The notes beneath the pieces were generated by a model that worked only from the letters and a program-made list of their open reading frames with translations, did no database searches and was not told the origin of the DNA. Source: Amaricoccus solimangrovi (GTDB lineage: Bacteria; Pseudomonadota; Alphaproteobacteria; Rhodobacterales; Rhodobacteraceae). From it: DNA of 64,000 nucleotides. The translations under genes and the position numbers were made by a program. Positions 1 through 64,000 of this stretch are shown piece after piece (position 1 is the stretch's first letter; the number at the start of each line of letters is the position of its first letter). Location of the stretch: NCBI RefSeq assembly GCF_006385685.1, contig NZ_VFRP01000007.1, forward strand, positions 124,001-188,000, given 5' to 3'.

Positions 1-457
1 AGCCCCCGTCCGAGAGCGGAACCTTCCGCGCATAGACGCGGAAGGCCGCGAGCGCCTCGTCGACCTCCGCCCGCGTGCCCCCCGCGCCGGTGACGCCCGG
101 GCTCCACGAGAGGTAGTCGCGAAGCCCGTCGACCGAATCGCGCTCCGGATCGACCGTCACGAACCAGAAGCGCAAGTCGCGCGCCTCCGCCCCCAGTTCC
201 TCCCGCCAGGTTCCGATCTCGCCCAGCGTCGTCGGGCAGATGTCGGGGCAATGGGTGAAGCCGAAGAAGACGGCGGAGGGATGCCCCTCGAGCGAGGCTT
301 CGGTGAAGGTGCTCCCGTCCGTCGCGGTCAGCGCGTAGCCGCCCCGGCCGGGCGCGCCCGCCTCGGGATCCGGTGCCCGGAGGAAGAGGACGGCGGCGGC
401 GACGGCCGCCAGCGCGGCGGCGGCGACGAGGATCCGTTCGAAGGCCCCGCGTCCCAT
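1..457 (-). CDS. SCO1/SenC family copper chaperone (3' end outside window)
   Basis: Membrane-anchored thioredoxin-fold protein of the SCO1/SenC family, which delivers copper to or reduces the CuA site of cytochrome c oxidase. Visible from the ATG at 457: an N-terminal hydrophobic anchor (residues about 7-23), then FFGFTHCPDICPTTLGEI, which carries the family CxxxC copper motif. After it come the WFVTVDPERDS segment and the start of the C-terminal region. The copper-binding His of the family would lie beyond the window edge, so the gene is partial. It starts 5 bp after the PCuAC stop codon and is surely co-transcribed with it. PCuAC and SCO proteins act together in CuA maturation, so the pairing supports both calls. 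Confidence 0.93.
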   Translation of the reverse strand, partial: MGRGAFERILVAAAALAAVAAAVLFLRAPDPEAGAPGRGGYALTATDGSTFTEASLEGHPSAVFFGFTHCPDICPTTLGEIGTWREELGAEARDLRFWFVTVDPERDSVDGLRDYLSWSPGVTGAGGTRAEVDEALAAFRVYARKVPLSDGG

Positions 458-462
458 CGGCG

Positions 463-978
463 CTACTCCCCCGCTCCGGGGAAGTCCTCCGCGTCGGGCG
501 CGAGAACGGCGAGCGGCACGGTGACCTCCCCCGCCCTCTCGAAGGTGAGCGTGACCTCGATCCGCGCGCCTTCGACCAGCGGCGCCTTCAGATCCATGAA
601 CATCACGTGATAGCCGCCGGGCCGGAGCGCGACCGTCGCGCCGGCCGGGATCGGCAGGCCCTGGGCGAGCTCGCGCATCCTCATCACGCCCTCGGCCATC
701 GCCATCTCGTGGAGCTGGGTGACGCCGGCCGCGGGCGAACGCGCGCCGACGAGCCTGTCGTCCCGCCCGGTGGCGTTGGTGATCACCATGAAGCCGCCCG
801 CGACAGGCGCGCCGGGCCGCGTCGCGCGGGTGAAGCCCCGGGCGACCGAGAGCGCCTCGGCCGGGGCGGTGGCGGTGGCAGCCGCGGCGCCATGGTCATG
901 GCCCTCATGCGCCCTCGCGCAGAGCGGCGAGGAGAGAACGAGGGCGGCGGCCATGCCGGCGCGAAGAAGGTTGGACAT
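463..978 (-). CDS. Periplasmic copper chaperone PCuA(C)
   Basis: 171-aa secreted copper chaperone (DUF461/PCuAC), which binds Cu(I) in the periplasm and passes it to cytochrome oxidase. The ATG at 978 has a GGGAG box and starts a signal peptide (MSNLLRAGMAAALVLSSPLC) followed by a His-rich mature N-terminus, HEGHDHG, a likely extra metal site. The family motif is present as LHEMAMAEGVMRM and later YHVMFMDL, giving the H-M...M...H-x-M ligand set. A longer open frame to 1077 exists but has no signal sequence at its start, so the inner ATG was chosen. It is the middle gene of a DUF2946-like/PCuAC/SCO1 operon. Confidence 0.93.
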   Translation of the reverse strand: MSNLLRAGMAAALVLSSPLCARAHEGHDHGAAAATATAPAEALSVARGFTRATRPGAPVAGGFMVITNATGRDDRLVGARSPAAGVTQLHEMAMAEGVMRMRELAQGLPIPAGATVALRPGGYHVMFMDLKAPLVEGARIEVTLTFERAGEVTVPLAVLAPDAEDFPGAGE

Positions 979-1122
979 GGGTTTCTCCCATTCGATGAAA
1001 TGTTCCGGGCCGTGAAAATGCCGGGAGCGGAGCGTGAGCGGAGCGCAGGCGCCCGCGCCTCGCTCCGGGCGAGACACGGCGACGGCGGCGCGCCGGGGCG
1101 CATCGCCCGGCGTGGAAACATC

Positions 1123-1476
1123 TCAGGCGGCGGGAGGCGCGCGGGGCGGCGGCCGGGCGGCGCGGGGGCGGCCGGCGGGAACGAGATCCCGGTCGGCGCG
1201 CGCGGCGGGGCCGGGGACGGGCGCCAGGACCGGCGCGGCCGCGATCCGCTGGGCCGTGTCGGCCGCGTGCGCCAGAACGCAGTGGTCGGAATGCTCGACC
1301 ACCGGGACCGCGTCGCCCTCCTCGTCGATCCGGATGGTCCGGAGCGCGTCGCCGGTGCAGATGACGATGGTCCGGACGCCCGGCGCGGCGAAGGCGAGCA
1401 CGGCCGACACCCTCGGCGCCAGCAGGCCGAGGATGGTCAGGACGATCAGCAGGGATCGGGCCAGACGCGCGGACAT
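1123..1476 (-). CDS. Small exported protein, DUF2946-like
   Basis: 117-aa protein with an N-terminal signal or membrane segment (LARSLLIVLTILGLLAPRVSA), a conserved-looking VRTIVICTGDALRTIRID stretch, and HSDHCVLAHAAD with Cys and His residues that could bind metal. The rest is a low-complexity Ala/Pro/Arg tail. This resembles the small DUF2946-type proteins often found at copper loci, and the gene lies upstream of and in line with PCuAC and SCO1. The 144-bp gap to PCuAC leaves room for a separate promoter. Family assignment is tentative; export and a copper link are inferred from the signal sequence and the neighbours. Confidence 0.6.
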   Translation of the reverse strand: MSARLARSLLIVLTILGLLAPRVSAVLAFAAPGVRTIVICTGDALRTIRIDEEGDAVPVVEHSDHCVLAHAADTAQRIAAAPVLAPVPGPAARADRDLVPAGRPRAARPPPRAPPAA

Positions 1477-1616
1477 GCGCCCTTATGGGCCAGGCGCGGG
1501 GCGGCGCCAACGGGTACCTGCGTGGCGGATGGGCGCGGCGCCCGGCGTTCACGAAGCCGCGCGCCCCTTCAAGCGCGGCCCCCGGCGCGGCAGAATGGCG
1601 GCGGGAGGATCCTGCC

Positions 1617-2342
1617 ATGATCGAGATACGAGACACCGGTGAAACCGGGCTGCTGGAAATCCGGATGAAGGCCCCGGTCACCGACGGGGATTACCGCGAG
1701 ACGCTGATCCCCGCCATCGACGCGGCCATCGCCGCGGGGGACCGGCTGCGCCTGCTCGCCGTCATCGAGGCCGGGCTTTCCGACTTCACCCTCGGCGCCG
1801 TGCTCCAGGACGCGCGCACGGGGATCAAGCACTGGCACGGTTTCGACCGCGTCGCGATCGTCTCCGACAATGCCTCGATCACCCGGACGGTCGGCGCCGT
1901 CTCGGTCTTCATGCCCTGCCCGGTGGCGACCTTCGCGACCGGCGCGACCGAGGAGGCCCGCCGCTGGCTGCGCGAGAGCCTCGGCAGCATCCAGCGCGAG
2001 GATCTCGGCGGCGGCGTGCTCTGGCTCCGCTTCCGCGGCAAGCTCGACGCCGCCGCCTACGAGAACGCCATCGGGGATCTGAACCGCTTCTTCGAGACGC
2101 ACGCGGCGCCCCGGCTCCTGATCGACCTGCGCGACTTCGACGGCTGGCAGGGGCTCGGCGCGCTGCGCGATCACTTCTTCCTCGTGCGCGGCCACGCGTC
2201 CCGGGTGCGCCGGGCCGCCGTGGTCGGCGATGCCGGATGGCAGGCGATGGCGGTGCAGATCGGCAAGCGCGCCTTCGGCCTCGACGCCCGGCATTTCGCC
2301 GCCGACGACTTCGACGCGGCGAAGGCCTGGCTCGTCGCCTGA
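1617..2342 (+). CDS. SpoIIAA-like protein with two tandem STAS-type halves
   Basis: 241-aa soluble protein. The ATG at 1617 follows a GGAGGAT ribosome site; an upstream in-frame start at 1485 would add 44 low-complexity residues and was rejected. Residues about 1-118 (IEIRDTGETGLLEIRMKAP, LLAVIEAGLSDFTLGAVLQD, FDRVAIVSDNASI) match the SpoIIAA-like/DUF3478 fold. Residues about 122-241 repeat the pattern (GVLWLRFRGKLDAAAYEN, APRLLIDLRDFDGWQGLGAL, RRAAVVGDAGWQ). Single-domain members are around 120 aa, so this is a duplication or fusion. Function is unknown; the fold is seen in lipid-binding and regulatory STAS proteins. It stands alone, convergent with the cytochrome gene. Confidence 0.75.
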   Translation: MIEIRDTGETGLLEIRMKAPVTDGDYRETLIPAIDAAIAAGDRLRLLAVIEAGLSDFTLGAVLQDARTGIKHWHGFDRVAIVSDNASITRTVGAVSVFMPCPVATFATGATEEARRWLRESLGSIQREDLGGGVLWLRFRGKLDAAAYENAIGDLNRFFETHAAPRLLIDLRDFDGWQGLGALRDHFFLVRGHASRVRRAAVVGDAGWQAMAVQIGKRAFGLDARHFAADDFDAAKAWLVA

Positions 2343-2349
2343 GCGCGGC

Positions 2350-2622
2350 TCACTCCCCGCCGAGGGAGAGGAGCCAGTCGATCAGCGCCGCGCGCTTCGC
2401 CGGATCGGGCGCCCGGTGGCGGGCGAGGAAGACGTCGAGCTCGGCCGCCCGCGCCGCCGCGCCTGGTTCGAGCCCGCGCAGCAGCGCGGCCGGATCGCGG
2501 TGGCAGCGGGCGCAGGCGGAGGACCAGATCGCCTGCCCCTCCGCCATCTCTTCCGCGAGGACGGGCGCCGCCGCCCCGAGGGCGGCGACGAACGCGGCGG
2601 CGCGGAGCGGCCGGATCCGCAT
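2350..2622 (-). CDS. Small exported monoheme cytochrome c
   Basis: 90-aa periplasmic class I-like cytochrome. A signal peptide covers residues 1-23 (cleavage near VLA-EE). The heme site CARCH is at residues 37-41. There is no Met after the heme motif, so the usual Met ligand is absent; the conserved-looking FLARH (His69) is a candidate distal ligand. It ends in an amphipathic helix (ALIDWLLSLGG). Its ATG overlaps the stop codon of the upstream gene (ATGA at 2621-2624 read on the minus strand), which indicates translational coupling. The electron-transfer partner is unknown. Confidence 0.82.
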   Translation of the reverse strand: MRIRPLRAAAFVAALGAAAPVLAEEMAEGQAIWSSACARCHRDPAALLRGLEPGAAARAAELDVFLARHRAPDPAKRAALIDWLLSLGGE

Positions 2623-3326
2623 CAGCCGAACTTCAGGAACAGCCGCGAATAGGCCGGTTTCAGCCCGGCGGCGGCGGCGCGGATCCGCTCGGGATCGCCG
2701 GAGCGCGCGGCCGCCAGCATGGCCTCGACCGAGGCGGTGAACCTGCCCGCCAGTTCCTCGTAGCCCGGCCCCCCGGGATGGGGCGCGCGCGTCACCTCCC
2801 CGGCGAGATAGGCGAGCACCGCCGCCTGCTCGCGGAGCGTCGCCACCTCCTCGGCGCCGAGCGTCCCGAGGTCACGCCCGAGGATGGTCTCCATCTCGGC
2901 GTGATAGGCGTTCATCCGGTCCGAAAAGCTCTGCGCGCCGTTGCGCCGGTCGAGCTCCCAGAAGAGATCGCGCACGCCCTCGAGGCTCTCGTGGGCTTCC
3001 GGCAGGCGCCCCTCCTCCGCCTCCCGCGTCGCAGTCGCGACCATGCCTTGCGCGCTCGCGAGCGTTCCGGACCAGGACGGATCCTCCGCGTAGCGCGGCG
3101 GCGGCGCCGCGCCGTAGGTCGCGGCCAGCGCCCCGAGCTGGCTGTCGAGCGCCTCGAGCGCGCCGCGCGCGCTCTCCGCCTTGCCGGCATTGGTCTCGAA
3201 GAGCGCGGACCGGTAGCTCGCGTACATGTCGGAAAAGGCAGTGTCGAATTCGCCGGCCTTCCCCGCCGGAACGCCGCCCGCCAGCGCGCCGAGCGCCAGT
3301 GCTCCGCCCAGTAGAATCGTCCTCAT
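2622..3326 (-). CDS. Exported all-helical protein of unknown function, coupled to cytochrome c
   Basis: 234-aa protein starting at the ATG at 3326 with a signal peptide (MRTILLGGALALGALAGGVPAGKA). The mature part looks alpha-helical: FDTAFSDMYASYRSALFETN, SARGALEALDSQLGAL, several Glu/Arg-rich amphipathic helices and a final LKPAYSRLFLKFG. It has no Cys, so no c-type heme, and I recognise no catalytic motif. Its stop overlaps the cytochrome start, so the two are made together; a partner or metal-binding role next to the cytochrome is inference only. The same frame stays open far upstream, but that part is antisense to ppsA and is not coding. Confidence 0.72.
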   Translation of the reverse strand: MRTILLGGALALGALAGGVPAGKAGEFDTAFSDMYASYRSALFETNAGKAESARGALEALDSQLGALAATYGAAPPPRYAEDPSWSGTLASAQGMVATATREAEEGRLPEAHESLEGVRDLFWELDRRNGAQSFSDRMNAYHAEMETILGRDLGTLGAEEVATLREQAAVLAYLAGEVTRAPHPGGPGYEELAGRFTASVEAMLAAARSGDPERIRAAAAGLKPAYSRLFLKFG

Positions 3327-3512
3327 CTCGCTCCGGATCCCCGCTTCTTCCTCGCCTGAGCATCGACGACGCCGGAGCGGCGGGCGTTGATCTGGAACAA
3401 GCCGGGCGAAATTCCCGCCCGCCCGCGTCGTCGCGGCTTGACGGAGGTCAAGGCGCGGGCCGCGCCCCGGATGGCACTCTCGGGGGCGCGGCCCTGACCG
3501 GAGGAGGATCCG

Positions 3513-5930
3513 ATGCCCGAAGAGATCCGAAGCATCATCTGGTTCGAGAACCTGTCGCGCGGCGACGTGGCCCTCGTGGGCGGCAAGAACGCCTCGCTCG
3601 GCGAACTGGTGCGCGCGCTGTCGTCCGAAGGCATCCGCGTGCCGCCGGGCTTCGCCACGACCGCCGACGCGTTCCGCGACTATCTCGCCGCCAATCGCCT
3701 GAACGAGACGATCGCGGCCACCCTCGCGCGGCTCGACGCCGGCAAGATCGCGCTGCGCGAGGCCGGGGCGGCGATCCGCGCGGCGATCATGGCGGGCGAC
3801 TGGCCCGAGCGGACCGCCGCCGCCATCGCCGCCGCCTATCGCGAACTCGCGGACCGGATCGGCGTCGCGGATCCCGCCGTCGCCGTCCGCTCCAGCGCCA
3901 CGGCGGAGGACCTGCCGGACGCGAGCTTCGCCGGGCAGCAGGAGACGCTCCTCAACGTCCGGGGCGAGCGGGCGCTGCTCAACGCCTGCCGGCGCTGCTA
4001 CGCCTCGCTCTTCACCGACCGCGCGATCACCTATCGCCGGCTGAAGGGGTTCGACCATTCCCAGGTCGCGCTCTCGGTCGGCGTGCAGCGGATGGCGCGT
4101 TCCGATCTCGGCGGCGCGGGGGTGATGTTCTCGATCGACACCGAGACCGGCTTCGACAAGGCGGTGCTGATCAACGCCGCCTGGGGGCTCGGCGAGAACG
4201 TCGTGCAGGGCGCGGTCAACCCGGACGAATACGAGGTCTTCAAGCCGCTGCTCTCCGATCCCGCCACGCGCCCGATCCTCGAGAAGCGCCTCGGCGCCAA
4301 GGAGCGCAAGATGATCTACGCCGGGGCCGACGGGGGGACGCGCAACGTGCCGACCTCGAAGGCCGAGCAGGCGGATTTCGTGCTCTCCGACGACGAGATC
4401 CTCGACCTCGCCCGCCAGGCGGTCGCGATCGAGCGCCACTACGGCCAGCCGATGGACATGGAATGGGCCAAGGACGGCGAGACGGGCGAGGTCTTCATCG
4501 TCCAGGCGCGGCCGGAGACGGTCGAGTCCCGCGCCGCCGCCGGGGCGTTCAAGTCCTACCGGATCCGCTCGGCGGGCCGGAAGCTCCTGACCGGGCTCAG
4601 CGTCGGGGAGGCGGTGGTGGCGGGCCGCGTCTGCCTGCTCGAGAGCGCGCGCGACATCGAGCGGTTCGTCGACGGCTCGGTGCTCGTCACCTCGACCACC
4701 GATCCCGACTGGGTGCCGGTGATGAAACGGGCCGCGGCGATCGTGACCGATCACGGCGGGCGCACCAGCCACGCCGCGATCGTCAGCCGCGAGCTCGGCC
4801 TTCCCGCCGTCGTCGGCACCGGCTCGGCCACGCGCCTCCTGCATGACGAGCAGGAGGTGACCGTCTCCTGCGCCGAGGGCGAGGAGGGCTTCGTCTACGA
4901 GGGCACGGCGGATTTCGAGGTCGAGGACATGGACCTCGGCGCCGTGCCCGAGACGCGCACCCGCGTCATGCTGAACCTCGCCAATCCGGCGGCTGCCTTC
5001 CGCTGGTGGCGGCTGCCCGCCGATGGCGTCGGCCTCGCGCGGATGGAATTCGTCGTCTCGAACGCGGTCCGCGCGCACCCCATGGCGCTCGCGCGCTTCG
5101 ACGCGTTGCGCGACGACGAGGCCCGGGCCGAGATCGAGGCGCTCACCCGGGGCTACGCCGACCGGCGCGACTATTTCGTCGAGACCCTCGCGCGCGGCCT
5201 CTCGCGGATCGCCGCCGTCTGCCATCCGCGGCCGGTCATCATCCGGATGAGCGATTTCAAGACCAACGAATACGCCGAGCTGCTCGGCGGCCGCCAGTTC
5301 GAGCCGCGCGAGGAGAACCCGATGATCGGCTTCCGCGGCGCGTCGCGCTACTATTCCGATGCCTATCGCGACGGTTTCGCGCTCGAATGCCGGGCGATCC
5401 GGCGGCTGCGCGAGGAGATGGGCTTCGCCAATGTGATCGTGATGATCCCGTTCTGCCGCTCGCCCGCCGAGGCCGACCGGGTGCTGGCGGTGATGGCCGA
5501 GAACGGGCTCGAGCGCGGCCGCGCGGGGCTCGAGGTCTATGTGATGTGCGAGATCCCGTCGAACGTGATCCTGGCCGAGGAATTCGCGAAGCGCTTCGAC
5601 GGGTTCTCGATCGGCTCGAACGACCTGACGCAGCTCACGCTCGGCGTCGACCGCGACTCGGGCCAGCTCGCGGCGCTCTTCGACGAGCGCGACCCGGCGG
5701 TGCTCTGGATGATCCGGAGCGTGATCGCGCGGGCGCACGCCGCCGGGAGCAAGGTCGGCTTCTGCGGCCAGGCCCCGAGCAACGATCCGGCCTTCGCCCG
5801 GCTGCTCGTGGAGGCGGGGATCGACTCGATCTCGGTCACGCCCGACAGCTTCCTCGCCGTGAAGCGCCATGTCGCCGAGGCCGAGGCGGCCGTTCCGGCG
5901 GCGCGGGTGCCCGAGACGCACGAGGCGTGA
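3513..5930 (+). CDS. ppsA: Phosphoenolpyruvate synthase
   Basis: 805-aa pyruvate, water dikinase: pyruvate + ATP + H2O to PEP + AMP + Pi, the gluconeogenic entry from pyruvate. The length fits the family. Order: N-terminal ATP-grasp nucleotide-binding domain (VALVGGKNASLGELVRAL; AVRSSATAEDLPDASFAGQQ), swivelling phosphohistidine domain with VTDHGGRTSHAAIVSREL (His420 by count), and C-terminal PEP/pyruvate TIM barrel with SNDLTQLTLGVDRD and GFCGQAPSN (catalytic Cys about 751). The ATG at 3513 follows GAGGAGGATCC, a strong ribosome site. It is monocistronic, with a hairpin just after the stop. Confidence 0.97.
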   Translation: MPEEIRSIIWFENLSRGDVALVGGKNASLGELVRALSSEGIRVPPGFATTADAFRDYLAANRLNETIAATLARLDAGKIALREAGAAIRAAIMAGDWPERTAAAIAAAYRELADRIGVADPAVAVRSSATAEDLPDASFAGQQETLLNVRGERALLNACRRCYASLFTDRAITYRRLKGFDHSQVALSVGVQRMARSDLGGAGVMFSIDTETGFDKAVLINAAWGLGENVVQGAVNPDEYEVFKPLLSDPATRPILEKRLGAKERKMIYAGADGGTRNVPTSKAEQADFVLSDDEILDLARQAVAIERHYGQPMDMEWAKDGETGEVFIVQARPETVESRAAAGAFKSYRIRSAGRKLLTGLSVGEAVVAGRVCLLESARDIERFVDGSVLVTSTTDPDWVPVMKRAAAIVTDHGGRTSHAAIVSRELGLPAVVGTGSATRLLHDEQEVTVSCAEGEEGFVYEGTADFEVEDMDLGAVPETRTRVMLNLANPAAAFRWWRLPADGVGLARMEFVVSNAVRAHPMALARFDALRDDEARAEIEALTRGYADRRDYFVETLARGLSRIAAVCHPRPVIIRMSDFKTNEYAELLGGRQFEPREENPMIGFRGASRYYSDAYRDGFALECRAIRRLREEMGFANVIVMIPFCRSPAEADRVLAVMAENGLERGRAGLEVYVMCEIPSNVILAEEFAKRFDGFSIGSNDLTQLTLGVDRDSGQLAALFDERDPAVLWMIRSVIARAHAAGSKVGFCGQAPSNDPAFARLLVEAGIDSISVTPDSFLAVKRHVAEAEAAVPAARVPETHEA

Positions 5931-5935
5931 GGCGG

Positions 5936-5955
5936 CCGGCCCCGGCGGGGGCCGG
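5936..5955. terminator. GC hairpin between convergent genes
   Basis: Perfect 8-bp inverted repeat (CCGGCCCC / GGGGCCGG) around a 4-nt loop, 6 bp after the ppsA stop and 9 bp before the stop of the converging TerB-N gene. There is no clear T-tract on either strand, so it may be a weak bidirectional terminator. Confidence 0.45.
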
Positions 5956-5963
5956 ATCGCCGG

Positions 5964-7490
5964 TCAGCCTCCGGCGCGGGCCTTGCGCGAGGCCTCGACC
6001 CGGCCGAGGAGTTCCTGCCAGTCGGGACCGGCGGCGCCGGGCCGCCGCCCCACATCGCGCGACCCGGCCTCGCGCGGCCCGGCCTCGCGCGACCCGACTT
6101 CGCGCGGCGGGCCGGCCCAGGGCGTCGCGGCGTTGCGGGGCACCGGCTCGGCCGTCGTCACGCCGGTGGAGAACGGGGCCGGAAGCGCCTCCGCGGGCTC
6201 GCCGGGCGGGGTCAGCCGGACGAGCGTGCTCGGCCCCGGCGGCCGGACCGCGGCGCGGGGATCGGGCGTCAGCGCGACGCCGAGGCGTTCCAGCGCCTCC
6301 GCGGCCTCGGAGAAGCGCGCCGGATCCGGCCGCCCGGCCGGCGCGCCGCCGAGCCGGAACAGGATGTCGCCGAGCAGCGCGTGCCCGCCCGCCGCCATCC
6401 GCGCGCGGGTCCAGGCGAGGAAGGTCTCCGCCTCGGGCGAGGGGTGGAAGGGGCGCAGGTCCGCCGGCAGGAAGGCGTGGGCCATCGCGGAGTCGCGCGC
6501 GCCGGGATTGGCCTCGAGAAACGCGTCGAACCGGTCGAGCGCCGCGGTCGCCGCCTCCACGAGCTCGTCCGCGATCGCGAGCGGTTCGCTGAGCGCCCCG
6601 ATGTCGGGGAGCGGCTCGCCGTAGGTGGAGAGGTCGAGCGGGCGCTCGAACGCGCCCGTGGCGGCGCGGTAGACCGGCGCGAGTTCCGCCCAGCGCAGCC
6701 TGACCCGGTAGCCCTCCGGAAACCGCCGCGCGAAGCGCAGCGCGAAGAGCGTGCCGAATTCCGCCGGATGGCGGAGGGCCGGCGGCCGGAGCGCGCCCCG
6801 CCCGGCGCAGGACCACCAGCCGAAGAGCCATTCATGCGTCAGGGTCATCCCCTGCATGATCATCGCGCCGACCGGCACCCGGAGCGCCAGCGGCAGGCCC
6901 CAGGGCCGCGCCCCGGCGGGGGGCGCGGCGAGGTCGGCGCGGCAGAGGATCACCCGGGCCGCGTCGATGAACCGCTCCAGCGCGTCGCGCAGCGCCGGCG
7001 CGGCGATGTCGAGCCCCCGGAGCCGGATCGCCTCGTCGAGGATCGCCTCCCGCTCGGCCGGCGCGGTCTCCGAGTCGAGGAAGAACCGCCGCTCGAGTCC
7101 CTGGAAATAGAGAAAGACGCATCCTTCCGCCGGATCCGCGCGCCCCGAGGCGAGCCAGCGCAGATAGGCGCCGCGCGCCCCGGGCGGGAGTTCCGCGTAG
7201 ACCGCGGCCCCGGGCGGGACCTCGCCGCCCTCCTCCGTCTCCGCGGGCAGGGCGGGATCGATCCAGGCGCCGCCGGCGGCGGTCTCCGCGCCGGGCGCGC
7301 CGAGGTAGATCATTCCCCCCACCGGCAGCCCCGCGACGAGCGCGGGCCGCTCCGCCGGAATCCAGCCCGCGAAACCCGGCGCGGGCGCCGCGGGCGCGGA
7401 CTCCTTCCCGGCCCCGGCGCCGCGCGTCAGGAAGTCATGCGCCCCCGCGAGTCCCTCGCGCAGCGCGGATGCGATCGAACGGGCGAACAT
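5964..7490 (-). CDS. TerB-N domain protein (stand-alone)
   Basis: 508-aa protein. Residues about 40-180 fit the TerB N-terminal domain (PF13208): LVAGLPVGGMIYLGAPG, IDPALPAE, YAELPPGARGAYLRWLASGR and FLYFQGLERRFFLD. In known proteins this domain is usually followed by TerB and TerB-C domains and is linked to tellurite or conflict-type stress systems. Here residues about 180-380 (PWGLPLALRVPVGAMIMQGM; ALRHPAEFGTLFALRFARRF) continue the family's central part, but no TerB or TerB-C domain is visible. The C-terminus is a Pro/Ala/Arg-rich linker with short repeats (REVG, REAG) ending in PDWQELLGRVEASRKA. No ATPase partner sits next to it. Role unknown. Confidence 0.7.
   Translation of the reverse strand: MFARSIASALREGLAGAHDFLTRGAGAGKESAPAAPAPGFAGWIPAERPALVAGLPVGGMIYLGAPGAETAAGGAWIDPALPAETEEGGEVPPGAAVYAELPPGARGAYLRWLASGRADPAEGCVFLYFQGLERRFFLDSETAPAEREAILDEAIRLRGLDIAAPALRDALERFIDAARVILCRADLAAPPAGARPWGLPLALRVPVGAMIMQGMTLTHEWLFGWWSCAGRGALRPPALRHPAEFGTLFALRFARRFPEGYRVRLRWAELAPVYRAATGAFERPLDLSTYGEPLPDIGALSEPLAIADELVEAATAALDRFDAFLEANPGARDSAMAHAFLPADLRPFHPSPEAETFLAWTRARMAAGGHALLGDILFRLGGAPAGRPDPARFSEAAEALERLGVALTPDPRAAVRPPGPSTLVRLTPPGEPAEALPAPFSTGVTTAEPVPRNAATPWAGPPREVGSREAGPREAGSRDVGRRPGAAGPDWQELLGRVEASRKARAGG
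6058..6102. repeat. Three 15-bp tandem units in the TerB-N gene
   Basis: Three consecutive 15-bp near-identical units of the form CGCG(A/G)CCCG(G/A)C(C/T)TCG, encoding the five-residue REVGS/REAGP/REAGS repeats in the linker of the TerB-N protein. They keep the reading frame. Confidence 0.75.
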
Positions 7491-7658
7491 CCCTACCCCC
7501 GGCGGATGGTCGGAGGGGAATTCGCGACGGCGACGGATCGAACAAAGACCAGAGCCAATTGAAGCAGCTCACCCCCATTTCCCCGCCGGGAGAATATCGG
7601 CCTCCCGGGGGAAAGCCAAGGAACCGCCGCGTGGCCCCGCGGGTTTCCGCCGATCGGC

Positions 7659-9449
7659 TCAGCGCGCGCCGGCGCGCCGGCGCCGCCGGGGCGTCACCTC
7701 GGCCTCCTCGGCCGGGGTGGTGTCGAGCGGCGTCGCGCAGAGCCGGACGACGCGGTCGTAGAAGCCCGTCGGCTCGCGCCGCTGCGAGATGTTGACGACG
7801 GCGGTCTCGCGCAGTTCGTCGCCGAGGATCCCGAGCAGCAGTTCCCGGTTGGTCTCGTCGAGCGTGTCGAGCCCCTCGTCGGAGACGAGAAACCGCGGCC
7901 GCGCGAGCAGGAGCCGCGCGTAGCAGAGCCGCTCCTGCTCGCCGAGGCCGAGTTCGCGGTCCCAGCGCGCCGCGAGGTCGAGGCTGCCCGCGAGATTGTC
8001 GAGCCCCACCCGGCGCAGCCCCGCGCGCAGCTTCGCATCCTCGACCGTCTCGCCGTCGAAGCGCAGCGCCTGCCGGAGCGGGCCGCCGCGCAGGAAGGGG
8101 CGCTGCGTCAGATAGGCGACCTCGTGATCGGGCGGCACGACGATCCGCCCCGACCCCGCGCTCCAGAGCCCGGCGATGGCGAGGAAGAAGCTCGTGCGGC
8201 CCGAGCCGGGCTTGCCGAGGATCAGCACCCGCTCGCCCGGCCCCACCTCCAGGCTCGGCGGCTCCAGCGCGGCGCAGCCGTGGCGCGTGCGCACCCGCAC
8301 GTCCTCGAGCAGGAAACGGTCGCGCGGCCCCTCGCGCCGCTCGATCAGCCCGGCGGAGGCCTCGACCCGGTCGAGATCGAGCAGCGCCTGGCGGAAGTTC
8401 ATCACCCTGAGGAGCGTCGCGCGCCAGTCCGCGATCGCCCCGGTGTTGTCGACGAACCAGCGCAGCGACTGCTGCACCTGGTTGAAGGCGCCAACGACCA
8501 TCATCAGCTCGCCGAAGCTGAGCCGCCCGGCGAAATAGCCGGGCGCGGCGACGATGATCGGAAAGACCAGCGCGACCCAGCCATAGCCCGCCGTCACCCA
8601 GGTCAGCCGCGCCCGGGCAAAGGCGATGCGCCGCAGCACGGCCGCGAGCGTCCCGAGGCTGGTTCCGAGCCCGCGCAGGCTGTCGGCCTCGTCGTTGCTG
8701 AGCGCGATGCCCTCGGCGTGCTCGGAGCCCTGCACCAGCGCGAAGCGGAACTCCGCCTCGCGCGCGTAGCGGTCCTGCCCGAGCCGCACCAGCGGCCGGC
8801 CGACGCGCCAGGAGACGAGCGAGCCCGAGAGCGCGTAGATGAGCGCGGCCCAGACCATGTAGCCCGGGATCGCGATGTCGTGGCCGCCGAGCGGGATCAC
8901 GACGCCCTCCGACAGGATCCAGAGCACGCCGATGAAGCTCAGCAGCAGGATCGAGGACTGGATGAGCCCGATGCTGAGATCCGTGGTGAGCTCGGTCAGG
9001 TTCTGCGTGTCGGCCTGGATGCGCTGGTCGGGATTGGCACCGATCTCGCCCGCGCGGCTGATGCGCGCGGCGCGCTTGCGCGTCATCCAGTTGCCCATCA
9101 GGTCGATGGTCGCGAGCTCGCGCAGCCGCACCCGGATCAGCTGGTTGCAGCCGGTCTGCGCCACGTTCAGCACCAGAAGCCCCGCCGCGATCATGAAGAA
9201 CACGCCGAGCTGGCGCAGGAATTCGTTGAAGTCGCGCCGCTCGATCGCGTCGTAGAAGGGCTGGTTCCAGGCGTTGAGCCGGACCTGCATCACCGCGGTC
9301 AGGATGATGATGGCGACGATGGCCGCCGTCAGCACGTAGAGCCGCGACCGGCCCGGTGTGCGATGGACCGCGCGCAGGAGCACGCTGACCTGATGGGTCA
9401 GTCGGTCATCGAATGGCGCGATCGGGGCCTTCGCCATGCTCTCCACCAT
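7659..9449 (-). CDS. SbmA/BacA-like ABC transporter with degenerate ATPase site
   Basis: 596-aa half-transporter: an SbmA/BacA-type membrane domain (ABC_membrane_2; NAWNQPFYDAIERRDFNEFL is typical) with about six TM segments over residues 35-320, fused to a nucleotide-binding domain (about 380-575), as in YddA or Rv1819c. Relatives move peptides, cobalamin or long-chain lipids. The ATPase is abnormal: the P-loop reads GKPGSGRTS with Arg for the catalytic Lys, and the H-loop His is Gln (NISQRRE). Walker B (FLVSDE) and a signature-like LGLGEQERL remain. Start: ATG at 9449; an ATG at 9437 with GGAG four bases ahead is an alternative. It lies 108 bp downstream of the GH3 gene on the same strand. 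Confidence 0.85.
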   Translation of the reverse strand: MVESMAKAPIAPFDDRLTHQVSVLLRAVHRTPGRSRLYVLTAAIVAIIILTAVMQVRLNAWNQPFYDAIERRDFNEFLRQLGVFFMIAAGLLVLNVAQTGCNQLIRVRLRELATIDLMGNWMTRKRAARISRAGEIGANPDQRIQADTQNLTELTTDLSIGLIQSSILLLSFIGVLWILSEGVVIPLGGHDIAIPGYMVWAALIYALSGSLVSWRVGRPLVRLGQDRYAREAEFRFALVQGSEHAEGIALSNDEADSLRGLGTSLGTLAAVLRRIAFARARLTWVTAGYGWVALVFPIIVAAPGYFAGRLSFGELMMVVGAFNQVQQSLRWFVDNTGAIADWRATLLRVMNFRQALLDLDRVEASAGLIERREGPRDRFLLEDVRVRTRHGCAALEPPSLEVGPGERVLILGKPGSGRTSFFLAIAGLWSAGSGRIVVPPDHEVAYLTQRPFLRGGPLRQALRFDGETVEDAKLRAGLRRVGLDNLAGSLDLAARWDRELGLGEQERLCYARLLLARPRFLVSDEGLDTLDETNRELLLGILGDELRETAVVNISQRREPTGFYDRVVRLCATPLDTTPAEEAEVTPRRRRRAGAR

Positions 9450-9557
9450 CCCTCCGCCGCGCGGCTGAGACTACCGGGCGCCCCCGCCGGGGAAAACAGG
9501 GGTCGCGCATTTTGCTCCACGCCTCACGGCGGCGTGTCCCGCGCGCCACGGGCGGGC

Positions 9558-11825
9558 TCAGTCGGTGAGCAGGAAGGGCAGCGCGCAGGGCGCGTCCCCG
9601 AACCGCGCGATCGCCTCCAGCGCCTGCCCCTCGTGCTGGACGAGGAAGAGCCGGTCGGGATTGGCCGCCGGGTCGCGGTCGGGCCAGACGCGCGCCCCCG
9701 CCTCCGGATCGCGCCCCGGCCGGGCGAGCATCTCCGGCGTCACCGCGAAGGAGAGCACCGCCGAGGCGCCGGGATCGAGCCGGACCTGCCGGTGCCCGAG
9801 CCGGTCGAGAAGCCGCGGCACGCGCTCCTCGCAGACCATGTCCTGGTAGTAGAGATGCACCGTCTCGGTCCCGGCCCGCTCCCCGGTATTGGTCACGCGC
9901 ACCCGCGCGACGAGCGGCGCGGCGGCCGAGGCGGAGAGCCGGTCCCCGTCGAGCGCCCAGTCCGAGAGCGCGAAGCTCGTGTGCGAATACCCCTCGCCGA
10001 AGTGATAGGCCGAGGGCCAGCGCGCGCCGAGCCCGAGGTAATAGGCGCACCAGTGGTCGCGTTGCCGCCGCGAGGCGGAGCCTTCCACGACCGGGACCGG
10101 CGGCCGCCCGATCCGCTCCGCGCGCCTGTCGAGGCCCGAGGTGATCCCGTCGCCGATCGGCAGCCCGTGCGAGAGCCGCCCGGTCGGCTCGCGCAGCCCC
10201 GCGAGGATGTCCGCGATCGCGTCGCCCGCGAAGGTGCCCAGATGCGCGGTCCAGAAGAGCGCGTCCGCCGCCGCCTCGATCTCCCGCGGGATGTGGAGCG
10301 CGCGGCCGGCGGTGACGAAGACGATGAGCTTCGCCTCCGGATTGGCCTTTCGCACGCGCTCGACCAGCCGGCGCTGGAGGCAGGGCAGCCGCGGATCGGC
10401 GAGCGCGGCGGATTCGCCGCTCCATTCGTGCGGCTCGCCGAGGAAGAGCACCACGTGGCTCGCCCCGCGCGCCAGCGCCGCCGCCGCCGCGATCTCGCGC
10501 TCCTCTTCCGCCGCCGGCCGGCCGGGATCGCGGTCGTAGTCGCAGCCGCGCGCGTAGGCCGCGCCGGGCCAGTGCTTGCGAAGCCCGGCGAGCGGCGTGA
10601 CGACGCGTTCGAGATGGTGGTTCGCATGGCTCGAATAGGCGCCGAGCCAGTCCTCCGGATCCTGATCCGCGAGCGGCCCGATCACGCTGAGCCGCGCCGA
10701 GGAGGGGATGGGCAGCGTCGCGGGGTCCGGCCGCGCGGGCCGCAGCATCACGACCGAGCCGGCGGCGAGGTCGCGATAGGCCCGCGTCGATCCGGCGAGC
10801 AGCGCCGTCTCCCGCTCCGGCCCGGTGCCGAGCCAGGGATCGTCGAGCAGTCCGATCCGGTCCTTCAGCGTCAGAAGCTCCGCCGCGCGGACGCGCAACT
10901 CCTCCTCGCTCAGCCGCCCCTCCTCCACCAGATCCGGCAGGTGGGTGAGATAGAGAAGCGAGCAGAGGTCGATATGCACGCCCCCCTCGCGGAAGGCGCG
11001 GAAGGCCGCCTCCCTCGGGCTCGCCGCGTAGCCGAAGCCGCCGTGGATCTCGTAGATCGCGTCGTAATCCGCCTCGATGATCGCGCCCGGCCCGGCCTTC
11101 GTCTTCGCGAGGTCGCGCAGGAACGGATCGGCATGGGCCGGCACGCCGTCGAGCGCGACGAAGCTCATCATCACCCCGTGCGCCCCCGCCTCGAACCCGC
11201 CGGCGTAGCGCGGCAGCACGGTTTCGAGGAATTCCGCGCGGCTGATCGGGAGCGCGGTGTAATCGGGCCCGGCGGTGTACTGGTAGGGTCCGAGATGCTT
11301 CAGCACCACGGCGACGCGCCCCTCCGCGACCAGCCCCTCGGTGCTCGCCCGCGTCACCTCGCTCATGAACCGCGGGCAGGAGATCACGCCCCCCTCCTGC
11401 GTGCGCCCCTGATGCTGGGCGAAGGCGTAGTCGCAGGTGAGCCGGATCAGCCGGGCGCCGGCCTTGTTCGCGTCGATCGCCGCCTGTTCATGCGCGCGCC
11501 GCACCAGATCCATGTCGAAACAGTAGAGCGGAAACGGCCCGACGAGGTAGAAGCCCCGCCGGCCGTCGTCCTTGATCAGGAGCGGCGGATGGCCGTTCGC
11601 GACCGCGATCCCCTGCAGTTCCCGCAACCGGTCCCCGACGAGGCCGGAGCCCCCGACCTCGCCCCGCGCGACCGCGCGCGCGATATCCTCCCCGGCGAGC
11701 TGCCGGTAGCGCCCGGGATCGATCGAGTTGAGCTGCCCGGCGAGCTGGCGGAGCGTCATCGCACCGGCGAGCGTCCAGGCGCGCTCCGTCACATGCGCCG
11801 GCCTGGGAGAGGTCCGTGGTGTCAT
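9558..11825 (-). CDS. Glycoside hydrolase family 3 enzyme, possible beta-1,2-glucosidase
   Basis: 755-aa GH3 protein, cytoplasmic since no signal peptide is seen. Domain order is as in BglX-type glucosidases: TIM barrel (about 20-290) with VVLKHLGPYQYTAGPDYTAL and IIEADYDAIYEIHGG, where Asp253 is the candidate nucleophile; the alpha/beta sandwich (about 350-590, VIGPLADQDPEDWLGAYSSH, VVLFLGEPHEWSGE); and a C-terminal fibronectin-like domain (VRVTNTGERAGTETVHLYYQ). It is divergent: the usual VIHG substrate strand is replaced by LLIKDDGRRGFY. It is divergently transcribed from the GH144-like gene and close to GH94, so sophorose or beta-1,2-oligoglucan is the inferred substrate, by analogy with Listeria lin1840 next to lin1839. 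Confidence 0.85.
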   Translation of the reverse strand: MTPRTSPRPAHVTERAWTLAGAMTLRQLAGQLNSIDPGRYRQLAGEDIARAVARGEVGGSGLVGDRLRELQGIAVANGHPPLLIKDDGRRGFYLVGPFPLYCFDMDLVRRAHEQAAIDANKAGARLIRLTCDYAFAQHQGRTQEGGVISCPRFMSEVTRASTEGLVAEGRVAVVLKHLGPYQYTAGPDYTALPISRAEFLETVLPRYAGGFEAGAHGVMMSFVALDGVPAHADPFLRDLAKTKAGPGAIIEADYDAIYEIHGGFGYAASPREAAFRAFREGGVHIDLCSLLYLTHLPDLVEEGRLSEEELRVRAAELLTLKDRIGLLDDPWLGTGPERETALLAGSTRAYRDLAAGSVVMLRPARPDPATLPIPSSARLSVIGPLADQDPEDWLGAYSSHANHHLERVVTPLAGLRKHWPGAAYARGCDYDRDPGRPAAEEEREIAAAAALARGASHVVLFLGEPHEWSGESAALADPRLPCLQRRLVERVRKANPEAKLIVFVTAGRALHIPREIEAAADALFWTAHLGTFAGDAIADILAGLREPTGRLSHGLPIGDGITSGLDRRAERIGRPPVPVVEGSASRRQRDHWCAYYLGLGARWPSAYHFGEGYSHTSFALSDWALDGDRLSASAAAPLVARVRVTNTGERAGTETVHLYYQDMVCEERVPRLLDRLGHRQVRLDPGASAVLSFAVTPEMLARPGRDPEAGARVWPDRDPAANPDRLFLVQHEGQALEAIARFGDAPCALPFLLTD

Positions 11826-11945
11826 CGATGCCGCCCGCCGCCTGATCCTTGCGCGACGATACTCCCGAATGGCGAGGCGACAACAGCCTTCCGCCCGGCC
11901 CCGGCCTTTGCGAGAGTGGCCGGGAAACGGCGGAAGGAGCGCGGC
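11826..11945. other. Divergent control region between GH3 and GH144-like genes
   Basis: 120-bp gap between two divergent starts that must hold both promoters. A Shine-Dalgarno AAGGAG lies 7 bp before the plus-strand ATG. A weak sigma70-like pair (TTGCGC, then GATACT) can be drawn around 11850-11865, but I see no clear palindromic operator and no regulator gene beside it. Confidence 0.35.
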
Positions 11946-13220
11946 ATGAGTGACACCGGGGCCGGAACCCTTTGCCCCGCCGAGGCCGGCGACGCGGCGC
12001 TGCTCGACCTGACGCAGCGCGCGACGCTGCGCTATTTCTGGGACTTCGCCCATCCCGTCTCCGGCCTCGCGCGGGAGCGGAGCAACGTGACGCCGCGCTA
12101 CGGGCTCGAGGCGGTGACGACCGGCGGATCGGGTTTCGGCGTCATGGCGATCATCGTTGGCGTCTCGCGCGGCTGGATCGACCGGCGGGAGGCGGTCGCC
12201 CGGCTCTGGACCATGGCGAAGTTCCTCGAGAAGGCCGACAGCTATCACGGCGTCTGGCCGCATTTCCTGAACGGCGAGACCGGGCGGACCATCCCGTTCA
12301 GCCGCAAGGACGACGGCGCCGATCTGGTGGAGACCTCCTACCTGATCATGGGCCTTCTCTGCGCGCGGCAGTTCTTCGACGGCGCGGAGGAAGGCGAGAC
12401 GCGGCTGCGCGCGCTCATCGACTGGCTCTGGCGCGAGGTCGAATGGGACTGGCACACGCGAGGCGGGCGGAACGTGCTCTACTGGCACTGGAGCCCGAAC
12501 AACGGCTGGAGCATGAACCACGAGATCCGGGGCTGGAACGAATGCCTCGTCACCTATCTGCTCGCCGCCTCCGCCCCGCGCTACCCGGTCAGCGCCGAGG
12601 TCTATCACCGCGGCTGGGCCGATGGCCGCGCCTTCCTGAACGGCCGGAGCTACGACGGCGTGACGCTGCCGCTCGGCCCCGACCGGGGCGGGCCGCTCTT
12701 TCTCGCGCATTACTCCTTCCTCGGCCTCGACCCGCGCGGGCTCCGCGACCGCTACGCCGACTACTGGGAACAGAACACCGCGCATACCCGGATCAACCGC
12801 GCGCATTGCATCGCCAATCCGGGCGGCTTCCTCGGCTACGGGCCGGACTGCTGGGGCCTGACCGCCTGCGACGGTCCCCGCGGCTATGACGGCTTCTCGC
12901 CCGCGAACGACCGGGGCGTGATCGCCCCCGCCGCCGCGCTCGGCTCCTTCCCCTACGCGCCCGAGGCCGCGATGCGCGCGCTCCGCCATTTCCACGGCGC
13001 GCTGGGGCCGCGCATCTGGACCGACCTCGGCTTCGTCGACGCGTTCAGCGAGACCGAGGACTGGTACGCCGCCTCGCATCTCGCGATCGACCAGGGGCCG
13101 ATCGTGGTGATGATCGAGAACGCGCGCACGGGCCTCCTCTGGAATCTGTTCATGAGCTGCCCCGAGATCCGCGACGGCCTCCGCCGCCTCGATTTCGAGA
13201 GCCCGCGACTCACGGGCTGA
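11946..13220 (+). CDS. Glycoamylase-domain protein, GH144-like (predicted beta-1,2-glucanase)
   Basis: 424-aa protein filled by a glycoamylase-like domain (PF10091). This (alpha/alpha)6 fold is found in GH144 endo-beta-1,2-glucanases and in the middle part of cyclic beta-1,2-glucan synthases. Seen: LTQRATLRYFWDFAHPVSGLARERSN, TGGSGFGVMAIIVGVSRGW, GWNECLVTYLLAASAP, LFLAHYSFLGLDPRG, YGPDCWGLTACDGPRGY (each quoted in part). No signal peptide, so intracellular, unlike the secreted Chitinophaga enzyme. The ATG at 11946 follows AAGGAG. Its 3' end overlaps that of the convergent GH94 gene by 11 bp. Predicted to cut imported beta-1,2-glucan into oligosaccharides; this activity is inferred from family and neighbours. 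Confidence 0.83.
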   Translation: MSDTGAGTLCPAEAGDAALLDLTQRATLRYFWDFAHPVSGLARERSNVTPRYGLEAVTTGGSGFGVMAIIVGVSRGWIDRREAVARLWTMAKFLEKADSYHGVWPHFLNGETGRTIPFSRKDDGADLVETSYLIMGLLCARQFFDGAEEGETRLRALIDWLWREVEWDWHTRGGRNVLYWHWSPNNGWSMNHEIRGWNECLVTYLLAASAPRYPVSAEVYHRGWADGRAFLNGRSYDGVTLPLGPDRGGPLFLAHYSFLGLDPRGLRDRYADYWEQNTAHTRINRAHCIANPGGFLGYGPDCWGLTACDGPRGYDGFSPANDRGVIAPAAALGSFPYAPEAAMRALRHFHGALGPRIWTDLGFVDAFSETEDWYAASHLAIDQGPIVVMIENARTGLLWNLFMSCPEIRDGLRRLDFESPRLTG

Positions 13221-16200
13221 GATCCCACCGCTCCGCCCGCCCGTCGATCACCCGGTCGAGCGTGACCGGCCCGAGCCCCGGCGGCGTAACCGGCGCCACG
13301 ACCCGCTCCCCGAACCACCGCCGCAGCCCGAGCGCGTGGCAGAGCAGGAGCCGCGTGTAGAGCCCCGGCCCGCTCGAATAGATCCGCCAGCCGCCTTCGA
13401 CCGCCACGCGTCCCGCGCGCAGGAGCGCCCAGTCCGCCTCGGCGGCGTAGCGATCGGGGAAGGCCGCGTCCGAACTGCTGAAGAAGGCGTTGCGCTGGCG
13501 CGGCGCGGCATTCGCCGCCAGGTCGGCCACCGAGACCGGATTGGCGAGGCCGAGCGCCCGCCAGAGCGCCTCCGCCTCGCCCAGCGCCGCCAGCGCCTCG
13601 CCGTGGCGCAGATGGGCGTGGACATACATGAGCCCGATCTCGCGCCCGAAGAAGGCCGCCGATTCCGCGCGCTGGAACACCCGCTCCGGCCCGCCGCGAT
13701 AGGCCACCGGCCGGTCCATCAGCCGCGCCCCGTCGGGGAAGAGCAGATGCTCCCGGATCAGGTCCAGATGCCGCCGCGCCTCCGCCGGCGTGAAGATCCC
13801 GCCGATGATCCCCCGCGTCATCGGCAGCAGCGAATAGGAGAGGCCGGTCCGCCGGTCCGCCGGATGGAGCAGAAGCTCCGGCGCCCCGCCCTCCGGGCCG
13901 AACAGCGCGTAGCCCGCGACGACCCCGCCCCGGATCAGGTACCGCGCGAAATCCGCCCGGATCGCCCCGGCGAGGTCGCGCAGCGCCGCCGCCTCCGCCG
14001 CCTCCCCCGCCCGCGCGAGGATCCCGGCGTAGCGGCCGAACTGCTGGTAGAGGAGCGCGACCGTCCAGCCGCTCACCATCCAGTCGCGCATCGCCGGATC
14101 GACCGGGCGCAGCGAGTCGTTCCAGTCACCCTCGCCGTAGCGGATCAGATGCGTGCCCGGGATGAAGCGCGCGCGCACCGTGGCGATCAGCTTCGCGACA
14201 TGCGCCGCGACCGGATCGCGCCGCGCGGTCACCGCCCCGTCCTCCCCGCGCCAGGCGAGCGGCTCCCGGAGAAAGGCCGTGTCGCCCGTCGCCTCGATGT
14301 AGTCGCAGAGCGCCTTCAGCGGCCAGATGATCACGTCGCCATGGCTGTGGGCGTCGCGGATCGCCTCGTAGGGCGGGAGCATGAACCATTGCGGCCAGTC
14401 GCCGCTCTCCGCGCCCTGCTCGGCGAAGACGATCCGCAGGATCTCCCGCGCCACCGCGTCGTGTTCGTGGGCGAGCAGGAATTCGACCGGCCCCTGGCAG
14501 ACGTCCCGCGTCCCCCAGGCCGCCCCGCCCGATTGTTCGAGCCCGTGCGGCACCGTCAGATGCACCATCGCGTCCCGCGCCATCCAGGGCAGGACCGCGT
14601 TCGCCGCCGCCACGCCCGCGCCCGTACCGCCGAGCCGCGTCTCCCGCGTCACATGGCGCCAGTAGGCCGCCGCCGCGAGGCTCTCGGCCTCCGGCACGCC
14701 GCGCGCGTGGCGCGCCGCGAGCCGCTCCGCCTCCGCCGGATCGCGGAGCGCGCCCACCACGGCGAAGCGGAACGCGCGCGTCGGCCGCGTCCGGAGCGCG
14801 ACGAAGCCGCCGCTCCCCGGCCCCCCCTCCGGATCGAGCAGCGCGTCGTCCCCGATCGCCTCCACCGCCTCCGGCGTGGCGGCGACGAGGTGATAGACCG
14901 CATCCGGATAACGCTGGCCCCAGAGCGAGGCCGGATCGGGGCGGAAGGCGATCCGGCCCGCGCCCGCGTCGACCTCCACCCGGCCGGCGCTCGCGAACTC
15001 CCGCTCGCCGAGCGCGAGCCCGGCATGGACGAGAAACCGCCGCGGCGCGCCCTCGACCGAGATCCGCCATGTCATCGCGGGATCCGCGCCCGAGGCGACG
15101 AGCCGCACGGTGAGCAGGTCGGCGCCGAGCCGGTAGATCCAGCGGCAGTCGCTCAACCCCATCTCGAAGACCGAGGGCTCGCCGAGCAGCGCCCAGCCCG
15201 CCTCCGTCTCGACGAGGATCCGGAGCCCGCCCGACCGCGTGATGCCGTAGGGGTCGCGCGCGGCCGAGAAGAGCCGGTGGAACGAGGTATTGCCGAGCGA
15301 GAGCAGCGACCCGAAGACGCCATGCATCCAGACGGTGGCGCACATCGTCGTCTCGTCGATCAGCATCCCCTGCCCGGTCCTGAGGATCGCGCCGTGACGC
15401 CGGAGAAGCATCCTCTCCTTCCCGCGCGTCACCACGTGGCGGTTGAGCGCCCCCTCCGGCGCGAAGAACGAGAGGAGCCGCCCGTCCGCCCGCTCCTCCA
15501 GCACCCGATCCGGATAGCGCGCCGCGAGATCCGCCGCGTCGAAGGGCGCGCCCGCGAGGAGGGGCGCCTCGCGGGCCAGATTCCTCCGGGCCGGCGCCAG
15601 CGCGACCGCGCGCGGCGCGAAAGCCTCCCGCGCCTCGAAGGCGCGCGCGAGCCGCGCCAGATCCGCCTCGCCCGAGGCCCCGGGATGATCGGGGAGGTAG
15701 AGCCCGAAGAAGGTCCAGCCCGCCTCCGCGCCGGGGGCGAGCACGAGGCGCCGCGAGCGGATCGCCGGGCAGGCGACCTCGTGCTGCAGCCGTTCGCCCG
15801 GAAGCTCCAGCGCGGGATCGATCCGGCCCGTGTCGCGAAAGGCCGGGCCGAAGAGCTGCGCCGCGTCGGTCGCGAAACCGGCCGCCCCGTCGAGGCAGCC
15901 CTGCGCGAGCCAAGGATGCGCGCCGCCCTGCGCGAGGTTCTGACGGCTCATCACCACCGGCCCCGCGACCGGGTGCCGGGCGATGTGATGGTCGATGTAT
16001 TGCGAGGCGAAGGCCGCGTTGCCGGTCACGAAGCCGGGATCGCCGAGGCCGAGATCCTGGACCAGCGTCGCGTCGCAGGCGACCGGCTCCGCGGCGCCGT
16101 TCGCGACCTCCACCCGCCAGAGCCAGAGGTTCTCCTCCGGATGGAGCCAGAGCGTGACCCGGTGCCGCGCCGCCCCGGCCGCGCCCTCCCAGACGAAGCG

Positions 16201-16470
16201 ATCCTCCGCGGCCCCGACCGCGACCCGCGCGCCCGGCCCGACCGCCTCCGCCACCCGCCCGTCGAGCCGGAGGAAGAGCCGCCCGATGCCGCCGTCGAGC
16301 GGCGAGCCGGGGATCTGGCTGATGAGCGTGCGCCCGTTCGCGCGGCGATGCGCGATCGCATGGAGACAGCCGTTCGGGAGCAGGCTGATCGAGAGCCCCG
16401 CCGCGCCCGTGAGACGGCGCGGGCCGAGATCCTCTTCCCGGGGCGTCTCGAACCGCGCGCGCGGCGTCAT
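13210..16470 (-). CDS. GH94 phosphorylase, predicted 1,2-beta-oligoglucan phosphorylase
   Basis: 1086-aa GH94 protein without the GT84 synthase half of NdvB-type enzymes. Its size and layout match Listeria innocua 1,2-beta-oligoglucan phosphorylase (lin1839): an N-terminal beta-sandwich part (about 1-560), then the (alpha/alpha)6 catalytic part with WGTRDVCQGPVEFLLAHEHD, IIWPLKALCDYIEATGDTAF and YGEGDWNDSLRPVDP, where Asp782 or Asp785 is the general acid, and a C-terminal GPGLYTRLLLCHALGLRR segment. Predicted reaction: (beta-1,2-Glc)n + Pi to (n-1) + glucose 1-phosphate, in the cytoplasm. It lies 19 bp after the HerA-like gene on the same strand. Other GH94 activities cannot be excluded. Confidence 0.88.
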   Translation of the reverse strand: MTPRARFETPREEDLGPRRLTGAAGLSISLLPNGCLHAIAHRRANGRTLISQIPGSPLDGGIGRLFLRLDGRVAEAVGPGARVAVGAAEDRFVWEGAAGAARHRVTLWLHPEENLWLWRVEVANGAAEPVACDATLVQDLGLGDPGFVTGNAAFASQYIDHHIARHPVAGPVVMSRQNLAQGGAHPWLAQGCLDGAAGFATDAAQLFGPAFRDTGRIDPALELPGERLQHEVACPAIRSRRLVLAPGAEAGWTFFGLYLPDHPGASGEADLARLARAFEAREAFAPRAVALAPARRNLAREAPLLAGAPFDAADLAARYPDRVLEERADGRLLSFFAPEGALNRHVVTRGKERMLLRRHGAILRTGQGMLIDETTMCATVWMHGVFGSLLSLGNTSFHRLFSAARDPYGITRSGGLRILVETEAGWALLGEPSVFEMGLSDCRWIYRLGADLLTVRLVASGADPAMTWRISVEGAPRRFLVHAGLALGEREFASAGRVEVDAGAGRIAFRPDPASLWGQRYPDAVYHLVAATPEAVEAIGDDALLDPEGGPGSGGFVALRTRPTRAFRFAVVGALRDPAEAERLAARHARGVPEAESLAAAAYWRHVTRETRLGGTGAGVAAANAVLPWMARDAMVHLTVPHGLEQSGGAAWGTRDVCQGPVEFLLAHEHDAVAREILRIVFAEQGAESGDWPQWFMLPPYEAIRDAHSHGDVIIWPLKALCDYIEATGDTAFLREPLAWRGEDGAVTARRDPVAAHVAKLIATVRARFIPGTHLIRYGEGDWNDSLRPVDPAMRDWMVSGWTVALLYQQFGRYAGILARAGEAAEAAALRDLAGAIRADFARYLIRGGVVAGYALFGPEGGAPELLLHPADRRTGLSYSLLPMTRGIIGGIFTPAEARRHLDLIREHLLFPDGARLMDRPVAYRGGPERVFQRAESAAFFGREIGLMYVHAHLRHGEALAALGEAEALWRALGLANPVSVADLAANAAPRQRNAFFSSSDAAFPDRYAAEADWALLRAGRVAVEGGWRIYSSGPGLYTRLLLCHALGLRRWFGERVVAPVTPPGLGPVTLDRVIDGRAERWDLSP

Positions 16471-16489
16471 CCCGGCCTCCCTTCCCGCG

Positions 16490-18022
16490 CTACTTCGCCC
16501 GGAAGAGCCCGCCGAGGATGCCGCGGACCAGCGCCTGCCCCTGCCGGGTGCCGAGCTGCTTCACCACCGTGCGCGCGATCTCGGCGCCGAGCGAGGGTTC
16601 GGGCTTCGGCGCCCGCGTGCTCCGGCTCCGCGCGGGTGGGGCCTTCTCCCCCTGCTCGCGCAGCATCTTCTCCGCCATCTCGGTGGCCCGCGCCTCGGCC
16701 TCGGCCTGTTTCGCCGCCGCCTCGGCGCGGGTCGCGAGGATCTCGGCGGCGGAGTCGCGGTTGACGGCGGTGTCGTAGCGCCCGGCGAGCGGCGAGGTCC
16801 GGAGCGTCTCCGCCCGCTCCTGCGCCGTGACCGGGCCGAGCCGTGACTGGGGCGGGCGGATCAGGCAGCGGCGCACCATCGCCGGCACGCCCTTCTCCTC
16901 GAGAAGCGAGACCACCGCCTCGCCGGTCCCGACTTCCCGGATCGCCGTTTCCGTGTCGAAGGCCGGATTGGGCCGGAAGGTCTCCGCCGCCAGTCTCAGC
17001 GCCTTCTGGTCGCGCGGCGTGAAGGCGCGGAGCGCGTGCTGGACGCGGTTGCCGAGCTGGCCCAGCACCTCCGCCGGCACGTCGTCGGGATTCTGCGTGA
17101 CGAAATAGACCCCGACCCCCTTGGAGCGGATGAGGCGCACCACCTGCGCCACCTTGTCGACCAGCGCCTTCGGCGCGTCCTTGAAGAGCAGATGCGCCTC
17201 GTCGAAGAAGAAGGCGAGCACCGGCTTCTCCGGATCGCCGACCTCCGGAAGCTGCTCGAAAAGCTCCGACAGCAGCCAGAGCAGGAAGGTGGCGTAGAGC
17301 CGGGGCGACTGCGTCAGCTTGTCGGCCATCAGCACGTTGACCCGGCCCATGCCCTCCGCGTCGACCGCCATCAGGTCCTTCAGGTCGAGACGCGGCTCGC
17401 CGAAGAAGGCGGTCGCGCCCTGGTTCTCGAGCACGAGCAGCGCGCGCTGGATCGCGCCGACGGTGGCCGGGGCGACGTTGCCATAGGCGCGCCCGACCTC
17501 GGCCGCGTTCTCCGAGAGCCAGGACAGCATCGCCTTCAGGTCGTCGAGATCGAGCAGCGCCATCCCCTGCTCGTCCGCGACGCGGAAGGCGATGTTGAGC
17601 ACGCCCTCCTGCGCGTCGGAAAGCTCGAGGATCCGCGCGAGCAGGAGCGGCCCCATCTCCGTCACCGTGGTACGGACCTGATGCCCCTCCGCGCCGAAGA
17701 GATCCCAGAAGACGACCGGAAAGCCGCGATAGGCGAAATCGGCGAAGCCGATCTTCTCCGCCCGGCCGCGCAGCGCCGAGTCCATCCTGCCCGCCGGATC
17801 GCCGGGGCGCGACAGGCCCGAGACGTCGCCCTTCGCATCCTGCACGAAGACCGGCACGCCCGCGGCCGAGAGCCCCTCGGCCAGCACCTGGAGCGTCACC
17901 GTCTTGCCGGTGCCGGTCGCGCCCGCGACCAGCCCGTGCCGGTTCGCGTAGCGCAGCAGAAGCTCGCAGGGTTCCGCGTAGCCCTCGCCCGCGCCCCCGA
18001 CCAGTATCCGGTTCTCTTCCAT
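16490..18022 (-). CDS. HerA/YjgR-like P-loop ATPase (DUF853)
   Basis: 510-aa ATPase of the DUF853/YjgR group in the HerA-FtsK superfamily. It has the Walker [35 protein letters not shown], a Walker B region [37 protein letters not shown] and [15 protein letters not shown]. The length fits YjgR. The C-terminal ~80 residues are a Lys/Ala/Glu-rich helical tail. The ATG at 18022 has GTGAGG ahead; the open frame further upstream to 18151 lacks a good start. The cellular role of this family is not settled. It is in line with GH94 (19-bp gap) and could be co-transcribed, but a functional link to glucan breakdown is not evident. Confidence 0.9.
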
Positions 18023-18186
18023 GTCCTCACCCCCGCTCGGCCGCGAAAATATGGCCCGGCCCGGACGGGAGGGCAATCGTCTCCGTCCGCCCGCCGCCGG
18101 ACACGCGCGGTTTATCGTCGCGGCGTTGACTTGCGCGGCGAGGGATGACAAGCCGCTTCCGACCCATACGGAGGAAGCGCGCAGTC

Positions 18187-18897
18187 ATGCCGTTCGACGC
18201 CCATCGCCTGATCCTGGCCGCGACCCTCGGTCTCGGCCTCGCCCTCCCCGCCTTCGCCCAGGATGCCACGACCCCGCCGGCGGATGCGACGACGGCCCAG
18301 CCGCCCGCCCAGCCCCCGGCCCAGCCGCCCGCGCCGCAGGCCGAGGGATCGACCGGCGATCCGGCCGCGCAGGAACCGCGCGAGGTCGTCCGCGACACGT
18401 TCGGCGACTGGCAGGTGCGCTGCTCGACGCAGAACAACGAATGCTTCATGTACCAGCTCGCGCTCGACGAGCAGGGCAACCCGGTCGCCGAGGTCAGCCT
18501 GCTGAAGCTGCCGGCGGGCGGCGAGGCCTCGGCGGGCGTGACCGTGGTCAGCCCGCTCGGCACGCTGCTGACCACCGGCGTCGCGCTCCAGATCGACACC
18601 GACCAGGCGCGGCAGTATCCGTTCAACTGGTGCAGCAAGGTCGGCTGCTTCGCCCGGTTCGGCCTCGCGCAGGATTCGATCGCCGCCCTCAAGCGCGGCA
18701 AGGCCGGCAAGCTCTCGCTCGTCTCGATCGCGCAGCCGAACCGGCCGGTGACGCTCAACCTGTCGCTGAAGGGCTTCACCGCCGCCTACGACTCGCTCGA
18801 GGCGCCGGCGGGCCAGCCGATGCCCGCCGCGCCCGCCCCGGCCCCGGCTCCCGCGCCGAAGCCGACGATGCCCTCGCTCGCGCCCTCCAGCAACTGA
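18187..18897 (+). CDS. Invasion-associated locus B (IalB) family exported protein
   Basis: 236-aa exported protein. A signal peptide (MPFDAHRLILAATLGLGLALPAFAQ) is followed by a Pro/Ala/Gln-rich linker (about 26-65). The IalB domain (about 70-210) then has DTFGDWQVRCSTQNNECFMY, LTTGVALQIDTDQ, FNWCSKVGCFARFGL and four Cys likely forming two disulfides. A Pro/Ala tail ends it. Named after Bartonella invasion locus B, but common in free-living alphaproteobacteria, where the role is unclear. The start at 18187 was chosen over 18145 because it opens the signal peptide and has ACGGAGG upstream. Confidence 0.88.
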   Translation: MPFDAHRLILAATLGLGLALPAFAQDATTPPADATTAQPPAQPPAQPPAPQAEGSTGDPAAQEPREVVRDTFGDWQVRCSTQNNECFMYQLALDEQGNPVAEVSLLKLPAGGEASAGVTVVSPLGTLLTTGVALQIDTDQARQYPFNWCSKVGCFARFGLAQDSIAALKRGKAGKLSLVSIAQPNRPVTLNLSLKGFTAAYDSLEAPAGQPMPAAPAPAPAPAPKPTMPSLAPSSN

Positions 18898-18906
18898 CGC
18901 GGCTCC

Positions 18907-18928
18907 GGGCGGCCTGACCGGGCCGCCC
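18907..18928. terminator. Hairpin between convergent IalB and KAS genes
   Basis: Inverted repeat GGGCGGCC / GGCCGCCC with a 6-nt loop, 10 bp after the IalB stop and about 40 bp before the stop of the converging KAS gene. A second GC-rich fold follows at about 18937-18960. No T-tract. Confidence 0.45.
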
Positions 18929-18969
18929 GCCTTCCGCCGGCCCCGGCCGGGCCGCCGGCGAAATCCGGA

Positions 18970-20178
18970 TCAGACGGCGCGCAGCGCCAGGACCGCGTTC
19001 AGCCCGCCGAAGGCGAAGGCGTTGCTCATCACCGCGCCGACGCGCGCCGCGCGCGCCTCGTTCGGGACCACGTCGAGATCGCAGTCGGGATCGGGCGCGT
19101 CGTAGCCGATCGTCGGCGCGATCACCCCCTCGCGCAGCGCCATCACGCAGGCGAGCATCTCGACCGCGCCGGTCCCGCCCATGATGTGCCCGTGCATCGA
19201 CTTGGTCGAGGAAACCATAAGCCGATCGGCATGCGCGCCGAAGACCGCGCGGATCGCCGCGCATTCGGTCCTGTCGTTCACCGTGGTGCCGGTGCCATGC
19301 GCGTTCACGTAGCCGACCGCCTCCGGCGCCAGCCCCGCGTCGCGGAGCGCGCCCCGGATCGCGCGCTCGGCCCCGTGCTGGTTCGGCGTCACGATGTCGG
19401 AGGCGTCGGAGGTCATCGAGAACCCCGCCACCTCGGCCAGGATCTCGGCGCCGCGCGCCCGCGCATGCTCGTATTCCTCGAAGACGAAGACCGCCGCGCC
19501 CTCGCCCTGCACCATGCCGTTGCGGCTCGCCGAGAAGGGGCGGCAGCCGTCCTTCGACATGACGCGCAGCCCCTCCCAGGCCTTGATCCCGCCGAAGCAG
19601 AGCATGCTGTCGCTGCCCCCGGTCAGCACCACCCGCGCCTGGCCGCTCCGGATCAGGCCGAGCGCCTGGCCCATCGCATGGTTCGAGGAGGCGCAGGCGG
19701 TGGCGACCGAGAAGGCCGGGCCGCGCAGCCCGTGCGCCATCGAGACATGGCTCGCCGCCGCGTTCATCATGAGCCGGGGCACGACGAAGGGATGCACGCG
19801 GTTCTTGCCGCGCTCGAAGACGTCGCGGTAGTTCTCGTCCTGGGTCTGGAGCCCGCCGCCGGCGGTGCCGAGCACGACGCCGGCCTCCTCGCCCAGTTCC
19901 TCGGTGATCTCGAGCCCGGACCCCGCGAGCGCCTCGCGCGCCGCGATCAGCGCGTACTGGGTGAAGGGATCGTAGAGCGTCAGCGCCTGTTTCGGGAAAT
20001 GCGCCTCGGGATCGTAGCCCCGGATCTGGGCGCCGATCCGGATCGAGAGCCGCTCCACATCGGCGAAATCGAGCTCGCCGATGCCGCAGCGCCCCTCGCG
20101 CATCGCAGCCCCGGTCTCCCCGGCGCTCGCCCCGAGCGCGCAGAACGCCCCCTGGCCCGTGATGACGACGCGGCGCAT
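18970..20178 (-). CDS. Beta-ketoacyl-ACP synthase (KAS II / NodE-like)
   Basis: 402-aa condensing enzyme: malonyl-ACP + acyl-ACP to 3-ketoacyl-ACP. The Cys-His-His triad is visible: Cys162 in VATACASSNHA, His in YVNAHGTGTTVND, and His in STKSMHGHIMGGTGAVE. The C-terminal NAFAFGGLNAVLALR is typical. It starts 1 bp after the ACP stop and belongs to an lpxD-ACP-KAS operon. This suggests it works with that dedicated carrier on a special acyl chain, for example for lipid A, rather than being the housekeeping FabF; that role is inference. It is as close to NodE-type as to FabF in feel, so no symbol is given. Confidence 0.9.
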   Translation of the reverse strand: MRRVVITGQGAFCALGASAGETGAAMREGRCGIGELDFADVERLSIRIGAQIRGYDPEAHFPKQALTLYDPFTQYALIAAREALAGSGLEITEELGEEAGVVLGTAGGGLQTQDENYRDVFERGKNRVHPFVVPRLMMNAAASHVSMAHGLRGPAFSVATACASSNHAMGQALGLIRSGQARVVLTGGSDSMLCFGGIKAWEGLRVMSKDGCRPFSASRNGMVQGEGAAVFVFEEYEHARARGAEILAEVAGFSMTSDASDIVTPNQHGAERAIRGALRDAGLAPEAVGYVNAHGTGTTVNDRTECAAIRAVFGAHADRLMVSSTKSMHGHIMGGTGAVEMLACVMALREGVIAPTIGYDAPDPDCDLDVVPNEARAARVGAVMSNAFAFGGLNAVLALRAV

Positions 20179-20179
20179 C

Positions 20180-20455
20180 TCAGCGGTTCGCGTCGATCAG
20201 CTTCTCCACGGCGCGGACCATCGTCTCGACGGTGCTGATGTCGAATTCCGAGGCCTTGGGATCGTTCGCGTTGAAGGGCACCTGGATGTCGAAGGCCTCC
20301 TCGATCGCGAAGACGGTCTCGACCAGCCCGAGCGAGTCGATGCCGAGATCCGCGAGCGTCGAGTCCATGCGCACCTCGCCGGGCTCGAGCACGGCCTGTT
20401 CGGCGAGAATCGCGACCACCTTGTCCCTGACTGTGTCCTTGACTTCCCCGGACAT
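20180..20455 (-). CDS. Specialised acyl carrier protein
   Basis: 91-aa ACP with the phosphopantetheine site LADLGIDSLGLVETVFAIEE (Ser41) on helix II. It is longer than the usual 77-79 aa AcpP, with an extra VPFNANDPKASEFDIST loop. The ATG at 20455 has GGAGG five bases ahead; an ATG at 20473 is less well placed. It sits between lpxD (32-bp gap) and a KAS gene (1-bp gap), so it probably carries the hydroxyacyl or long acyl chain made by that KAS. It is not clearly AcpXL: the sequence around the helices differs from rhizobial AcpXL as I remember it. Confidence 0.9.
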   Translation of the reverse strand: MSGEVKDTVRDKVVAILAEQAVLEPGEVRMDSTLADLGIDSLGLVETVFAIEEAFDIQVPFNANDPKASEFDISTVETMVRAVEKLIDANR

Positions 20456-20487
20456 GCTGCCTCCGTCGGTCATCCGAAGCCGAACCT

Positions 20488-21573
20488 CTAATCGGTCTCC
20501 CCGGTCTTGGAAACCTGTTTTTGCTGCTGCGAAAGGCGCGAGAGAAGCCGCGGCAGGCGGCGCAGCGCCTTGTACATCTCCACGTTCGCCTCCATCGGCA
20601 CGGCCGGATAGCCCATCATGATCCGGTTCGGCGGCACGTTCGAGGCGACGCCGGAATTGCCGGTGATGACCGAATTGGCGCCGATCGTCAGATGGTCCGC
20701 CACCGCCGCCTTGCCGCCGAGCACCACGCGGTCCCCGATCACCGTGGAACCGCCGACCGCGACATGGCCGCAGACGAGGCAGGTGCGGCCGACCTTCACG
20801 TTGTGGCCGATCTGCACCAGGTTGTCGATCTTGGTGCCGTCGCCCACCAGCGTGTCGGCGATCGTGCCGCGGTCGACGCAGGAATTGGCGCCGATCTCGA
20901 CATCGTCCCCGATCACGACCGAGCCGAGCGAGTTGATCCGGACGTAGCTCTCCCGCGCCTTCGCGCTGATCGCGCCGACCGCGCGCGCCTCCTCGACATT
21001 GCCGGGGGTCGGCGTCACGAAGGAGAAGCCGTCCGCGCCGATCACCGCGCCCGGCTGCGCGATGAACCGGTGCCCGATCCGCACCCGCGCGCCGATCTTC
21101 ACCCCGGTCTGGATCAGCGCGCCGTCGCCGATCACCGCGTGCTCGGCGATCGTGACATGGGCGAGGATCCGGGCATCGGCGCCGATGCGCGCGCCCTCCC
21201 CGATCACGACGAAGGGGCCGATCGCCGCGCCCGCGCCGATCTCCGCGCCGGGGTCGATCACGGCGGTGGGGTGGATGCCGGGGGCGACCTTCGGCTCGAC
21301 GCCGAAGACATGGGTGACGCCGGCCATCAGGTAGCGCGCGCGGGGCGCCACGATCGCGGCCTCGAGCCCGAGCGCGCGCCAGTCGGCGCCGGGCCAGACC
21401 ACCGCCGCCCGCGCCTTGCCGGCCCGAAGCCCCTCCGCGAAGGCCGGGCTCATCGCGAGCGCGATCTGGCCCGGGCCGGCCTTGTCCGGCTCGGCCGCGC
21501 CGTCGAGCGGCAGGGTTTCGTCGCCATGCACCTCCGCGCCGAGCGCGCGTGCCAGATCACCGACCGAGATCAT
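20488..21573 (-). CDS. lpxD: UDP-3-O-(3-hydroxyacyl)glucosamine N-acyltransferase
   Basis: 361-aa LpxD, the third enzyme of lipid A synthesis, adding the N-linked 3-hydroxyacyl chain from ACP. An N-terminal uridine-binding domain (about 1-95) precedes the left-handed beta-helix of hexapeptide repeats ([20 protein letters not shown] onward). The catalytic His is in [15 protein letters not shown]. The C-terminal helical extension is [20 protein letters not shown]. The family's CGQVGIAGS is CGHVAVGGS here, a conservative change. First gene of an operon with an ACP and a KAS, which fits acyl-ACP supply for this step. It is not beside bamA/fabZ/lpxA, the common arrangement. Confidence 0.95.
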
Positions 21574-21655
21574 CGCCCATTCCTTCCGCGCGGATCCGTT
21601 CCCGCCCCTATCACCGACGGGGGCGGGCCGGTCAATGCGCGACGCGGCGCCCCCC

Positions 21656-23449
21656 TCATGCCGCGGGCAGCGCGACGCCCGCGGCGGTGAGCGCGTCCAG
21701 CACCTCCGCGTCGCGGCCGTAGACGTCGTCGCGGTAGCGGATCACGCCCTGATCGTCGGTGAAGACGGTGCGATAGACGATATGGACCGGGATCGGATCC
21801 TTGAGCATCACCGTCTTTTCCGCCTTCCCCGCCACCCAGTCGTCGAAGGAGCGCGCCGGATCGCTCACCTGATCGCGGAGCAGCAGATGGGCGAGCCCGT
21901 CGGGATCCTGCACCCGCACGCAGCCGTTCGAGAAGGCGCGCGCGTCGCGGGCGAAGAGCTCGCGATGCGGCGTGTCGTGCATGTAGATCGCGTGGTCGTT
22001 CGGGAACATGAACTTGACCTTGCCGAGCGCGTTGCCGTCGCTCGGGCTCTGCCGGATCCGGAACGGGAAGGTGTCGCCGAGCGCGTTCCAGTCGACCAGC
22101 CGGGGATCGATCACCGTGCCGGAGCGCGTCATCAGCTGCATGTTCGACCGGGCGAGCGCCATCGGGTCGCGCCGCAGCCTCGGCAGCAGGTCGCGCTTGG
22201 CGATGCTGCTCGGCACATGCCAGGTCGGGTTCACGACCATGAAGCTCATGACCTGGGTGAATTCCGCGGTGCGGGTCTTCGTCTCGCCCACCACGACGCG
22301 CGAGGTCCAGACCGGCGCGCCCCCCTCGTAGACGGTCGCGCGGTAGTCGGGAATGTTGACGAGGATGTAGCGCTCCCCGAAAGCGGTGTTCTGCCAGCGC
22401 AGCCGTTCGAGATTGACCACGACCCGCGCCAGCCTGTCGCCCGGCGTCGCGTTGATCTCGGCGAGCGTGTGCTGGCCGACGACGCCGTCCTCGTTCAGCC
22501 CGTGATCGCGCTGGAAGGCCTCGACCCCGGCCCGGAGCGCGGGATCGAAGCGGTCGGCCGCCGTCTCGGCCACGGTCTCGCCCGCCGTCTCGGCCACGGT
22601 CTCGCCCGCCGCCGCTCCCGCCGTCTCGCCATAGCCCATCCGGGCGAGCCGCGCGCGCAGTTCCGCGACCCGGGGGCCGCCGTCGCCGGGATGAAGCGAG
22701 GGCCCCTCCGCCACGGCGGGCCCCCATTCCCCGGCCGCCCCGGCGGATTCGAGCCGCGCCTTCTCCGCGATCAGCCGCGCGTAATCGGGCGAGGGCGGCG
22801 CGAGATCGGCGAGGACCGAGGCGACCGGCGCCGTGTCGAGCCGGGCGAGCAGCGCCCCGGGCGCGATCCGGACCGGCCGCACGTCGATCTCCGGATCGAC
22901 CCGCGACGGGCGCAGCACGCCCGAGTTCAGATCGCCCGCGTAGCGCAGGAAGGCCCGGCTCGCCGCCGCCTCGCGCCGGATCGCGGGCGCCTCGGGCGCG
23001 GCGAAGAGCGCGCCGAGCCCCGCCGCGTCGTAGCGGCCCGCCGGCATCCCCTGCGCCCCGGCGGTGCCGAGCGCGGAAAGGAGCGCGTCGATCCCGGCGG
23101 GATCGGCGGACCAGTAGGGCGCGAAGTCGCGCCCGGCGTAGAATTCCTCGATCGCCGCCCGCTCGGCCTCGGAAAAGGCGGCGGTCTCGGCGCGCAGCGC
23201 GTCGCGGAAGGCCGCCTGTTCGGGCGGAAGCGGCGGCGCGGCCTCGGCCACCGGCTCGGTCCCGGGATGGTTCTCGCCCGCCCCGCGCGGCGCCGGCGGG
23301 GCGGCGGTGACGATCCCGGGCGCCAGCGCCGCGCCCGACTCGCTCGCCACCAGTTCCGGCGCGGCCCTCTCCTCGGCCCCCGCCGGTCCGCATCCGAGGC
23401 CCGCGATCAGCACGGCCCCGAGAAAACGCGCCTTCCTTCCTGAAGTCAT
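21656..23449 (-). CDS. L,D-transpeptidase, YcbB (LdtD)-like
   Basis: 597-aa periplasmic enzyme that makes 3-3 cross-links in peptidoglycan. The ATG at 23449 has AGGAGCGGTG ahead and starts a signal peptide ending near GPAGAEE. Central part: peptidoglycan-binding-like helices ([36 protein letters not shown]). The catalytic YkuD domain (about 340-530) has [39 protein letters not shown] and the Cys510 motif [15 protein letters not shown] Glu/Thr/Ala linker carries an exact 24-bp duplication. It is divergent from a Tat-exported M15-type peptidase, a pairing common in this group and sensible for wall remodelling. Confidence 0.92.
22561..22608. repeat. Exact 24-bp tandem duplication in the L,D-transpeptidase gene
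   Basis: Two identical 24-bp units back to back (22561-22584 and 22585-22608), encoding a repeated eight-residue Gly-Glu-Thr-Val-Ala-Glu-Thr-Ala linker. In frame; probably a recent slippage duplication. Confidence 0.85.
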
Positions 23450-23580
23450 CACCGCTCCTGCCTCGCCTTCGGGCTCTCTTTTTTGCGCTCCAGCGTAACC
23501 GCCTTCACCCTCGGGAGGCAAGTTTTACAGGGGTCTGGATGCAGAACGCTCCCTAACGCACGGAGAGGTAACGATAAGTT

Positions 23581-23600
23581 ATCGGCGGAAATCCGCCGAT
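23581..23600. promoter_or_regulatory. Perfect inverted repeat in a divergent intergenic region
   Basis: ATCGGCGGA-AA-TCCGCCGAT: 9-bp arms with a 2-bp centre, in the 255-bp gap between the divergent L,D-transpeptidase and M15-type peptidase genes. The 2-bp centre is too short for a good RNA hairpin, so a dimeric regulator site is more likely. The regulator is unknown. Confidence 0.5.
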
Positions 23601-23704
23601 CGCATTGACGCGGCCCGGCGGACTTGGCAGGTCGGCCGCGCTGTGGCAGCTTTCGGGCAAGGGACGGCGAAAAATGTCCCGCGGGCACATATCGAGGCAG
23701 TAAA

Positions 23705-24262
23705 ATGAAAATCGACGAGATCAAACCGTCGCGCCGGGCGATCCTTGGCGTATTCGCAGGACTTTGCACGGTCGCCGCCGCGCCGGTCTACGCGCGCGCT
23801 CCGGGACTGCTGCGCAAGGCGGGCGACACCCGTTCCATCTCCATGTACAGCCAGCGGACCGGGGAATCGATCAAGACGATCTACTACGCCGACGGCAAGT
23901 ACATCCCCGAGGCGATGTCCGAGATCAGCTACTTCATGCGCGACTGGCGCCAGAACGAAGTGCGGTCCTACGATCCGAACAACATCGACAACCTCGCCGC
24001 CGTCCTGGCGCTGATGGAGACGAACGAGCCCTACATGATGATCTCGGGCTATCGCACGCCCCAGACCAACCGGATGCTGCGGGGCGCGGCGAGCAATTCC
24101 TACCACCTGCGCGCGATGGCGGCGGACATCCGGCTCCGGAGCCGCGACGTGCGCACGATCCAGCGCGCGGCGCTGCGCTGCAACGGCGGCGGCGTCGGCT
24201 ACTACCGCCGCTCGAATTTCGTGCATATCGACTGCGGCCCGGTCCGCACCTGGAACGGTTGA
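23705..24262 (+). CDS. Tat-exported DUF882/YcbK-like peptidase M15
   Basis: 185-aa zinc D-Ala-D-Ala-type peptidase. The N-terminus has a twin-arginine signal (KPSRRAILGVFAGL), so export folded through Tat is expected. The catalytic part has MMISGYRTPQTNRML, NSYHLRAMAADIRL and FVHIDCGP, giving the HxxxxxxD and HxD zinc ligands of the M15 family. E. coli YcbK is the nearest well-known relative and is about the same size. It acts on peptidoglycan stem peptides or cross-links. The ATG at 23705 is the only start giving a complete Tat signal. Divergent from an L,D-transpeptidase. Confidence 0.9.
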   Translation: MKIDEIKPSRRAILGVFAGLCTVAAAPVYARAPGLLRKAGDTRSISMYSQRTGESIKTIYYADGKYIPEAMSEISYFMRDWRQNEVRSYDPNNIDNLAAVLALMETNEPYMMISGYRTPQTNRMLRGAASNSYHLRAMAADIRLRSRDVRTIQRAALRCNGGGVGYYRRSNFVHIDCGPVRTWNG

Positions 24263-24277
24263 GCCGTTCCCTCCGGG

Positions 24278-24313
24278 GTATCGCGACGGGCGCTCCGGCC
24301 CCCGTCGCGATAC
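24278..24313. terminator. Strong bidirectional hairpin between DUF882 and proA
   Basis: Perfect 13-bp inverted repeat (GTATCGCGACGGG / CCCGTCGCGATAC) with a 10-nt loop, lying exactly in the 61-bp gap between two convergent genes. No T-tract follows on either strand, but the stem length and position make a shared terminator likely. Confidence 0.65.
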
Positions 24314-24323
24314 GGATCCCGGA

Positions 24324-25589
24324 TCAGGCGCGGATCGCGCCGTCTCCCTCCACGAGGTACTTGAAGCTCGTCAGCTGCTCGGCGCCGACGGGTCCGCGCG
24401 CGTGCAGCTTGCCGGTCGCGATGCCGATCTCCGCGCCCATGCCGAACTCGCCGCCATCGGCGAACTGGGTCGAGACGTTGCGCATCAGGATCGCGCTGTC
24501 GAGCCGCTCGAAGAAGCGCGCGGCCACCGCGTCGTCCTCGGTGATCACGCAGTCGGTGTGGTTCGACCCGTAGCGCCGGATATGCTCGATCGCGCCGTCG
24601 ACGCCCTCGACCAGCCGGGCGGCGATGATCGAATCGAGATATTCCCGCCCCCAGTCCTCCGCGCCCGCGGGCACGACGCCGGGAAGGGCCTGAAGCGAGT
24701 CGTCGCCCCGGACCTCTACCCCCGCCGCGATCAGATCGGCGATGAAGGGCGCGCCCGCCGCCTCGAAATAGGCCCGGTCGATCAGCAGGCATTCGGCGGC
24801 GCCGCAGATGCCGGTGCGCCGGGTCTTGGCGTTCAGGATCACCCGCCGCGCCTTCTCGGGATCGGCGGCGCGGTCGACGTAGATGTGCACGATGCCCTCG
24901 AGATGGGCGAAGACCGGCACGCGCGCCTCGGCCTGGACGCGGGCGACGAGGCTCTTGCCGCCCCTCGGCACGATCACGTCGATATGCTCGACCATGCCGA
25001 GCATCTCGCCCACCGCCGCGCGGTCGCGCGTCGGGACGAGCTGGATCGCCGCCTGGGGCAGCGCCGCCGCCCGGAGCCCGTCGACGAGGCAGGCATGGAT
25101 CGCCCGCGCGCTCCGGAAGCTCTCCGAGCCGCCGCGCAGGATCGCGGCGTTGCCCGCCTTGAGGCAGAGCGCGCCCGCGTCGGCGGTGACGTTCGGCCGG
25201 CTCTCGAAGATGACGCCGATCACGCCGATGGGCGTGCGGACGCGGCGGATGTGGAGCCCGCTCGGCCGGTCCCATTCGGCGAGCACCGCGCCGACGGGAT
25301 CGGGCTGGGCCGCGATGGCGCGCAGCCCCTCGACCATCGCGCGGACGCGGCCCTCGGTCAGTTCGAGCCGGTCGAGCATCGCGCCCGAGATGCCCTTGGC
25401 GCGCGCGTCTTCCATGTCGGCGGCGTTCGCCTCCAGGATCTCGGCCCGGCGGTCCCAGAGCGCCTGGGCGGCGGCGCTGAGCGCCATGTCCTTCTGCTCG
25501 GAGGAGGCATAGGCGAGCTCGCGCGCGGCGGCGCGGGCGGCGGCGCCGATGTCGCGCATCTCCGCCTTGATGTCGAAAGTGCCGTCCAT
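24324..25589 (-). CDS. proA: Gamma-glutamyl phosphate reductase
   Basis: 421-aa ProA: glutamyl-5-phosphate + NADPH to glutamate-5-semialdehyde, the second step of proline synthesis. Visible: [57 protein letters not shown], and the catalytic Cys in [17 protein letters not shown]. Length is normal. The ATG at 25589 follows GAGGAAGGCG. It is last in the GNAT-obgE-proB-proA operon, 11 bp after proB. Confidence 0.97.
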
Positions 25590-25600
25590 CGCCTTCCTCC

Positions 25601-28358
<2,758 letters not shown>

Positions 28359-28375
28359 CACGGAAAATCCCGTTC

Positions 28376-28412
28376 CGAAAAGACAAGAAGGCCGGCGCTG
28401 CGGCCGGCCTTC
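28376..28412 (-). terminator. Rho-independent terminator after rpmA
   Basis: On the minus strand a perfect 10-bp stem (GAAGGCCGGC / GCCGGCCTTC, 6-nt loop, 28387-28412) is followed by TTGTCTTTTC, a T-rich tract. It lies 28 bp after the rpmA stop and splits rplU-rpmA from the GNAT-obgE-proBA genes. Confidence 0.85.
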
Positions 28413-28439
28413 GGTACGAATTGTGCCTCGGGGCGCGGC

Positions 28440-28709
28440 TTACTCGGCGGCCTCGGCCACCGGCAGAACCGATACGAAGGTACGCCCCTTGAGGCCCTTG
28501 TGGAAGGTCACGGTCCCCTCGGTCACCGCGAAGATCGTGTGGTCGCGGCCGAGGCCGACGCCCTCGCCCGGCCACCACTTGGTGCCGCGCTGCCGGAGCA
28601 GGATGTTGCCCGGGATGACGCGCTCGCCACCGAACTTCTTGACGCCGAGGCGCCGCCCCTTGCTGTCGCGGCCGTTCCGGGACGAGCCACCCGCCTTTTT
28701 ATGTGCCAT
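28440..28709 (-). CDS. rpmA: Ribosomal protein bL27
   Basis: 89-aa L27 with the standard N-terminus [18 protein letters not shown], whose first residues reach the peptidyl transferase centre, then [20 protein letters not shown] and [20 protein letters not shown]. It lies 13 bp downstream of rplU and is followed by a terminator. Confidence 0.98.
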
Positions 28710-28722
28710 CTCGCTCTACTCC

Positions 28723-29043
28723 TCAGTTCGCGGCCGCGAGGATCTCGGTGATCCGCACGCGGGTCAGCAGCTGCCGGTGGCCCCGGGTGCGCTGCGACGA
28801 ATGCTTGCGCCGGCGTTTCACGAAGGAGATCACCTTCGGGCCCTTGGTCTGCTCCAGCACCTCGGCCTTGACGACCGCGCCCGCGACGAGCGGGGCGCCG
28901 ATCGTGACGCTCTCGCCGCCGATCATGAGCACTTCGTTGAATTCCACGGTCTCGCCGGCCTCGGCGGCCAGCTTCTCGACCAGGAAGATATCGTTCTTGG
29001 CGACCTTGTATTGCTTGCCGCCGGTCTTCACCACCGCGAACAT
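28723..29043 (-). CDS. rplU: Ribosomal protein bL21
   Basis: 106-aa L21: [18 protein letters not shown] at the N-terminus and [20 protein letters not shown] near the C-terminus, where it contacts 23S rRNA. The ATG at 29043 is the family start; the open frame to 29211 is leader. The 164 bp upstream, up to the end of the MscS gene, should hold the rplU promoter and 5' leader, but I see no clear conserved leader structure. Confidence 0.98.
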
Positions 29044-29207
29044 CTCGCGTCTCCTTCGTGTACCGCGTTCTTCGGCCCCGGCCTTCGCCGGCGTTCCGCG
29101 GGGACCGCCGCCCCGCGCCATCGAACTGCGCGCTTTGACAAAAAGCATGAACCCCGCCGCCCTTCCGGGCCCGGGAGACGCGTCTATCGCGAAACTCGCG
29201 CCCGAAG

Positions 29208-31658
29208 TCAAGCTTCCGCTTCGACCGTCCCGGCGACGGCGCCGGCCTGGCCGGCGGGAAACTCGCGGCCGTAGGGGCGCACGCGGATGCCGCGGCGGAT
29301 CAGCTGCTCGATCACCGCGAAATTGATGTCCGAGCGCGCCGAGAGCGAGAAGTTCACGTCGCGCAGCCAGAGCCGGATCTCGAAATCCATCGTGTCCGGC
29401 CCGAGGTTCATCAGGAGCACCACGGGCGCCGGATCGCGCAGGCCGAGCGGATGGTCCTCGGCGATCGCGAGCAGCATCTCCGAGACCTCCTTCGGATCGG
29501 CGTCGTAGGTGACGCTGACCGGAACCTGGATCCGGCCCACCATGCCGGAATGGGTGCGGTTCAGCACCGTGCCGGAGATCAGATCCGAATTGGGCAGGAT
29601 CACGCTCGCCCGGTCGAAGGTCTCGATCTCGGTCGCGCGCACCGAGATGCGCCGGACATAGCCCATGAAGGCGCCGACCTCGATCCAGTCGCCCTCCTTC
29701 ACCGGCCGCTCGACGAGCAGGATGATGCCGGAGACGAAGTTCGACACGATGGTCTGCAGGCCGAAACCGATGCCGACCGAGAGCGCGCCGGCGACGATGG
29801 CGATGTTCGACAGGTCGAGCCCGGTCGCGGAAATCGCCGCGAGCGCGGCGAGCCCGTAGCCGAGATAGCCGATGCCCGAGGTGACCGCCGTCTTGCCGCC
29901 GATGTCGAGCCGGGTCCGGGGCAGGACCGAGCCCACCAGCACCGACTGCGCCGCCCGCGTGATCGCGATGCCGATGAGCAGGACGCCGACGAAGCTCACG
30001 ACATTGCCGAGCGAGAGATGGATCCCCCCGAGCGTCCCCCCCTCGCGCAGCAGCAGCCAGAAGCCCGCGATGTCGGAGGGCCGCGCGCCCCAGACGAGCG
30101 CGAGGAGCGGCGCGGAGACGAGCACCAGCAGCGTGACGATGACCACGGGTCCGAGCCCCCGGTCCGGCGTCGCGGCCGGCATGGCGAGCACGCCCCGGAT
30201 CGTCTTGTTCATCAGGTCGAACAGGACGAGAGCGGCCGCGAGCAGGCCGAGCGTCAGGATCGTCGGATAGAGCGCGGTCTGCGACGCGGCGAAGAAGCCG
30301 ACCGCGGCCAAGGCCGGGGCGCCGAGCCCGACGAGCCAGACCGCGCGTTCGAGAAAGCCGAGCAGCTTCAGCGTGAAGACGCCGACGCGCTGCTCCGGCG
30401 GCAGGGTCGCGTCCCGCGCCGCGATGGTCCGCCGCACCCGGTCGACGAGGCTCGAGACGCGCCAGAGTCCGATGCCGCCGGCGAGCGTCAGCGGGAAATG
30501 CAGGACGCTGTTCGTCGCCGGGCTGAGCTGCCAGCCCGAGAGGCCGTCGAGAATGAGGAAATGCGCCGCGAGCACGAGGCCGAGCAGATGCGTGAGCCGC
30601 GCCCCGCGCCGCGCCTCGCCGTCGCCGAGCGGGATCAGCCGGAACTGGCGGAGCCGGGGTGCGAAGACGCTGCTCGCGAGCCAGCCCGCCCCGATCAGCG
30701 CGAGCACGAAGCGCGGCAGATGGAAGATCCGGATCGGGCCGGTGCCGAGCAGCAGCGCGGGGTCGAGCGCGGCGAAGAGCAGCACCGCCCCCACCGCCGG
30801 CACGAGCAGCCGCGTCAGGTTGCGCAGCGCGACGAGCCAGGCGATGGCCCGCGCGCTCGCGGCGCGGCCGAGCGCGCGTTCGGTCCAGCGCGTCAGCCGG
30901 CGGCGCAGCACGAAGGTGACGCCGACGCCGACGATGACGAGCGCGAGGCTGCGCGGCAGCGTGCGCGTGAAGGCCGAGGCCGCCTTGTCGTCGGCCGCCA
31001 GCGCCTCGAGCGACTGCCGCGCCTCGCCCGCGACGGCGCGCAGCGCGCCCGCCGCCTCGATCCAGTTGCGCGGGACGAGCGGGCTCGGCCCCATCGCGCG
31101 CAGTTCGACCGAGACGCGGCGCCAGATCTCGTGGTCGATCTCGCGGGTCAGTCCGTCGATCTGGCTCGCCGCCTCCTGCGCGCGCACGAGCGGCACCTGC
31201 GCCTCGGCCACGTCGGCGGCGACGCTCGCGCGGTGATCGGCGAGTTCGGGCGGCTCGACCGCGCCCTCCGCCGGCGCGGGACCGAGCGCCTTCAGCCGCT
31301 GGTTCGCCTCGTCGAAGGCGGTCTGGGCGGCGCGGATCCTGTCGCTGACCTCGGCCCGGAGCCCGATGAGCTCCGCGCGCACGCCTTCGAGCGCGGCGCC
31401 GTCGGCCTCGGACGAGCCGAGCAGCACGCGGGCCGCGGCCGCGGTGTCCTTGAGACGGGCGTCGAGATCCTCGGCGGTGGCCGGCTTCTTCGCCGGCGCC
31501 TCCTCCGCCCCCGCCGCCCGCGCCTCGGGCAGGGCGGGGCCGAGGCCCTGGACGAAGGCCGGTCCGGCGAGCCAGACCAGGGCCGCGATCAGCGCCGCGC
31601 CGAAGAGGATCCGGCCGGCGAGCCCGAGGCGCCCGACGCTGCTAGGCCACGCGGACAT
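29208..31658 (-). CDS. Large MscS-family mechanosensitive channel with DUF3772 N-terminus
   Basis: 816-aa inner-membrane protein. A signal or anchor ([20 protein letters not shown]), then a periplasmic coiled-coil domain of DUF3772 type (about 50-210: [37 protein letters not shown]), about ten TM helices, and the MscS pore and beta domain near 590-700 ([58 protein letters not shown]). It resembles the large MscK/YbiO-type channels that release solutes on hypo-osmotic shock. The ATG at 31658 lies inside the cysteine synthase gene (17-bp overlap), so the two are coupled. Confidence 0.9.
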
Positions 31659-32679
31659 CCGGAATACCGCCCCGCTCCGTCTCGAGCCAGTCGGGCACCG
31701 GCAGGTTCTGGCTCCTGAGGAAGGCCGGGTTGAAGAGTTTCGACTGGTAGCGCGTGCCATAGTCGCAGAGCATGGTCACGATCGTGTGGCCGGGTCCCAT
31801 GTCGCGCGCCATCCGGATCGCGCCCGCGACGTTGATGCCCGTGGAGGAGCCCATGCAGAGCCCCTCCTCGCTCAGGAGGTCGAACACCACCTCGAGCGCC
31901 TCGGCGTCGTGGATGTTGTAGGGCAGGTCGACCGTCAGCCCCTCGAGATTGGCGGTGATCCGGCCCTGGCCGATCCCCTCGGTGATCGAGCCGCCCTCGG
32001 CCTTCAGTTCGCCATGCTTGTAATAGTTGTAGAGCGCCGCGCCGTCGGGATCGGCGAGGCCGATCTTCACGTCGGGCCGGCGCGCGCGAAGCCCCTCGGC
32101 CACGCCCGCGAGCGTGCCGCCGGAGCCGACCGCGCAGATGAAGCCGTCGACCTTCCCGCCGGTCTGCTCCCAGATCTCGGGCGCGGTCGAATCGACATGG
32201 GCCTGGCGGTTCGCGACATTGTCGAACTGGTTCGCCCAGATCGCGCCGTTCGGATCGGTCCGGGCGATCTCCTCGGCGAGCCGGCCGGAATAGCGCACGT
32301 AGTTGTTCGGGTCGCGGTAGGGTTTCGCCGGAACCTCCACCAGCGTCGCGCCGGCGAGGCGCAGCATGTCCTTCTTTTCCTGGGTCTGGGTCTCGGGGAT
32401 GACGATCACCGTCCGGTAGCCCATCGAGGCCCCGAGGAGCGCGAGGCCGATCCCGGTATTGCCGGCCGTGCCCTCGACGATCGTGCCGCCGGGGCGAAGC
32501 GTGCCCCGCGCCTCCGCGTCGCGGATGATCCAGAGCGCGGCGCGGTCCTTGACCGACTGGCCCGGATTCATGAACTCGGCCTTGCCGAGGATCTCGCATC
32601 CCGTGAGCGCGGACGCCTTGCGCAGCCGGATGAGCGGCGTGTTCCCGACGGCCTGAGCCAAATCCAACGCGGTCTTCAT
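31642..32679 (-). CDS. cysK: Cysteine synthase (O-acetylserine sulfhydrylase)
   Basis: 345-aa PLP enzyme: O-acetylserine + sulfide to cysteine. AVGNTPLIRLRKASALTG, the PLP lysine Lys44 in NPGQSVKDRAA, the substrate loop EGTAGNTGIGLALL and the phosphate loop AVGSGGTLAGVAEGL are all present. The ATG at 32679 was chosen over an upstream GTG at 32697. The TAG stop lies inside the next gene, an MscS-type channel. With sat-cysC 3.5 kb away it belongs to the sulfur assimilation route, but the genes are not in one operon. A cystathionine beta-synthase-like role is less likely because there is no CBS domain. Confidence 0.92.
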   Translation of the reverse strand: MKTALDLAQAVGNTPLIRLRKASALTGCEILGKAEFMNPGQSVKDRAALWIIRDAEARGTLRPGGTIVEGTAGNTGIGLALLGASMGYRTVIVIPETQTQEKKDMLRLAGATLVEVPAKPYRDPNNYVRYSGRLAEEIARTDPNGAIWANQFDNVANRQAHVDSTAPEIWEQTGGKVDGFICAVGSGGTLAGVAEGLRARRPDVKIGLADPDGAALYNYYKHGELKAEGGSITEGIGQGRITANLEGLTVDLPYNIHDAEALEVVFDLLSEEGLCMGSSTGINVAGAIRMARDMGPGHTIVTMLCDYGTRYQSKLFNPAFLRSQNLPVPDWLETERGGIPDVRVA

Positions 32680-32738
32680 AGCCCCACCCCGGCCCACTGG
32701 TTACGATCCGCCCCGCTTACCCGCTCCGTCCCCGGGCA

Positions 32739-33866
32739 TCAAGCGCCGCCCCAGTCGCGCCGGAGCCGCGGGGCCTGCTTCTCGAGCCACAAGAGCGCGA
32801 GGATCGGCGGGGCGTTGTTCACTTCTCCGCGGGCGACGGCGGCGAGCGCCTCGTCGAGCGGGACGACGAAGGTCCGGATGTCCTCGTGCTCGCCCGCCAC
32901 GCCGAAGGCGCCGGGTTCCGCGCGCGAGAGATCCGCCTCGCCGACGAAGGCGGTGATGTATTCCGACAGCATGCCCACCGAGGAATACCAGGAGCAGATC
33001 CGCTCGATCCGGCCGAGCGTCAGCCCCGCCTCCTCGCGCGCCTCGCGCCGGACGGTGGCCTCGGGCTCCTCCATCGGGTCGCAGCGGCCGGCCACGGCCT
33101 CGAGGCACCAGGGATCGGGCTCGCGCCGGGCGAGCGGGCCGCAGCGGAACTGCTCGATCAGCAGCACGAGGTCGCGTTTCGGATCGTAGGGCAGCACCAT
33201 GACCGCGTCGCCGCTGCCGAAGACCGCCCGCTCCACCGGCTCGGAGAGCGCGCCGTCGAAGCGCCGGAAGCGCAGCCTGAATTCGTCGACGGCGAAATAG
33301 TTCGCATAGGCCGGCTCGCGGCTCAGGATCTCGACGTCGTCATGGCCGAAGCCCGAGCGCAGCACGCGGGGCATCCGCGTCAGCCGGCCGCGCGCGCGGC
33401 CGAGCGCGCGGTAGCCGATCCCGGTCAGGAGCCGCGGCATCTCGGAGGCCTCGCGCCGGCCCATGAGCGCGCCGATCTCCTCCGCCGCCTCGCAGACCAT
33501 GTCGTGCCATTCGCCCGCCCAGGCCTCCGGCGACCAGTCGCGCTCCGCGAGGCCGCCGGGCAGGATGAAGGTGTCGACGATCCGCCGCCGCCCCCCGGCC
33601 TCCACTCCCGCGACGAGGGGGGCGGCGCCGATCGCGGCCATGAAGAAGTCGAGACGCGCCCGCGCCGGCCGGTCGAGCGTCACGATCGCCCCGGCCGCGC
33701 GCGCCTCCGCCCGCCGCGCGGGGGCGAGCCGGATCCCGTCATGCGCGGCGGCGATCGCGTGTCCGGCGAGCGTCGCGGGAACCGCCTCCCCCGGCGCCTC
33801 CCCTCCCGTCAGCGCCGCGAAAAGCCGCCCCGAGGCCATCGGCTCGGCCAGAAACACCTCACGCAT
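32739..33866 (-). CDS. Nudix hydrolase with a GGCT-like N-terminal domain (ADP-ribose pyrophosphatase type)
   Basis: 375-aa two-domain protein. Residues about 1-165 resemble a degenerate gamma-glutamylcyclotransferase-like fold (RLFAALTGG; RLDFFMAAIGAAPLV), but the usual YGTL substrate loop is missing. Residues about 180-375 are a Nudix domain of the NudF type, with the full box GRCDPMEEPEATVRREAREE continuing AGL, and upstream LLIEQFRCGPL. Likely reaction: ADP-ribose to AMP + ribose 5-phosphate. Such fusions occur in Rhodobacterales. Between them lies a helical stretch (WAGEWHDMVCEAAEEIGALM). It is divergent from chrR. Confidence 0.85.
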   Translation of the reverse strand: MREVFLAEPMASGRLFAALTGGEAPGEAVPATLAGHAIAAAHDGIRLAPARRAEARAAGAIVTLDRPARARLDFFMAAIGAAPLVAGVEAGGRRRIVDTFILPGGLAERDWSPEAWAGEWHDMVCEAAEEIGALMGRREASEMPRLLTGIGYRALGRARGRLTRMPRVLRSGFGHDDVEILSREPAYANYFAVDEFRLRFRRFDGALSEPVERAVFGSGDAVMVLPYDPKRDLVLLIEQFRCGPLARREPDPWCLEAVAGRCDPMEEPEATVRREAREEAGLTLGRIERICSWYSSVGMLSEYITAFVGEADLSRAEPGAFGVAGEHEDIRTFVVPLDEALAAVARGEVNNAPPILALLWLEKQAPRLRRDWGGA

Positions 33867-33922
33867 ACCCGGTACGATTCCATTTGCGTTTCACTCATCT
33901 TCGGGTCATTCGCGCCTTGAGT

Positions 33923-33948
33923 GATCCGAAGCACCATCCCGTTCGTAG
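33923..33948 (+). promoter_or_regulatory. RpoE (ECF11)-type promoter of chrR
   Basis: TGATCC at 33923-33928 and CGTA at 33945-33948 with 16 bp between, matching the published pattern for Rhodobacter RpoE, the singlet-oxygen sigma factor. It is 32 bp before the chrR ATG. In relatives this promoter drives rpoE-chrR; here no rpoE gene lies between promoter and chrR. Confidence 0.7.
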
Positions 33949-33980
33949 CAGTGATGGGAAAGGATGGACAAGGTTCAGCC

Positions 33981-34631
33981 ATGAACAGGGGGCACATACC
34001 CGCCGAGGTTCTCGCGAGCTACGCCGACGGCTCGCTCGCCGACGGCATGTGCCTGATCGTCGCCGGGCACCTGACCTTCTGCCCGCGCTGCCGCGACCAT
34101 CTCGACCGGCTGGAGGCGCTCGGGGGCGCGCTGCTGAGCGAACCCGCGCCCGGCTGCTGCGCCAAGCCCGATCTCGGCAAGATCCTCTCCCGGCTCGACC
34201 AGGGCGAACCCCGGGCCGCGGCGCCCGGGATCGCGATCCCCGCGCCCCTCCCCGGCGCGCCGCGCTGCGCCGCGATCGACCACCTGCCGCGCTGCCTCAG
34301 GGAGCGGCTCGGCTCGGCGCTGACCGCGCCGGGCTGGCGCGCGATCGGGCCGGGGCTCGCGGTGGTGGACGTGCCCGTCGCCGGGCTGGGCACGCTGCGG
34401 CTCTTGCGCTGCGACGCCGGCGTGGCGCTGCCCGAGCACGAGCACGCCGGCCCGTCGGCGGCGCTGATCCTGCGCGGGAGCCTCTGCGAGGACGGGCGGA
34501 GCTTCGGCCGGGGCGACCTGATCCTGTCGCGGGCCGGCGACCGCCACGCCCCGGTGATCGGGGAGGACGGCCCCTGCGTGGTGCTGATGCTGGACGAGGA
34601 AACCCCGCTCGAGATCCTGCCCGGGCGGTGA
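33981..34631 (+). CDS. chrR: ChrR-type zinc anti-sigma factor with cupin domain
   Basis: 216-aa homologue of Rhodobacter ChrR, which holds sigma factor RpoE inactive until singlet oxygen or peroxide appears. N-terminal zinc anti-sigma domain: His5, His30, Cys34 and Cys37 (HIPAEVLASYADGS; AGHLTFCPRC), the same ligand spacing as ChrR H6/H31/C35/C38. C-terminal cupin (about 115-210): LPEHEHAGPSAALILRG and GDRHAPV. The two cupin His are present (His153, His155), but the position of the family Glu ligand is Ser159. It is preceded by an RpoE-type promoter, yet no rpoE gene is adjacent. Its 3' end is 7 bp from the converging photolyase gene, a known RpoE-regulon member in R. sphaeroides. Confidence 0.88.
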   Translation: MNRGHIPAEVLASYADGSLADGMCLIVAGHLTFCPRCRDHLDRLEALGGALLSEPAPGCCAKPDLGKILSRLDQGEPRAAAPGIAIPAPLPGAPRCAAIDHLPRCLRERLGSALTAPGWRAIGPGLAVVDVPVAGLGTLRLLRCDAGVALPEHEHAGPSAALILRGSLCEDGRSFGRGDLILSRAGDRHAPVIGEDGPCVVLMLDEETPLEILPGR

Positions 34632-34638
34632 GCGCCCC

Positions 34639-36039
34639 TCAGCCGCCGCGCGTCGCGCGATAGGCGTCGAGCGCGCGCGCCCGCGTCGCGCCGAGATCGG
34701 CGATCGGCTCGGGCCGCGGGTCCGCGATGTCGAGCCCCCAGGCGCGGGGCGCGGCGGCGAAGAAGTCGCGCGCCTCCCGTCCCGGCGCACCGTCGCCGAA
34801 CCCCGCGATCCAGCGCGCGCGATAGATCCCCTCCGGGTCGAACTTCTCCGCCTGCGTCCTCGGGTTGAACACGCGGAAGAACGGCGCGGCGTCGGGTCCC
34901 GAACCCGCGACCCATTGCCAGTTCAGCGCGTTCGAGGCCGGATCCCAGTCGGTCAGGCACTCCGCGAACCAGTCGAGCCCGACCGTCCAGTGCGTGAGCA
35001 GGTTCTTCGTCAGGTAGCTCGCGACGATCATCCGGACGCGGTTGTGCATCCGCCCGGTGACGAACATCTCGCGCATCCCGGCATCGACCATCGGCTCCCC
35101 GGTCATGCCCCGGCGCCAGGCCTCCGCCTCTCCGTTGTCGCGCCGCCAGGGGAAGGCGTCCCAGCTCTCGCGCCAGTTCCGCTCCGCGATCCGGGGCGTG
35201 TGCCACATCAGGTGCCAGGCGAATTCCCGCCAGAGAAGTTCGCGCCGGAAGGCCGCCGCCCCGCCCGCACGCTCCGCCGCGTGCCAGATCCGCCGGGGCG
35301 CGATCTCGCCCCAGGTCAGGTGCTCCGACAGGCCCGAGGTTCCGGCCCGGTCGGTCCGGTCGCGATCGCGCGGGTAGTCGGCGACGGGGCCGTCGAGAAA
35401 GGCGTCGAGCCGGGCGAGCGCCGCCGCCTCGCCGGGCGCCGCGTATCCCGCGACCACCGCCGCCCCCCGGTCCATCGCGGCGCCGAGCGCCCAGGCGTCG
35501 CGATCCTCGGAGCGCGGCCATTTCTCCGGCGCATGGAGTTCCGGCGCGGCGGCGCACTCGGCCACCGGCCCCGCCCCGGCCGCCTTCGCGAAGGGGGTGA
35601 AGACCTTGTAGGAGCCCCCGGCCCCGGTCTCGACCGCCCAGGGCTCGCGGAGGAGAAAGCCCGGATGGGCGATGGCCGCGACGCCCTCGGCCCGGAGCGC
35701 CGCCGCGATCCTCTCGTCGCGCGCCGCCACCTCGGGCTCGTAGGACCGGCTCCAGTGGACCGCGCCCGCGCCGGTCTCCCTCGCGAGCGCGCGGAGCACC
35801 GCCCCCGCCTCGCCCCGCCGCGACACCAGCCGGCTCCCCGCCGCCTCGAGGCTCCGCGCCAGTTCCCCGAGCGCGCGGCCGAGCCGCCATTTCGCCGCCG
35901 CCCCGAGCGCCTCCGTCTCCGGATCGAGCACGAAGACCGGCACCACCGGCCCGCCCCCGGCCGCGGCGGCGAGCCCGTCGTTGTCACGAAGCCGGAGGTC
36001 GCGGCGGAAGCGGAAGAGGCGGGGCCGGGGATCGGTCAT
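34639..36039 (-). CDS. phrB: Deoxyribodipyrimidine photolyase
   Basis: 466-aa class I CPD photolyase, light-driven repair of pyrimidine dimers. N-terminal antenna-binding alpha/beta domain (LFRFRRDLRLRDNDGLAAAA; VVPVFVLDPETEALGAA). FAD-binding helical domain with RELLWREFAWHLMWHTPRIA, GMREMFVTGRMHNRVRMIVA, SYLTKNLLTHW, DWDPASNALNWQWVAGSGPD and FFRVFNPRTQAEKFDP. These are the typical photolyase residues, so a photosensory cryptochrome is less likely. Convergent with chrR. I found no TGATCC-type promoter just ahead of its start, so regulation by RpoE is not shown here. Confidence 0.95.
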   Translation of the reverse strand: MTDPRPRLFRFRRDLRLRDNDGLAAAAGGGPVVPVFVLDPETEALGAAAKWRLGRALGELARSLEAAGSRLVSRRGEAGAVLRALARETGAGAVHWSRSYEPEVAARDERIAAALRAEGVAAIAHPGFLLREPWAVETGAGGSYKVFTPFAKAAGAGPVAECAAAPELHAPEKWPRSEDRDAWALGAAMDRGAAVVAGYAAPGEAAALARLDAFLDGPVADYPRDRDRTDRAGTSGLSEHLTWGEIAPRRIWHAAERAGGAAAFRRELLWREFAWHLMWHTPRIAERNWRESWDAFPWRRDNGEAEAWRRGMTGEPMVDAGMREMFVTGRMHNRVRMIVASYLTKNLLTHWTVGLDWFAECLTDWDPASNALNWQWVAGSGPDAAPFFRVFNPRTQAEKFDPEGIYRARWIAGFGDGAPGREARDFFAAAPRAWGLDIADPRPEPIADLGATRARALDAYRATRGG

Positions 36040-36127
36040 GCGCGCTCAACGAGCAAGCCCGGCCCGGGTTCCCGTGGCGTCCTTGCCGCGGCGCGGCATA
36101 AATTCGGGCCGGAGCGCGTTCGGCGCT

Positions 36128-36156
36128 TTGACCCCCCCGCCCGGCGCTGCTAACAC
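36128..36156 (+). promoter_or_regulatory. Possible sigma70 promoter of sat-cysC
   Basis: TTGACC at 36128-36133 and TAACAC at 36151-36156 with 17-bp spacing, 33 bp before the sat-cysC start. The -35 is good and the -10 is weak. Confidence 0.4.
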
Positions 36157-36188
36157 CCGGCTGTGTCGAATCAGTAAAGGGTATTTCG

Positions 36189-37895
36189 ATGTCCGCGCCG
36201 AACCTCGCCCCCATTCCCGAACTCTTCGTCTCCTACGAGAGCGCCGCGAAGCTCAAGCACGAGGCGGGCGAGCTTGTTTCCTGGGATCTCACCGCGCGCC
36301 AGGTCTGCGACCTCGAACTCCTGATGAACGGCGGGTTCAACCCGCTGAAGGGCTTCATGAGCGAGGCCGACTACAACGGCGTCGTCCGCGAAATGCGCCT
36401 CGCCGACGGCGGGCTCTGGCCGATGCCGATCACGCTCGACGTGTCGGAGGCCTTCGCCGAGAAGGTCGAGCCCGGCCAGGACATCGCGCTGCGCGACGGC
36501 GAGGGCGTGATCCTCGGCATCATGTCGGTGACCGACAAGTGGGTTCCGAACAAGTCGGTCGAGGCCGAGGGCGTCTTCGGCGCCGACGACATCGCCCATC
36601 CGGCGGTCAACTACCTGCACCACCGCGCCGGCGCGGTCTATCTCGGCGGCCCGATCACCGGCATCCAGCAGCCGGTCCACTACGATTTCCGCTCGCGCCG
36701 CGACACGCCGAACGAGCTGCGCGCCTATTTCCGCAAGCTCGGCTGGCGCAAGATCGTCGCCTTCCAGACCCGCAACCCGCTGCACCGCGCGCACCAGGAA
36801 CTGACCTTCCGCGCCGCGAGGGAAGCCGAGGCGAACCTGCTGATCCACCCGGTCGTCGGCATGACCAAGCCGGGTGACATCGACCACTTCACGCGCGTGC
36901 GCTGCTACGAGGCGGTGCTCGACCAGTATCCCTCCTCGACCACCACGCTGTCGCTGCTCAATCTCGCGATGCGCATGGGCGGCCCGCGCGAGGCGGTCTG
37001 GCACGGCCTCATCCGCCGCAACCACGGCTGCACGCACATGATCGTCGGCCGCGACCACGCCGGCCCCGGCAAGAACAGCGCGGGCAAGGATTTCTACGAC
37101 CCCTACGGCGCGCAGAAGCTCTTCGGCGAGAACGAGGCCGAGATCGGCGTCGAGATGGTCGACTTCAAGCAGATGGTCTACGTGCAGGAGAAGGCGCAGT
37201 ACGAGCCGCGCGACGAGGTCGAGGAAGGCCAGACCATCCTCGACATCTCCGGCACCGAACTCCGCCGCCGCCTGCGCGAGGGGCTCGACATCCCCGACTG
37301 GTTCTCCTTCCCGGCCGTGGTGCAGGAACTGCGCCGCACCTCGCCGCCGCGCGCGGAACAGGGCTTCACCGTCTTCTTCACCGGCTTCTCCGGCTCGGGC
37401 AAGTCGACGATCGCGAACGCGCTCATGGTGAAGCTGATGGAGATGGGCGGGCGTCCGGTGACGCTGCTCGACGGCGACCTGGTGCGCAAGCATCTCTCCT
37501 CCGAGCTCGGCTTCTCGAAGGAGCACCGCGACATCAACATCCGCCGCATCGGCTATGTCGCCTCCGAGATCACCAAGAACGGCGGCATCGCGATCTGCGC
37601 GCCGATCGCGCCCTATTCCGCGACCCGCTCGGCGGTTCGCGAGATGATCGAGGCCTACGGCGCCTTCGTCGAGGTCCATGTCGCGACCACGATCGAGGAA
37701 TGCGAGCGGCGCGACCGCAAGGGGCTCTACAAGCTCGCGCGCGAAGGCAAGATCAAGGAATTCACCGGTATCTCCGACCCCTACGAGGAGCCGAAGGATC
37801 CCGAGGTCCGGCTCGAGACCGAGGGCAACGAGATCGACTACTGCGCGCAGCAGGTGATCCTGAAGCTCGAGAACATGGGGCTGATCCGCGCCTGA
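36189..37895 (+). CDS. Bifunctional sulfate adenylyltransferase / APS kinase
   Basis: 568-aa fusion for sulfate activation. The ATP sulfurylase part comes first (about 1-385: FNPLKGFMSEADYNGVV, the nucleotide-binding QTRNPLHRAHQEL, RNHGCTHMIVGRDHAGPGKN). The APS kinase part follows (about 390-568) with Walker A FTGFSGSGKSTIANAL near residue 400, DGDLVRKHLSSELGFSKEHR and VEVHVATTIEECERRDRKGL. It makes APS and then PAPS in one protein. The Sat-then-CysC order is the one common in Rhodobacterales. It is monocistronic, followed by a hairpin terminator, and is likely a sulfur-starvation gene, though I see no CysB-type site. Confidence 0.96.
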   Translation: MSAPNLAPIPELFVSYESAAKLKHEAGELVSWDLTARQVCDLELLMNGGFNPLKGFMSEADYNGVVREMRLADGGLWPMPITLDVSEAFAEKVEPGQDIALRDGEGVILGIMSVTDKWVPNKSVEAEGVFGADDIAHPAVNYLHHRAGAVYLGGPITGIQQPVHYDFRSRRDTPNELRAYFRKLGWRKIVAFQTRNPLHRAHQELTFRAAREAEANLLIHPVVGMTKPGDIDHFTRVRCYEAVLDQYPSSTTTLSLLNLAMRMGGPREAVWHGLIRRNHGCTHMIVGRDHAGPGKNSAGKDFYDPYGAQKLFGENEAEIGVEMVDFKQMVYVQEKAQYEPRDEVEEGQTILDISGTELRRRLREGLDIPDWFSFPAVVQELRRTSPPRAEQGFTVFFTGFSGSGKSTIANALMVKLMEMGGRPVTLLDGDLVRKHLSSELGFSKEHRDINIRRIGYVASEITKNGGIAICAPIAPYSATRSAVREMIEAYGAFVEVHVATTIEECERRDRKGLYKLAREGKIKEFTGISDPYEEPKDPEVRLETEGNEIDYCAQQVILKLENMGLIRA

Positions 37896-37920
37896 GGCCG
37901 GCCGCTTCCCCAGATCCCGG

Positions 37921-37945
37921 ACGCCCCGCCCCTCCGGCGGGGCGT
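37921..37945 (+). terminator. Hairpin terminator after sat-cysC
   Basis: Perfect 10-bp stem ACGCCCCGCC / GGCGGGGCGT with a 5-nt loop, then TCGCATTT, 25 bp after the stop codon. The short T-tract is weak, but the stem is strong. Confidence 0.65.
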
Positions 37946-38024
37946 TCGCATTTCCCGTCGGCGCCTCTTGACCTCGCCCGCCCCGCGCCGACATTCGGGC
38001 GGAAGCGAACCGGAGGAAGAGGCG

Positions 38025-38432
38025 ATGACAGCCGAGACCAGAACCTACAGGGTGACGCGTTCCGAGGAGGAATGGCGCCGGATGCTCACGCCCGAGCAAT
38101 ACGCGGTGATGCGCGGCCATGGCACCGAACGCCCGGGAAGCTGCGCGCTCCTCGCCGAGAAGCGCCCCGGCACCTTCGCCTGCGCCGGCTGCGGCGCGCC
38201 GCTCTTCGAGGGGCGGGACAAGTTCGAGAGCGGCACCGGCTGGCCGAGCTTCAACGAGCCGCTCGCGGACGCCGTCGAGACCGAGACCGACCGGAGCCAC
38301 GGCATGCTCCGGACCGAGGTGCATTGCGCCACCTGCGGCAGCCATCTCGGGCATGTCTTTCCCGACGGGCCGCCGCCGACCGGGCTGCGCTACTGCATCA
38401 ATGGCGTGGCGATGGATTTCGTCCCGGCGTGA
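38025..38432 (+). CDS. msrB: Peptide-methionine (R)-S-oxide reductase
   Basis: 135-aa MsrB, which reduces methionine-R-sulfoxide in proteins. It has the two zinc CxxC pairs (ACAGCGAPLFEG and HCATCGSHLGHVFPDG), the FESGTGWPSFNEPL substrate strand, and the catalytic Cys in LRYCINGVAMDFVPA. No signal peptide, so cytoplasmic. The ATG at 38025 follows CGGAGGAAGAGGCG; an earlier in-frame start at 37968 lacks support. Downstream is a series of hairpins. Confidence 0.96.
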   Translation: MTAETRTYRVTRSEEEWRRMLTPEQYAVMRGHGTERPGSCALLAEKRPGTFACAGCGAPLFEGRDKFESGTGWPSFNEPLADAVETETDRSHGMLRTEVHCATCGSHLGHVFPDGPPPTGLRYCINGVAMDFVPA

Positions 38433-38443
38433 GTGCGGGCGAT

Positions 38444-38546
38444 CCGGGGCCTTTGCCCCGGACCGCGCGGAGCGGCCCTTTGGCCGCGAGTCCTTTTTCT
38501 CCCCGCCTGTTGGCGGGGCCCCTCGTCCCGGCCCGTTGGCCGGGAC
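38444..38546. repeat. Cluster of four small GC hairpins with 4-nt loops
   Basis: Four separate perfect inverted repeats follow the msrB stop. They are CCGGGGC-CTTT-GCCCCGG (38444-38461), GCGGCC-CTTT-GGCCGC (38472-38487), CCCCGCC-TGTT-GGCGGGG (38501-38518) and GTCCCGGCC-CGTT-GGCCGGGAC (38525-38546). The TCCTTTTTCT between hairpins 2 and 3 makes hairpin 2 a good intrinsic terminator for msrB. The set looks like a mosaic of REP-like palindromic units. The rest of the 293-bp gap (to 38725) holds a weak hairpin near 38565 and nothing else I recognise. Confidence 0.7.
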
Positions 38547-38725
38547 GGACTGCCCGATAGATTTCATGCCCATATGAAACATGGGAAGAAGCGAGCATCG
38601 AAGGCGCGCCCGGCGGGGCGAAGAGCCGGCGGGTTGCCACGGGCGAAGGTCGCGGAGCGCGCCGCGGGCGGGGCCTTGCCAGCAGCGCGGCGCCCGACGC
38701 GGCGCCACCGCCCGGAGGGCCCTTC

Positions 38726-39604
38726 TCAGGCGCCGTCGGCGACGCGGACCAGGTACCTGCCGTATTCGGTCTTGAGATAGGGCGCGGCCAGCGCGCGCAG
38801 TTCGTCCGCGCTGATCCAGCCCTGGGCGAAGGCGATCTCCTCCGGGCAGCCCATCTTCAGGTTCTGCCGGTCCTCGATCGTGCGCACGAAATTGCCCGCC
38901 TCGAGCAGGCTCGCATGCGTGCCGGTGTCGAGCCAGGCATAGCCGCGCCCCATCCGCTCGACATTGAGCAGCCCCTCGGCGCGGTAGGAATTCAGGAGCT
39001 CGGTGATCTCGAGCTCGCCCCGCGGGCTCGGCCGCACCTTCGCCGCGCGCGCGGGCGCCGAGCCGTCCAGCACGTAGATCCCGGTCACCGCGAAGTTCGA
39101 CCGGGGCTTCTCGGGCTTCTCCTCGATCGAGAGCACCCGGCCCTCGGCGTCGAAATCGACCACGCCGTAGCGTTCCGGATCGGAGACGCGGTAGCCGAAG
39201 ACCGTGCCCCCCTCGGCCCGGCCCGCCGCCGAGCGCAGCAGTTCGGGCAGGCCGTGGCCGAAGAAGATGTTGTCGCCGAGCACCATGGTCGAGGCCGCGC
39301 CGCCGAGGAACTCCTCGGTCAGCACATAGGCCTGGGCGAGCCCCTCGGGTCTGGGCTGCGTCACATAGGTGAAGGACATGTTCCACTGCGAGCCGTCGTG
39401 GAGCAGCCGGCGGAACTGGTCCTGGTCGGCGGGCGTGGTGATGATCGCGATCTCCCTCAGCCCCGCCAGCATCAGCACCGACAGCGGATAGTAGATCATC
39501 GGCTTGTCGTAGAGCGGCAGCAGCTGCTTCGAGAGCGAATGGGTGATCGGATAGAGACGGGTGCCGGAACCGCCGGCCAGAACGATGCCCTTGCGGGAAC
39601 TCAT
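38726..39604 (-). CDS. rfbA: Glucose-1-phosphate thymidylyltransferase
   Basis: 292-aa RmlA: dTTP + glucose 1-phosphate to dTDP-glucose + PPi, the first step to dTDP-L-rhamnose. Signature LAGGSGTRLYPITHSLSKQL at the N-terminus, DKPMIYYPLSVLMLAGLREI, GDNIFFGHGLPELL, and YAWLDTGTHASLLEAGNFVR near the C-terminus. It is last in the rfbBDA operon; its ATG overlaps the rfbD stop (ATGA). It converges on msrB. Confidence 0.96.
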   Translation of the reverse strand: MSSRKGIVLAGGSGTRLYPITHSLSKQLLPLYDKPMIYYPLSVLMLAGLREIAIITTPADQDQFRRLLHDGSQWNMSFTYVTQPRPEGLAQAYVLTEEFLGGAASTMVLGDNIFFGHGLPELLRSAAGRAEGGTVFGYRVSDPERYGVVDFDAEGRVLSIEEKPEKPRSNFAVTGIYVLDGSAPARAAKVRPSPRGELEITELLNSYRAEGLLNVERMGRGYAWLDTGTHASLLEAGNFVRTIEDRQNLKMGCPEEIAFAQGWISADELRALAAPYLKTEYGRYLVRVADGA

Positions 39605-40473
39605 GAAACCTCTTCCTTCGAAAGCTCGGCGACGACGCGGTCGAGCCCCGCGCGCCAGTCGGGCTGGGCGATGCCGAAGACGCGGGCGATCCTGCCGCAG
39701 TCGAGCACCGAATTCGCCGGGCGCCGCGCCGGGGTCGGCCAGTCGGCGGTCGCGATCGGCGTCACGCGGGGCCGCCGCTCCCAGCCGGCGGCGGCGAAGA
39801 TCGCCTCGGCGAATTCGGCCCAGCTGACCGCGGGCGCGCCCGCGAAATGGTAGATCCCCGGCGCGCCCGCGCCGTCGCGGCGCGCCCGCGCGATGGTCCA
39901 GAGCGCCCTGGCGATGTCGCGCGCCGGCGTCGGGCCGCCGCGCTGGTCGCCCACGACGCGCATCTCCTCGCGCGCGCGGCCGTGGCGCAGCATCGTCTTC
40001 ACGAAATTGCCGCCATGGCTCGAGAAGACCCAGGCCGTGCGCAGGATGACCGCGTCGCCGCCCGCCGCCAGCACCGCCTCCTCGCCCGCCCGCTTGCTCG
40101 CGCCATAGACGCCGAGCGGCCCGGTCGGGTCGTCCTCGCGCCAGGGGCGGCCGGGGGCGCCGTCGAAGACATAGTCGGTCGAGACATGCAGGAAGGGCAC
40201 GCCCTTCGCCGCCGCCGCCCGCGCCATCGCACCGGGGGCGGCGGCGTTGATCGCCCGGGCGCGTTCCGGCTCCGCCTCGGCCCGGTCGACGGCGGTATGG
40301 GCGGCGGCGTTGATCACCACCTCGGCGTCGCTTTCCGCGATCCGCGCCGCGCAGGCGGCCGCGTCGGAGAGGTCGGCCGCGGCGCGGTCGAGCACGGTCA
40401 GCCGCGCCCCCCCGGCGGTGCGCGCGAGTTCGCGGGCGACCTGCCCGGTCGCGCCGAAGATCAGCGCCCGCAT
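39601..40473 (-). CDS. rfbD: dTDP-4-dehydrorhamnose reductase
   Basis: 290-aa RmlD, an extended SDR making dTDP-L-rhamnose in the last pathway step. Nucleotide-binding IFGATGQVARELART, VINAAAHTAVDRAEAEPERA, the FLHVSTDYVFDGAPGRPW strand, the catalytic YGASKRAGE and a C-terminal RPANSVLDCGRIARVFG. Start ATG at 40473 overlaps the rfbB stop; the open frame further upstream is antisense/out-of-frame shadow of rfbB. It needs the epimerised product of RfbC, whose gene is not in this operon. Confidence 0.96.
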   Translation of the reverse strand: MRALIFGATGQVARELARTAGGARLTVLDRAAADLSDAAACAARIAESDAEVVINAAAHTAVDRAEAEPERARAINAAAPGAMARAAAAKGVPFLHVSTDYVFDGAPGRPWREDDPTGPLGVYGASKRAGEEAVLAAGGDAVILRTAWVFSSHGGNFVKTMLRHGRAREEMRVVGDQRGGPTPARDIARALWTIARARRDGAGAPGIYHFAGAPAVSWAEFAEAIFAAAGWERRPRVTPIATADWPTPARRPANSVLDCGRIARVFGIAQPDWRAGLDRVVAELSKEEVS

Positions 40474-41525
40474 CAGCCGGCGGCCTTCAGGCCGAGCCGT
40501 TCGAGCTTGTAGCCGCGTTCCTGGATCGCCTGCCACCAGGGGCGGTTCTCGAGATACCAGGCCACCGTGCGCTTGAGCCCCTCGTCGAGCGTGACCGAGG
40601 GCCGCCAGCCGAGCTCGGCCCGGATCTTCGAGGCGTCGATCGCATAGCGCAGGTCGTGGCCGGGGCGGTCCTTCACGAAGGTGATGAGCCGCTCGCGCGG
40701 CGCGCCGGCCGGGTCCATCTCGTCCATCAGCGCGCAGATCCGGCGCACGATCTCGATGTTCGTCGCCTCCGCGTCGCCGCCGATGTTGTAGCTCTCCCCG
40801 ATCCGGCCCTTCGTCACCACCGTCAGCAGCGCCTCGGCGTGGTCCTCGACATAGAGCCAGTCGCGCACGTTGATCCCCTGGCCGTAGACCGGGATCTCGC
40901 GCCCGGCGAGCGCGTTCAGGATCACGACAGGGATGAGCTTCTCTGGGAAGTGGTACGGCCCGTAGTTGTTCGAGCAGTTCGAGAGCACGACCGGCAGGCC
41001 GTAGGTCTCGCCCCAGGCCCGCGCGAGATGGTCGCTCGCCGCCTTGGAGGCGGAATAGGGCGAGTTCGGCGCGTAGGGCGTCGTCTCGGTGAACTTGCCC
41101 GTCTCCCCGAGCGTGCCGAACACCTCGTCGGTCGAGATGTGGTGGAAGCGGAAGTCCCGCCCGGCCCTGTCGCGGCTCCCGCCCCAGTAGCTCCGCGCCG
41201 CCTCGAGCAGCGTGTAGGTGCCGGTGATGTTGGTGTCGATGAAGGCCGCCGGCCCGTCGATCGAGCGGTCGACATGGCTCTCCGCGGCGAGATGCATCAC
41301 CGCGTCGGGTTCGTGCGCGGCGAAGACGCGGTCGAGCGCGGCGCGGTCGCGGATGTCGACATGTTCGAAGGCGTAGCGCCCGTTCGACGCCACCGCGTCG
41401 AGATTGGCGGGATTGGCCGCGTAGGTCAGCGCGTCGACATTGACGACGGCGTGGCCCGCCGCGATCGCCCGGCGGACCACCGCCGAACCGATGAAACCCG
41501 CGCCGCCGGTCACCAGCAACTTCAT
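40473..41525 (-). CDS. rfbB: dTDP-glucose 4,6-dehydratase
   Basis: 350-aa RmlB: dTDP-glucose to dTDP-4-keto-6-deoxyglucose. NAD-binding [38 protein letters not shown], the active-site [30 protein letters not shown] and [20 protein letters not shown]. First gene of rfbBDA. The 246-bp gap to the divergent tamA start (41526-41771) holds both promoters; near tamA there is an imperfect palindrome GTTAGCGGGCCGTTAAC (41718-41734). Confidence 0.97.
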
Positions 41526-41771
41526 GACAAACTCCAGACTCGATACCGGGCGCCGCCCCCGTCGCCGCGGAAGCGAAGATGCCCCCGTATCCCCCGGGGT
41601 GCAAGCGCCGCGGGGGGTCCGGTCCGCCGGGCGTTGCCATTTTGCAGAAGGAAGCGAAACAATTCCATGGGAGGGCGCGTTGGGGTTGAGGGTCCGGGGG
41701 ATTTCTCTAGTCTCTCCGGTTAGCGGGCCGTTAACAAGAAACTGACTCGAGAGCAGGAGCAGGGAGAACCC

Positions 41772-43691
41772 ATGATCGCGTCGCGCTGTGGCGGCCTCGT
41801 CGCCGGACTCCTCATGGGCGCCGCGGTGATCGTGCCTGGTCCGGCCGCCGCCTTCTCCATCTTCGGCTTCCATCTCTGGGGCGAGGAAGAGAATCCGGAC
41901 CGCGTCGACGTGATCGACCCGCTCGACTATACCGCCACGCTCACCGTGACGGGCGATACCGATCTCGAAGGCACGGTCGAGAAGGCCTCCGCGCTCTATG
42001 CGAACCGGGAGCAGCCGGCCTCGGGCCGCGCCGGGCTGCTGTCGCGGGCCAAGGCGGATTACCGCCGGATCCTCGGCGCGCTCTACGAGGCGGGCTATTA
42101 CGGCCCCTCGATCAGCATCCTCGTCGCGGGCCACGAGGCGGCGGATCTCTCGCTCGCGGTCGACCTGCCGGCGAAGGTGCCGGTGGCGATCGCGGTCGAT
42201 ACCGGGCCGAAGTTCGACTTCGGCCAGCTCACCGTCGTCAACCCGCCGCCGCCGATGGACACCCGGCGCCAGCGCCTGACCACGCCGGCCTCGCTCGGCT
42301 TCCAGCCGGGAGAGACGGCCGAGGCCGGCGCGATCGGCAAGACCTCCGACCTCGCCATCGCCCACTGGCGCATGCGCGGCCATGCGAAGGCGGCGGAGAC
42401 CGGGCGCGAGGTCGTCGCGGACCATCCCGCGAGCCAGCTCGACGTCGCGCTGACCTTCGACCCGGGCCGCGAGGCGCGCTACGGCCCGACGAGCGTGGTC
42501 GGCGCGACGCGCACCGACCCGGAATTCATCAGGTTCATGACCGATCTCGACGAGGGCGACCGGTTCGATTCGACCGAGATCGCGCGCTCGCAGGCGCGGC
42601 TCGGCCGGCTCGGCATCTTCCGCTCGATGCGGATCGAGGAGGCCGACGAGATCGCGCCCGACGGCACGCTGCCGATGACGGTGCGCGTCCAGGACCGCAA
42701 GCCGCGCTCGCTCGGCTTCGGCGGCACCTATTCGACCATCGACGGGCTCGGGCTCGAGGCCTACTGGATGCACCGCAACCTCTGGGGCCATGGCGAGCGG
42801 CTCCGCTTCGACGCGAGCATCGAGGGGCTGCTCGAACAGCTCGACCCGGCCGATTACGACTACAACGTCGGCGTCACCTTCACCAAGCCCGGCGTCTACA
42901 GTCCCGACACCGATTTCGTGACCGGGCTCGCGGCGAAGCAGCTCGATTACGACACCTATCGCGAGACCTCGCTCAGCGGCAACATCGGCTTCTCGCAGCA
43001 GTTCGGCGACCGGCTGACCGGCGATCTTTCCGCCTTCTTCTCGAAGGCGCGGTTCGAGGACATCTACGGCACCCGGAACTTCTTCACCCTCGGCGCGCTC
43101 GGCAACCTCACCTACGACATCCGCAACGACCCGCTCGATGCCACGCGCGGCTATTTCATCCAGGCCTCGCTCCAGCCGTTCTACGAATTCGAATACGGCA
43201 ATCCGGCGGTGCGGGGCACGCTCGAGGGGCGCTACTACTATTCCCTCGTCGGGCTCGACACGCTCGTGCTCGCGGGCCGGGTCAAGGTCGGCAGCTACTA
43301 CGGCCCCGGCGCGGCCGAGAGCCCGCCGGACCTGCTCTTCTTCGCCGGTGGCGGCGGCTCGGTCCGGGGCTACGCCTACCGCTCGATCGGCGTGACGACG
43401 ACGGTCGACGGCGAGGAGGGCACGATCGGCGGCCGGGGCCTCTTCGAGGGATCGGGCGAGGCGCGCTACCGCATCAGCGAGAGCTTCGGCGCCGTCGCCT
43501 TCACCGACGTCGGCTTCGTCACCGCCGATCCGCGCTTCTCCGGCGAGCATGACACCAAGATCGGCGTCGGCGCCGGCTTCCGGTACTTCTCCCCCATCGG
43601 CCCGCTCCGCGTCGATCTCGCCACGCCGCTCGAACCCGAGGCGGGGGATTCGCGGATCGCGCTCTACATCGGCATCGGCCAGGCCTTCTGA
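41772..43691 (+). CDS. tamA: Outer-membrane translocation protein TamA (Omp85 family)
   Basis: 639-aa outer-membrane barrel with a signal peptide (ending near PGPAAAFS), POTRA domains (about 50-310; e.g. [20 protein letters not shown] and [20 protein letters not shown]) and the C-terminal 16-strand Omp85 barrel (about 325-639) with [18 protein letters not shown], the conserved loop VRGY. It ends in Phe (IGIGQAF), the outer-membrane C-terminal signal. Length and the tamB gene 14 bp downstream favour TamA over BamA, which would be larger with five POTRA domains. It works with TamB in moving phospholipids and/or autotransporters to the outer membrane. Confidence 0.95.
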
Positions 43692-43705
43692 TTGGAGAAA
43701 GCCAC

Positions 43706-46700
43706 GTGAAACGGCTGCTCGCGCTCATCGCCCTTCTCAGCTTCTGCGGACTCGCCGCCCTGGCCCAGTCCGAGGGCGACGAGAACGACAACGGCTTCCT
43801 GATCAACATGCTGCAGAACCAGCTCTCGGGACCGGGGCGGCAGATCCGCGTCTCCGGCGTCAGCGGGCTGCTCTCCTCGCAGGCGCGCATCGAGGAGGTC
43901 ACCGTTTCCGACGACAAGGGCGCCTGGCTGACGCTCCACAACGTCGCGCTCGACTGGACGCGCTCCTCGCTGCTGCTCGGCCGGGTCAACATCAACCGGC
44001 TCGCCGCCGACGAGATCGACCTCGCCCGCCGCCCCGAGATCCCGCCGACGCCGGTGCTCGAACAGACCGAGGCGAAGCCGTTCCAGGTGCCGGAACTGCC
44101 GGTCCGGATCCGGCTGCAGGAGCTTGCGATCGCGCGCTTCTCGCTCGGGGAGCCGGTGGCGGGCGTGGCGGCGGAGCTTTCCGTCAACGGCAGCCTGAAC
44201 CTCGCCGGCGGCGCGCTCGACACCACGCTCGCCGCGAAGCGGCTCGACCCGCCGGGCGGCACGCTCGACCTCCGGGCGAGCTTCGCGAACGACACGCGCC
44301 AGCTCGGCCTCGACCTGCATCTCCAGGAACCCCAGGGCGGGCTCGTCTCGACGCTCCTCGACATCGAGAACCAGCCGCCGATCGACCTGCGCCTGACCGG
44401 CGACGGGCCGCTCGACAACGTCGACATCCGCCTCGCGCTCGACGCGGCGGGCGAGCGGCTCGCCGAGGGCACGCTGGCGCTGCGCGGAAGCGACGAGGGG
44501 CTCGGCTTCAAGGCCGATTTCAAGGGCGCCATCTCGCCGCTCGTCCCCGCCCCCTATCGCGAATTCTTCGCCGGCGAGACGGTGCTGAGCGCGAACGGCC
44601 TGCGCCGGAAGGAAGGCGGCACCCGGCTCGACGCGCTCTCGCTCCAGGGCGCGGTCCTCTCGCTTCAGGGCAGTTTCGACACGACCGCCGACGGCTTCCC
44701 GCGCTCGGTCGATCTCACCGGCTCGCTCGGCGATCCGAAGGCGGCGCCGGTCACGCTGCCGGTGCCGGGCGGCGCCACCACGCTCAACTCCGCGCGGCTC
44801 TACCTCTCCTACGGCCAGCAGACGCGCTGGAACGGCCTCGTCGTGCTCGACCGTCTCGCCGCGCGCGGCATCGAGATGGAGGACGTGACGCTCGACATGG
44901 GCGGGCTCGCGGAGAATATCGAGGATCCGGCGAAGCGCTCCGTCACCCTCGCGCTGCAGGGACTCGCGACCGGCGTCACCGCCCGGGATCCCGCGGTCGC
45001 CCAGGCGATCGGCGACCGGTTCGACCTCTTCGCCGACGCGGCCATGCCCGCGGGCGGGCCGGTCGAGGTGCGCCAGCTCCAGCTCTCGGGCACCGGCCTC
45101 TCGATCTTCTCCTCCGGCACGCTCAGGGACTGGGTCTATGACGGGCGCAATTCGGTCCGGGTCGACGACCTCGCGCCGCTCGGCGCGCTCGCCGGCCGCG
45201 ACCTCGGCGGCGCGGTGGATCTCGACGCGAACGGCTCCGTGAGCCCGCTCAGCGGCGGCTTCGACCTCACGCTCGCCGGGACCGCGACCGACGTGACGAT
45301 CGGCGATCCGCGGGTTGACGCGCTGATGGCGGGCGAGACGACGCTCGAAGGCCGCGCGGTGCGCGACCAGAACGGCATCCGGACCGAGGGGCTCCGGATC
45401 GGCAACGCGCAGTTCTCCGTCGCCTCCGACGGCCGCGTCTCGTCGAGCAGCACCGATTTCACCTTCGACGCGCGCGTGGCCGACCTCGGCCTGGTCGACC
45501 CCCGGCTCGGCGGCGAACTGACCGCCTCGGGCACGGCCAAGGGCACGGGCGGCGAGATCGGCGTCGATTTCGACGCCCGCGTCCCCGAGGGCAAGCTGAT
45601 GGACCGGCCGCTCACCGGCGCCGATCTCGGCTTCACCGGCACGCTCGCCGGGTTCGGCGGCCCGGGGATGACGGTCCGGGGCGACATCCGGGGCGGCGGC
45701 GAATTCGACGGCCAGAGCCTCGCGCTCGCCGGCAACATCGACACGACCGGCGGCCAGCAGGAGATCAGCGGCCTGCGCGTCGCGGTCGGCCCCAACACCG
45801 TCGCGGGCGATCTCACCCGCGCCCGGGACGGGCTTCTCACCGGGAAACTGGCGGTCCGCGCGCCCGACATCGCGCCGATCGCCGCCCTCGCCCTCACCGA
45901 GGGCTCGGGCTCGATCGAGGCCGATCTCGCCTTCGCACCCGAGAACGGGAAACAGGGCGTCGACGTCTCCGCCAATGGCCGCGACATCGTCGTGGCGGGC
46001 AATGCGATCGAGAGCCTCGAGCTCGACGCGGCCATTTCCGACGCGCTCGGCGTGCCGCTGGTGAACGGGACGCTCGCCGCGCGCTCGATCCGCGCCGGGG
46101 GGCTCGAGATCGCCTCGGTCGATGCGAAGGCGGAGCAGGCGGGCGAGAACCGGATGACCTTCTCCGCCGACAGCCGGCTCGCGATCGGCACGCTGATCGA
46201 CACGACCGGCGCGGTCGAGCAGCTCGAACCCGGCATCGCCGTCACGCTCGACACGCTGCGCCTGCGCCAGGATCCGCGGATCGCGACGCTGACCGCGCCC
46301 GCGACGATCACCGTGAAGGACGGCGCGACCACGCTGACCCCCCTCAAGCTCGATTTCGGCACCGGCAGCCTCAGCGCGCAGGGCACCATCGCGGATACGT
46401 TCGACCTCGACGTGGTGCTCGACGCGCTGCCGCTCGACATCGCGAACGCGATCGCGCCGGCGCTTGGCGCGGCGGGCGAGATCACCGGCACCGCGCGCGT
46501 CACCGGCGCGCGCGCCGCGCCGGACGTCGATTTCGACGTCGCCGCCTCCGGTCTCGGCGTCGCGGCGACGCGGAACGCCGGCGTGCCGCCGCTCGCGCTC
46601 ACCGCCACCGGCGCGACCGAGAACGGCCGGCTCGGCCTCGACGCCGCCGCCAGCGCGCCGAACGGGCTCGACCTCCGCGTGACCGGCGGCGTGCCGATGG

Positions 46701-48340
46701 CCCAGGGCGGCGCGATGGATCTCGACGTGACGCTCGCGAGCCTGCCGCTCGCGATGGTCGACGGGCTCGCCGGCAACCAGGGGCTGCGGGGCGACGTGAC
46801 CGGCGGCGCGAAGGTGACCGGCACCTTCGCCGATCCCCGCGCGAGTTTCGAGCTCAACGGCGACGGGCTCAGCATCGACACGCTCGCCGCCGGCGGGACC
46901 GGCCCGCTGACGCTGCGCGCGCGCGGCGATTTCGCCGACCAGACCGTGACGATCGCAGAGGCGCGGCTCGGCGGCGGCGACGGGGTCGATTTCAACGCCT
47001 CGGGGCGGATCCCGCTCGCCGGCTCCGGCCTCGACGTCTCGGGCTCGGGCGCCCTGCCCCTCTCGCTCGCGAACGCCTTCCTCGCCGGGCGCGACGCGCA
47101 GGCGGCCGGCCTCGCGCGGCTCGACTTCCGCGCCACCGGGGCTCTGACCGCGCCGGTGCTCTCGGGCTCCGTCCGGCTGAGCGGCGGCACCTTCGTCGAT
47201 CCGCAGACCAACGTGCGCCTCAACGACATCGCGCTCGACGCGGCGCTCGCGGGCGACACGGTCGAGATCCGCGACCTCTCGGCCAACGCGGCGGCGGGCG
47301 GCGGGCTCGCCGCCTCGGGCACGATCGGCCTCGGCGCCGGGCTGCCGGCGGATCTCGACCTGCGGATCAACAACCTGCGCTATACCGACGGCGCGATGGT
47401 CGCGACCCGGCTCTCCGGCAACCTCTCCGCCACCGGGCCGCTGCTCGGCGACGGGCTGATCAGCGGCCAGGTCAATCTCGGCGACACCGAGATCTCGATC
47501 GCGGAGGGGCTCGGCGCCGGCGCCTCGGCCAATCTCGAACAGGTGATCCACCACCTGCCGCCCCCGCGCGTGAGCGAGACGCTCGGCCGCGCCGGGCTCG
47601 GGGTCGAGGATCTGGCGGCGGCGGAGGAGGCCTCATCGGGCGGCGGCTCGCCGCTCCGGCTCGACGTGCTGGTGCGCGCCCCCCGGATCTTCGTCCGGGG
47701 CCGCGGCCTCGACGTCGAACTGGGCGGCGAGACCCGGATCCGGGGCACCGTCTCGGACGTGCAGCCGGTCGGGCAGTTCGACCTGCGCCGCGGCCGGCTC
47801 TCGATCCTGAACCAGCGCCTCGATTTCGACGAGGGCTCGCTGACGCTGGTCGGCAATCTCGATCCGCAGATCCATTTCGTCGCCTCGACGGAATCCGAGG
47901 ACGTGACCGCCTACATCACCGTGGAGGGCAGCGCGACGGCGCCGGAGATCAAGTTCACCTCCGATCCGGAACTGCCGCAGGACGAGGTGCTGGCGCGCAT
48001 CCTCTTCAACCGCGCCTCCGACAGCCTCTCGCCCTTCCAGCTCGCCCAGCTCGCGGCCGCCGCCGCCGAACTCGCCGGCGGCGGCGGCGGGCTGATGGAC
48101 CAGGTCCGCTCCTCCGCCGGCCTCGCCGATCTCGACATCGTGACGCAGGACAACGGCTCGCTCGCCCTGCGCGCCGGGCGCTACGTCAGCGACAGCGTCT
48201 ATGTCGACGTGCAGACCGGCGCCGACGGCGTCAGCCAGGCCGAGGTCCAGATCGAGCTCACGCCCCGCGTCGACGCCCGCGGCTCGGTCGGCAGCGACGG
48301 CAACACGACGCTCGGCCTCTTCTACACGCGCGACTACTGA
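43706..48340 (+). CDS. tamB: Translocation/assembly module TamB (DUF490)
   Basis: 1544-aa AsmA-like protein with an N-terminal signal anchor ([19 protein letters not shown]) and a very long repetitive beta-rich body that forms a groove spanning the periplasm. The C-terminal DUF490/TamB domain (about 1190-1544) has [80 protein letters not shown] and ends LGLFYTRDY. The start is GTG at 43706 with GGAGAAA ahead, 14 bp after tamA, so the pair is an operon. A bridge-like lipid transport role is now favoured for this family. Confidence 0.95.
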
Positions 48341-48359
48341 GCGCGCCCCCGCGCGGCGC

Positions 48360-48390
48360 GGCCGGCGCCGCGCCCCGCCGGGCGCCGGCC
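48360..48390. terminator. Bidirectional hairpin between tamB and the BamE-like gene
   Basis: Perfect 10-bp inverted repeat GGCCGGCGCC / GGCGCCGGCC with an 11-nt loop, in the 51-bp gap between convergent genes and ending 1 bp before the stop of the BamE-like gene. No T-tract. Confidence 0.55.
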
Positions 48391-48391
48391 G

Positions 48392-48880
48392 TCACAATCC
48401 GGCGCCGGTCTGGGTGCCCACGCCCTGCTGCTGGAACTGCGAGCCGTCCATGTTGAGGATGTTGCCGAAGAGCTGCTGCAGCACGCCCAGCTGCTGGCCG
48501 CCGGTCTCGGTCGTCTCGTTGGCGAGATCGACGATCCGCCCGTCCTTGACGCCGTAGCGGGCGAGGCCGGTCACCACGCCCTCCTGGTTGTAGGTGACGG
48601 CGAGAACCTTCCGGTCGAGCACCTTCGGCGCGTGATAGGTGTAGTTCTCGAAGGTGCTCTCGACATAGTACCAGGCCGAATCGCGCATCACGCCCGCGCC
48701 CGCCGGCAGGCCGAGGGTTTCCTGCACCGTCGCCATGGTCGACACGCCGGGCCTGATCCGGGCCACATCCGCCTCCGGCGGCATGTAGCCATGCACGTGC
48801 AGCGTCGGCGAACAGGCCGCGAGCGAAAGCCCCGAGACTATCAGGGCGGCGGCCAGGGCGCGCGTCGCGCTTGAGGGCAT
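48392..48880 (-). CDS. bamE: BamE/SmpA-OmlA-like outer-membrane lipoprotein
   Basis: 162-aa lipoprotein of the SmpA/OmlA (BamE) family, an accessory part of the BAM complex. The signal peptide carries a lipobox (LSLAAC, Cys about residue 23). The domain then reads LHVHGYMPPEADVARIRPGV, ATVQETLGLPAG and SAWYYVESTFENYTYHAPKV, VLAVTYNQEGVVTGLARYG. It has a Gln/Gly-rich tail of about 35 residues. The ATG at 48880 follows GAGGACGAG; the longer open frame antisense to yceD was rejected. Divergent from yceD, as in many Rhodobacterales. Confidence 0.92.
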   Translation of the reverse strand: MPSSATRALAAALIVSGLSLAACSPTLHVHGYMPPEADVARIRPGVSTMATVQETLGLPAGAGVMRDSAWYYVESTFENYTYHAPKVLDRKVLAVTYNQEGVVTGLARYGVKDGRIVDLANETTETGGQQLGVLQQLFGNILNMDGSQFQQQGVGTQTGAGL

Positions 48881-49022
48881 CTCGTCCTCGTTCTTGATCC
48901 GAATTTCCCTTGCTCCCCTACTCCCGGCATGGTCTAAATTCAAGGAACTTGGGCGGGCCGGACAGGACCGCGCCCTGGCCGCCCCGGGCCTCGCCCGGAT
49001 CCGCGCCCCGATAGGACCAGCC

Positions 49023-49577
49023 ATGCCTCCGCTCATCGAACAGGCCGCCGACAACCCGGAATTTCCGCGCGTGATCGACCTGGCCAGGCTGCGGGACACG
49101 CCGGAATACCCGTTCGACATCGCCCCGACCGAGGCCGAGGCGCAGGCGATCGCGCGGCTGATGGACGCGCGCTCGGTGCGGAAGCTGCGCTTCGCCGGAC
49201 GGCTCGTCCCGGTCGCGCGCGGCGGCTGGCGGCTCGAGGGCAAGCTCGGCGCGACGGTGACGCAGAACTGCGTCGTCACGCTCGATCCGGTCACCACCCG
49301 CGTCGACCAGGGCGTGCGGCGCGTCTACCTGCCCGACGCCGCGCCCGCCGCGGCGGAGGTGATTCTCTCGCCCGACGACGACGAGGAGGTCGACCCGCTG
49401 CCCGAACGGCTCGACATCGGGCTCGTCGCGCTGGAGGCGCTCGCCCTCGCCCTGCCCGCCTATCCGCGCAAGGAGGGCGCCGCGCTCGCCGATACCGGCT
49501 TCGCGGCGGAGGACGAGGAGGTGAAACCCTTCGCCGCCCTGGCGGCGCTGCGCGACAAACTCGGCGACGGGACGTGA
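49023..49577 (+). CDS. YceD family protein (DUF177)
   Basis: 184-aa DUF177/YceD protein. FAGRLVPVARGGWRLEGKLG, ATVTQNCVVTLDPVTTRVDQ and RRVYLPDA, followed by the acidic DDDEEVDPLPERLDIGLVAL and ALALALPAYPRKEGAAL, match the family. YceD is implicated in 23S rRNA accumulation and nearly always precedes rpmF, as here (180-bp gap). The first Cys of the usual CxxC pair region is reduced to a single Cys (TQNC). The start at 49023 (MPPLIEQ) has AGGA ahead and was preferred to the longer open frame from 48894. Confidence 0.92.
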   Translation: MPPLIEQAADNPEFPRVIDLARLRDTPEYPFDIAPTEAEAQAIARLMDARSVRKLRFAGRLVPVARGGWRLEGKLGATVTQNCVVTLDPVTTRVDQGVRRVYLPDAAPAAAEVILSPDDDEEVDPLPERLDIGLVALEALALALPAYPRKEGAALADTGFAAEDEEVKPFAALAALRDKLGDGT

Positions 49578-49757
49578 AAAACGGCGGAAAGGGGCTTGCG
49601 CCCGCGCGCGCGATGCGTATTTTCCGCGGCTCGTTTCCTGCCCGTTTTTCGACGGCCTTGGGCGTGACAGACCGCGCCGTATCTGGTACGTCGCGGGCCG
49701 AACAGTAGAGAAGAGGATGATCCGGGCCGGAGCCCGATCGAGATCGAGGTCAAGACT

Positions 49758-49961
49758 ATGGCTGTACCTAAAAGCAAGGTTACCGGATCGCGCCGCGGCA
49801 TGCGCCGCTCGCATGACGCGCTGGTCGCCGGCAATCCGAACGAATGCCCGAACTGCGGCGAGCTGCGCCGTCCGCACCATGTCTGCGGCGCCTGCGGGCA
49901 TTACGACGGCCGCGAAGTCGTCGCCGTCGACACCGTCGATCTCGACGACGAAGCCGCCTGA
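49758..49961 (+). CDS. rpmF: Ribosomal protein bL32
   Basis: 67-aa L32: [20 protein letters not shown], then [20 protein letters not shown] with the CxxC...CxxC-like zinc ligands. Typical alphaproteobacterial length. It lies between yceD and plsX, 32 bp before the latter, the usual ribosome/lipid-synthesis operon. Confidence 0.98.
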
Positions 49962-49993
49962 GCATTCCCGAACCAACGCGAGGTTGGGCTGCG

Positions 49994-51103
49994 ATGTCCG
50001 CCGACACCAGGATGATCGGCGGCGTCGCCTCCCCCCCGCGGGGTGACGTGGTCCTGTCGATCGACGCGATGAGCGGCGATCGCGGCGTCGCCGACGTGCT
50101 GCGGGGCATGGGCAAGTCGCTCGAGGCCGATCCGCGCCTGCGCTACATCCTGCACGGCGACGCGGAGGTGCTCGACCGCGCGCTGCGCGCCGGCAGCCCG
50201 CTCGCCGCGCGCACCGAGATCCGCCACGCCGAATCCGTGATCGGCATGGAGGAGAAGCCCTCGCGGGCGCTGCGCCGCGCGCAGGGCTCCAGCATGTGGA
50301 GCGCGCTCCAGGCGGTGAAGTCGGGCGAGAGCCCGGCGGCGATCTCCGCCGGCAACACCGGCGCGCTGATGGCGCTCTCGATGCTCGCGCTCCGCAAGGC
50401 GCCGGGCGTGAGCCGCCCCGCGATCGCGGTGCTCTGGCCCTCGGTCAATCCCGCCGGCTACAACGTGCTGCTCGACGCGGGCGCCGACATCCGCGCCGAC
50501 GCCGCCGATCTCGTCAAATACGCGCTGATGGGCGCCTCCTACGCCCGCAACGCGCTCGACGTCGCCCGCCCGCGCATCGGGCTGCTCAACGTCGGCACCG
50601 AGGAGCACAAGGGCCGGCCCGAACTGCGCGAGGCCGCCGAGATGATGGTCACCGCCGCGCCGCTCGGCGAGTTCGACTACATCGGCTTCGTCGAGGGCAA
50701 CGACATGGCCTCCGGCCGGGTCGACGTGATCGTCACCGACGGGTTCACCGGCAACATCGCGCTCAAGACCGGCGAGGGCACCGCCCTGATGATCCGCGAC
50801 CAGCTGAGGCAGGCCTTCGCCTACAGCCTCTTCAGCCGCGCGGGCGCGCTCTTCGCGCTCGGCTCGCTGCGCCGGCTCGGCGCGCGGATCGATCCGCGCA
50901 ACGTCAACGGCGGGGTGTTCCTCGGGCTGAACGGCCTCGTCATCAAGAGCCACGGCGGCGCGGATGCGACCGGCTTCGCCGCGGCCATCCGGCTCGCCGG
51001 CAACCTGGCCGAGCGGGGCTTCACGCGGAAACTGGCGGCGCGCATGGCGCTCGGCGCGCCGAGCGACGCCGAGGAAAGCGCTCCGGAGGGTGCGACGACA
51101 TGA
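49994..51103 (+). CDS. plsX: Phosphate acyltransferase
   Basis: 369-aa PlsX, which turns acyl-ACP into acyl phosphate for PlsY in phospholipid synthesis. Signature [20 protein letters not shown] (the family usually reads AMGGD), [53 protein letters not shown] and [14 protein letters not shown]. The ATG at 49994 follows AGGTTGGG. Its last four bases overlap the fabH start (ATGA), so translation is coupled. Confidence 0.97.
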
Positions 51104-52077
51104 CGACGATCCGGGCCGTGGCACGGGGCTGCGGTCACTATCTTCCGGCCCGCGTGGTCGAGAACGCCGAATTCGCGAAGACCCTCGACACTTCCGACGA
51201 ATGGATCCGCACCCGCACCGGGATCGAGCGCCGCCATTTCGCGGCCGAGGGCGAGTCGACCTCCGATCTCGCGATCGCCGCGGCCCGCGCCGCGCTCGCC
51301 GACGGCGGGCTGACCGGGGCCGACATCGACGCCGTCGTGCTCGCGACCGCGACGCCGGACAACACCTTCCCCTCCACCGCCGTCAAGGTGCAGACCGCGA
51401 TCGGCATGACGGGCGGCTTCGCCTTCGACATCCAGGCGGTCTGCGCGGGCTTCGTCTTCGCCCTCGCCCAGGCCGACGCGCTGCTGCGCTCGGGCGCGGC
51501 GAAGCGGATCCTCGTGATCGGCGCCGAGACCTTCTCGCGCATCCTCGACTTCACCGACCGCGCGACCTGCGTGCTCTTCGGCGACGGCGCCGGGGCGCTG
51601 ATCCTCGAGGCGGAGGAGCAGCCGGGCGGGCCCGGCGACCGCGGCCTGCTCGCGACCGACCTGCATTCGGACGGGCGCTACGCCGGGCTTCTCTACGTCG
51701 ACGGCGGCCCCTCGACCACCGGCACCGCCGGGGTCGTGCGGATGTCCGGGCAGGAGGTCTTCAAGCACGCGGTGATCAAGCTCGCCGAGACCGGCACCGC
51801 CGCGCTGGCCCGCGCGGGGCTCACCAGGGCCGATGTCGACTGGCTGGTGCCGCACCAGGCGAACCTCCGGATCATGACGATGACCGCGCACAAGCTCGGC
51901 GTGCCGATGGAACGCGTCGTCGTCACCGTCCAGGACCACGGCAACACCTCCGCCGCCTCGATCCCGCTCGCGCTCTCGGTCGCGAATTCCGAAGGCAGGA
52001 TCGCGCGCGGCGACGTCGTGCTGATGGAGGCGATCGGCGGCGGCCTCGCCTGGGGCGCCGCGGTCCTGCGCTGGTAG
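51100..52077 (+). CDS. fabH: Beta-ketoacyl-ACP synthase III
   Basis: 325-aa KAS III, which starts fatty acid synthesis by joining acetyl-CoA and malonyl-ACP. Catalytic triad: Cys115 in [13 protein letters not shown], His in [12 protein letters not shown] and Asn in [16 protein letters not shown]. Also [18 protein letters not shown] at the N-terminus and [16 protein letters not shown] at the end. GGAGGG inside plsX serves as its ribosome site. A hairpin follows 12 bp downstream. Confidence 0.98.
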
Positions 52078-52088
52078 CCCCCGCGCCT

Positions 52089-52110
52089 CCCCGGAGGGCT
52101 TCCTCCGGGG
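52089..52110 (+). terminator. Hairpin after fabH
   Basis: Perfect 9-bp stem CCCCGGAGG / CCTCCGGGG with loop GCTT, 11 bp after the fabH stop, with a CTTTTG stretch some 15 bp later. Probable terminator ending the yceD-fabH operon before ihfA. Confidence 0.55.
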
Positions 52111-52150
52111 GCTTACGGGCCACCTTTTGTCCAATGCCTGCGCGGGCGCG

Positions 52151-52177
52151 GCCAAGCCGTTGTTCGCCAAGCCGTTG
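52151..52177 (+). repeat. 12-bp direct repeat ahead of ihfA
   Basis: GCCAAGCCGTTG occurs at 52151-52162 and again at 52166-52177, separated by 3 bp (15-bp period, so not on the same helix face). TTGACT (52181-52186) directly follows and could be the ihfA -35 element. Confidence 0.55.
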
Positions 52178-52247
52178 TGATTGACTTGGCATCCCTGTAG
52201 ACCCTAGGATTCAGAGCGCGCGGCGCCGCTGTTTCCGGGGGGAAGGA

Positions 52248-52550
52248 ATGAGTGAGAAGACTCTGACACGGATGGAACTGAGCGAAGCCGTGTTCCGCGC
52301 CGTGGGTCTGTCGCGCAACGAATCCGCGGAACTGGTTGAATCCGTTCTCGAACACATGTCCGACGCGCTGGTGCAGGGCGAAACGGTCAAGATTTCCTCC
52401 TTCGGAACCTTCAGCGTGCGCTCCAAGTCCGCCCGCGTCGGCCGGAATCCGAAGACCGGCGAGGAGGTGCCGATCGAACCGAGGCGGGTTCTGACTTTCC
52501 GCCCATCGCATATCATGAAGGAGCGGGTGGACTCCGGGAACAAGCGCTGA
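52248..52550 (+). CDS. ihfA: Integration host factor alpha subunit
   Basis: 100-aa IHF-alpha, half of a DNA-bending heterodimer. [40 protein letters not shown] and the minor-groove arm [20 protein letters not shown] with its conserved Pro are present. It starts after GGGGGGAAGGA. Placement after fabH and before a MerR-type gene is the usual alphaproteobacterial order. Confidence 0.97.
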
Positions 52551-52648
52551 GCGGCGCGAGCAACAGGAAAGGAGAGGCGGGCGGCGGCGGGCCGCGTCCT
52601 GATCCGGCCGGAGCAGGGCATCCTCCCGCGGGCACGATCTACCAGACC

Positions 52649-53296
52649 ATGGACAAGTCACCGGAAGCTTTCAGAACGATCAGCGAGGTCGCCGAGACCC
52701 TGGATGTGCCGCCGCATGTGCTGCGCTTCTGGGAGACGCGTTTCACCCAGGTCAAGCCGGTGAAGCGCGGCGGTGGCCGCCGATACTACCGTCCGGAGGA
52801 TGTCCGGCTGCTGCGGGGCATCCGCGGCCTGCTCTACGACGACGGCATGACGATCAAGGGCGTGCAGAAGATCCTGCGCGAACGCGGGATCCGGCATGTG
52901 ATCGGCCTCGGCACGCCGGGGGGGAAGGAGCCGGGCGGCGCGGCGCATCCCTTCGCCCCGCATGCCACCCCCGCCGCGCTCTCCGCGACGCCCGCGCCGG
53001 CGGAGCCCGCCCCGCGCGCCGCGCCCGAACCGGCCCCCGAACCCGCGCCCCTCGACGCGGAGGCGGCCGCGCCGGGCGCCCCTTTCGAAACGACCCTGCT
53101 GGCGCCGGCCCCCGCCCCGGCGCGGGAGCCCGAGCCCATGCCCGAAACCGTGATCGAGACCGAAACCACCTCCGAACTCCTGCCCGATCCCGTCGCCGCC
53201 CTGCCGGCCGGGCCGGGCCGCAAGGCCGCCATCGCCGCGCTCGTGGCCGAGCTCGAGGCGCTGCGGGCGGTGATGGCGGGGGATGCCGAGCGCTAG
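52649..53296 (+). CDS. MerR-family transcriptional regulator
   Basis: 215-aa regulator. The winged-helix domain (about 8-80) reads [40 protein letters not shown] and [20 protein letters not shown]. There is no Cys, so no metal sensing of the MerR or CueR kind. The rest is a Pro/Ala/Glu-rich disordered linker ending in a short helix ([20 protein letters not shown]). It is the standard gene after ihfA in Rhodobacterales; its targets are not known to me. It probably shares the ihfA transcript (98-bp gap). Confidence 0.92.
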
Positions 53297-53354
53297 ACGG
53301 CGCCCCGCCCCGCGCGCCCGCGGAAATTCCCCGCGAAATCCCGTCGCTTTCCGC

Positions 53355-53382
53355 TTGCCCTGCCCGGCGGCGCGGTTATAAA
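53355..53382 (+). promoter_or_regulatory. Sigma70-type promoter of tRNA-Pro
   Basis: TTGCCC at 53355-53360 and TATAAA at 53377-53382 with 16 bp between; the tRNA begins 11 bp after the -10 element, a typical distance for a stable-RNA promoter. Confidence 0.65.
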
Positions 53383-53393
53383 GCGCCCCGTGT

Positions 53394-53470
53394 CGGGCTA
53401 TAGCGCAGTCTGGTAGCGCGTTCGACTGGGGGTCGAAAGGTCGTGAGTTCGAATCTCGCTAGCCCGACCA
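53394..53470 (+). tRNA. tRNA-Pro (anticodon GGG)
   Basis: 77-nt cloverleaf with encoded CCA. Acceptor CGGGCTA pairs with TAGCCCG. D stem GCGC/GCGC. Anticodon stem TTCGA/TCGAA closes the loop CTGGGGG, giving anticodon GGG. T arm GTGAG-TTCGAAT-CTCGC, with one G-T pair. Discriminator A. It reads CCC codons, heavily used in this GC-rich genome. The next open frame (dcd) reaches back into its 3' half. Confidence 0.97.
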
Positions 53471-54567
53471 AATCCCCCGGAGCCGCGGGGCTTCGCCCCG
53501 GCGTCCTCGCCGCGCAGGGCATTTCCGCCCTGCTCGACCGCGGGTGCGTCCTCCCCGAGGTCTCCGTCGCCGAGGGGCAGATCCAGCCCGCGAGCCTCGA
53601 CCTGCGCCTCGGGCGTTGCGCCTATCGCGTGCGCGCCTCCTTCCTGCCCGGCCCTCGGGCCAGCGTCGCCGAGCGGCTCGCCGAATTCGAGATGCACCGG
53701 ATCGATCTCGCCCAAGGCGCGGTGCTCGAGAAGAACTGCGTCTATCTCGTGCCGCTGATGGAATCGCTCGACCTGCCCGGCGACGTCTCGGCGATCGCGA
53801 ATGCGAAGAGTTCGACCGGCCGGCTCGACCTGCTGACGCGCCTCATCACCGACCGGGGCACCGAATTCGACCGGATCGCGCCGGGCTATTCCGGCCCGCT
53901 CTTCGCCGAGATCTCGCCCCGTTCCTTCTCGGTCCTCGTCCGGCCCGGGATGCGGCTCAACCAGATCCGCTTCCGCCGCGATCAGGTCGTGCTCGACGAC
54001 GCGGCGCTCACGGCGCTGAACGCGGCGGAGCGGCTGGTGGACGGGCCGGCGCATATCGCGGGCGGCCTCGGCTTCTCCGTCGATCTCAGGCCCGCCCGGG
54101 GCACGCTGGTGGGCTACCGGGCGAAGCCGCATGCCGGCCTCATCGATCTCGACCGGATCGGCCACTATCCCGCCGCCGAGTTCTGGGAGGAGGTCCATGC
54201 CGGGAACGGCCGGATCATCCTCGACCCCGGCGCCTTCTACATCCTCGTGAGCCGCGAGGCGGTGCACGTGCCGCCCGACTACGCCGCCGAGATGGCGCCC
54301 TATCTCGCGATGGTGGGCGAGTTCCGGGTGCATTACGCGGGGTTCTTCGACCCCGGCTTCGGCCATGCCGAGGCCGGCGGCACCGGCTCGCGCGGGGTGC
54401 TCGAGGTGCGCTGCCACGAGGCGCCCTTCGCGCTCGACCACGGCCAGATCGTCGGCCGCCTGCTCTACGAGCGCATGGCCGAGCGGCCGGAAAAGCTCTA
54501 TGGCGCCGCGCTCGGCTCGAACTACCAGGGCCAGGGCCTGAAGCTTTCCAAGCATTTCCGGGTCTGA
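53443..54567 (+). CDS. dcd: 2'-deoxycytidine 5'-triphosphate deaminase (large form)
   Basis: dCTP to dUTP deaminase of the long Rhodobacterales type, here 374 aa from the GTG at 53443. Two DCD/dUTPase-like halves: QIQPASLDLRLGRCAYRVRA, SSTGRLDLLTRLITDRGTEF (Glu in RGTEFD is the catalytic base) and PGMRLNQIRFRRDQVV; then a second half with GFSVDLRPARGTLVGYRAKP and GRIILDPGAFYILVSREAVH. The end LGSNYQGQGLKLSKHFRV is typical. The start is odd: the conserved protein begins near PGVLAAQGISALL (about 53500), yet the only in-frame ATG/GTG/TTG before the core is the GTG inside tRNA-Pro. The true start is therefore unresolved. Confidence 0.88.
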   Translation: MSSNLASPTKSPGAAGLRPGVLAAQGISALLDRGCVLPEVSVAEGQIQPASLDLRLGRCAYRVRASFLPGPRASVAERLAEFEMHRIDLAQGAVLEKNCVYLVPLMESLDLPGDVSAIANAKSSTGRLDLLTRLITDRGTEFDRIAPGYSGPLFAEISPRSFSVLVRPGMRLNQIRFRRDQVVLDDAALTALNAAERLVDGPAHIAGGLGFSVDLRPARGTLVGYRAKPHAGLIDLDRIGHYPAAEFWEEVHAGNGRIILDPGAFYILVSREAVHVPPDYAAEMAPYLAMVGEFRVHYAGFFDPGFGHAEAGGTGSRGVLEVRCHEAPFALDHGQIVGRLLYERMAERPEKLYGAALGSNYQGQGLKLSKHFRV

Positions 54568-54584
54568 CCCCGCGCTCGGCCGGT

Positions 54585-54612
54585 TTGATCTCGCGCCCGC
54601 CCGCGCTATACT
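54585..54612 (+). promoter_or_regulatory. Sigma70-type promoter of clpS
   Basis: TTGATC at 54585-54590 and TATACT at 54607-54612, spacing 16 bp, 37 bp before the clpS ATG. Both elements are close to consensus for a GC-rich alphaproteobacterium. Confidence 0.65.
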
Positions 54613-54649
54613 GGGGGCAGACAAACCCCTCTGATCCGCGAGTCCGCCG

Positions 54650-54958
54650 ATGCCCGACGCCGTCAGCGCGCCGCCGAAGACGCAAGCCGAAACCCGGACG
54701 GCCCGGCCGCCGCTCCACAAGGTGCTGCTCCACAACGACGACTTCACGCCGCGCGACTTCGTGGTGAGCGTGCTCGGCGCCGTCTTCCGGATGCCGCCCT
54801 CGAGCGCGCATGGCGTGATGCTGACCGCCCATACCAAGGGCTGCTGCGTCGTCGCCGTCTTCACCCACGAGGTCGCCGAGACCAAGGCCACGCAGGCGAC
54901 CGACCTCGGCCGCCGCGAGGGCTATCCGCTCATGTTCACGACCGAGCCCGAGGAATAG
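54650..54958 (+). CDS. clpS: ATP-dependent Clp protease adaptor ClpS
   Basis: 102-aa N-end-rule adaptor that hands substrates with N-terminal bulky residues to ClpAP. A flexible N-terminus (about 1-20) leads to the core LHKVLLHNDDFTPRDFVVSV (the NDD substrate-pocket motif), AHGVMLTAHTKGCCVVAVFT and HEVAETKATQATDLGRREGY. clpA often follows clpS but does not here: the next gene, scpB, is convergent and its stop is 3 bp away. Confidence 0.96.
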   Translation: MPDAVSAPPKTQAETRTARPPLHKVLLHNDDFTPRDFVVSVLGAVFRMPPSSAHGVMLTAHTKGCCVVAVFTHEVAETKATQATDLGRREGYPLMFTTEPEE

Positions 54959-54961
54959 GGG

Positions 54962-55648
54962 TCAGAGCAGGTCGCGCTGCGCCGCCTCCGGCGCGTCGCC
55001 CGCCTCGTCTCCCGCCTCGTCGCCCGTGCCGGCCCCGGGGCCGGGCATCGCGCCCCGGACCGCGTCCGGCGCCGGGCGGTTGTCGAGCAGCCCGGCGGCG
55101 CGAAGCTCCCCCAGCCCCGGCAGGTCGCCCTCGGAGGCGAGGCCGAAATGGTCGAGGAAGCCCTGCGTCACCACATAGGTCGCGGGCCGCCCCGGCGTCA
55201 TCCGGCGCCGGCCGAGCTTCACCCAGCCGAGCTCGATCAGCAGGTCGAGCGTGCCCGAGGAGACCGAGACGCCCCGGATCTCCTCGATCTCGGCCCGCGT
55301 CACCGGCTGGTGATAGGCGACGATCGCCAGCGTCTCGATCGCGGCGCGGCTGAGCTTGCGGCTCTCCACCACCTCGCGGCTCATCAGGAAGCCGAGATCG
55401 GCGGCGGTGCGGAAGGCCCAGCCCTCGCCCGACCGGCGCAGCTCCACCCCCCGCCCCTCGTAGCGGCGGCGCAGGCCCGCGAGCGCCTCGGGCACGTCGC
55501 AGCCCCGCGGCAGCCGCTCGGCGATCTCGCGCGCGCTGAGCGGCGCCGTGCTCGCGAAGAGCACCGCCTCGACCATCCGCTCCTGCTCGGGCATCGGCGG
55601 GGCCATGAAGGACGGGTCGGCGGCGAAGCCGTGGCTGGTGTCGTTCAC
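54962..55648 (-). CDS. scpB: Segregation and condensation protein B
   Basis: 228-aa ScpB, the winged-helix kite subunit of SMC-ScpAB condensin. RMVEAVLFASTAPLSAREIA, VELRRSGEGWAFRTAADLGF, LSRAAIETLAIVAYHQPVTR, AEIEEIRGVSVSSGTLDLLI and GRPATYVVTQGFLDHFGL fit the family. The start is GTG at 55648, overlapping the scpA stop, with GGAGGAAGACGC just ahead; ATGs at residues 15 and 19 are less well placed. The acidic Gly/Asp/Glu tail is not conserved. Confidence 0.94.
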   Translation of the reverse strand: MNDTSHGFAADPSFMAPPMPEQERMVEAVLFASTAPLSAREIAERLPRGCDVPEALAGLRRRYEGRGVELRRSGEGWAFRTAADLGFLMSREVVESRKLSRAAIETLAIVAYHQPVTRAEIEEIRGVSVSSGTLDLLIELGWVKLGRRRMTPGRPATYVVTQGFLDHFGLASEGDLPGLGELRAAGLLDNRPAPDAVRGAMPGPGAGTGDEAGDEAGDAPEAAQRDLL

Positions 55649-56436
55649 GCGTCTTCCTCCGGGTTCCGCCGCATCAGATAGACCGGCTGGAACGGCGCGT
55701 CCTGCCGGATCGTGAGCCGCCCCGCCTTGACGAGTTCCAGCGCCGCCGCGAAGCTCGCCGCGGTGGCCGAGCGGCGCCGCGCCGGCTCCAGCGCCCAGTC
55801 GTCGGGCAGCCAGGCGGAGAGCGTCACCCAGTCCGTCGCGCTCCCGATCAGCCCGCGCATACGCTCCAGCGCCTGTTCCATCGTGTAGACCGGGCCGCGC
55901 GTCAGGTGCAGCGGCTGGAAGTCGTCCTTCGTCTTGATCCGCGCATAGGCCCGCATCAGGTCGAGGAGCCCGGCGGTATGCTCGATCCGGACCGTCCGGC
56001 CCATCGTCTCCGGCGCGCCCCGCGCGAAGACGTCGCGGCCGAGCTGGTCGCGCGCCATCAGTTCCGCCGCCCGCCCCCGCATCGCCTCGAGCCGCCGCAG
56101 CTGGAAGGCGAGATGCCGGGCGAGATCGTCCGCCGAGGGACCCTCCTCCTCGGGATCGGGCGGCAGCAGCAGCCGCGACTTCAGGAAGGCGAGCCAGGCC
56201 GCCATCACGAGATAATCGGCCGCGAGCTCGATCCTGAGTTCCCGCGCCGCGCCGACGAAGGCGAGATACTGTTCGGCGAGCTTCAGGATCGAGATCCGCA
56301 GCAGATCGACCTTCTGCCCGCGCGCGAGCGTCAGCAGCAGGTCGAGCGGCCCTTCGTACCCGTCCACGTCGATGACCAGCGCCTCCGCGGCCAGCCGCTC
56401 GGCGATCGTGGCGGGATCGAAGAAATCCTCAGGCAT
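55645..56436 (-). CDS. scpA: Segregation and condensation protein A
   Basis: 263-aa ScpA kleisin, linking the SMC heads. VDGYEGPLDLLLTLARGQKV, DLLRISILKLAEQYLAFVGA, LELAADYLVMAAWLAFLKSR-type helix (seen as IELAADYLVMAAWLAFLKSR) and the C-terminal winged-helix part SAATAASFAAALELVKAG are present. Its start lies within the nagZ end (8-bp overlap) and its stop overlaps scpB. The nagZ-scpA-scpB order is standard in Rhodobacterales. Confidence 0.95.
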   Translation of the reverse strand: MPEDFFDPATIAERLAAEALVIDVDGYEGPLDLLLTLARGQKVDLLRISILKLAEQYLAFVGAARELRIELAADYLVMAAWLAFLKSRLLLPPDPEEEGPSADDLARHLAFQLRRLEAMRGRAAELMARDQLGRDVFARGAPETMGRTVRIEHTAGLLDLMRAYARIKTKDDFQPLHLTRGPVYTMEQALERMRGLIGSATDWVTLSAWLPDDWALEPARRRSATAASFAAALELVKAGRLTIRQDAPFQPVYLMRRNPEEDA

Positions 56437-57439
56437 GGGCCGAGGCCCCGGCCGCGAGCGCGCGGTATTCCGCCTCGAAGGCCGCGCTCTCGCCCGGCGC
56501 GCCGCCGCGCCGCGCCAGCGCCGCCTCGGCCCTCGCGCGCGCCCGGCCCGCGAGCCGGGGCACCGCGGCGACGACCGCCGCCATCTCCCCGGCCACGCCG
56601 TTGCAATGCAGGACCATGTCGCAGCCCGCGTCGAGCGCGCGCGCGGCGCGTTCGCCGAAATCCCCCTTCAGCGCCTGCATCGAGAGGTCGTCGGTCATCA
56701 GGAGCCCGTCGAAACCGATGCTCTCGCGGATCATGCCGATCACGCGCGGCGACTGGGTCGCGGGCCGTTCGGGATCGAGCGCGCGATAGACGACATGCGC
56801 GCTCATCGCCATCGGCATGTCCGCGAGCGCGCGGAACGGGGCGAAATCCGCGGCTTCGAGCGCGGCCGCCTCCGCCTCCACCACGGGAAGCTCCCGGTGG
56901 CTGTCGAGCGGCGCGCGGCCCTGGCCGGGCATGTGCTTCAGGATCGGCAGCACGCCCCCCGCGAGCAGCCCCTCGGCCACCGCGCGGCCCATCGCCGCCA
57001 CCTCCGCCGGATCGCCCGAATAGCAGCGGTTGAGCAGGATGCCATGCGTCTCGGCGCGCGCGAGGTCGAGCACCGGGGCGCAGTTGACGTCGATGCCGAT
57101 CTCGGCGAGTTCGCCCGCGATCAGCCGGTAGCGCAGATGCATCGCCCGCGCCCGCGCGGCGACCGGCAGCCCCGCGCATTCCTCGAGCGCGGGCGCCCAT
57201 TCGCGCCAGACCGGCCCGCGCAGCCGCGCGACCCGGCCGCCCTCCTGATCGACCAGCACCGGCGCGTCGCGCCCGACGCTGTCGCGCAGCGCCCGCGTCA
57301 GCGCCCGGGTCTGTTCCGGCGTCTCGATGTTGCGCGCGAAGAGGATGAAGCCCCAGGGATCGGCGGCGGCGAAGAAGCGCCGCTCGTCCTCCGAGAGCTC
57401 CGGGCCGGCGCAGCCGAGGATGACCGCCCGCGCCGCCAT
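56429..57439 (-). CDS. nagZ: Beta-N-acetylhexosaminidase NagZ
   Basis: 336-aa cytoplasmic GH3 enzyme that removes GlcNAc from anhydro-muropeptides in wall recycling. PWGFILFARNIETPEQTRAL, LVDQEGGRVARLRGPVWREW, the KHMPGQGRAPLDSHRELP loop carrying the Asp-Ser-His acid/base pair, and the nucleophile Asp in GLLMTDDLSMQALKG. Most members have PGHG in the loop; here it is PGQG, while the DSH pair is intact. The ATG at 57439 is 1 bp after the stop of the SPOR gene. Unlike the other GH3 gene in the window (9558-11825), it is a single-domain form. Confidence 0.95.
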   Translation of the reverse strand: MAARAVILGCAGPELSEDERRFFAAADPWGFILFARNIETPEQTRALTRALRDSVGRDAPVLVDQEGGRVARLRGPVWREWAPALEECAGLPVAARARAMHLRYRLIAGELAEIGIDVNCAPVLDLARAETHGILLNRCYSGDPAEVAAMGRAVAEGLLAGGVLPILKHMPGQGRAPLDSHRELPVVEAEAAALEAADFAPFRALADMPMAMSAHVVYRALDPERPATQSPRVIGMIRESIGFDGLLMTDDLSMQALKGDFGERAARALDAGCDMVLHCNGVAGEMAAVVAAVPRLAGRARARAEAALARRGGAPGESAAFEAEYRALAAGASAHA

Positions 57440-57440
57440 C

Positions 57441-58340
57441 TCAGTGCGACGTGACCGGGATGCAGTCGATCCCGCGGGCGCGCAGCGCCTCGCAGGTCCG
57501 GCGCGTCTCGTCCACGTCGTCGAACCCCGCGACCCGCAGCCGGTAGAACACCCGCGCGTTCGAGGTCGCGCGTTCGACATAGAGGCTCCGCGCGCCCAGG
57601 AGATCGCCCTCGCGCGCGACGAGCCGCCCCCAGGCGTCCCGCGCCAGCGCCTCGCTGTCATAGGCGCCGAGCTGCACCATGCGCGCGCCGGGGGCGACGC
57701 TCGCGACCTCGCGGACGCGCGGAGCCGCGGACGCCGTCGCCGGCCGCGCGGGCGCCGCCGCGACGGGGGCCGCGACCGGGGCCGCGGCGCGGGCGAGCGC
57801 GAGGTTCGACGGCCGGCCCCGGGGCCGCTCGCCCGGCGCGGCGGCCGCGTCGGGCGTCGCCGCCGCGGCCGGGGCGACCGAGGCCACCATCGCCGCGAGT
57901 TCGTTCCGGATCGAGGCGGGCGCCGGCCCGGCCTCCCCGTCCTCCCCGGCCTCCGGCCCGATCGGCGTGCCGGCGATCACCATCTCGGATTCCGGCTGGT
58001 CCTCGTCGGCGAGCGCGACCGGGGGCGGCGTCGCCATCGTGGCACCTGGCGCCGGCGGCTCGCTCCCGGCGAGCACCGAATTGACCTCGAGCCCCTGATG
58101 CGCGGCGGTGAGCCCGCCCGGATCCTCGGGCGCGATCCGCGCCGGCCCCTCCAGCGCCCGGATCACGGGCACCTCGTTCGCATCGCGCGTGCCGAGACGA
58201 TAGGACCAGAGGCCCATCACGCCGATCACGCCGAGAAACAGCGCCGCGCCGCCGATCCGGCGCAGCGAGACGGGGACGAGCTGGCCTTCAGCCGGATGCC
58301 CCGCGACGGACTCGTATTCGTCGCTCAGAAGATCGCGCAT
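57441..58340 (-). CDS. SPOR-domain membrane protein
   Basis: 299-aa single-pass inner-membrane protein. Cytoplasmic N-terminus (MRDLLSDEYESVAGHPAEGQ), one TM helix (about 31-50, GGAALFLGVIGVMGLWSYRL), a long Pro/Ala-rich periplasmic linker, and a C-terminal SPOR domain (about 220-299: ARMVQLGAYDSEALARDAWG, SLYVERATSNARVFYRLRVA, ETRRTCEALRARGIDCIPV). SPOR domains bind denuded peptidoglycan at the septum. It is transcribed between argS and nagZ, the usual order here. The ATG at 58340 gives a sensible membrane topology; the longer frame to 58472 does not. Confidence 0.92.
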   Translation of the reverse strand: MRDLLSDEYESVAGHPAEGQLVPVSLRRIGGAALFLGVIGVMGLWSYRLGTRDANEVPVIRALEGPARIAPEDPGGLTAAHQGLEVNSVLAGSEPPAPGATMATPPPVALADEDQPESEMVIAGTPIGPEAGEDGEAGPAPASIRNELAAMVASVAPAAAATPDAAAAPGERPRGRPSNLALARAAAPVAAPVAAAPARPATASAAPRVREVASVAPGARMVQLGAYDSEALARDAWGRLVAREGDLLGARSLYVERATSNARVFYRLRVAGFDDVDETRRTCEALRARGIDCIPVTSH

Positions 58341-58413
58341 AGGGTTTGTGCCTGTTTTCACACACCATATCGTGTATGTGCCTCTGCTCCAACCCCGAAA
58401 TCCGCGCGGATGC

Positions 58414-60159
58414 TTAACGCATCTCATCCATCGGGGTAACGCCGAGAATACCAAGCCCCGCCGAGATGACAACCGCTGTCGCGCGGGCGAGCGCGAGACG
58501 CGCCAGCGTCGTCTCCGGCGCGTCCTCGCGCAGGAACCTCAGCTCCGGATCGAGCTTGCCCTGATGCTGGAGCGAATGGAATTCCGACGCCAGATCATAG
58601 AGATAGAAGGCGATCCGGTGCGGCTCGTGATTGTTGGCCGCGACCTCCACCTGGCGCGGCCACTCGCCGAGCTTGCGCGCGAGCGCGATCTCCCCCGGCG
58701 TGCCGAGCCGCGCGGTGTCCGCGCCCGCGAGATCGGCGTCCCCGGTCGCGAACCCCGCCTCCGCCGCCTTCGCCAGCACCGAGAAGATCCGGGCATGGGC
58801 GTATTGCACGTAGAAGACCGGGTTCTCCTTCGACTGCTCCAGCACCTTGTCGAGGTCGAAATCGAGCGGCGCGTCGTTCTTGCGCGTCAGCATCACGAAG
58901 CGGGTCACGTCGGGGCCGACCATGTCGATCAGGTCGCGCAGCGTGACGAAGGTGCCGGCGCGCTTGCTCATCTTGAAAGGCTGGCCGTCCTTGGTGAGCT
59001 TCACGAGCTGGCAGAGCTTCACGTCGAGCGGCACCCGCCCCTCGCTCAGCGCCGCGACCGCCGCCCGCATCCGCTTCACATAGCCGCCGTGATCGGCGCC
59101 GAGCACGTCGATGAGCTCGTCGAAGCCGCGCTCCACCTTGGTGTAGTGATAGGCGATGTCCGGCGCGAAATAGGTCCAGCTCCCGTCCGACTTCTTCACG
59201 GGGCGGTCGACGTCGTCGCCGTAAGCCGTTGACTTGAAGAGCGTCTGGACCCGCGGCTCCCAATCCTCCGGCGTCTTGCCCTTCGGCGGCTCCAGCACCC
59301 CCTCGTAGATGAGCCCCTTCGCCTCCAGCGCGCCCAGCGCCGCCTCGATCTGGCCGGTGCCGTAGAGCGAGCGTTCGGAGAAGAAGTGGTCCATCCGCAC
59401 GTTCAGCAGGTCGAGATCCTCGCGGATCATCTCCATCATCTTCTCGATCGCATGATCGCGGATCGCCGGCAGCCAGTCCTCGTTGTCATGGCCGACCAGC
59501 GCCTCGCCATGTTCGCGCGCCAGCGCCTCGCCGACCGGGATCAGGTATTCGCCGGGATAGCTCCCCTCGGGGAATTCCACCGCGCGGCCGAGCGCCTCGA
59601 GATAGCGCAGGTAGACCGAGCGGGCGAGCACGTCGACCTGCGCGCCGCCGTCGTTGATGTAGTATTCGCGCATCACCTCGTAACCCGCGAAATCGAGCAG
59701 CGCGGCCAGCGCGTCGCCGAAGACCGCGCCCCGGGTATGGCCGATGTGGAGCGGGCCGGTCGGGTTGGCGGAGACGAATTCGACATTGACCTTGCGCCCG
59801 GCGCCGAGCGTCGAGCGGCCGATGTCGCGGCCGCGCGCGAGGATCGCGGGAAGCTGCGCGAACCAGCGCCCCCGCGCGAGGCGGATGTTGAGAAAGCCCG
59901 GCCCCGCGACCTCGACCGTGTCGATCCCGTCGGCCTCGGCCAGAAGCGGCGCCAGCGCCTCGGCGATCTCGCGCGGGGACTTGCGCGCGGGACGCGCCAG
60001 CACCATCGCCACGTTGCTCGCCATGTCGCCATGCGCCGGATCGCGCGGCGGCTCGACCGTCACCGGACCGAGGTCGAGCCCTTCCGGCAGGTCGCCCCGC
60101 GCGGCGAGCCGGCTCACCGCGGCGACCACGAGCGCCTTCACTTCCGCGAACAGATCCAT
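58414..60159 (-). CDS. argS: Arginyl-tRNA synthetase
   Basis: 581-aa class Ia ArgRS. The N-terminal Add-1 domain (about 1-110) is followed by the HIGH-type motif [40 protein letters not shown], the KMSKS-type loop [15 protein letters not shown], and an anticodon-binding helical domain with [20 protein letters not shown] and [20 protein letters not shown]. The ATG at 60159 follows AGGGAGAAGG. It precedes the SPOR gene (73-bp gap) and diverges from a small exported protein. Confidence 0.97.
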
Positions 60160-60306
60160 CGAACCTTCTCCCTCTTCGGCGAGCCACGCCGTTAGCACAG
60201 CTCTCGGCGGGCCTCCACGCCAATCGGCGCCGATCGGGTCCGGCTGGCGTCGGAGCGCCGGCGGACGTAGACTCGGGGCGCCCGTTTCCGGACCAGGGAG
60301 CCGCCG

Positions 60307-60711
60307 TTGCGCCTGACAGCCGCCCTCGCCGCCCTGCTCGCCAGCGCCCTCGCGGCGGCGGCCGGCCCGGTCACGCCCGAGGCCTTCGAGCGGATGAGCG
60401 AGGGGCGTACGCTCCACTTCACCCTCGACGGGCGGGACTTCGGCGCCGAACAGTATTTCCCCGGCCGCCGCAGCCTCTGGCGCTACGCCGACGGCGGCTG
60501 CGCCTGGGGCCGCTGGTACGCGCGCGACGGGCTGATCTGCTTCCGCTACGACCTGACCGACGACCCGCAATGCTGGCGTTTCGAGGGCGACGGCGGCGCG
60601 GGTTTCAGCGCGACGCTGATCGAGAACGGCCTGCCCTCCGGGCCGCTCCTGCGGCTGAGCGGCGCGGACGAGCGCCCGCTCGACTGTCCCGCGCCGGGCG
60701 TCGGAAGCTAG
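60307..60711 (+). CDS. Small exported protein of unknown function
   Basis: 134-aa protein with a signal peptide ([20 protein letters not shown]). The mature part has [60 protein letters not shown] and [10 protein letters not shown]. The four Cys in this region suggest two disulfides. The aromatic, well-ordered sequence looks conserved, and I believe similar proteins occur in other Rhodobacterales, but I know no function. The start is TTG at 60307 with AGGGAG ahead. It is convergent with xseA (3-bp gap) and divergent from argS; a 12-bp palindrome ATCGGCGCCGAT lies in the gap at 60223-60234. Confidence 0.8.
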
Positions 60712-60714
60712 GGC

Positions 60715-62214
60715 TCAGAGCAGGCGCCCCTGCCCCTCGTCCTCCTCCCCGCCCCGCGCGCGGCGCCTCGGGCGCGGCGGCGCGGTCTCCGGCAGCGCGC
60801 CGAGCCGCCCGTCCGCGAACTGGATCTCGAGCCGCGCCTGCGCTCCCGCGGTCCGCGCCCGCGTCACGACCCGGCCGCCGCCGTCGCGCACGATCGCATA
60901 GCCCCGGCCGAGCACCGCCTCCGGGTCGAGCGTCGCGAGCGTGCGGGCGAGCGCGCCGAGCCGCGCCGCCTCGTCCCGGCCGATCCGCCCGCCGTCGCGG
61001 TCGAGCCGCGCGCCGCAGGCCCCGAGCCGGTCGGCGAGCCGCGCCGCGAGCCGCGCCATCACCAGCGGCCGGAGCCCCGCCTCGGCGCGGCGAAGCCGCT
61101 CCGCCCGCCGGTCGAGCCCGTGGCGGAGCAGCGCCGGACCGAAACGCCCCGCCGCCCCCCGCGCGAGGCCGAGTTCGCGCGCGCGCACGAGCCCCACCAG
61201 CGCGCGCGGCAGCCGGGGGCCGAGCGCGTCGAGCCGCTGCGCCCGCTCCCCGATCAGCGCCTCCGGCCGGGGCAGGCCGCGCGAGAGATCCCGCAGCCGC
61301 TGCCCGCGCAGCGCCAGCCCCCGCGCCGCGGAGGCGCGGCGGCGCTCCTCGAGCCCGGCGAGCGCGGCGAGGAGTTCGACGCGCACCGGCACCGCCATCT
61401 CGGCCGCCGCCGTCGGCGTCGGCGCGCGGCGGTCGGCGGCGTGGTCGATGAGCGTGGTGTCGGTCTCGTGGCCGACGGCGGAGATGACCGGGATCCGGCT
61501 CTCGGCGACCGCGCGCACGACGATCTCCTCGTTGAAGCCCCAGAGATCCTCGATCGATCCCCCGCCGCGGGCCACGATCAGCACGTCGGGCCTCGGGATC
61601 CGGCCGCCCGGCGCGATCGCGTCGAAGCCCCGGATCGCCGCCGCGACCTCGGCGGCGCAGTTCGGCCCCTGCACCGTCACCGGCCAGAGCAGCACCGGGC
61701 GCGGGAAGCGTTCGCGCAGCCGGTGCAGGATGTCGCGGATCACCGCGCCCGAGGGCGAGGTGACGACGCCGATCACCTCCGGCAGGAACGGCAGCGGCCG
61801 CTTGCGCCCCGCGTCGAACAATCCCTCCGCCGCGAGCGCCTGCCGGCGCTTCTCCAGCATCGCCATCAGCGCGCCGGCGCCCGCCGGGGCGATCTCCTCG
61901 ACGATCATCTGGTATTTCGACGAGCCGGGGAAGGTGGTGAGCCGGCCGGTCGCGACCACTTCCATCCCCTCCTCGGGCTTCGCGGCCAGCCCCCGGACCG
62001 CGCCCTTCCAGACCACGGCGCCGAGCACGGCGCGCTCGTCCTTCAGGTCGAAATAGATGTGCCCCGAGTTCGGCCGCGACACCCGGCCGACCTCGCCCCG
62101 CACGCGCACGCGGCCGAATTCGCCCTCGATCACGCGTTTCACCGCGCCCGAGATCTCGGAGACGGTGAATTCGGGCGCGTTCACCCCCGCGCGGGTTTCC
62201 TCGAACAGCTCCAA
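60715..62214 (-). CDS. xseA: Exodeoxyribonuclease VII large subunit
   Basis: 499-aa XseA. N-terminal OB domain (EFTVSEISGAVKRVIEGEFG; GHIYFDLKDERAVLGAVVWK). The catalytic domain (about 125-360) has IGVVTSPSGAVIRDILHRLR, VLLWPVTVQGPNCAAEVAAA, VARGGGSIEDLWGFNEEIVV and SAVGHETDTTLIDHAADRRA. A long Arg/Ala-rich coiled coil follows, then VLGRGYAIVRDGGGRVV and a charged tail. The start is TTG at 62214 with GAGGGATCG ahead; no ATG lies near. It degrades single-stranded DNA together with XseB, encoded elsewhere. Divergent from purD. Confidence 0.95.
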   Translation of the reverse strand: MELFEETRAGVNAPEFTVSEISGAVKRVIEGEFGRVRVRGEVGRVSRPNSGHIYFDLKDERAVLGAVVWKGAVRGLAAKPEEGMEVVATGRLTTFPGSSKYQMIVEEIAPAGAGALMAMLEKRRQALAAEGLFDAGRKRPLPFLPEVIGVVTSPSGAVIRDILHRLRERFPRPVLLWPVTVQGPNCAAEVAAAIRGFDAIAPGGRIPRPDVLIVARGGGSIEDLWGFNEEIVVRAVAESRIPVISAVGHETDTTLIDHAADRRAPTPTAAAEMAVPVRVELLAALAGLEERRRASAARGLALRGQRLRDLSRGLPRPEALIGERAQRLDALGPRLPRALVGLVRARELGLARGAAGRFGPALLRHGLDRRAERLRRAEAGLRPLVMARLAARLADRLGACGARLDRDGGRIGRDEAARLGALARTLATLDPEAVLGRGYAIVRDGGGRVVTRARTAGAQARLEIQFADGRLGALPETAPPRPRRRARGGEEDEGQGRLL

Positions 62215-62288
62215 CGATCCCTCGCTTGCGGTTGGCCCGGCGGCACCATAGAACGCCGCGCGACGGGGGCCAAGGCGGGGACGAGCCG

Positions 62289-63542
62289 ATGAACATCCTG
62301 ATCCTGGGCGGCGGGGGCCGCGAACACGCGCTCGCCTGGGCCTTCGCGCAGAACCCGAAGGTCGACCGGCTCTTCTGCGCGCCGGGCAACGCCGGGATCG
62401 CGGAACAGGCGACCTGCGTCGCGCTCGACGTGCTGGACGGGGCGAAGATCCTCGCCTTCTGCGCCGAGAACGCGGTGGATTTCGTGATGATCGGTCCCGA
62501 GGCGCCGCTCGCGGAAGGCGTCGCGGACGCGCTCCGCGCCGGCGGCGTCGCGACCTTCGGCCCGGGCCGGGAGGCCGCGCGGCTCGAAGCCTCGAAGGCC
62601 TTCACCAAGGAGATCTGCGAAGCCTGCGGCGCGCCGACTGCGAAGAGCCAGACCTTCACCGACGCCGACGCCGCCCGCGCCTATGTCGCGGCCGAGGGCG
62701 CGCCGATCGTCGTCAAGGCCGACGGGCTCGCCGCCGGCAAGGGCGTGACGGTCGCGGAAACGCTCGAGGAGGCCAACGCCGCCCTCGACGCGATCTTCGC
62801 CGAAGGCCCGGGCGCGCGCGTCGTGATCGAGGAATTCATGACCGGCGAGGAGGCGAGCCTCTTCGTGCTCGCCAACGGCACCGATTTCATCGTGATCGGC
62901 AGCGCGCAGGACCACAAGCGCGCCTTCGACGGCGACGAGGGGCCCAATACCGGCGGCATGGGCGCCTATTCCCCCGCCCCGGTCCTGACCCCGGAAGTGA
63001 CCGAGCGCGCGCTCGCCGAGATCGTCGCGCCGACGCTCGCGGAGATGGCGCGTCGCGGCGCCCCCTACCAGGGCGTGCTCTACGCCGGGCTGATGATCGA
63101 GGGGGGCGCCCCCCGGCTCGTCGAATACAACGTCCGCTTCGGCGATCCCGAGACCCAGGTGATCGCCATGCGCCTCGGCGCGCAGCTGCTCGACGCGATC
63201 CTCGCCTGCGCCGAGGGCCGCGTCGCGGAGGGCGCGGTGAACTGGGCCGACGATCATGCGATCACCGTCGTGATGGCGGCGAAGGGCTATCCCGGCGATT
63301 ACGCGAAGGGCGAGGAGATCGGCCTGCCCGCGATCGACCTGCCCGGCGCGCAGATCTTCCACGCCGGCACCAGGCTCTCCGACGGCCGGCTCGTCTCGAA
63401 CGGCGGCCGGGTGCTCAACGTCACCGCCCGCGCGGGCACGCTCGGCGAGGCGCGCGACCGCGCCTATGCGATGCTCGACGCGGTCGCCTGGCCCGGCGGC
63501 TTCGCCCGGCGCGACATCGGCTGGCGCGTGCTCGGCGGCTGA
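62289..63542 (+). CDS. purD: Phosphoribosylamine-glycine ligase
   Basis: 417-aa GARS, the second step of purine synthesis, an ATP-grasp enzyme. NILILGGGGREHALAWAFAQ, DFVMIGPEAPLAEGVADALR, PIVVKADGLAAGKGVTVAET, the FDGDEGPNTGGMGAYSPAPV signature and LVEYNVRFGDPETQVIAMRL. The start ATG at 62289 precedes the conserved NILILGGGGREH; the frame open from 62226 overlaps the divergent xseA promoter region and was rejected. Confidence 0.98.
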   Translation: MNILILGGGGREHALAWAFAQNPKVDRLFCAPGNAGIAEQATCVALDVLDGAKILAFCAENAVDFVMIGPEAPLAEGVADALRAGGVATFGPGREAARLEASKAFTKEICEACGAPTAKSQTFTDADAARAYVAAEGAPIVVKADGLAAGKGVTVAETLEEANAALDAIFAEGPGARVVIEEFMTGEEASLFVLANGTDFIVIGSAQDHKRAFDGDEGPNTGGMGAYSPAPVLTPEVTERALAEIVAPTLAEMARRGAPYQGVLYAGLMIEGGAPRLVEYNVRFGDPETQVIAMRLGAQLLDAILACAEGRVAEGAVNWADDHAITVVMAAKGYPGDYAKGEEIGLPAIDLPGAQIFHAGTRLSDGRLVSNGGRVLNVTARAGTLGEARDRAYAMLDAVAWPGGFARRDIGWRVLGG

Positions 63543-63601
63543 TCCCCGCCTTTCGGCCGCCTTGCCCCCGGCCCCGAAACGGCCTAGTCCTGCGCGACAC
63601 G

Positions 63602-63629
63602 CGTTCCAGCGGGGGCGTTCCAGCGGGGG
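63602..63629 (+). repeat. 14-bp tandem duplication ahead of the epimerase gene
   Basis: CGTTCCAGCGGGGG occurs twice in a row (63602-63615 and 63616-63629), ending 10 bp before the ATG. The second copy's G-run is the nearest Shine-Dalgarno-like sequence to the start. Confidence 0.7.
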
Positions 63630-63639
63630 GAATTTCCAC

Positions 63640-64000
63640 ATGATCGGCCGCCTGAACCACGTCGCCATCGCCGTGCCCGACCTCGAGGCCGCGAGCGCGC
63701 AGTATCGCGACACGCTCGGCGCCTCGGTCCGCGCGCCGCAGGACGAGCCCGACCACGGCGTGCGCGTCGTCTTCATCGACCTGCCGAACACCAAGATCGA
63801 ACTGCTCTGGCCGCTCGGGGAGGACTCGCCCATCGCCGGCTTCCTCGCGAAGAACCCGGCCGGCGGCATCCACCACATCTGCTACGAGGTCGACGACATC
63901 CTCGCCGCCCGCGACAAGCTCAGGGCCGACGGCGCCCGCGTACTCGGCGACGGGGAGCCGAGGATCGGCGCGCATGGCAAGCCGGTCCTCTTCCTGCATC
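63640..64000 (+). CDS. mce: Methylmalonyl-CoA epimerase (3' end outside window)
   Basis: First 120 residues of a vicinal-oxygen-chelate fold epimerase, which converts (2S)- to (2R)-methylmalonyl-CoA for propionyl-CoA use or the ethylmalonyl-CoA pathway. MIGRLNHVAIAVPDLEAASA carries the first metal His; VVFIDLPNTKIELLWPLGED and GGIHHICYEVDDILAARDKL carry further ligands. The family is about 134 aa, so only a few residues are missing. The ATG at 63640 lies behind a G-run. It lies 97 bp after purD on the same strand, with its own leader. Confidence 0.93.
   Translation, partial: MIGRLNHVAIAVPDLEAASAQYRDTLGASVRAPQDEPDHGVRVVFIDLPNTKIELLWPLGEDSPIAGFLAKNPAGGIHHICYEVDDILAARDKLRADGARVLGDGEPRIGAHGKPVLFLH

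Follow-up and report, generated by a model that had tools for sequence, protein, structure and literature searches.

How would a bacterium that keeps enzymes for beta-1,2-glucan in its cytoplasm bring the polymer to them? The question is raised by a 64,000-nucleotide stretch of the Amaricoccus solimangrovi genome, hereafter the window, in which genes for GH3, GH144 and GH94 enzymes lie side by side. The reading favoured here, to which we assign a probability of about 65%, is that we see here, in its Amaricoccus form, a cassette of the Alphaproteobacteria that salvages beta-1,2-glucan in the cytoplasm by way of an SbmA/Rv1819c-like importer. The substrate is likely to be osmoregulated periplasmic glucan, either the cell's own or that of its neighbours, and in many carriers is probably an alpha-1,6-cyclised beta-1,2-glucan. 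The enzymes are of known kinds, and it is the cassette with an SbmA-like transporter that is a new variant. A search of the open-access literature found no published pathway for the turnover of osmoregulated periplasmic glucans; the cassette offers a testable one, and it suggests what one clade of YddA-type ABC transporters may carry, a type whose function is described as unknown in one account (PMC13316013).

Enzymes of the window

Pfam and PDB matches confirmed the three neighbouring genes that the initial annotation had named. The GH3 beta-glucosidase homologue (9558-11825, minus strand, 755 aa; PF00933 and PF01915) is divergent from the GH144 endo-beta-1,2-glucanase homologue (11946-13220, plus strand, 424 aa; PF10091), and the 120 bp between them (11826-11945) form, by position, a probable promoter region. 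GH144 is in turn convergent, with an 11 bp overlap, with the SOGP-type GH94, a 1,2-beta-oligoglucan phosphorylase homologue (13210-16470, minus strand, 1086 aa; PF21958 and PF21250). A hydrophobicity scan found no signal peptide in any of the three, in agreement with the initial annotation, and supports a cytoplasmic location.

The GH144 protein scored 249.5 bits against PF10091, and its best PDB matches were 4gl3 (E 1.2e-174) and the Chitinophaga enzyme CpSGL, 5gzh (E 3e-154, residues 16-422 of 424). Its residues D122, D126, E129 and E199 align with D135, D139, E142 and E211 of CpSGL, of which E211 is given as the acid and E142 as the base candidate (PMC12102758); the catalytic residues of CpSGL are thus kept. 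The protein has the sequence features of an endo-beta-1,2-glucanase, and hydrolysis is predicted. For GH94, matches to SOGP_N (PF21958, E 2.4e-61) and SOGP_2nd (PF21250), a domain feature described in PMC5309861, were accompanied by scores just below the cut-offs of the general GH94 models in Pfam. The sole PDB match at E <= 0.01 was LpSOGP (5h3z, E 8.9e-173), with whose substrate and catalytic residues R655, D656, W783, D785, E944, Y949 and H951 align. This supports an enzyme of SOGP type, of predicted activity, and not a cellobiose or chitobiose phosphorylase, a point on which the initial annotation had staked its reading. Homology is more distant in GH3, which scored 36 bits against PF00933 and whose best PDB matches, including JMB19063, BT_3567 and Lin1840, had E values of 1e-50 to 1e-57. 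Its D253 (the nucleophile Asp) and K176-H177 (the subsite -1 pair) align with those of BT_3567 and JMB19063, D253 falling on a position occupied by N in the variant chains 5xxn and 3u4a; sophorose specificity is not predictable from matches at such a distance.

Two known systems resemble this set. In Listeria innocua, lin1839-lin1840 likewise pairs an SOGP-type GH94 with an adjoining GH3 beta-glucosidase for sophoro-oligosaccharide phosphorolysis (PMC3960220, PMC4757417), whereas in the window an intracellular GH144 and an SbmA-like transporter come in addition, the GH3 is distant from Lin1840 (E about 1e-51), and the six genes scanned with Pfam include no solute-binding protein. The other is the cyclic glucan synthase of the initial annotation, which had reported no synthase domain in the trio. 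Across the 4.86-Mb assembly PF10091 matched GH144 alone, and with no second such gene no cyclic glucan synthase was seen in it. In that enzyme, too, a PF10091-type and a GH94 domain occur together in the cytoplasm, whereas the window has them in separate genes. A synthase fragment was also considered as an identity for the window genes and was ruled out by the separate 424-aa and 1086-aa proteins and the single PF10091 gene.

The cassette in related genomes

Of 52 alphaproteobacterial genomes that carry GH144, 45 have a PF05992 gene no more than 10 kb away from it, against 0.48 expected from the 113 such genes present, although the chance calculation overstates independence because the genomes are related. 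By genome labels the 45 belong to 22 genera and nine families. The set of 52 leaves aside G010, G669 (52% identity, from the same phylum and a different class) and matches of 48% identity or less. The usual cassette consists of GH3, the SbmA-like ABC gene, GH144, GH15 and sometimes SOGP, and it rules out a stand-alone trio: the window is a local form of this wider cassette, which most often has a GH15 or GH13 that the window lacks. These two families occupy one slot, with GH15 in 35, GH13 in seven, both in none and neither in 17 of 59 loci, a set that omits L138 (in G669), the low-identity loci L142-L147 and the plasmid loci L286-L289, the last read by annotation only. A cassette in which GH15 and GH13 alternate fits periplasmic glucans that are alpha-1,6-cyclised beta-1,2-glucans, such as Cereibacter sphaeroides makes (PMC11842490). 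Of the slot's occupants, the GH13 of L199 had as its top PDB matches an alpha-glucosyltransferase and alpha-glucosidases, followed by sucrose isomerases and oligo-1,6-glucosidases, and fell below the cut-offs of the 25 NCBIfam models listed; two GH15s gave only weak NCBIfam matches to 'oligosaccharide amylase', so that the alpha-1,6 role is putative. Since neither family occurs within 9 kb of GH144 in the window, L005 and L008, opening of an alpha-1,6 ring is unexplained in these three.

Many relatives have the ABC gene in the slot between GH3 and GH144. Some pairs resemble an operon: by mechanical frame calls, 9 bp separate ABC from GH144 in L135, and in L136 the two overlap by 11 bp. In the window the arrangement differs, the ABC gene being found downstream of GH3, on its strand, across a gap of 108 bp. 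No transporter of either type was found within 9 kb of GH144 in six of the 59 loci, among them lone GH144 genes on rhizobial plasmids, and one further such lone gene lies outside the 59. Near the GH144 of L142-L147 there was no strong SbmA-type match, and the one ABC match, in L146, was short and scored 77 bits. Whole cassettes are carried on plasmids in Rhodobacter, Paracoccus, Methylocystis and a Paracoccaceae strain.

SOGP was found in 27 of the 52 carriers and in none of 28 non-carriers, that is, genomes without a close GH144 match (at a cut-off of 1e-90 in part of the searches, and with G010 included); in a set of 61 genomes it occurred in three, the window's own among them. OpgG was present in all 52 carriers and also in 23 of the 28 non-carriers, and is so common that its presence in every carrier is weak evidence. 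It adjoins GH144 in two of the 59 loci and on one plasmid, which, at one to four OpgG genes per genome, is by a rough estimate little above chance.

Within Amaricoccus, GH144 occurs in four of 11 genomes; a fifth PF10091 match, in G010, is weak and lies in a 2833-aa frame. ABC proteins of the window subtype were found in G000, G004 and G006, the Amaricoccus genomes with SOGP, and not in G005, which has a GH144-GH3-ABC1 set. In five others (G003 and G007-G010) PF05992 matches were absent, were BacA itself or were another paralogue; this comparison covers G000 and G003-G010. In G004 the counterpart lies on another contig, of which the 11 kb read contained none of the cassette genes. Transfer from the Bacteroidota was considered as a possible origin of the gene: the window GH144 shares 55-69% identity with close alphaproteobacterial copies outside the genus, and 62-67% with the Bacteroidota copies among the best 80 matches listed.

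The initial annotation had considered the cytoplasm an unusual place for an endo-enzyme, and this holds against Bacteroidota-type GH144, 74 of 76 of which have a signal-like N-terminus. Among the alphaproteobacterial loci examined it does not, and the cytoplasm is the rule: none of 60 GH144 proteins (one of them not alphaproteobacterial) was flagged, and the signal-peptide scan of the loci flagged no secreted enzyme. The scan was blind to the signal of L138, which is visible by eye and lies more than 60 residues ahead of the homology region.

The adjoining transporter

Just beyond the stretch covered by the initial annotation, a gene for an SbmA/BacA-like type IV ABC protein (7659-9449, minus strand) adjoins GH3, and the earlier statement that no sugar importer is adjacent is not supported. 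The protein belongs to the SbmA_BacA/YddA-like family, in which the membrane domain (PF05992, 6.4e-29; PF06472, 3.6e-28) is fused to an ABC domain (PF00005, 3.8e-11), and its best PDB match was Rv1819c (6tqe, E 5.5e-48). In a midpoint-rooted FastTree phylogeny, taken without inspection of support values, the GH144-linked proteins, including that of the window, form one clade apart from other SbmA-type ABC proteins of the same and sister genomes. The window protein is probably the importer, in a direction, on a substrate and with an energy source that we infer. Rv1819c and SbmA/BacA import hydrophilic compounds (PMC10960864, PMC13316013), and since mycobacterial BacA transports in both directions (PMC10960864), family does not fix direction.

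The clade shares its family with mycobacterial Rv1819c/BacA and with YddA/BclA, and differs from them in its linkage to glucan enzymes, in five typical tryptophans (W214, W284, W291, W331 and W342, each in 51-53 of 53 members) and in ATPase motifs that appear to be degenerating. Canonical Walker A and B residues were found in 27 of 53 linked transporters as against 23 of 23 other paralogues. The window protein keeps the Walker B D-E, has R for K in Walker A and reads LGLGEQE at the signature, and so lacks the full set of an ATP-hydrolysing ABC protein (Walker A K, Walker B D-E and an LSGGQ-like signature). With the Walker A change in the window and altered motifs in about half of the clade, the protein must either be driven by something other than ATP or be losing its function. 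Nor is it a secondary transporter of the SbmA/BacA (SLiPT) kind, which has a homologous membrane domain (PF05992), no ATPase domain and a full glutamate ladder. The clade keeps the ATPase domain and has the proton ladder of SbmA in part, no more so than other SbmA-type ABC proteins: most members have acidic residues where SbmA has E193, E276 and E378 (the window protein has A at the first), and the equivalents of E203, E269 and E287 are absent.

SbmA-type secondary transporters have been proposed to descend from ABC transporters (PMC13316013), and an ATPase domain in decay would support that route from sequence. We raise, as a speculation that is less likely than not, that the GH144-linked transporters are a living intermediate: a YddA-like line specialised for beta-1,2-glucan import, with its membrane domain under strong selection and its ATPase losing function, driven wholly or partly by something other than ATP, be it protons or the pull of glucan breakdown in the cytoplasm. 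An AlphaFold model of the window protein, built from four sequences, had a mean pLDDT of 54.8, a quality that allowed neither a fold search nor placement of the tryptophans.

Competing explanations and the proposed route

The same importer might instead serve nutrient scavenging, the cell feeding on beta-1,2-glucan that rhizobia or other proteobacteria have made and not on its own, in line with the view that Listeria innocua and the Bacteroidota turn such enzymes to glucan from outside. The patchy, partly plasmid-borne distribution of SOGP and GH144 is typical of accessory catabolism, and we hold this to be a minority possibility. It sits poorly with a GH144 that has no signal peptide, with the large size of whole glucans relative to porins, and with the absence of any outer-membrane receptor, porin or secreted glucanase among the neighbour families present in at least three of 55 loci. 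By eye, a single TonB-receptor-like gene was seen near GH144 in L139, beside haem/iron-type genes.

Two further explanations concern the transporter itself. It might be a peptide or vitamin transporter that lies beside the enzymes by chance, the sugars entering through an unlinked system; the characterised relatives SbmA, BacA, BclA and Rv1819c do carry peptides, cobalamin or drugs (PMC10960864, PMC13316013), the ATPase motifs are degenerate, and the window gene adjoins GH3 without forming an operon with GH144. The 45 linked genomes, the single GH144-linked clade with its own conserved residues, and the agreement of presence and absence in the Amaricoccus genomes scanned make such a coincidence improbable. 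Less probable still is that the protein exports beta-1,2-glucan as NdvA/Cgt do, while the enzymes trim cytoplasmic glucan during synthesis in the manner of domains within cyclic glucan synthase, whose glycoamylase and GH94 domains are both on the cytoplasmic side. OpgG and OpgH adjoin the cassette in L059, an ABC transporter, Cgt, exports cyclic beta-glucan (cited in PMC11842490), and BacA-type proteins can, as noted, work both ways. Against this, the assembly has no second PF10091 gene and hence no cyclic glucan synthase, SOGP and GH3 would destroy the product, and linear osmoregulated glucans are exported with their own synthase. Among relatives of solved structure the closest is Rv1819c, and it imports (PMC10960864).

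Under the favoured reading of cytoplasmic salvage, the SbmA/Rv1819c-like transporter would move glucan or its fragments from the periplasm to the cytoplasm, where in most relatives GH15, or GH13 in its stead, may open the single alpha-1,6 linkage; these two steps, for the second of which the window has neither gene, are suggested by gene linkage and family. GH144 would then cut the beta-1,2 chain to oligosaccharides, and SOGP would phosphorolyse those of at least three units to glucose-1-phosphate, down to sophorose, both as predicted from close homology and conserved active sites. GH3, by its more distant homology, is a candidate for splitting sophorose to glucose. Phosphorylation of that glucose by a glucokinase encoded nearby would be possible in a few relatives: a glucokinase-like gene was present in six of the 59 loci, and the one checked passes the TIGR00749 cut-off.

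Enzymes of the window and their location

The initial annotation placed GH3, GH144 and GH94 enzymes side by side, and this arrangement is borne out by a GH3 gene at 9558-11825 (reverse strand), a GH144 gene at 11946-13220 (forward strand) and a GH94 gene at 13210-16470 (reverse strand). The GH94 protein carries the N-terminal domain specific to 1,2-beta-oligoglucan phosphorylases (SOGPs), and LpSOGP was its only match in a PDB search. In the alignment, residues R655, D656, W783, D785, E944, Y949 and H951 are the equivalents of LpSOGP residues that, in the excerpted text of PMC5309861, bind glucose-1-phosphate or adjoin the phosphate site; the acid named there, D760, corresponds to D785. The active-site residues of CpSGL, the Chitinophaga GH144, are likewise kept, with D135, D139, E142 and E211 (roles as excerpted from PMC12102758) aligning with D122, D126, E129 and E199. 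The GH3 sequence is divergent but retains the K-H pair; its nucleophile, D253, lines up with an Asp that the variant chains 5xxn and 3u4a carry as Asn. Judged by sequence, the GH144 and the SOGP can be assigned with confidence to known enzyme kinds, and so, less confidently, can the GH3. Among the matches listed, the best named GH144 locus is that of Amaricoccus macauensis DSM 101730 (79% GH144 identity). The window genome has two loci of the periplasmic glucan gene OpgG and a single PF10091 gene, hence no cyclic glucan synthase.

A hydrophobicity scan of the stretch (60 residues at most) ahead of each homology region, applied to the loci of the GH144 comparison, found signal-like N-termini in none of 60 GH144, 49 GH3 (a count of matches that holds one gene of locus L137 twice), 35 GH15 and 8 SOGP sequences. 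The 60 include the GH144 of L138, which is not alphaproteobacterial and whose own signal lies further upstream than the scan reaches. The identical scan flagged 74 of 76 GH144 proteins from Bacteroidota-type loci among the matches listed, one of these loci being labelled Williamsia. As none of the 60 was flagged, a cytoplasmic GH144 is the rule in the alphaproteobacterial cassette group. Locus L063, from a MAG labelled Williamsia (an actinobacterium), encodes a GH144 65% identical to that of the window, as close as the Bacteroidota copies, and is perhaps mis-binned or mislabelled.

Layout and distribution of the cassette

The cassette, which joins an SbmA-like transporter with alternating GH15 or GH13 enzymes, counts as a new variant; the enzymes themselves are of known kinds. 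Across 59 GH144 loci, with partners counted within 9 kb, an SbmA-type ABC gene (PF05992 with an ATPase domain) was present at 49, a second ABC type (ABC1) at five, and at least one of the two at 53; GH3 was found at 48, GH15 at 35, SOGP at eight, GH13 at seven, a glucokinase-like gene at six and OpgG at two. The commonest layout is an ABC-GH144-GH15 run with GH3 divergent from it. GH13, where it occurs, adjoins GH144 in the place of GH15 (7/7 loci); the two never occur together, and neither was seen at 17 of the 59 loci, including the window, L005 and L008. No outer-membrane receptor was found among neighbour gene families present in at least 3 of 55 loci. LysR-type regulator genes group loosely across eight loci (L206 at 5738-6745, L209, L210, L211, L213, L214, L216 and L219; single linkage, E 1e-10), and at the stricter level of the locus comparison the L206 copy was matched in just one of 59 loci. 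At L137 (9710-16097, genome G582) the GH3 is broken across two frames and GH144 is matched as two separate pieces, probably through frameshifts or assembly errors.

In one alphaproteobacterial family 30 of 199 genomes carry a close GH144 copy (E <= 1e-90), and in one order 17 of 150 do. The SOGP_N domain is rare, occurring in 3 of 61 genomes in the search of relatives (that of the window and two further Amaricoccus genomes) and in the window genome alone among 385 of a class-wide sample. By annotation, the cassette resides on plasmids in Rhodobacter sp. CZR27, Paracoccus aminovorans, Methylocystis rosea and Paracoccus alcaliphilus; it is also on a plasmid in Paracoccaceae bacterium La 6. There the enzyme genes are followed by an alpha/beta hydrolase and mdoG, and the upstream gene bears no annotation beyond 'hypothetical'. 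Lone GH144 genes are the exceptions, in Sinorhizobium mexicanum, Agrobacterium vitis and Aminobacter; the unannotated locus of Sinorhizobium sp. RAC02 was left out of this survey of named loci. The A. vitis copy, of about 53% identity and without cassette partners, lies on the pTi plasmid (L243, 8001-9251).

Among the open-access papers listed on SbmA/BacA and glucan, periplasmic glucan recycling, GH144 with GH15 and an ABC transporter, the SbmA glutamate ladder, YddA/SbmA/Walker or sophoro-oligosaccharide transporters, none was seen to describe the cassette; the words 'glucan' and 'glycoside' are absent from the main text of PMC12003926.

The transporter linked to GH144

The 52 GH144-carrying alphaproteobacterial genomes hold 113 PF05992 genes. 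In 45 of these genomes such a gene is no more than 10 kb away from GH144, where chance would give 0.48. By their assigned taxonomy labels these 45 span 22 genera and 9 families; kinship among genomes inflates the formal linkage probability but hardly accounts for the pattern. The seven unlinked genomes are G909, G862, G1015, G1021, G131, G004 and G005. G862 has its PF05992 gene 23 kb from GH144, beside SOGP and GH3; in G004 and G005 the ABC gene next to GH144 is of the ABC1 type, and G1015 has a partial ABC1 match. A tree built from 80 ABC sequences places the SbmA-type transporters linked to GH144, including that of the window (7659-9449, reverse strand), in one cluster, apparently distinct from other SbmA-type ABCs. 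The sequences labelled unlinked inside this clade are L281 (from G862) and two of G131, a GH144 carrier with no cassette gene beside either; the second ABC copy of L137 falls outside. The GH144-linked SbmA-like transporter probably imports beta-1,2-glucan. Another Amaricoccus PF05992 paralogue (L274, 8171-10288; L275, 8547-10730) differs at its N-terminus and has none of the cassette genes in its vicinity.

In the PDB ranking for the window transporter, Rv1819c (6tqe) came best, followed by ABCD-family members, with SbmA lower. Five tryptophans (W214, W284, W291, W331 and W342 in window numbering) are each kept in 51-53 of the 53 clade members, and among 22 other paralogues at least 19 have a different residue at each position. 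The spacing of two Trp pairs (7 and 11 residues) would suit one helix face. Aromatic residues often stack on sugars. The full canonical set of Walker A Lys, Walker B Asp and catalytic Glu is retained by 27 of 53 clade sequences versus 23 of 23 other paralogues; the window transporter has Arg for the Walker A Lys and an intact Walker B. Within the clade, pairwise identity averages 0.58 for the membrane domain and 0.44 for the ATPase domain, and in 99% of the 1378 pairs the membrane domain is the more similar of the two. The other paralogues average 0.45 and 0.57, with the membrane domain ahead in 2% of their 253 pairs. Unexpected as it is in a linked and conserved transporter clade, this decay of the ATPase half is real at the level of sequence.

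Proton coupling of the clade transporters is possible. The equivalent of SbmA E193 is Glu in 44 of 53 members, with Ala in the window transporter, that of E276 is Glu in all 53, and that of E378 is Asp or Glu in 48; equivalents of E203, E269 and E287 are absent from the clade (n=53), and a clade-typical acidic residue (50/53) stands three residues ahead of the E203 position. This partial ladder is not clade-specific, since the other paralogues share the E193 (Asp or Glu, 21/23) and E276 (Glu, 23/23) equivalents.

ABC1 replaces or joins the SbmA-like ABC near GH144 at L139 (13153-15078), L240 (4829-6664), L005 (13441-15396) and L008 (2448-4520). The L005 copy matches PF00005 alone in Pfam, its membrane part having no match. 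The ATPase motifs appear intact in three of the four, and the fourth copy runs off the locus read.

Candidate substrates

SOGP and GH144 point to beta-1,2-glucan as the likely substrate, and the GH15/GH13 slot suggests one with an alpha linkage as well. OpgG is present in 52 of 52 GH144 carriers versus 23 of 28 non-carriers, which is compatible, if weakly, with a cell salvaging glucan that it made itself. According to the excerpted text of PMC11842490, Cereibacter (Rhodobacter) sphaeroides, Xanthomonas and Ralstonia produce alpha-1,6-cyclised beta-1,2-glucans, which frequently bear succinyl or acetyl groups. Removal of such groups would fit the SASA-type esterase (PF03629) in Amaricoccus macauensis and the alpha/beta hydrolase found on three Rhodobacterales plasmids, those of Paracoccus aminovorans, Paracoccus alcaliphilus and Paracoccaceae bacterium La 6.
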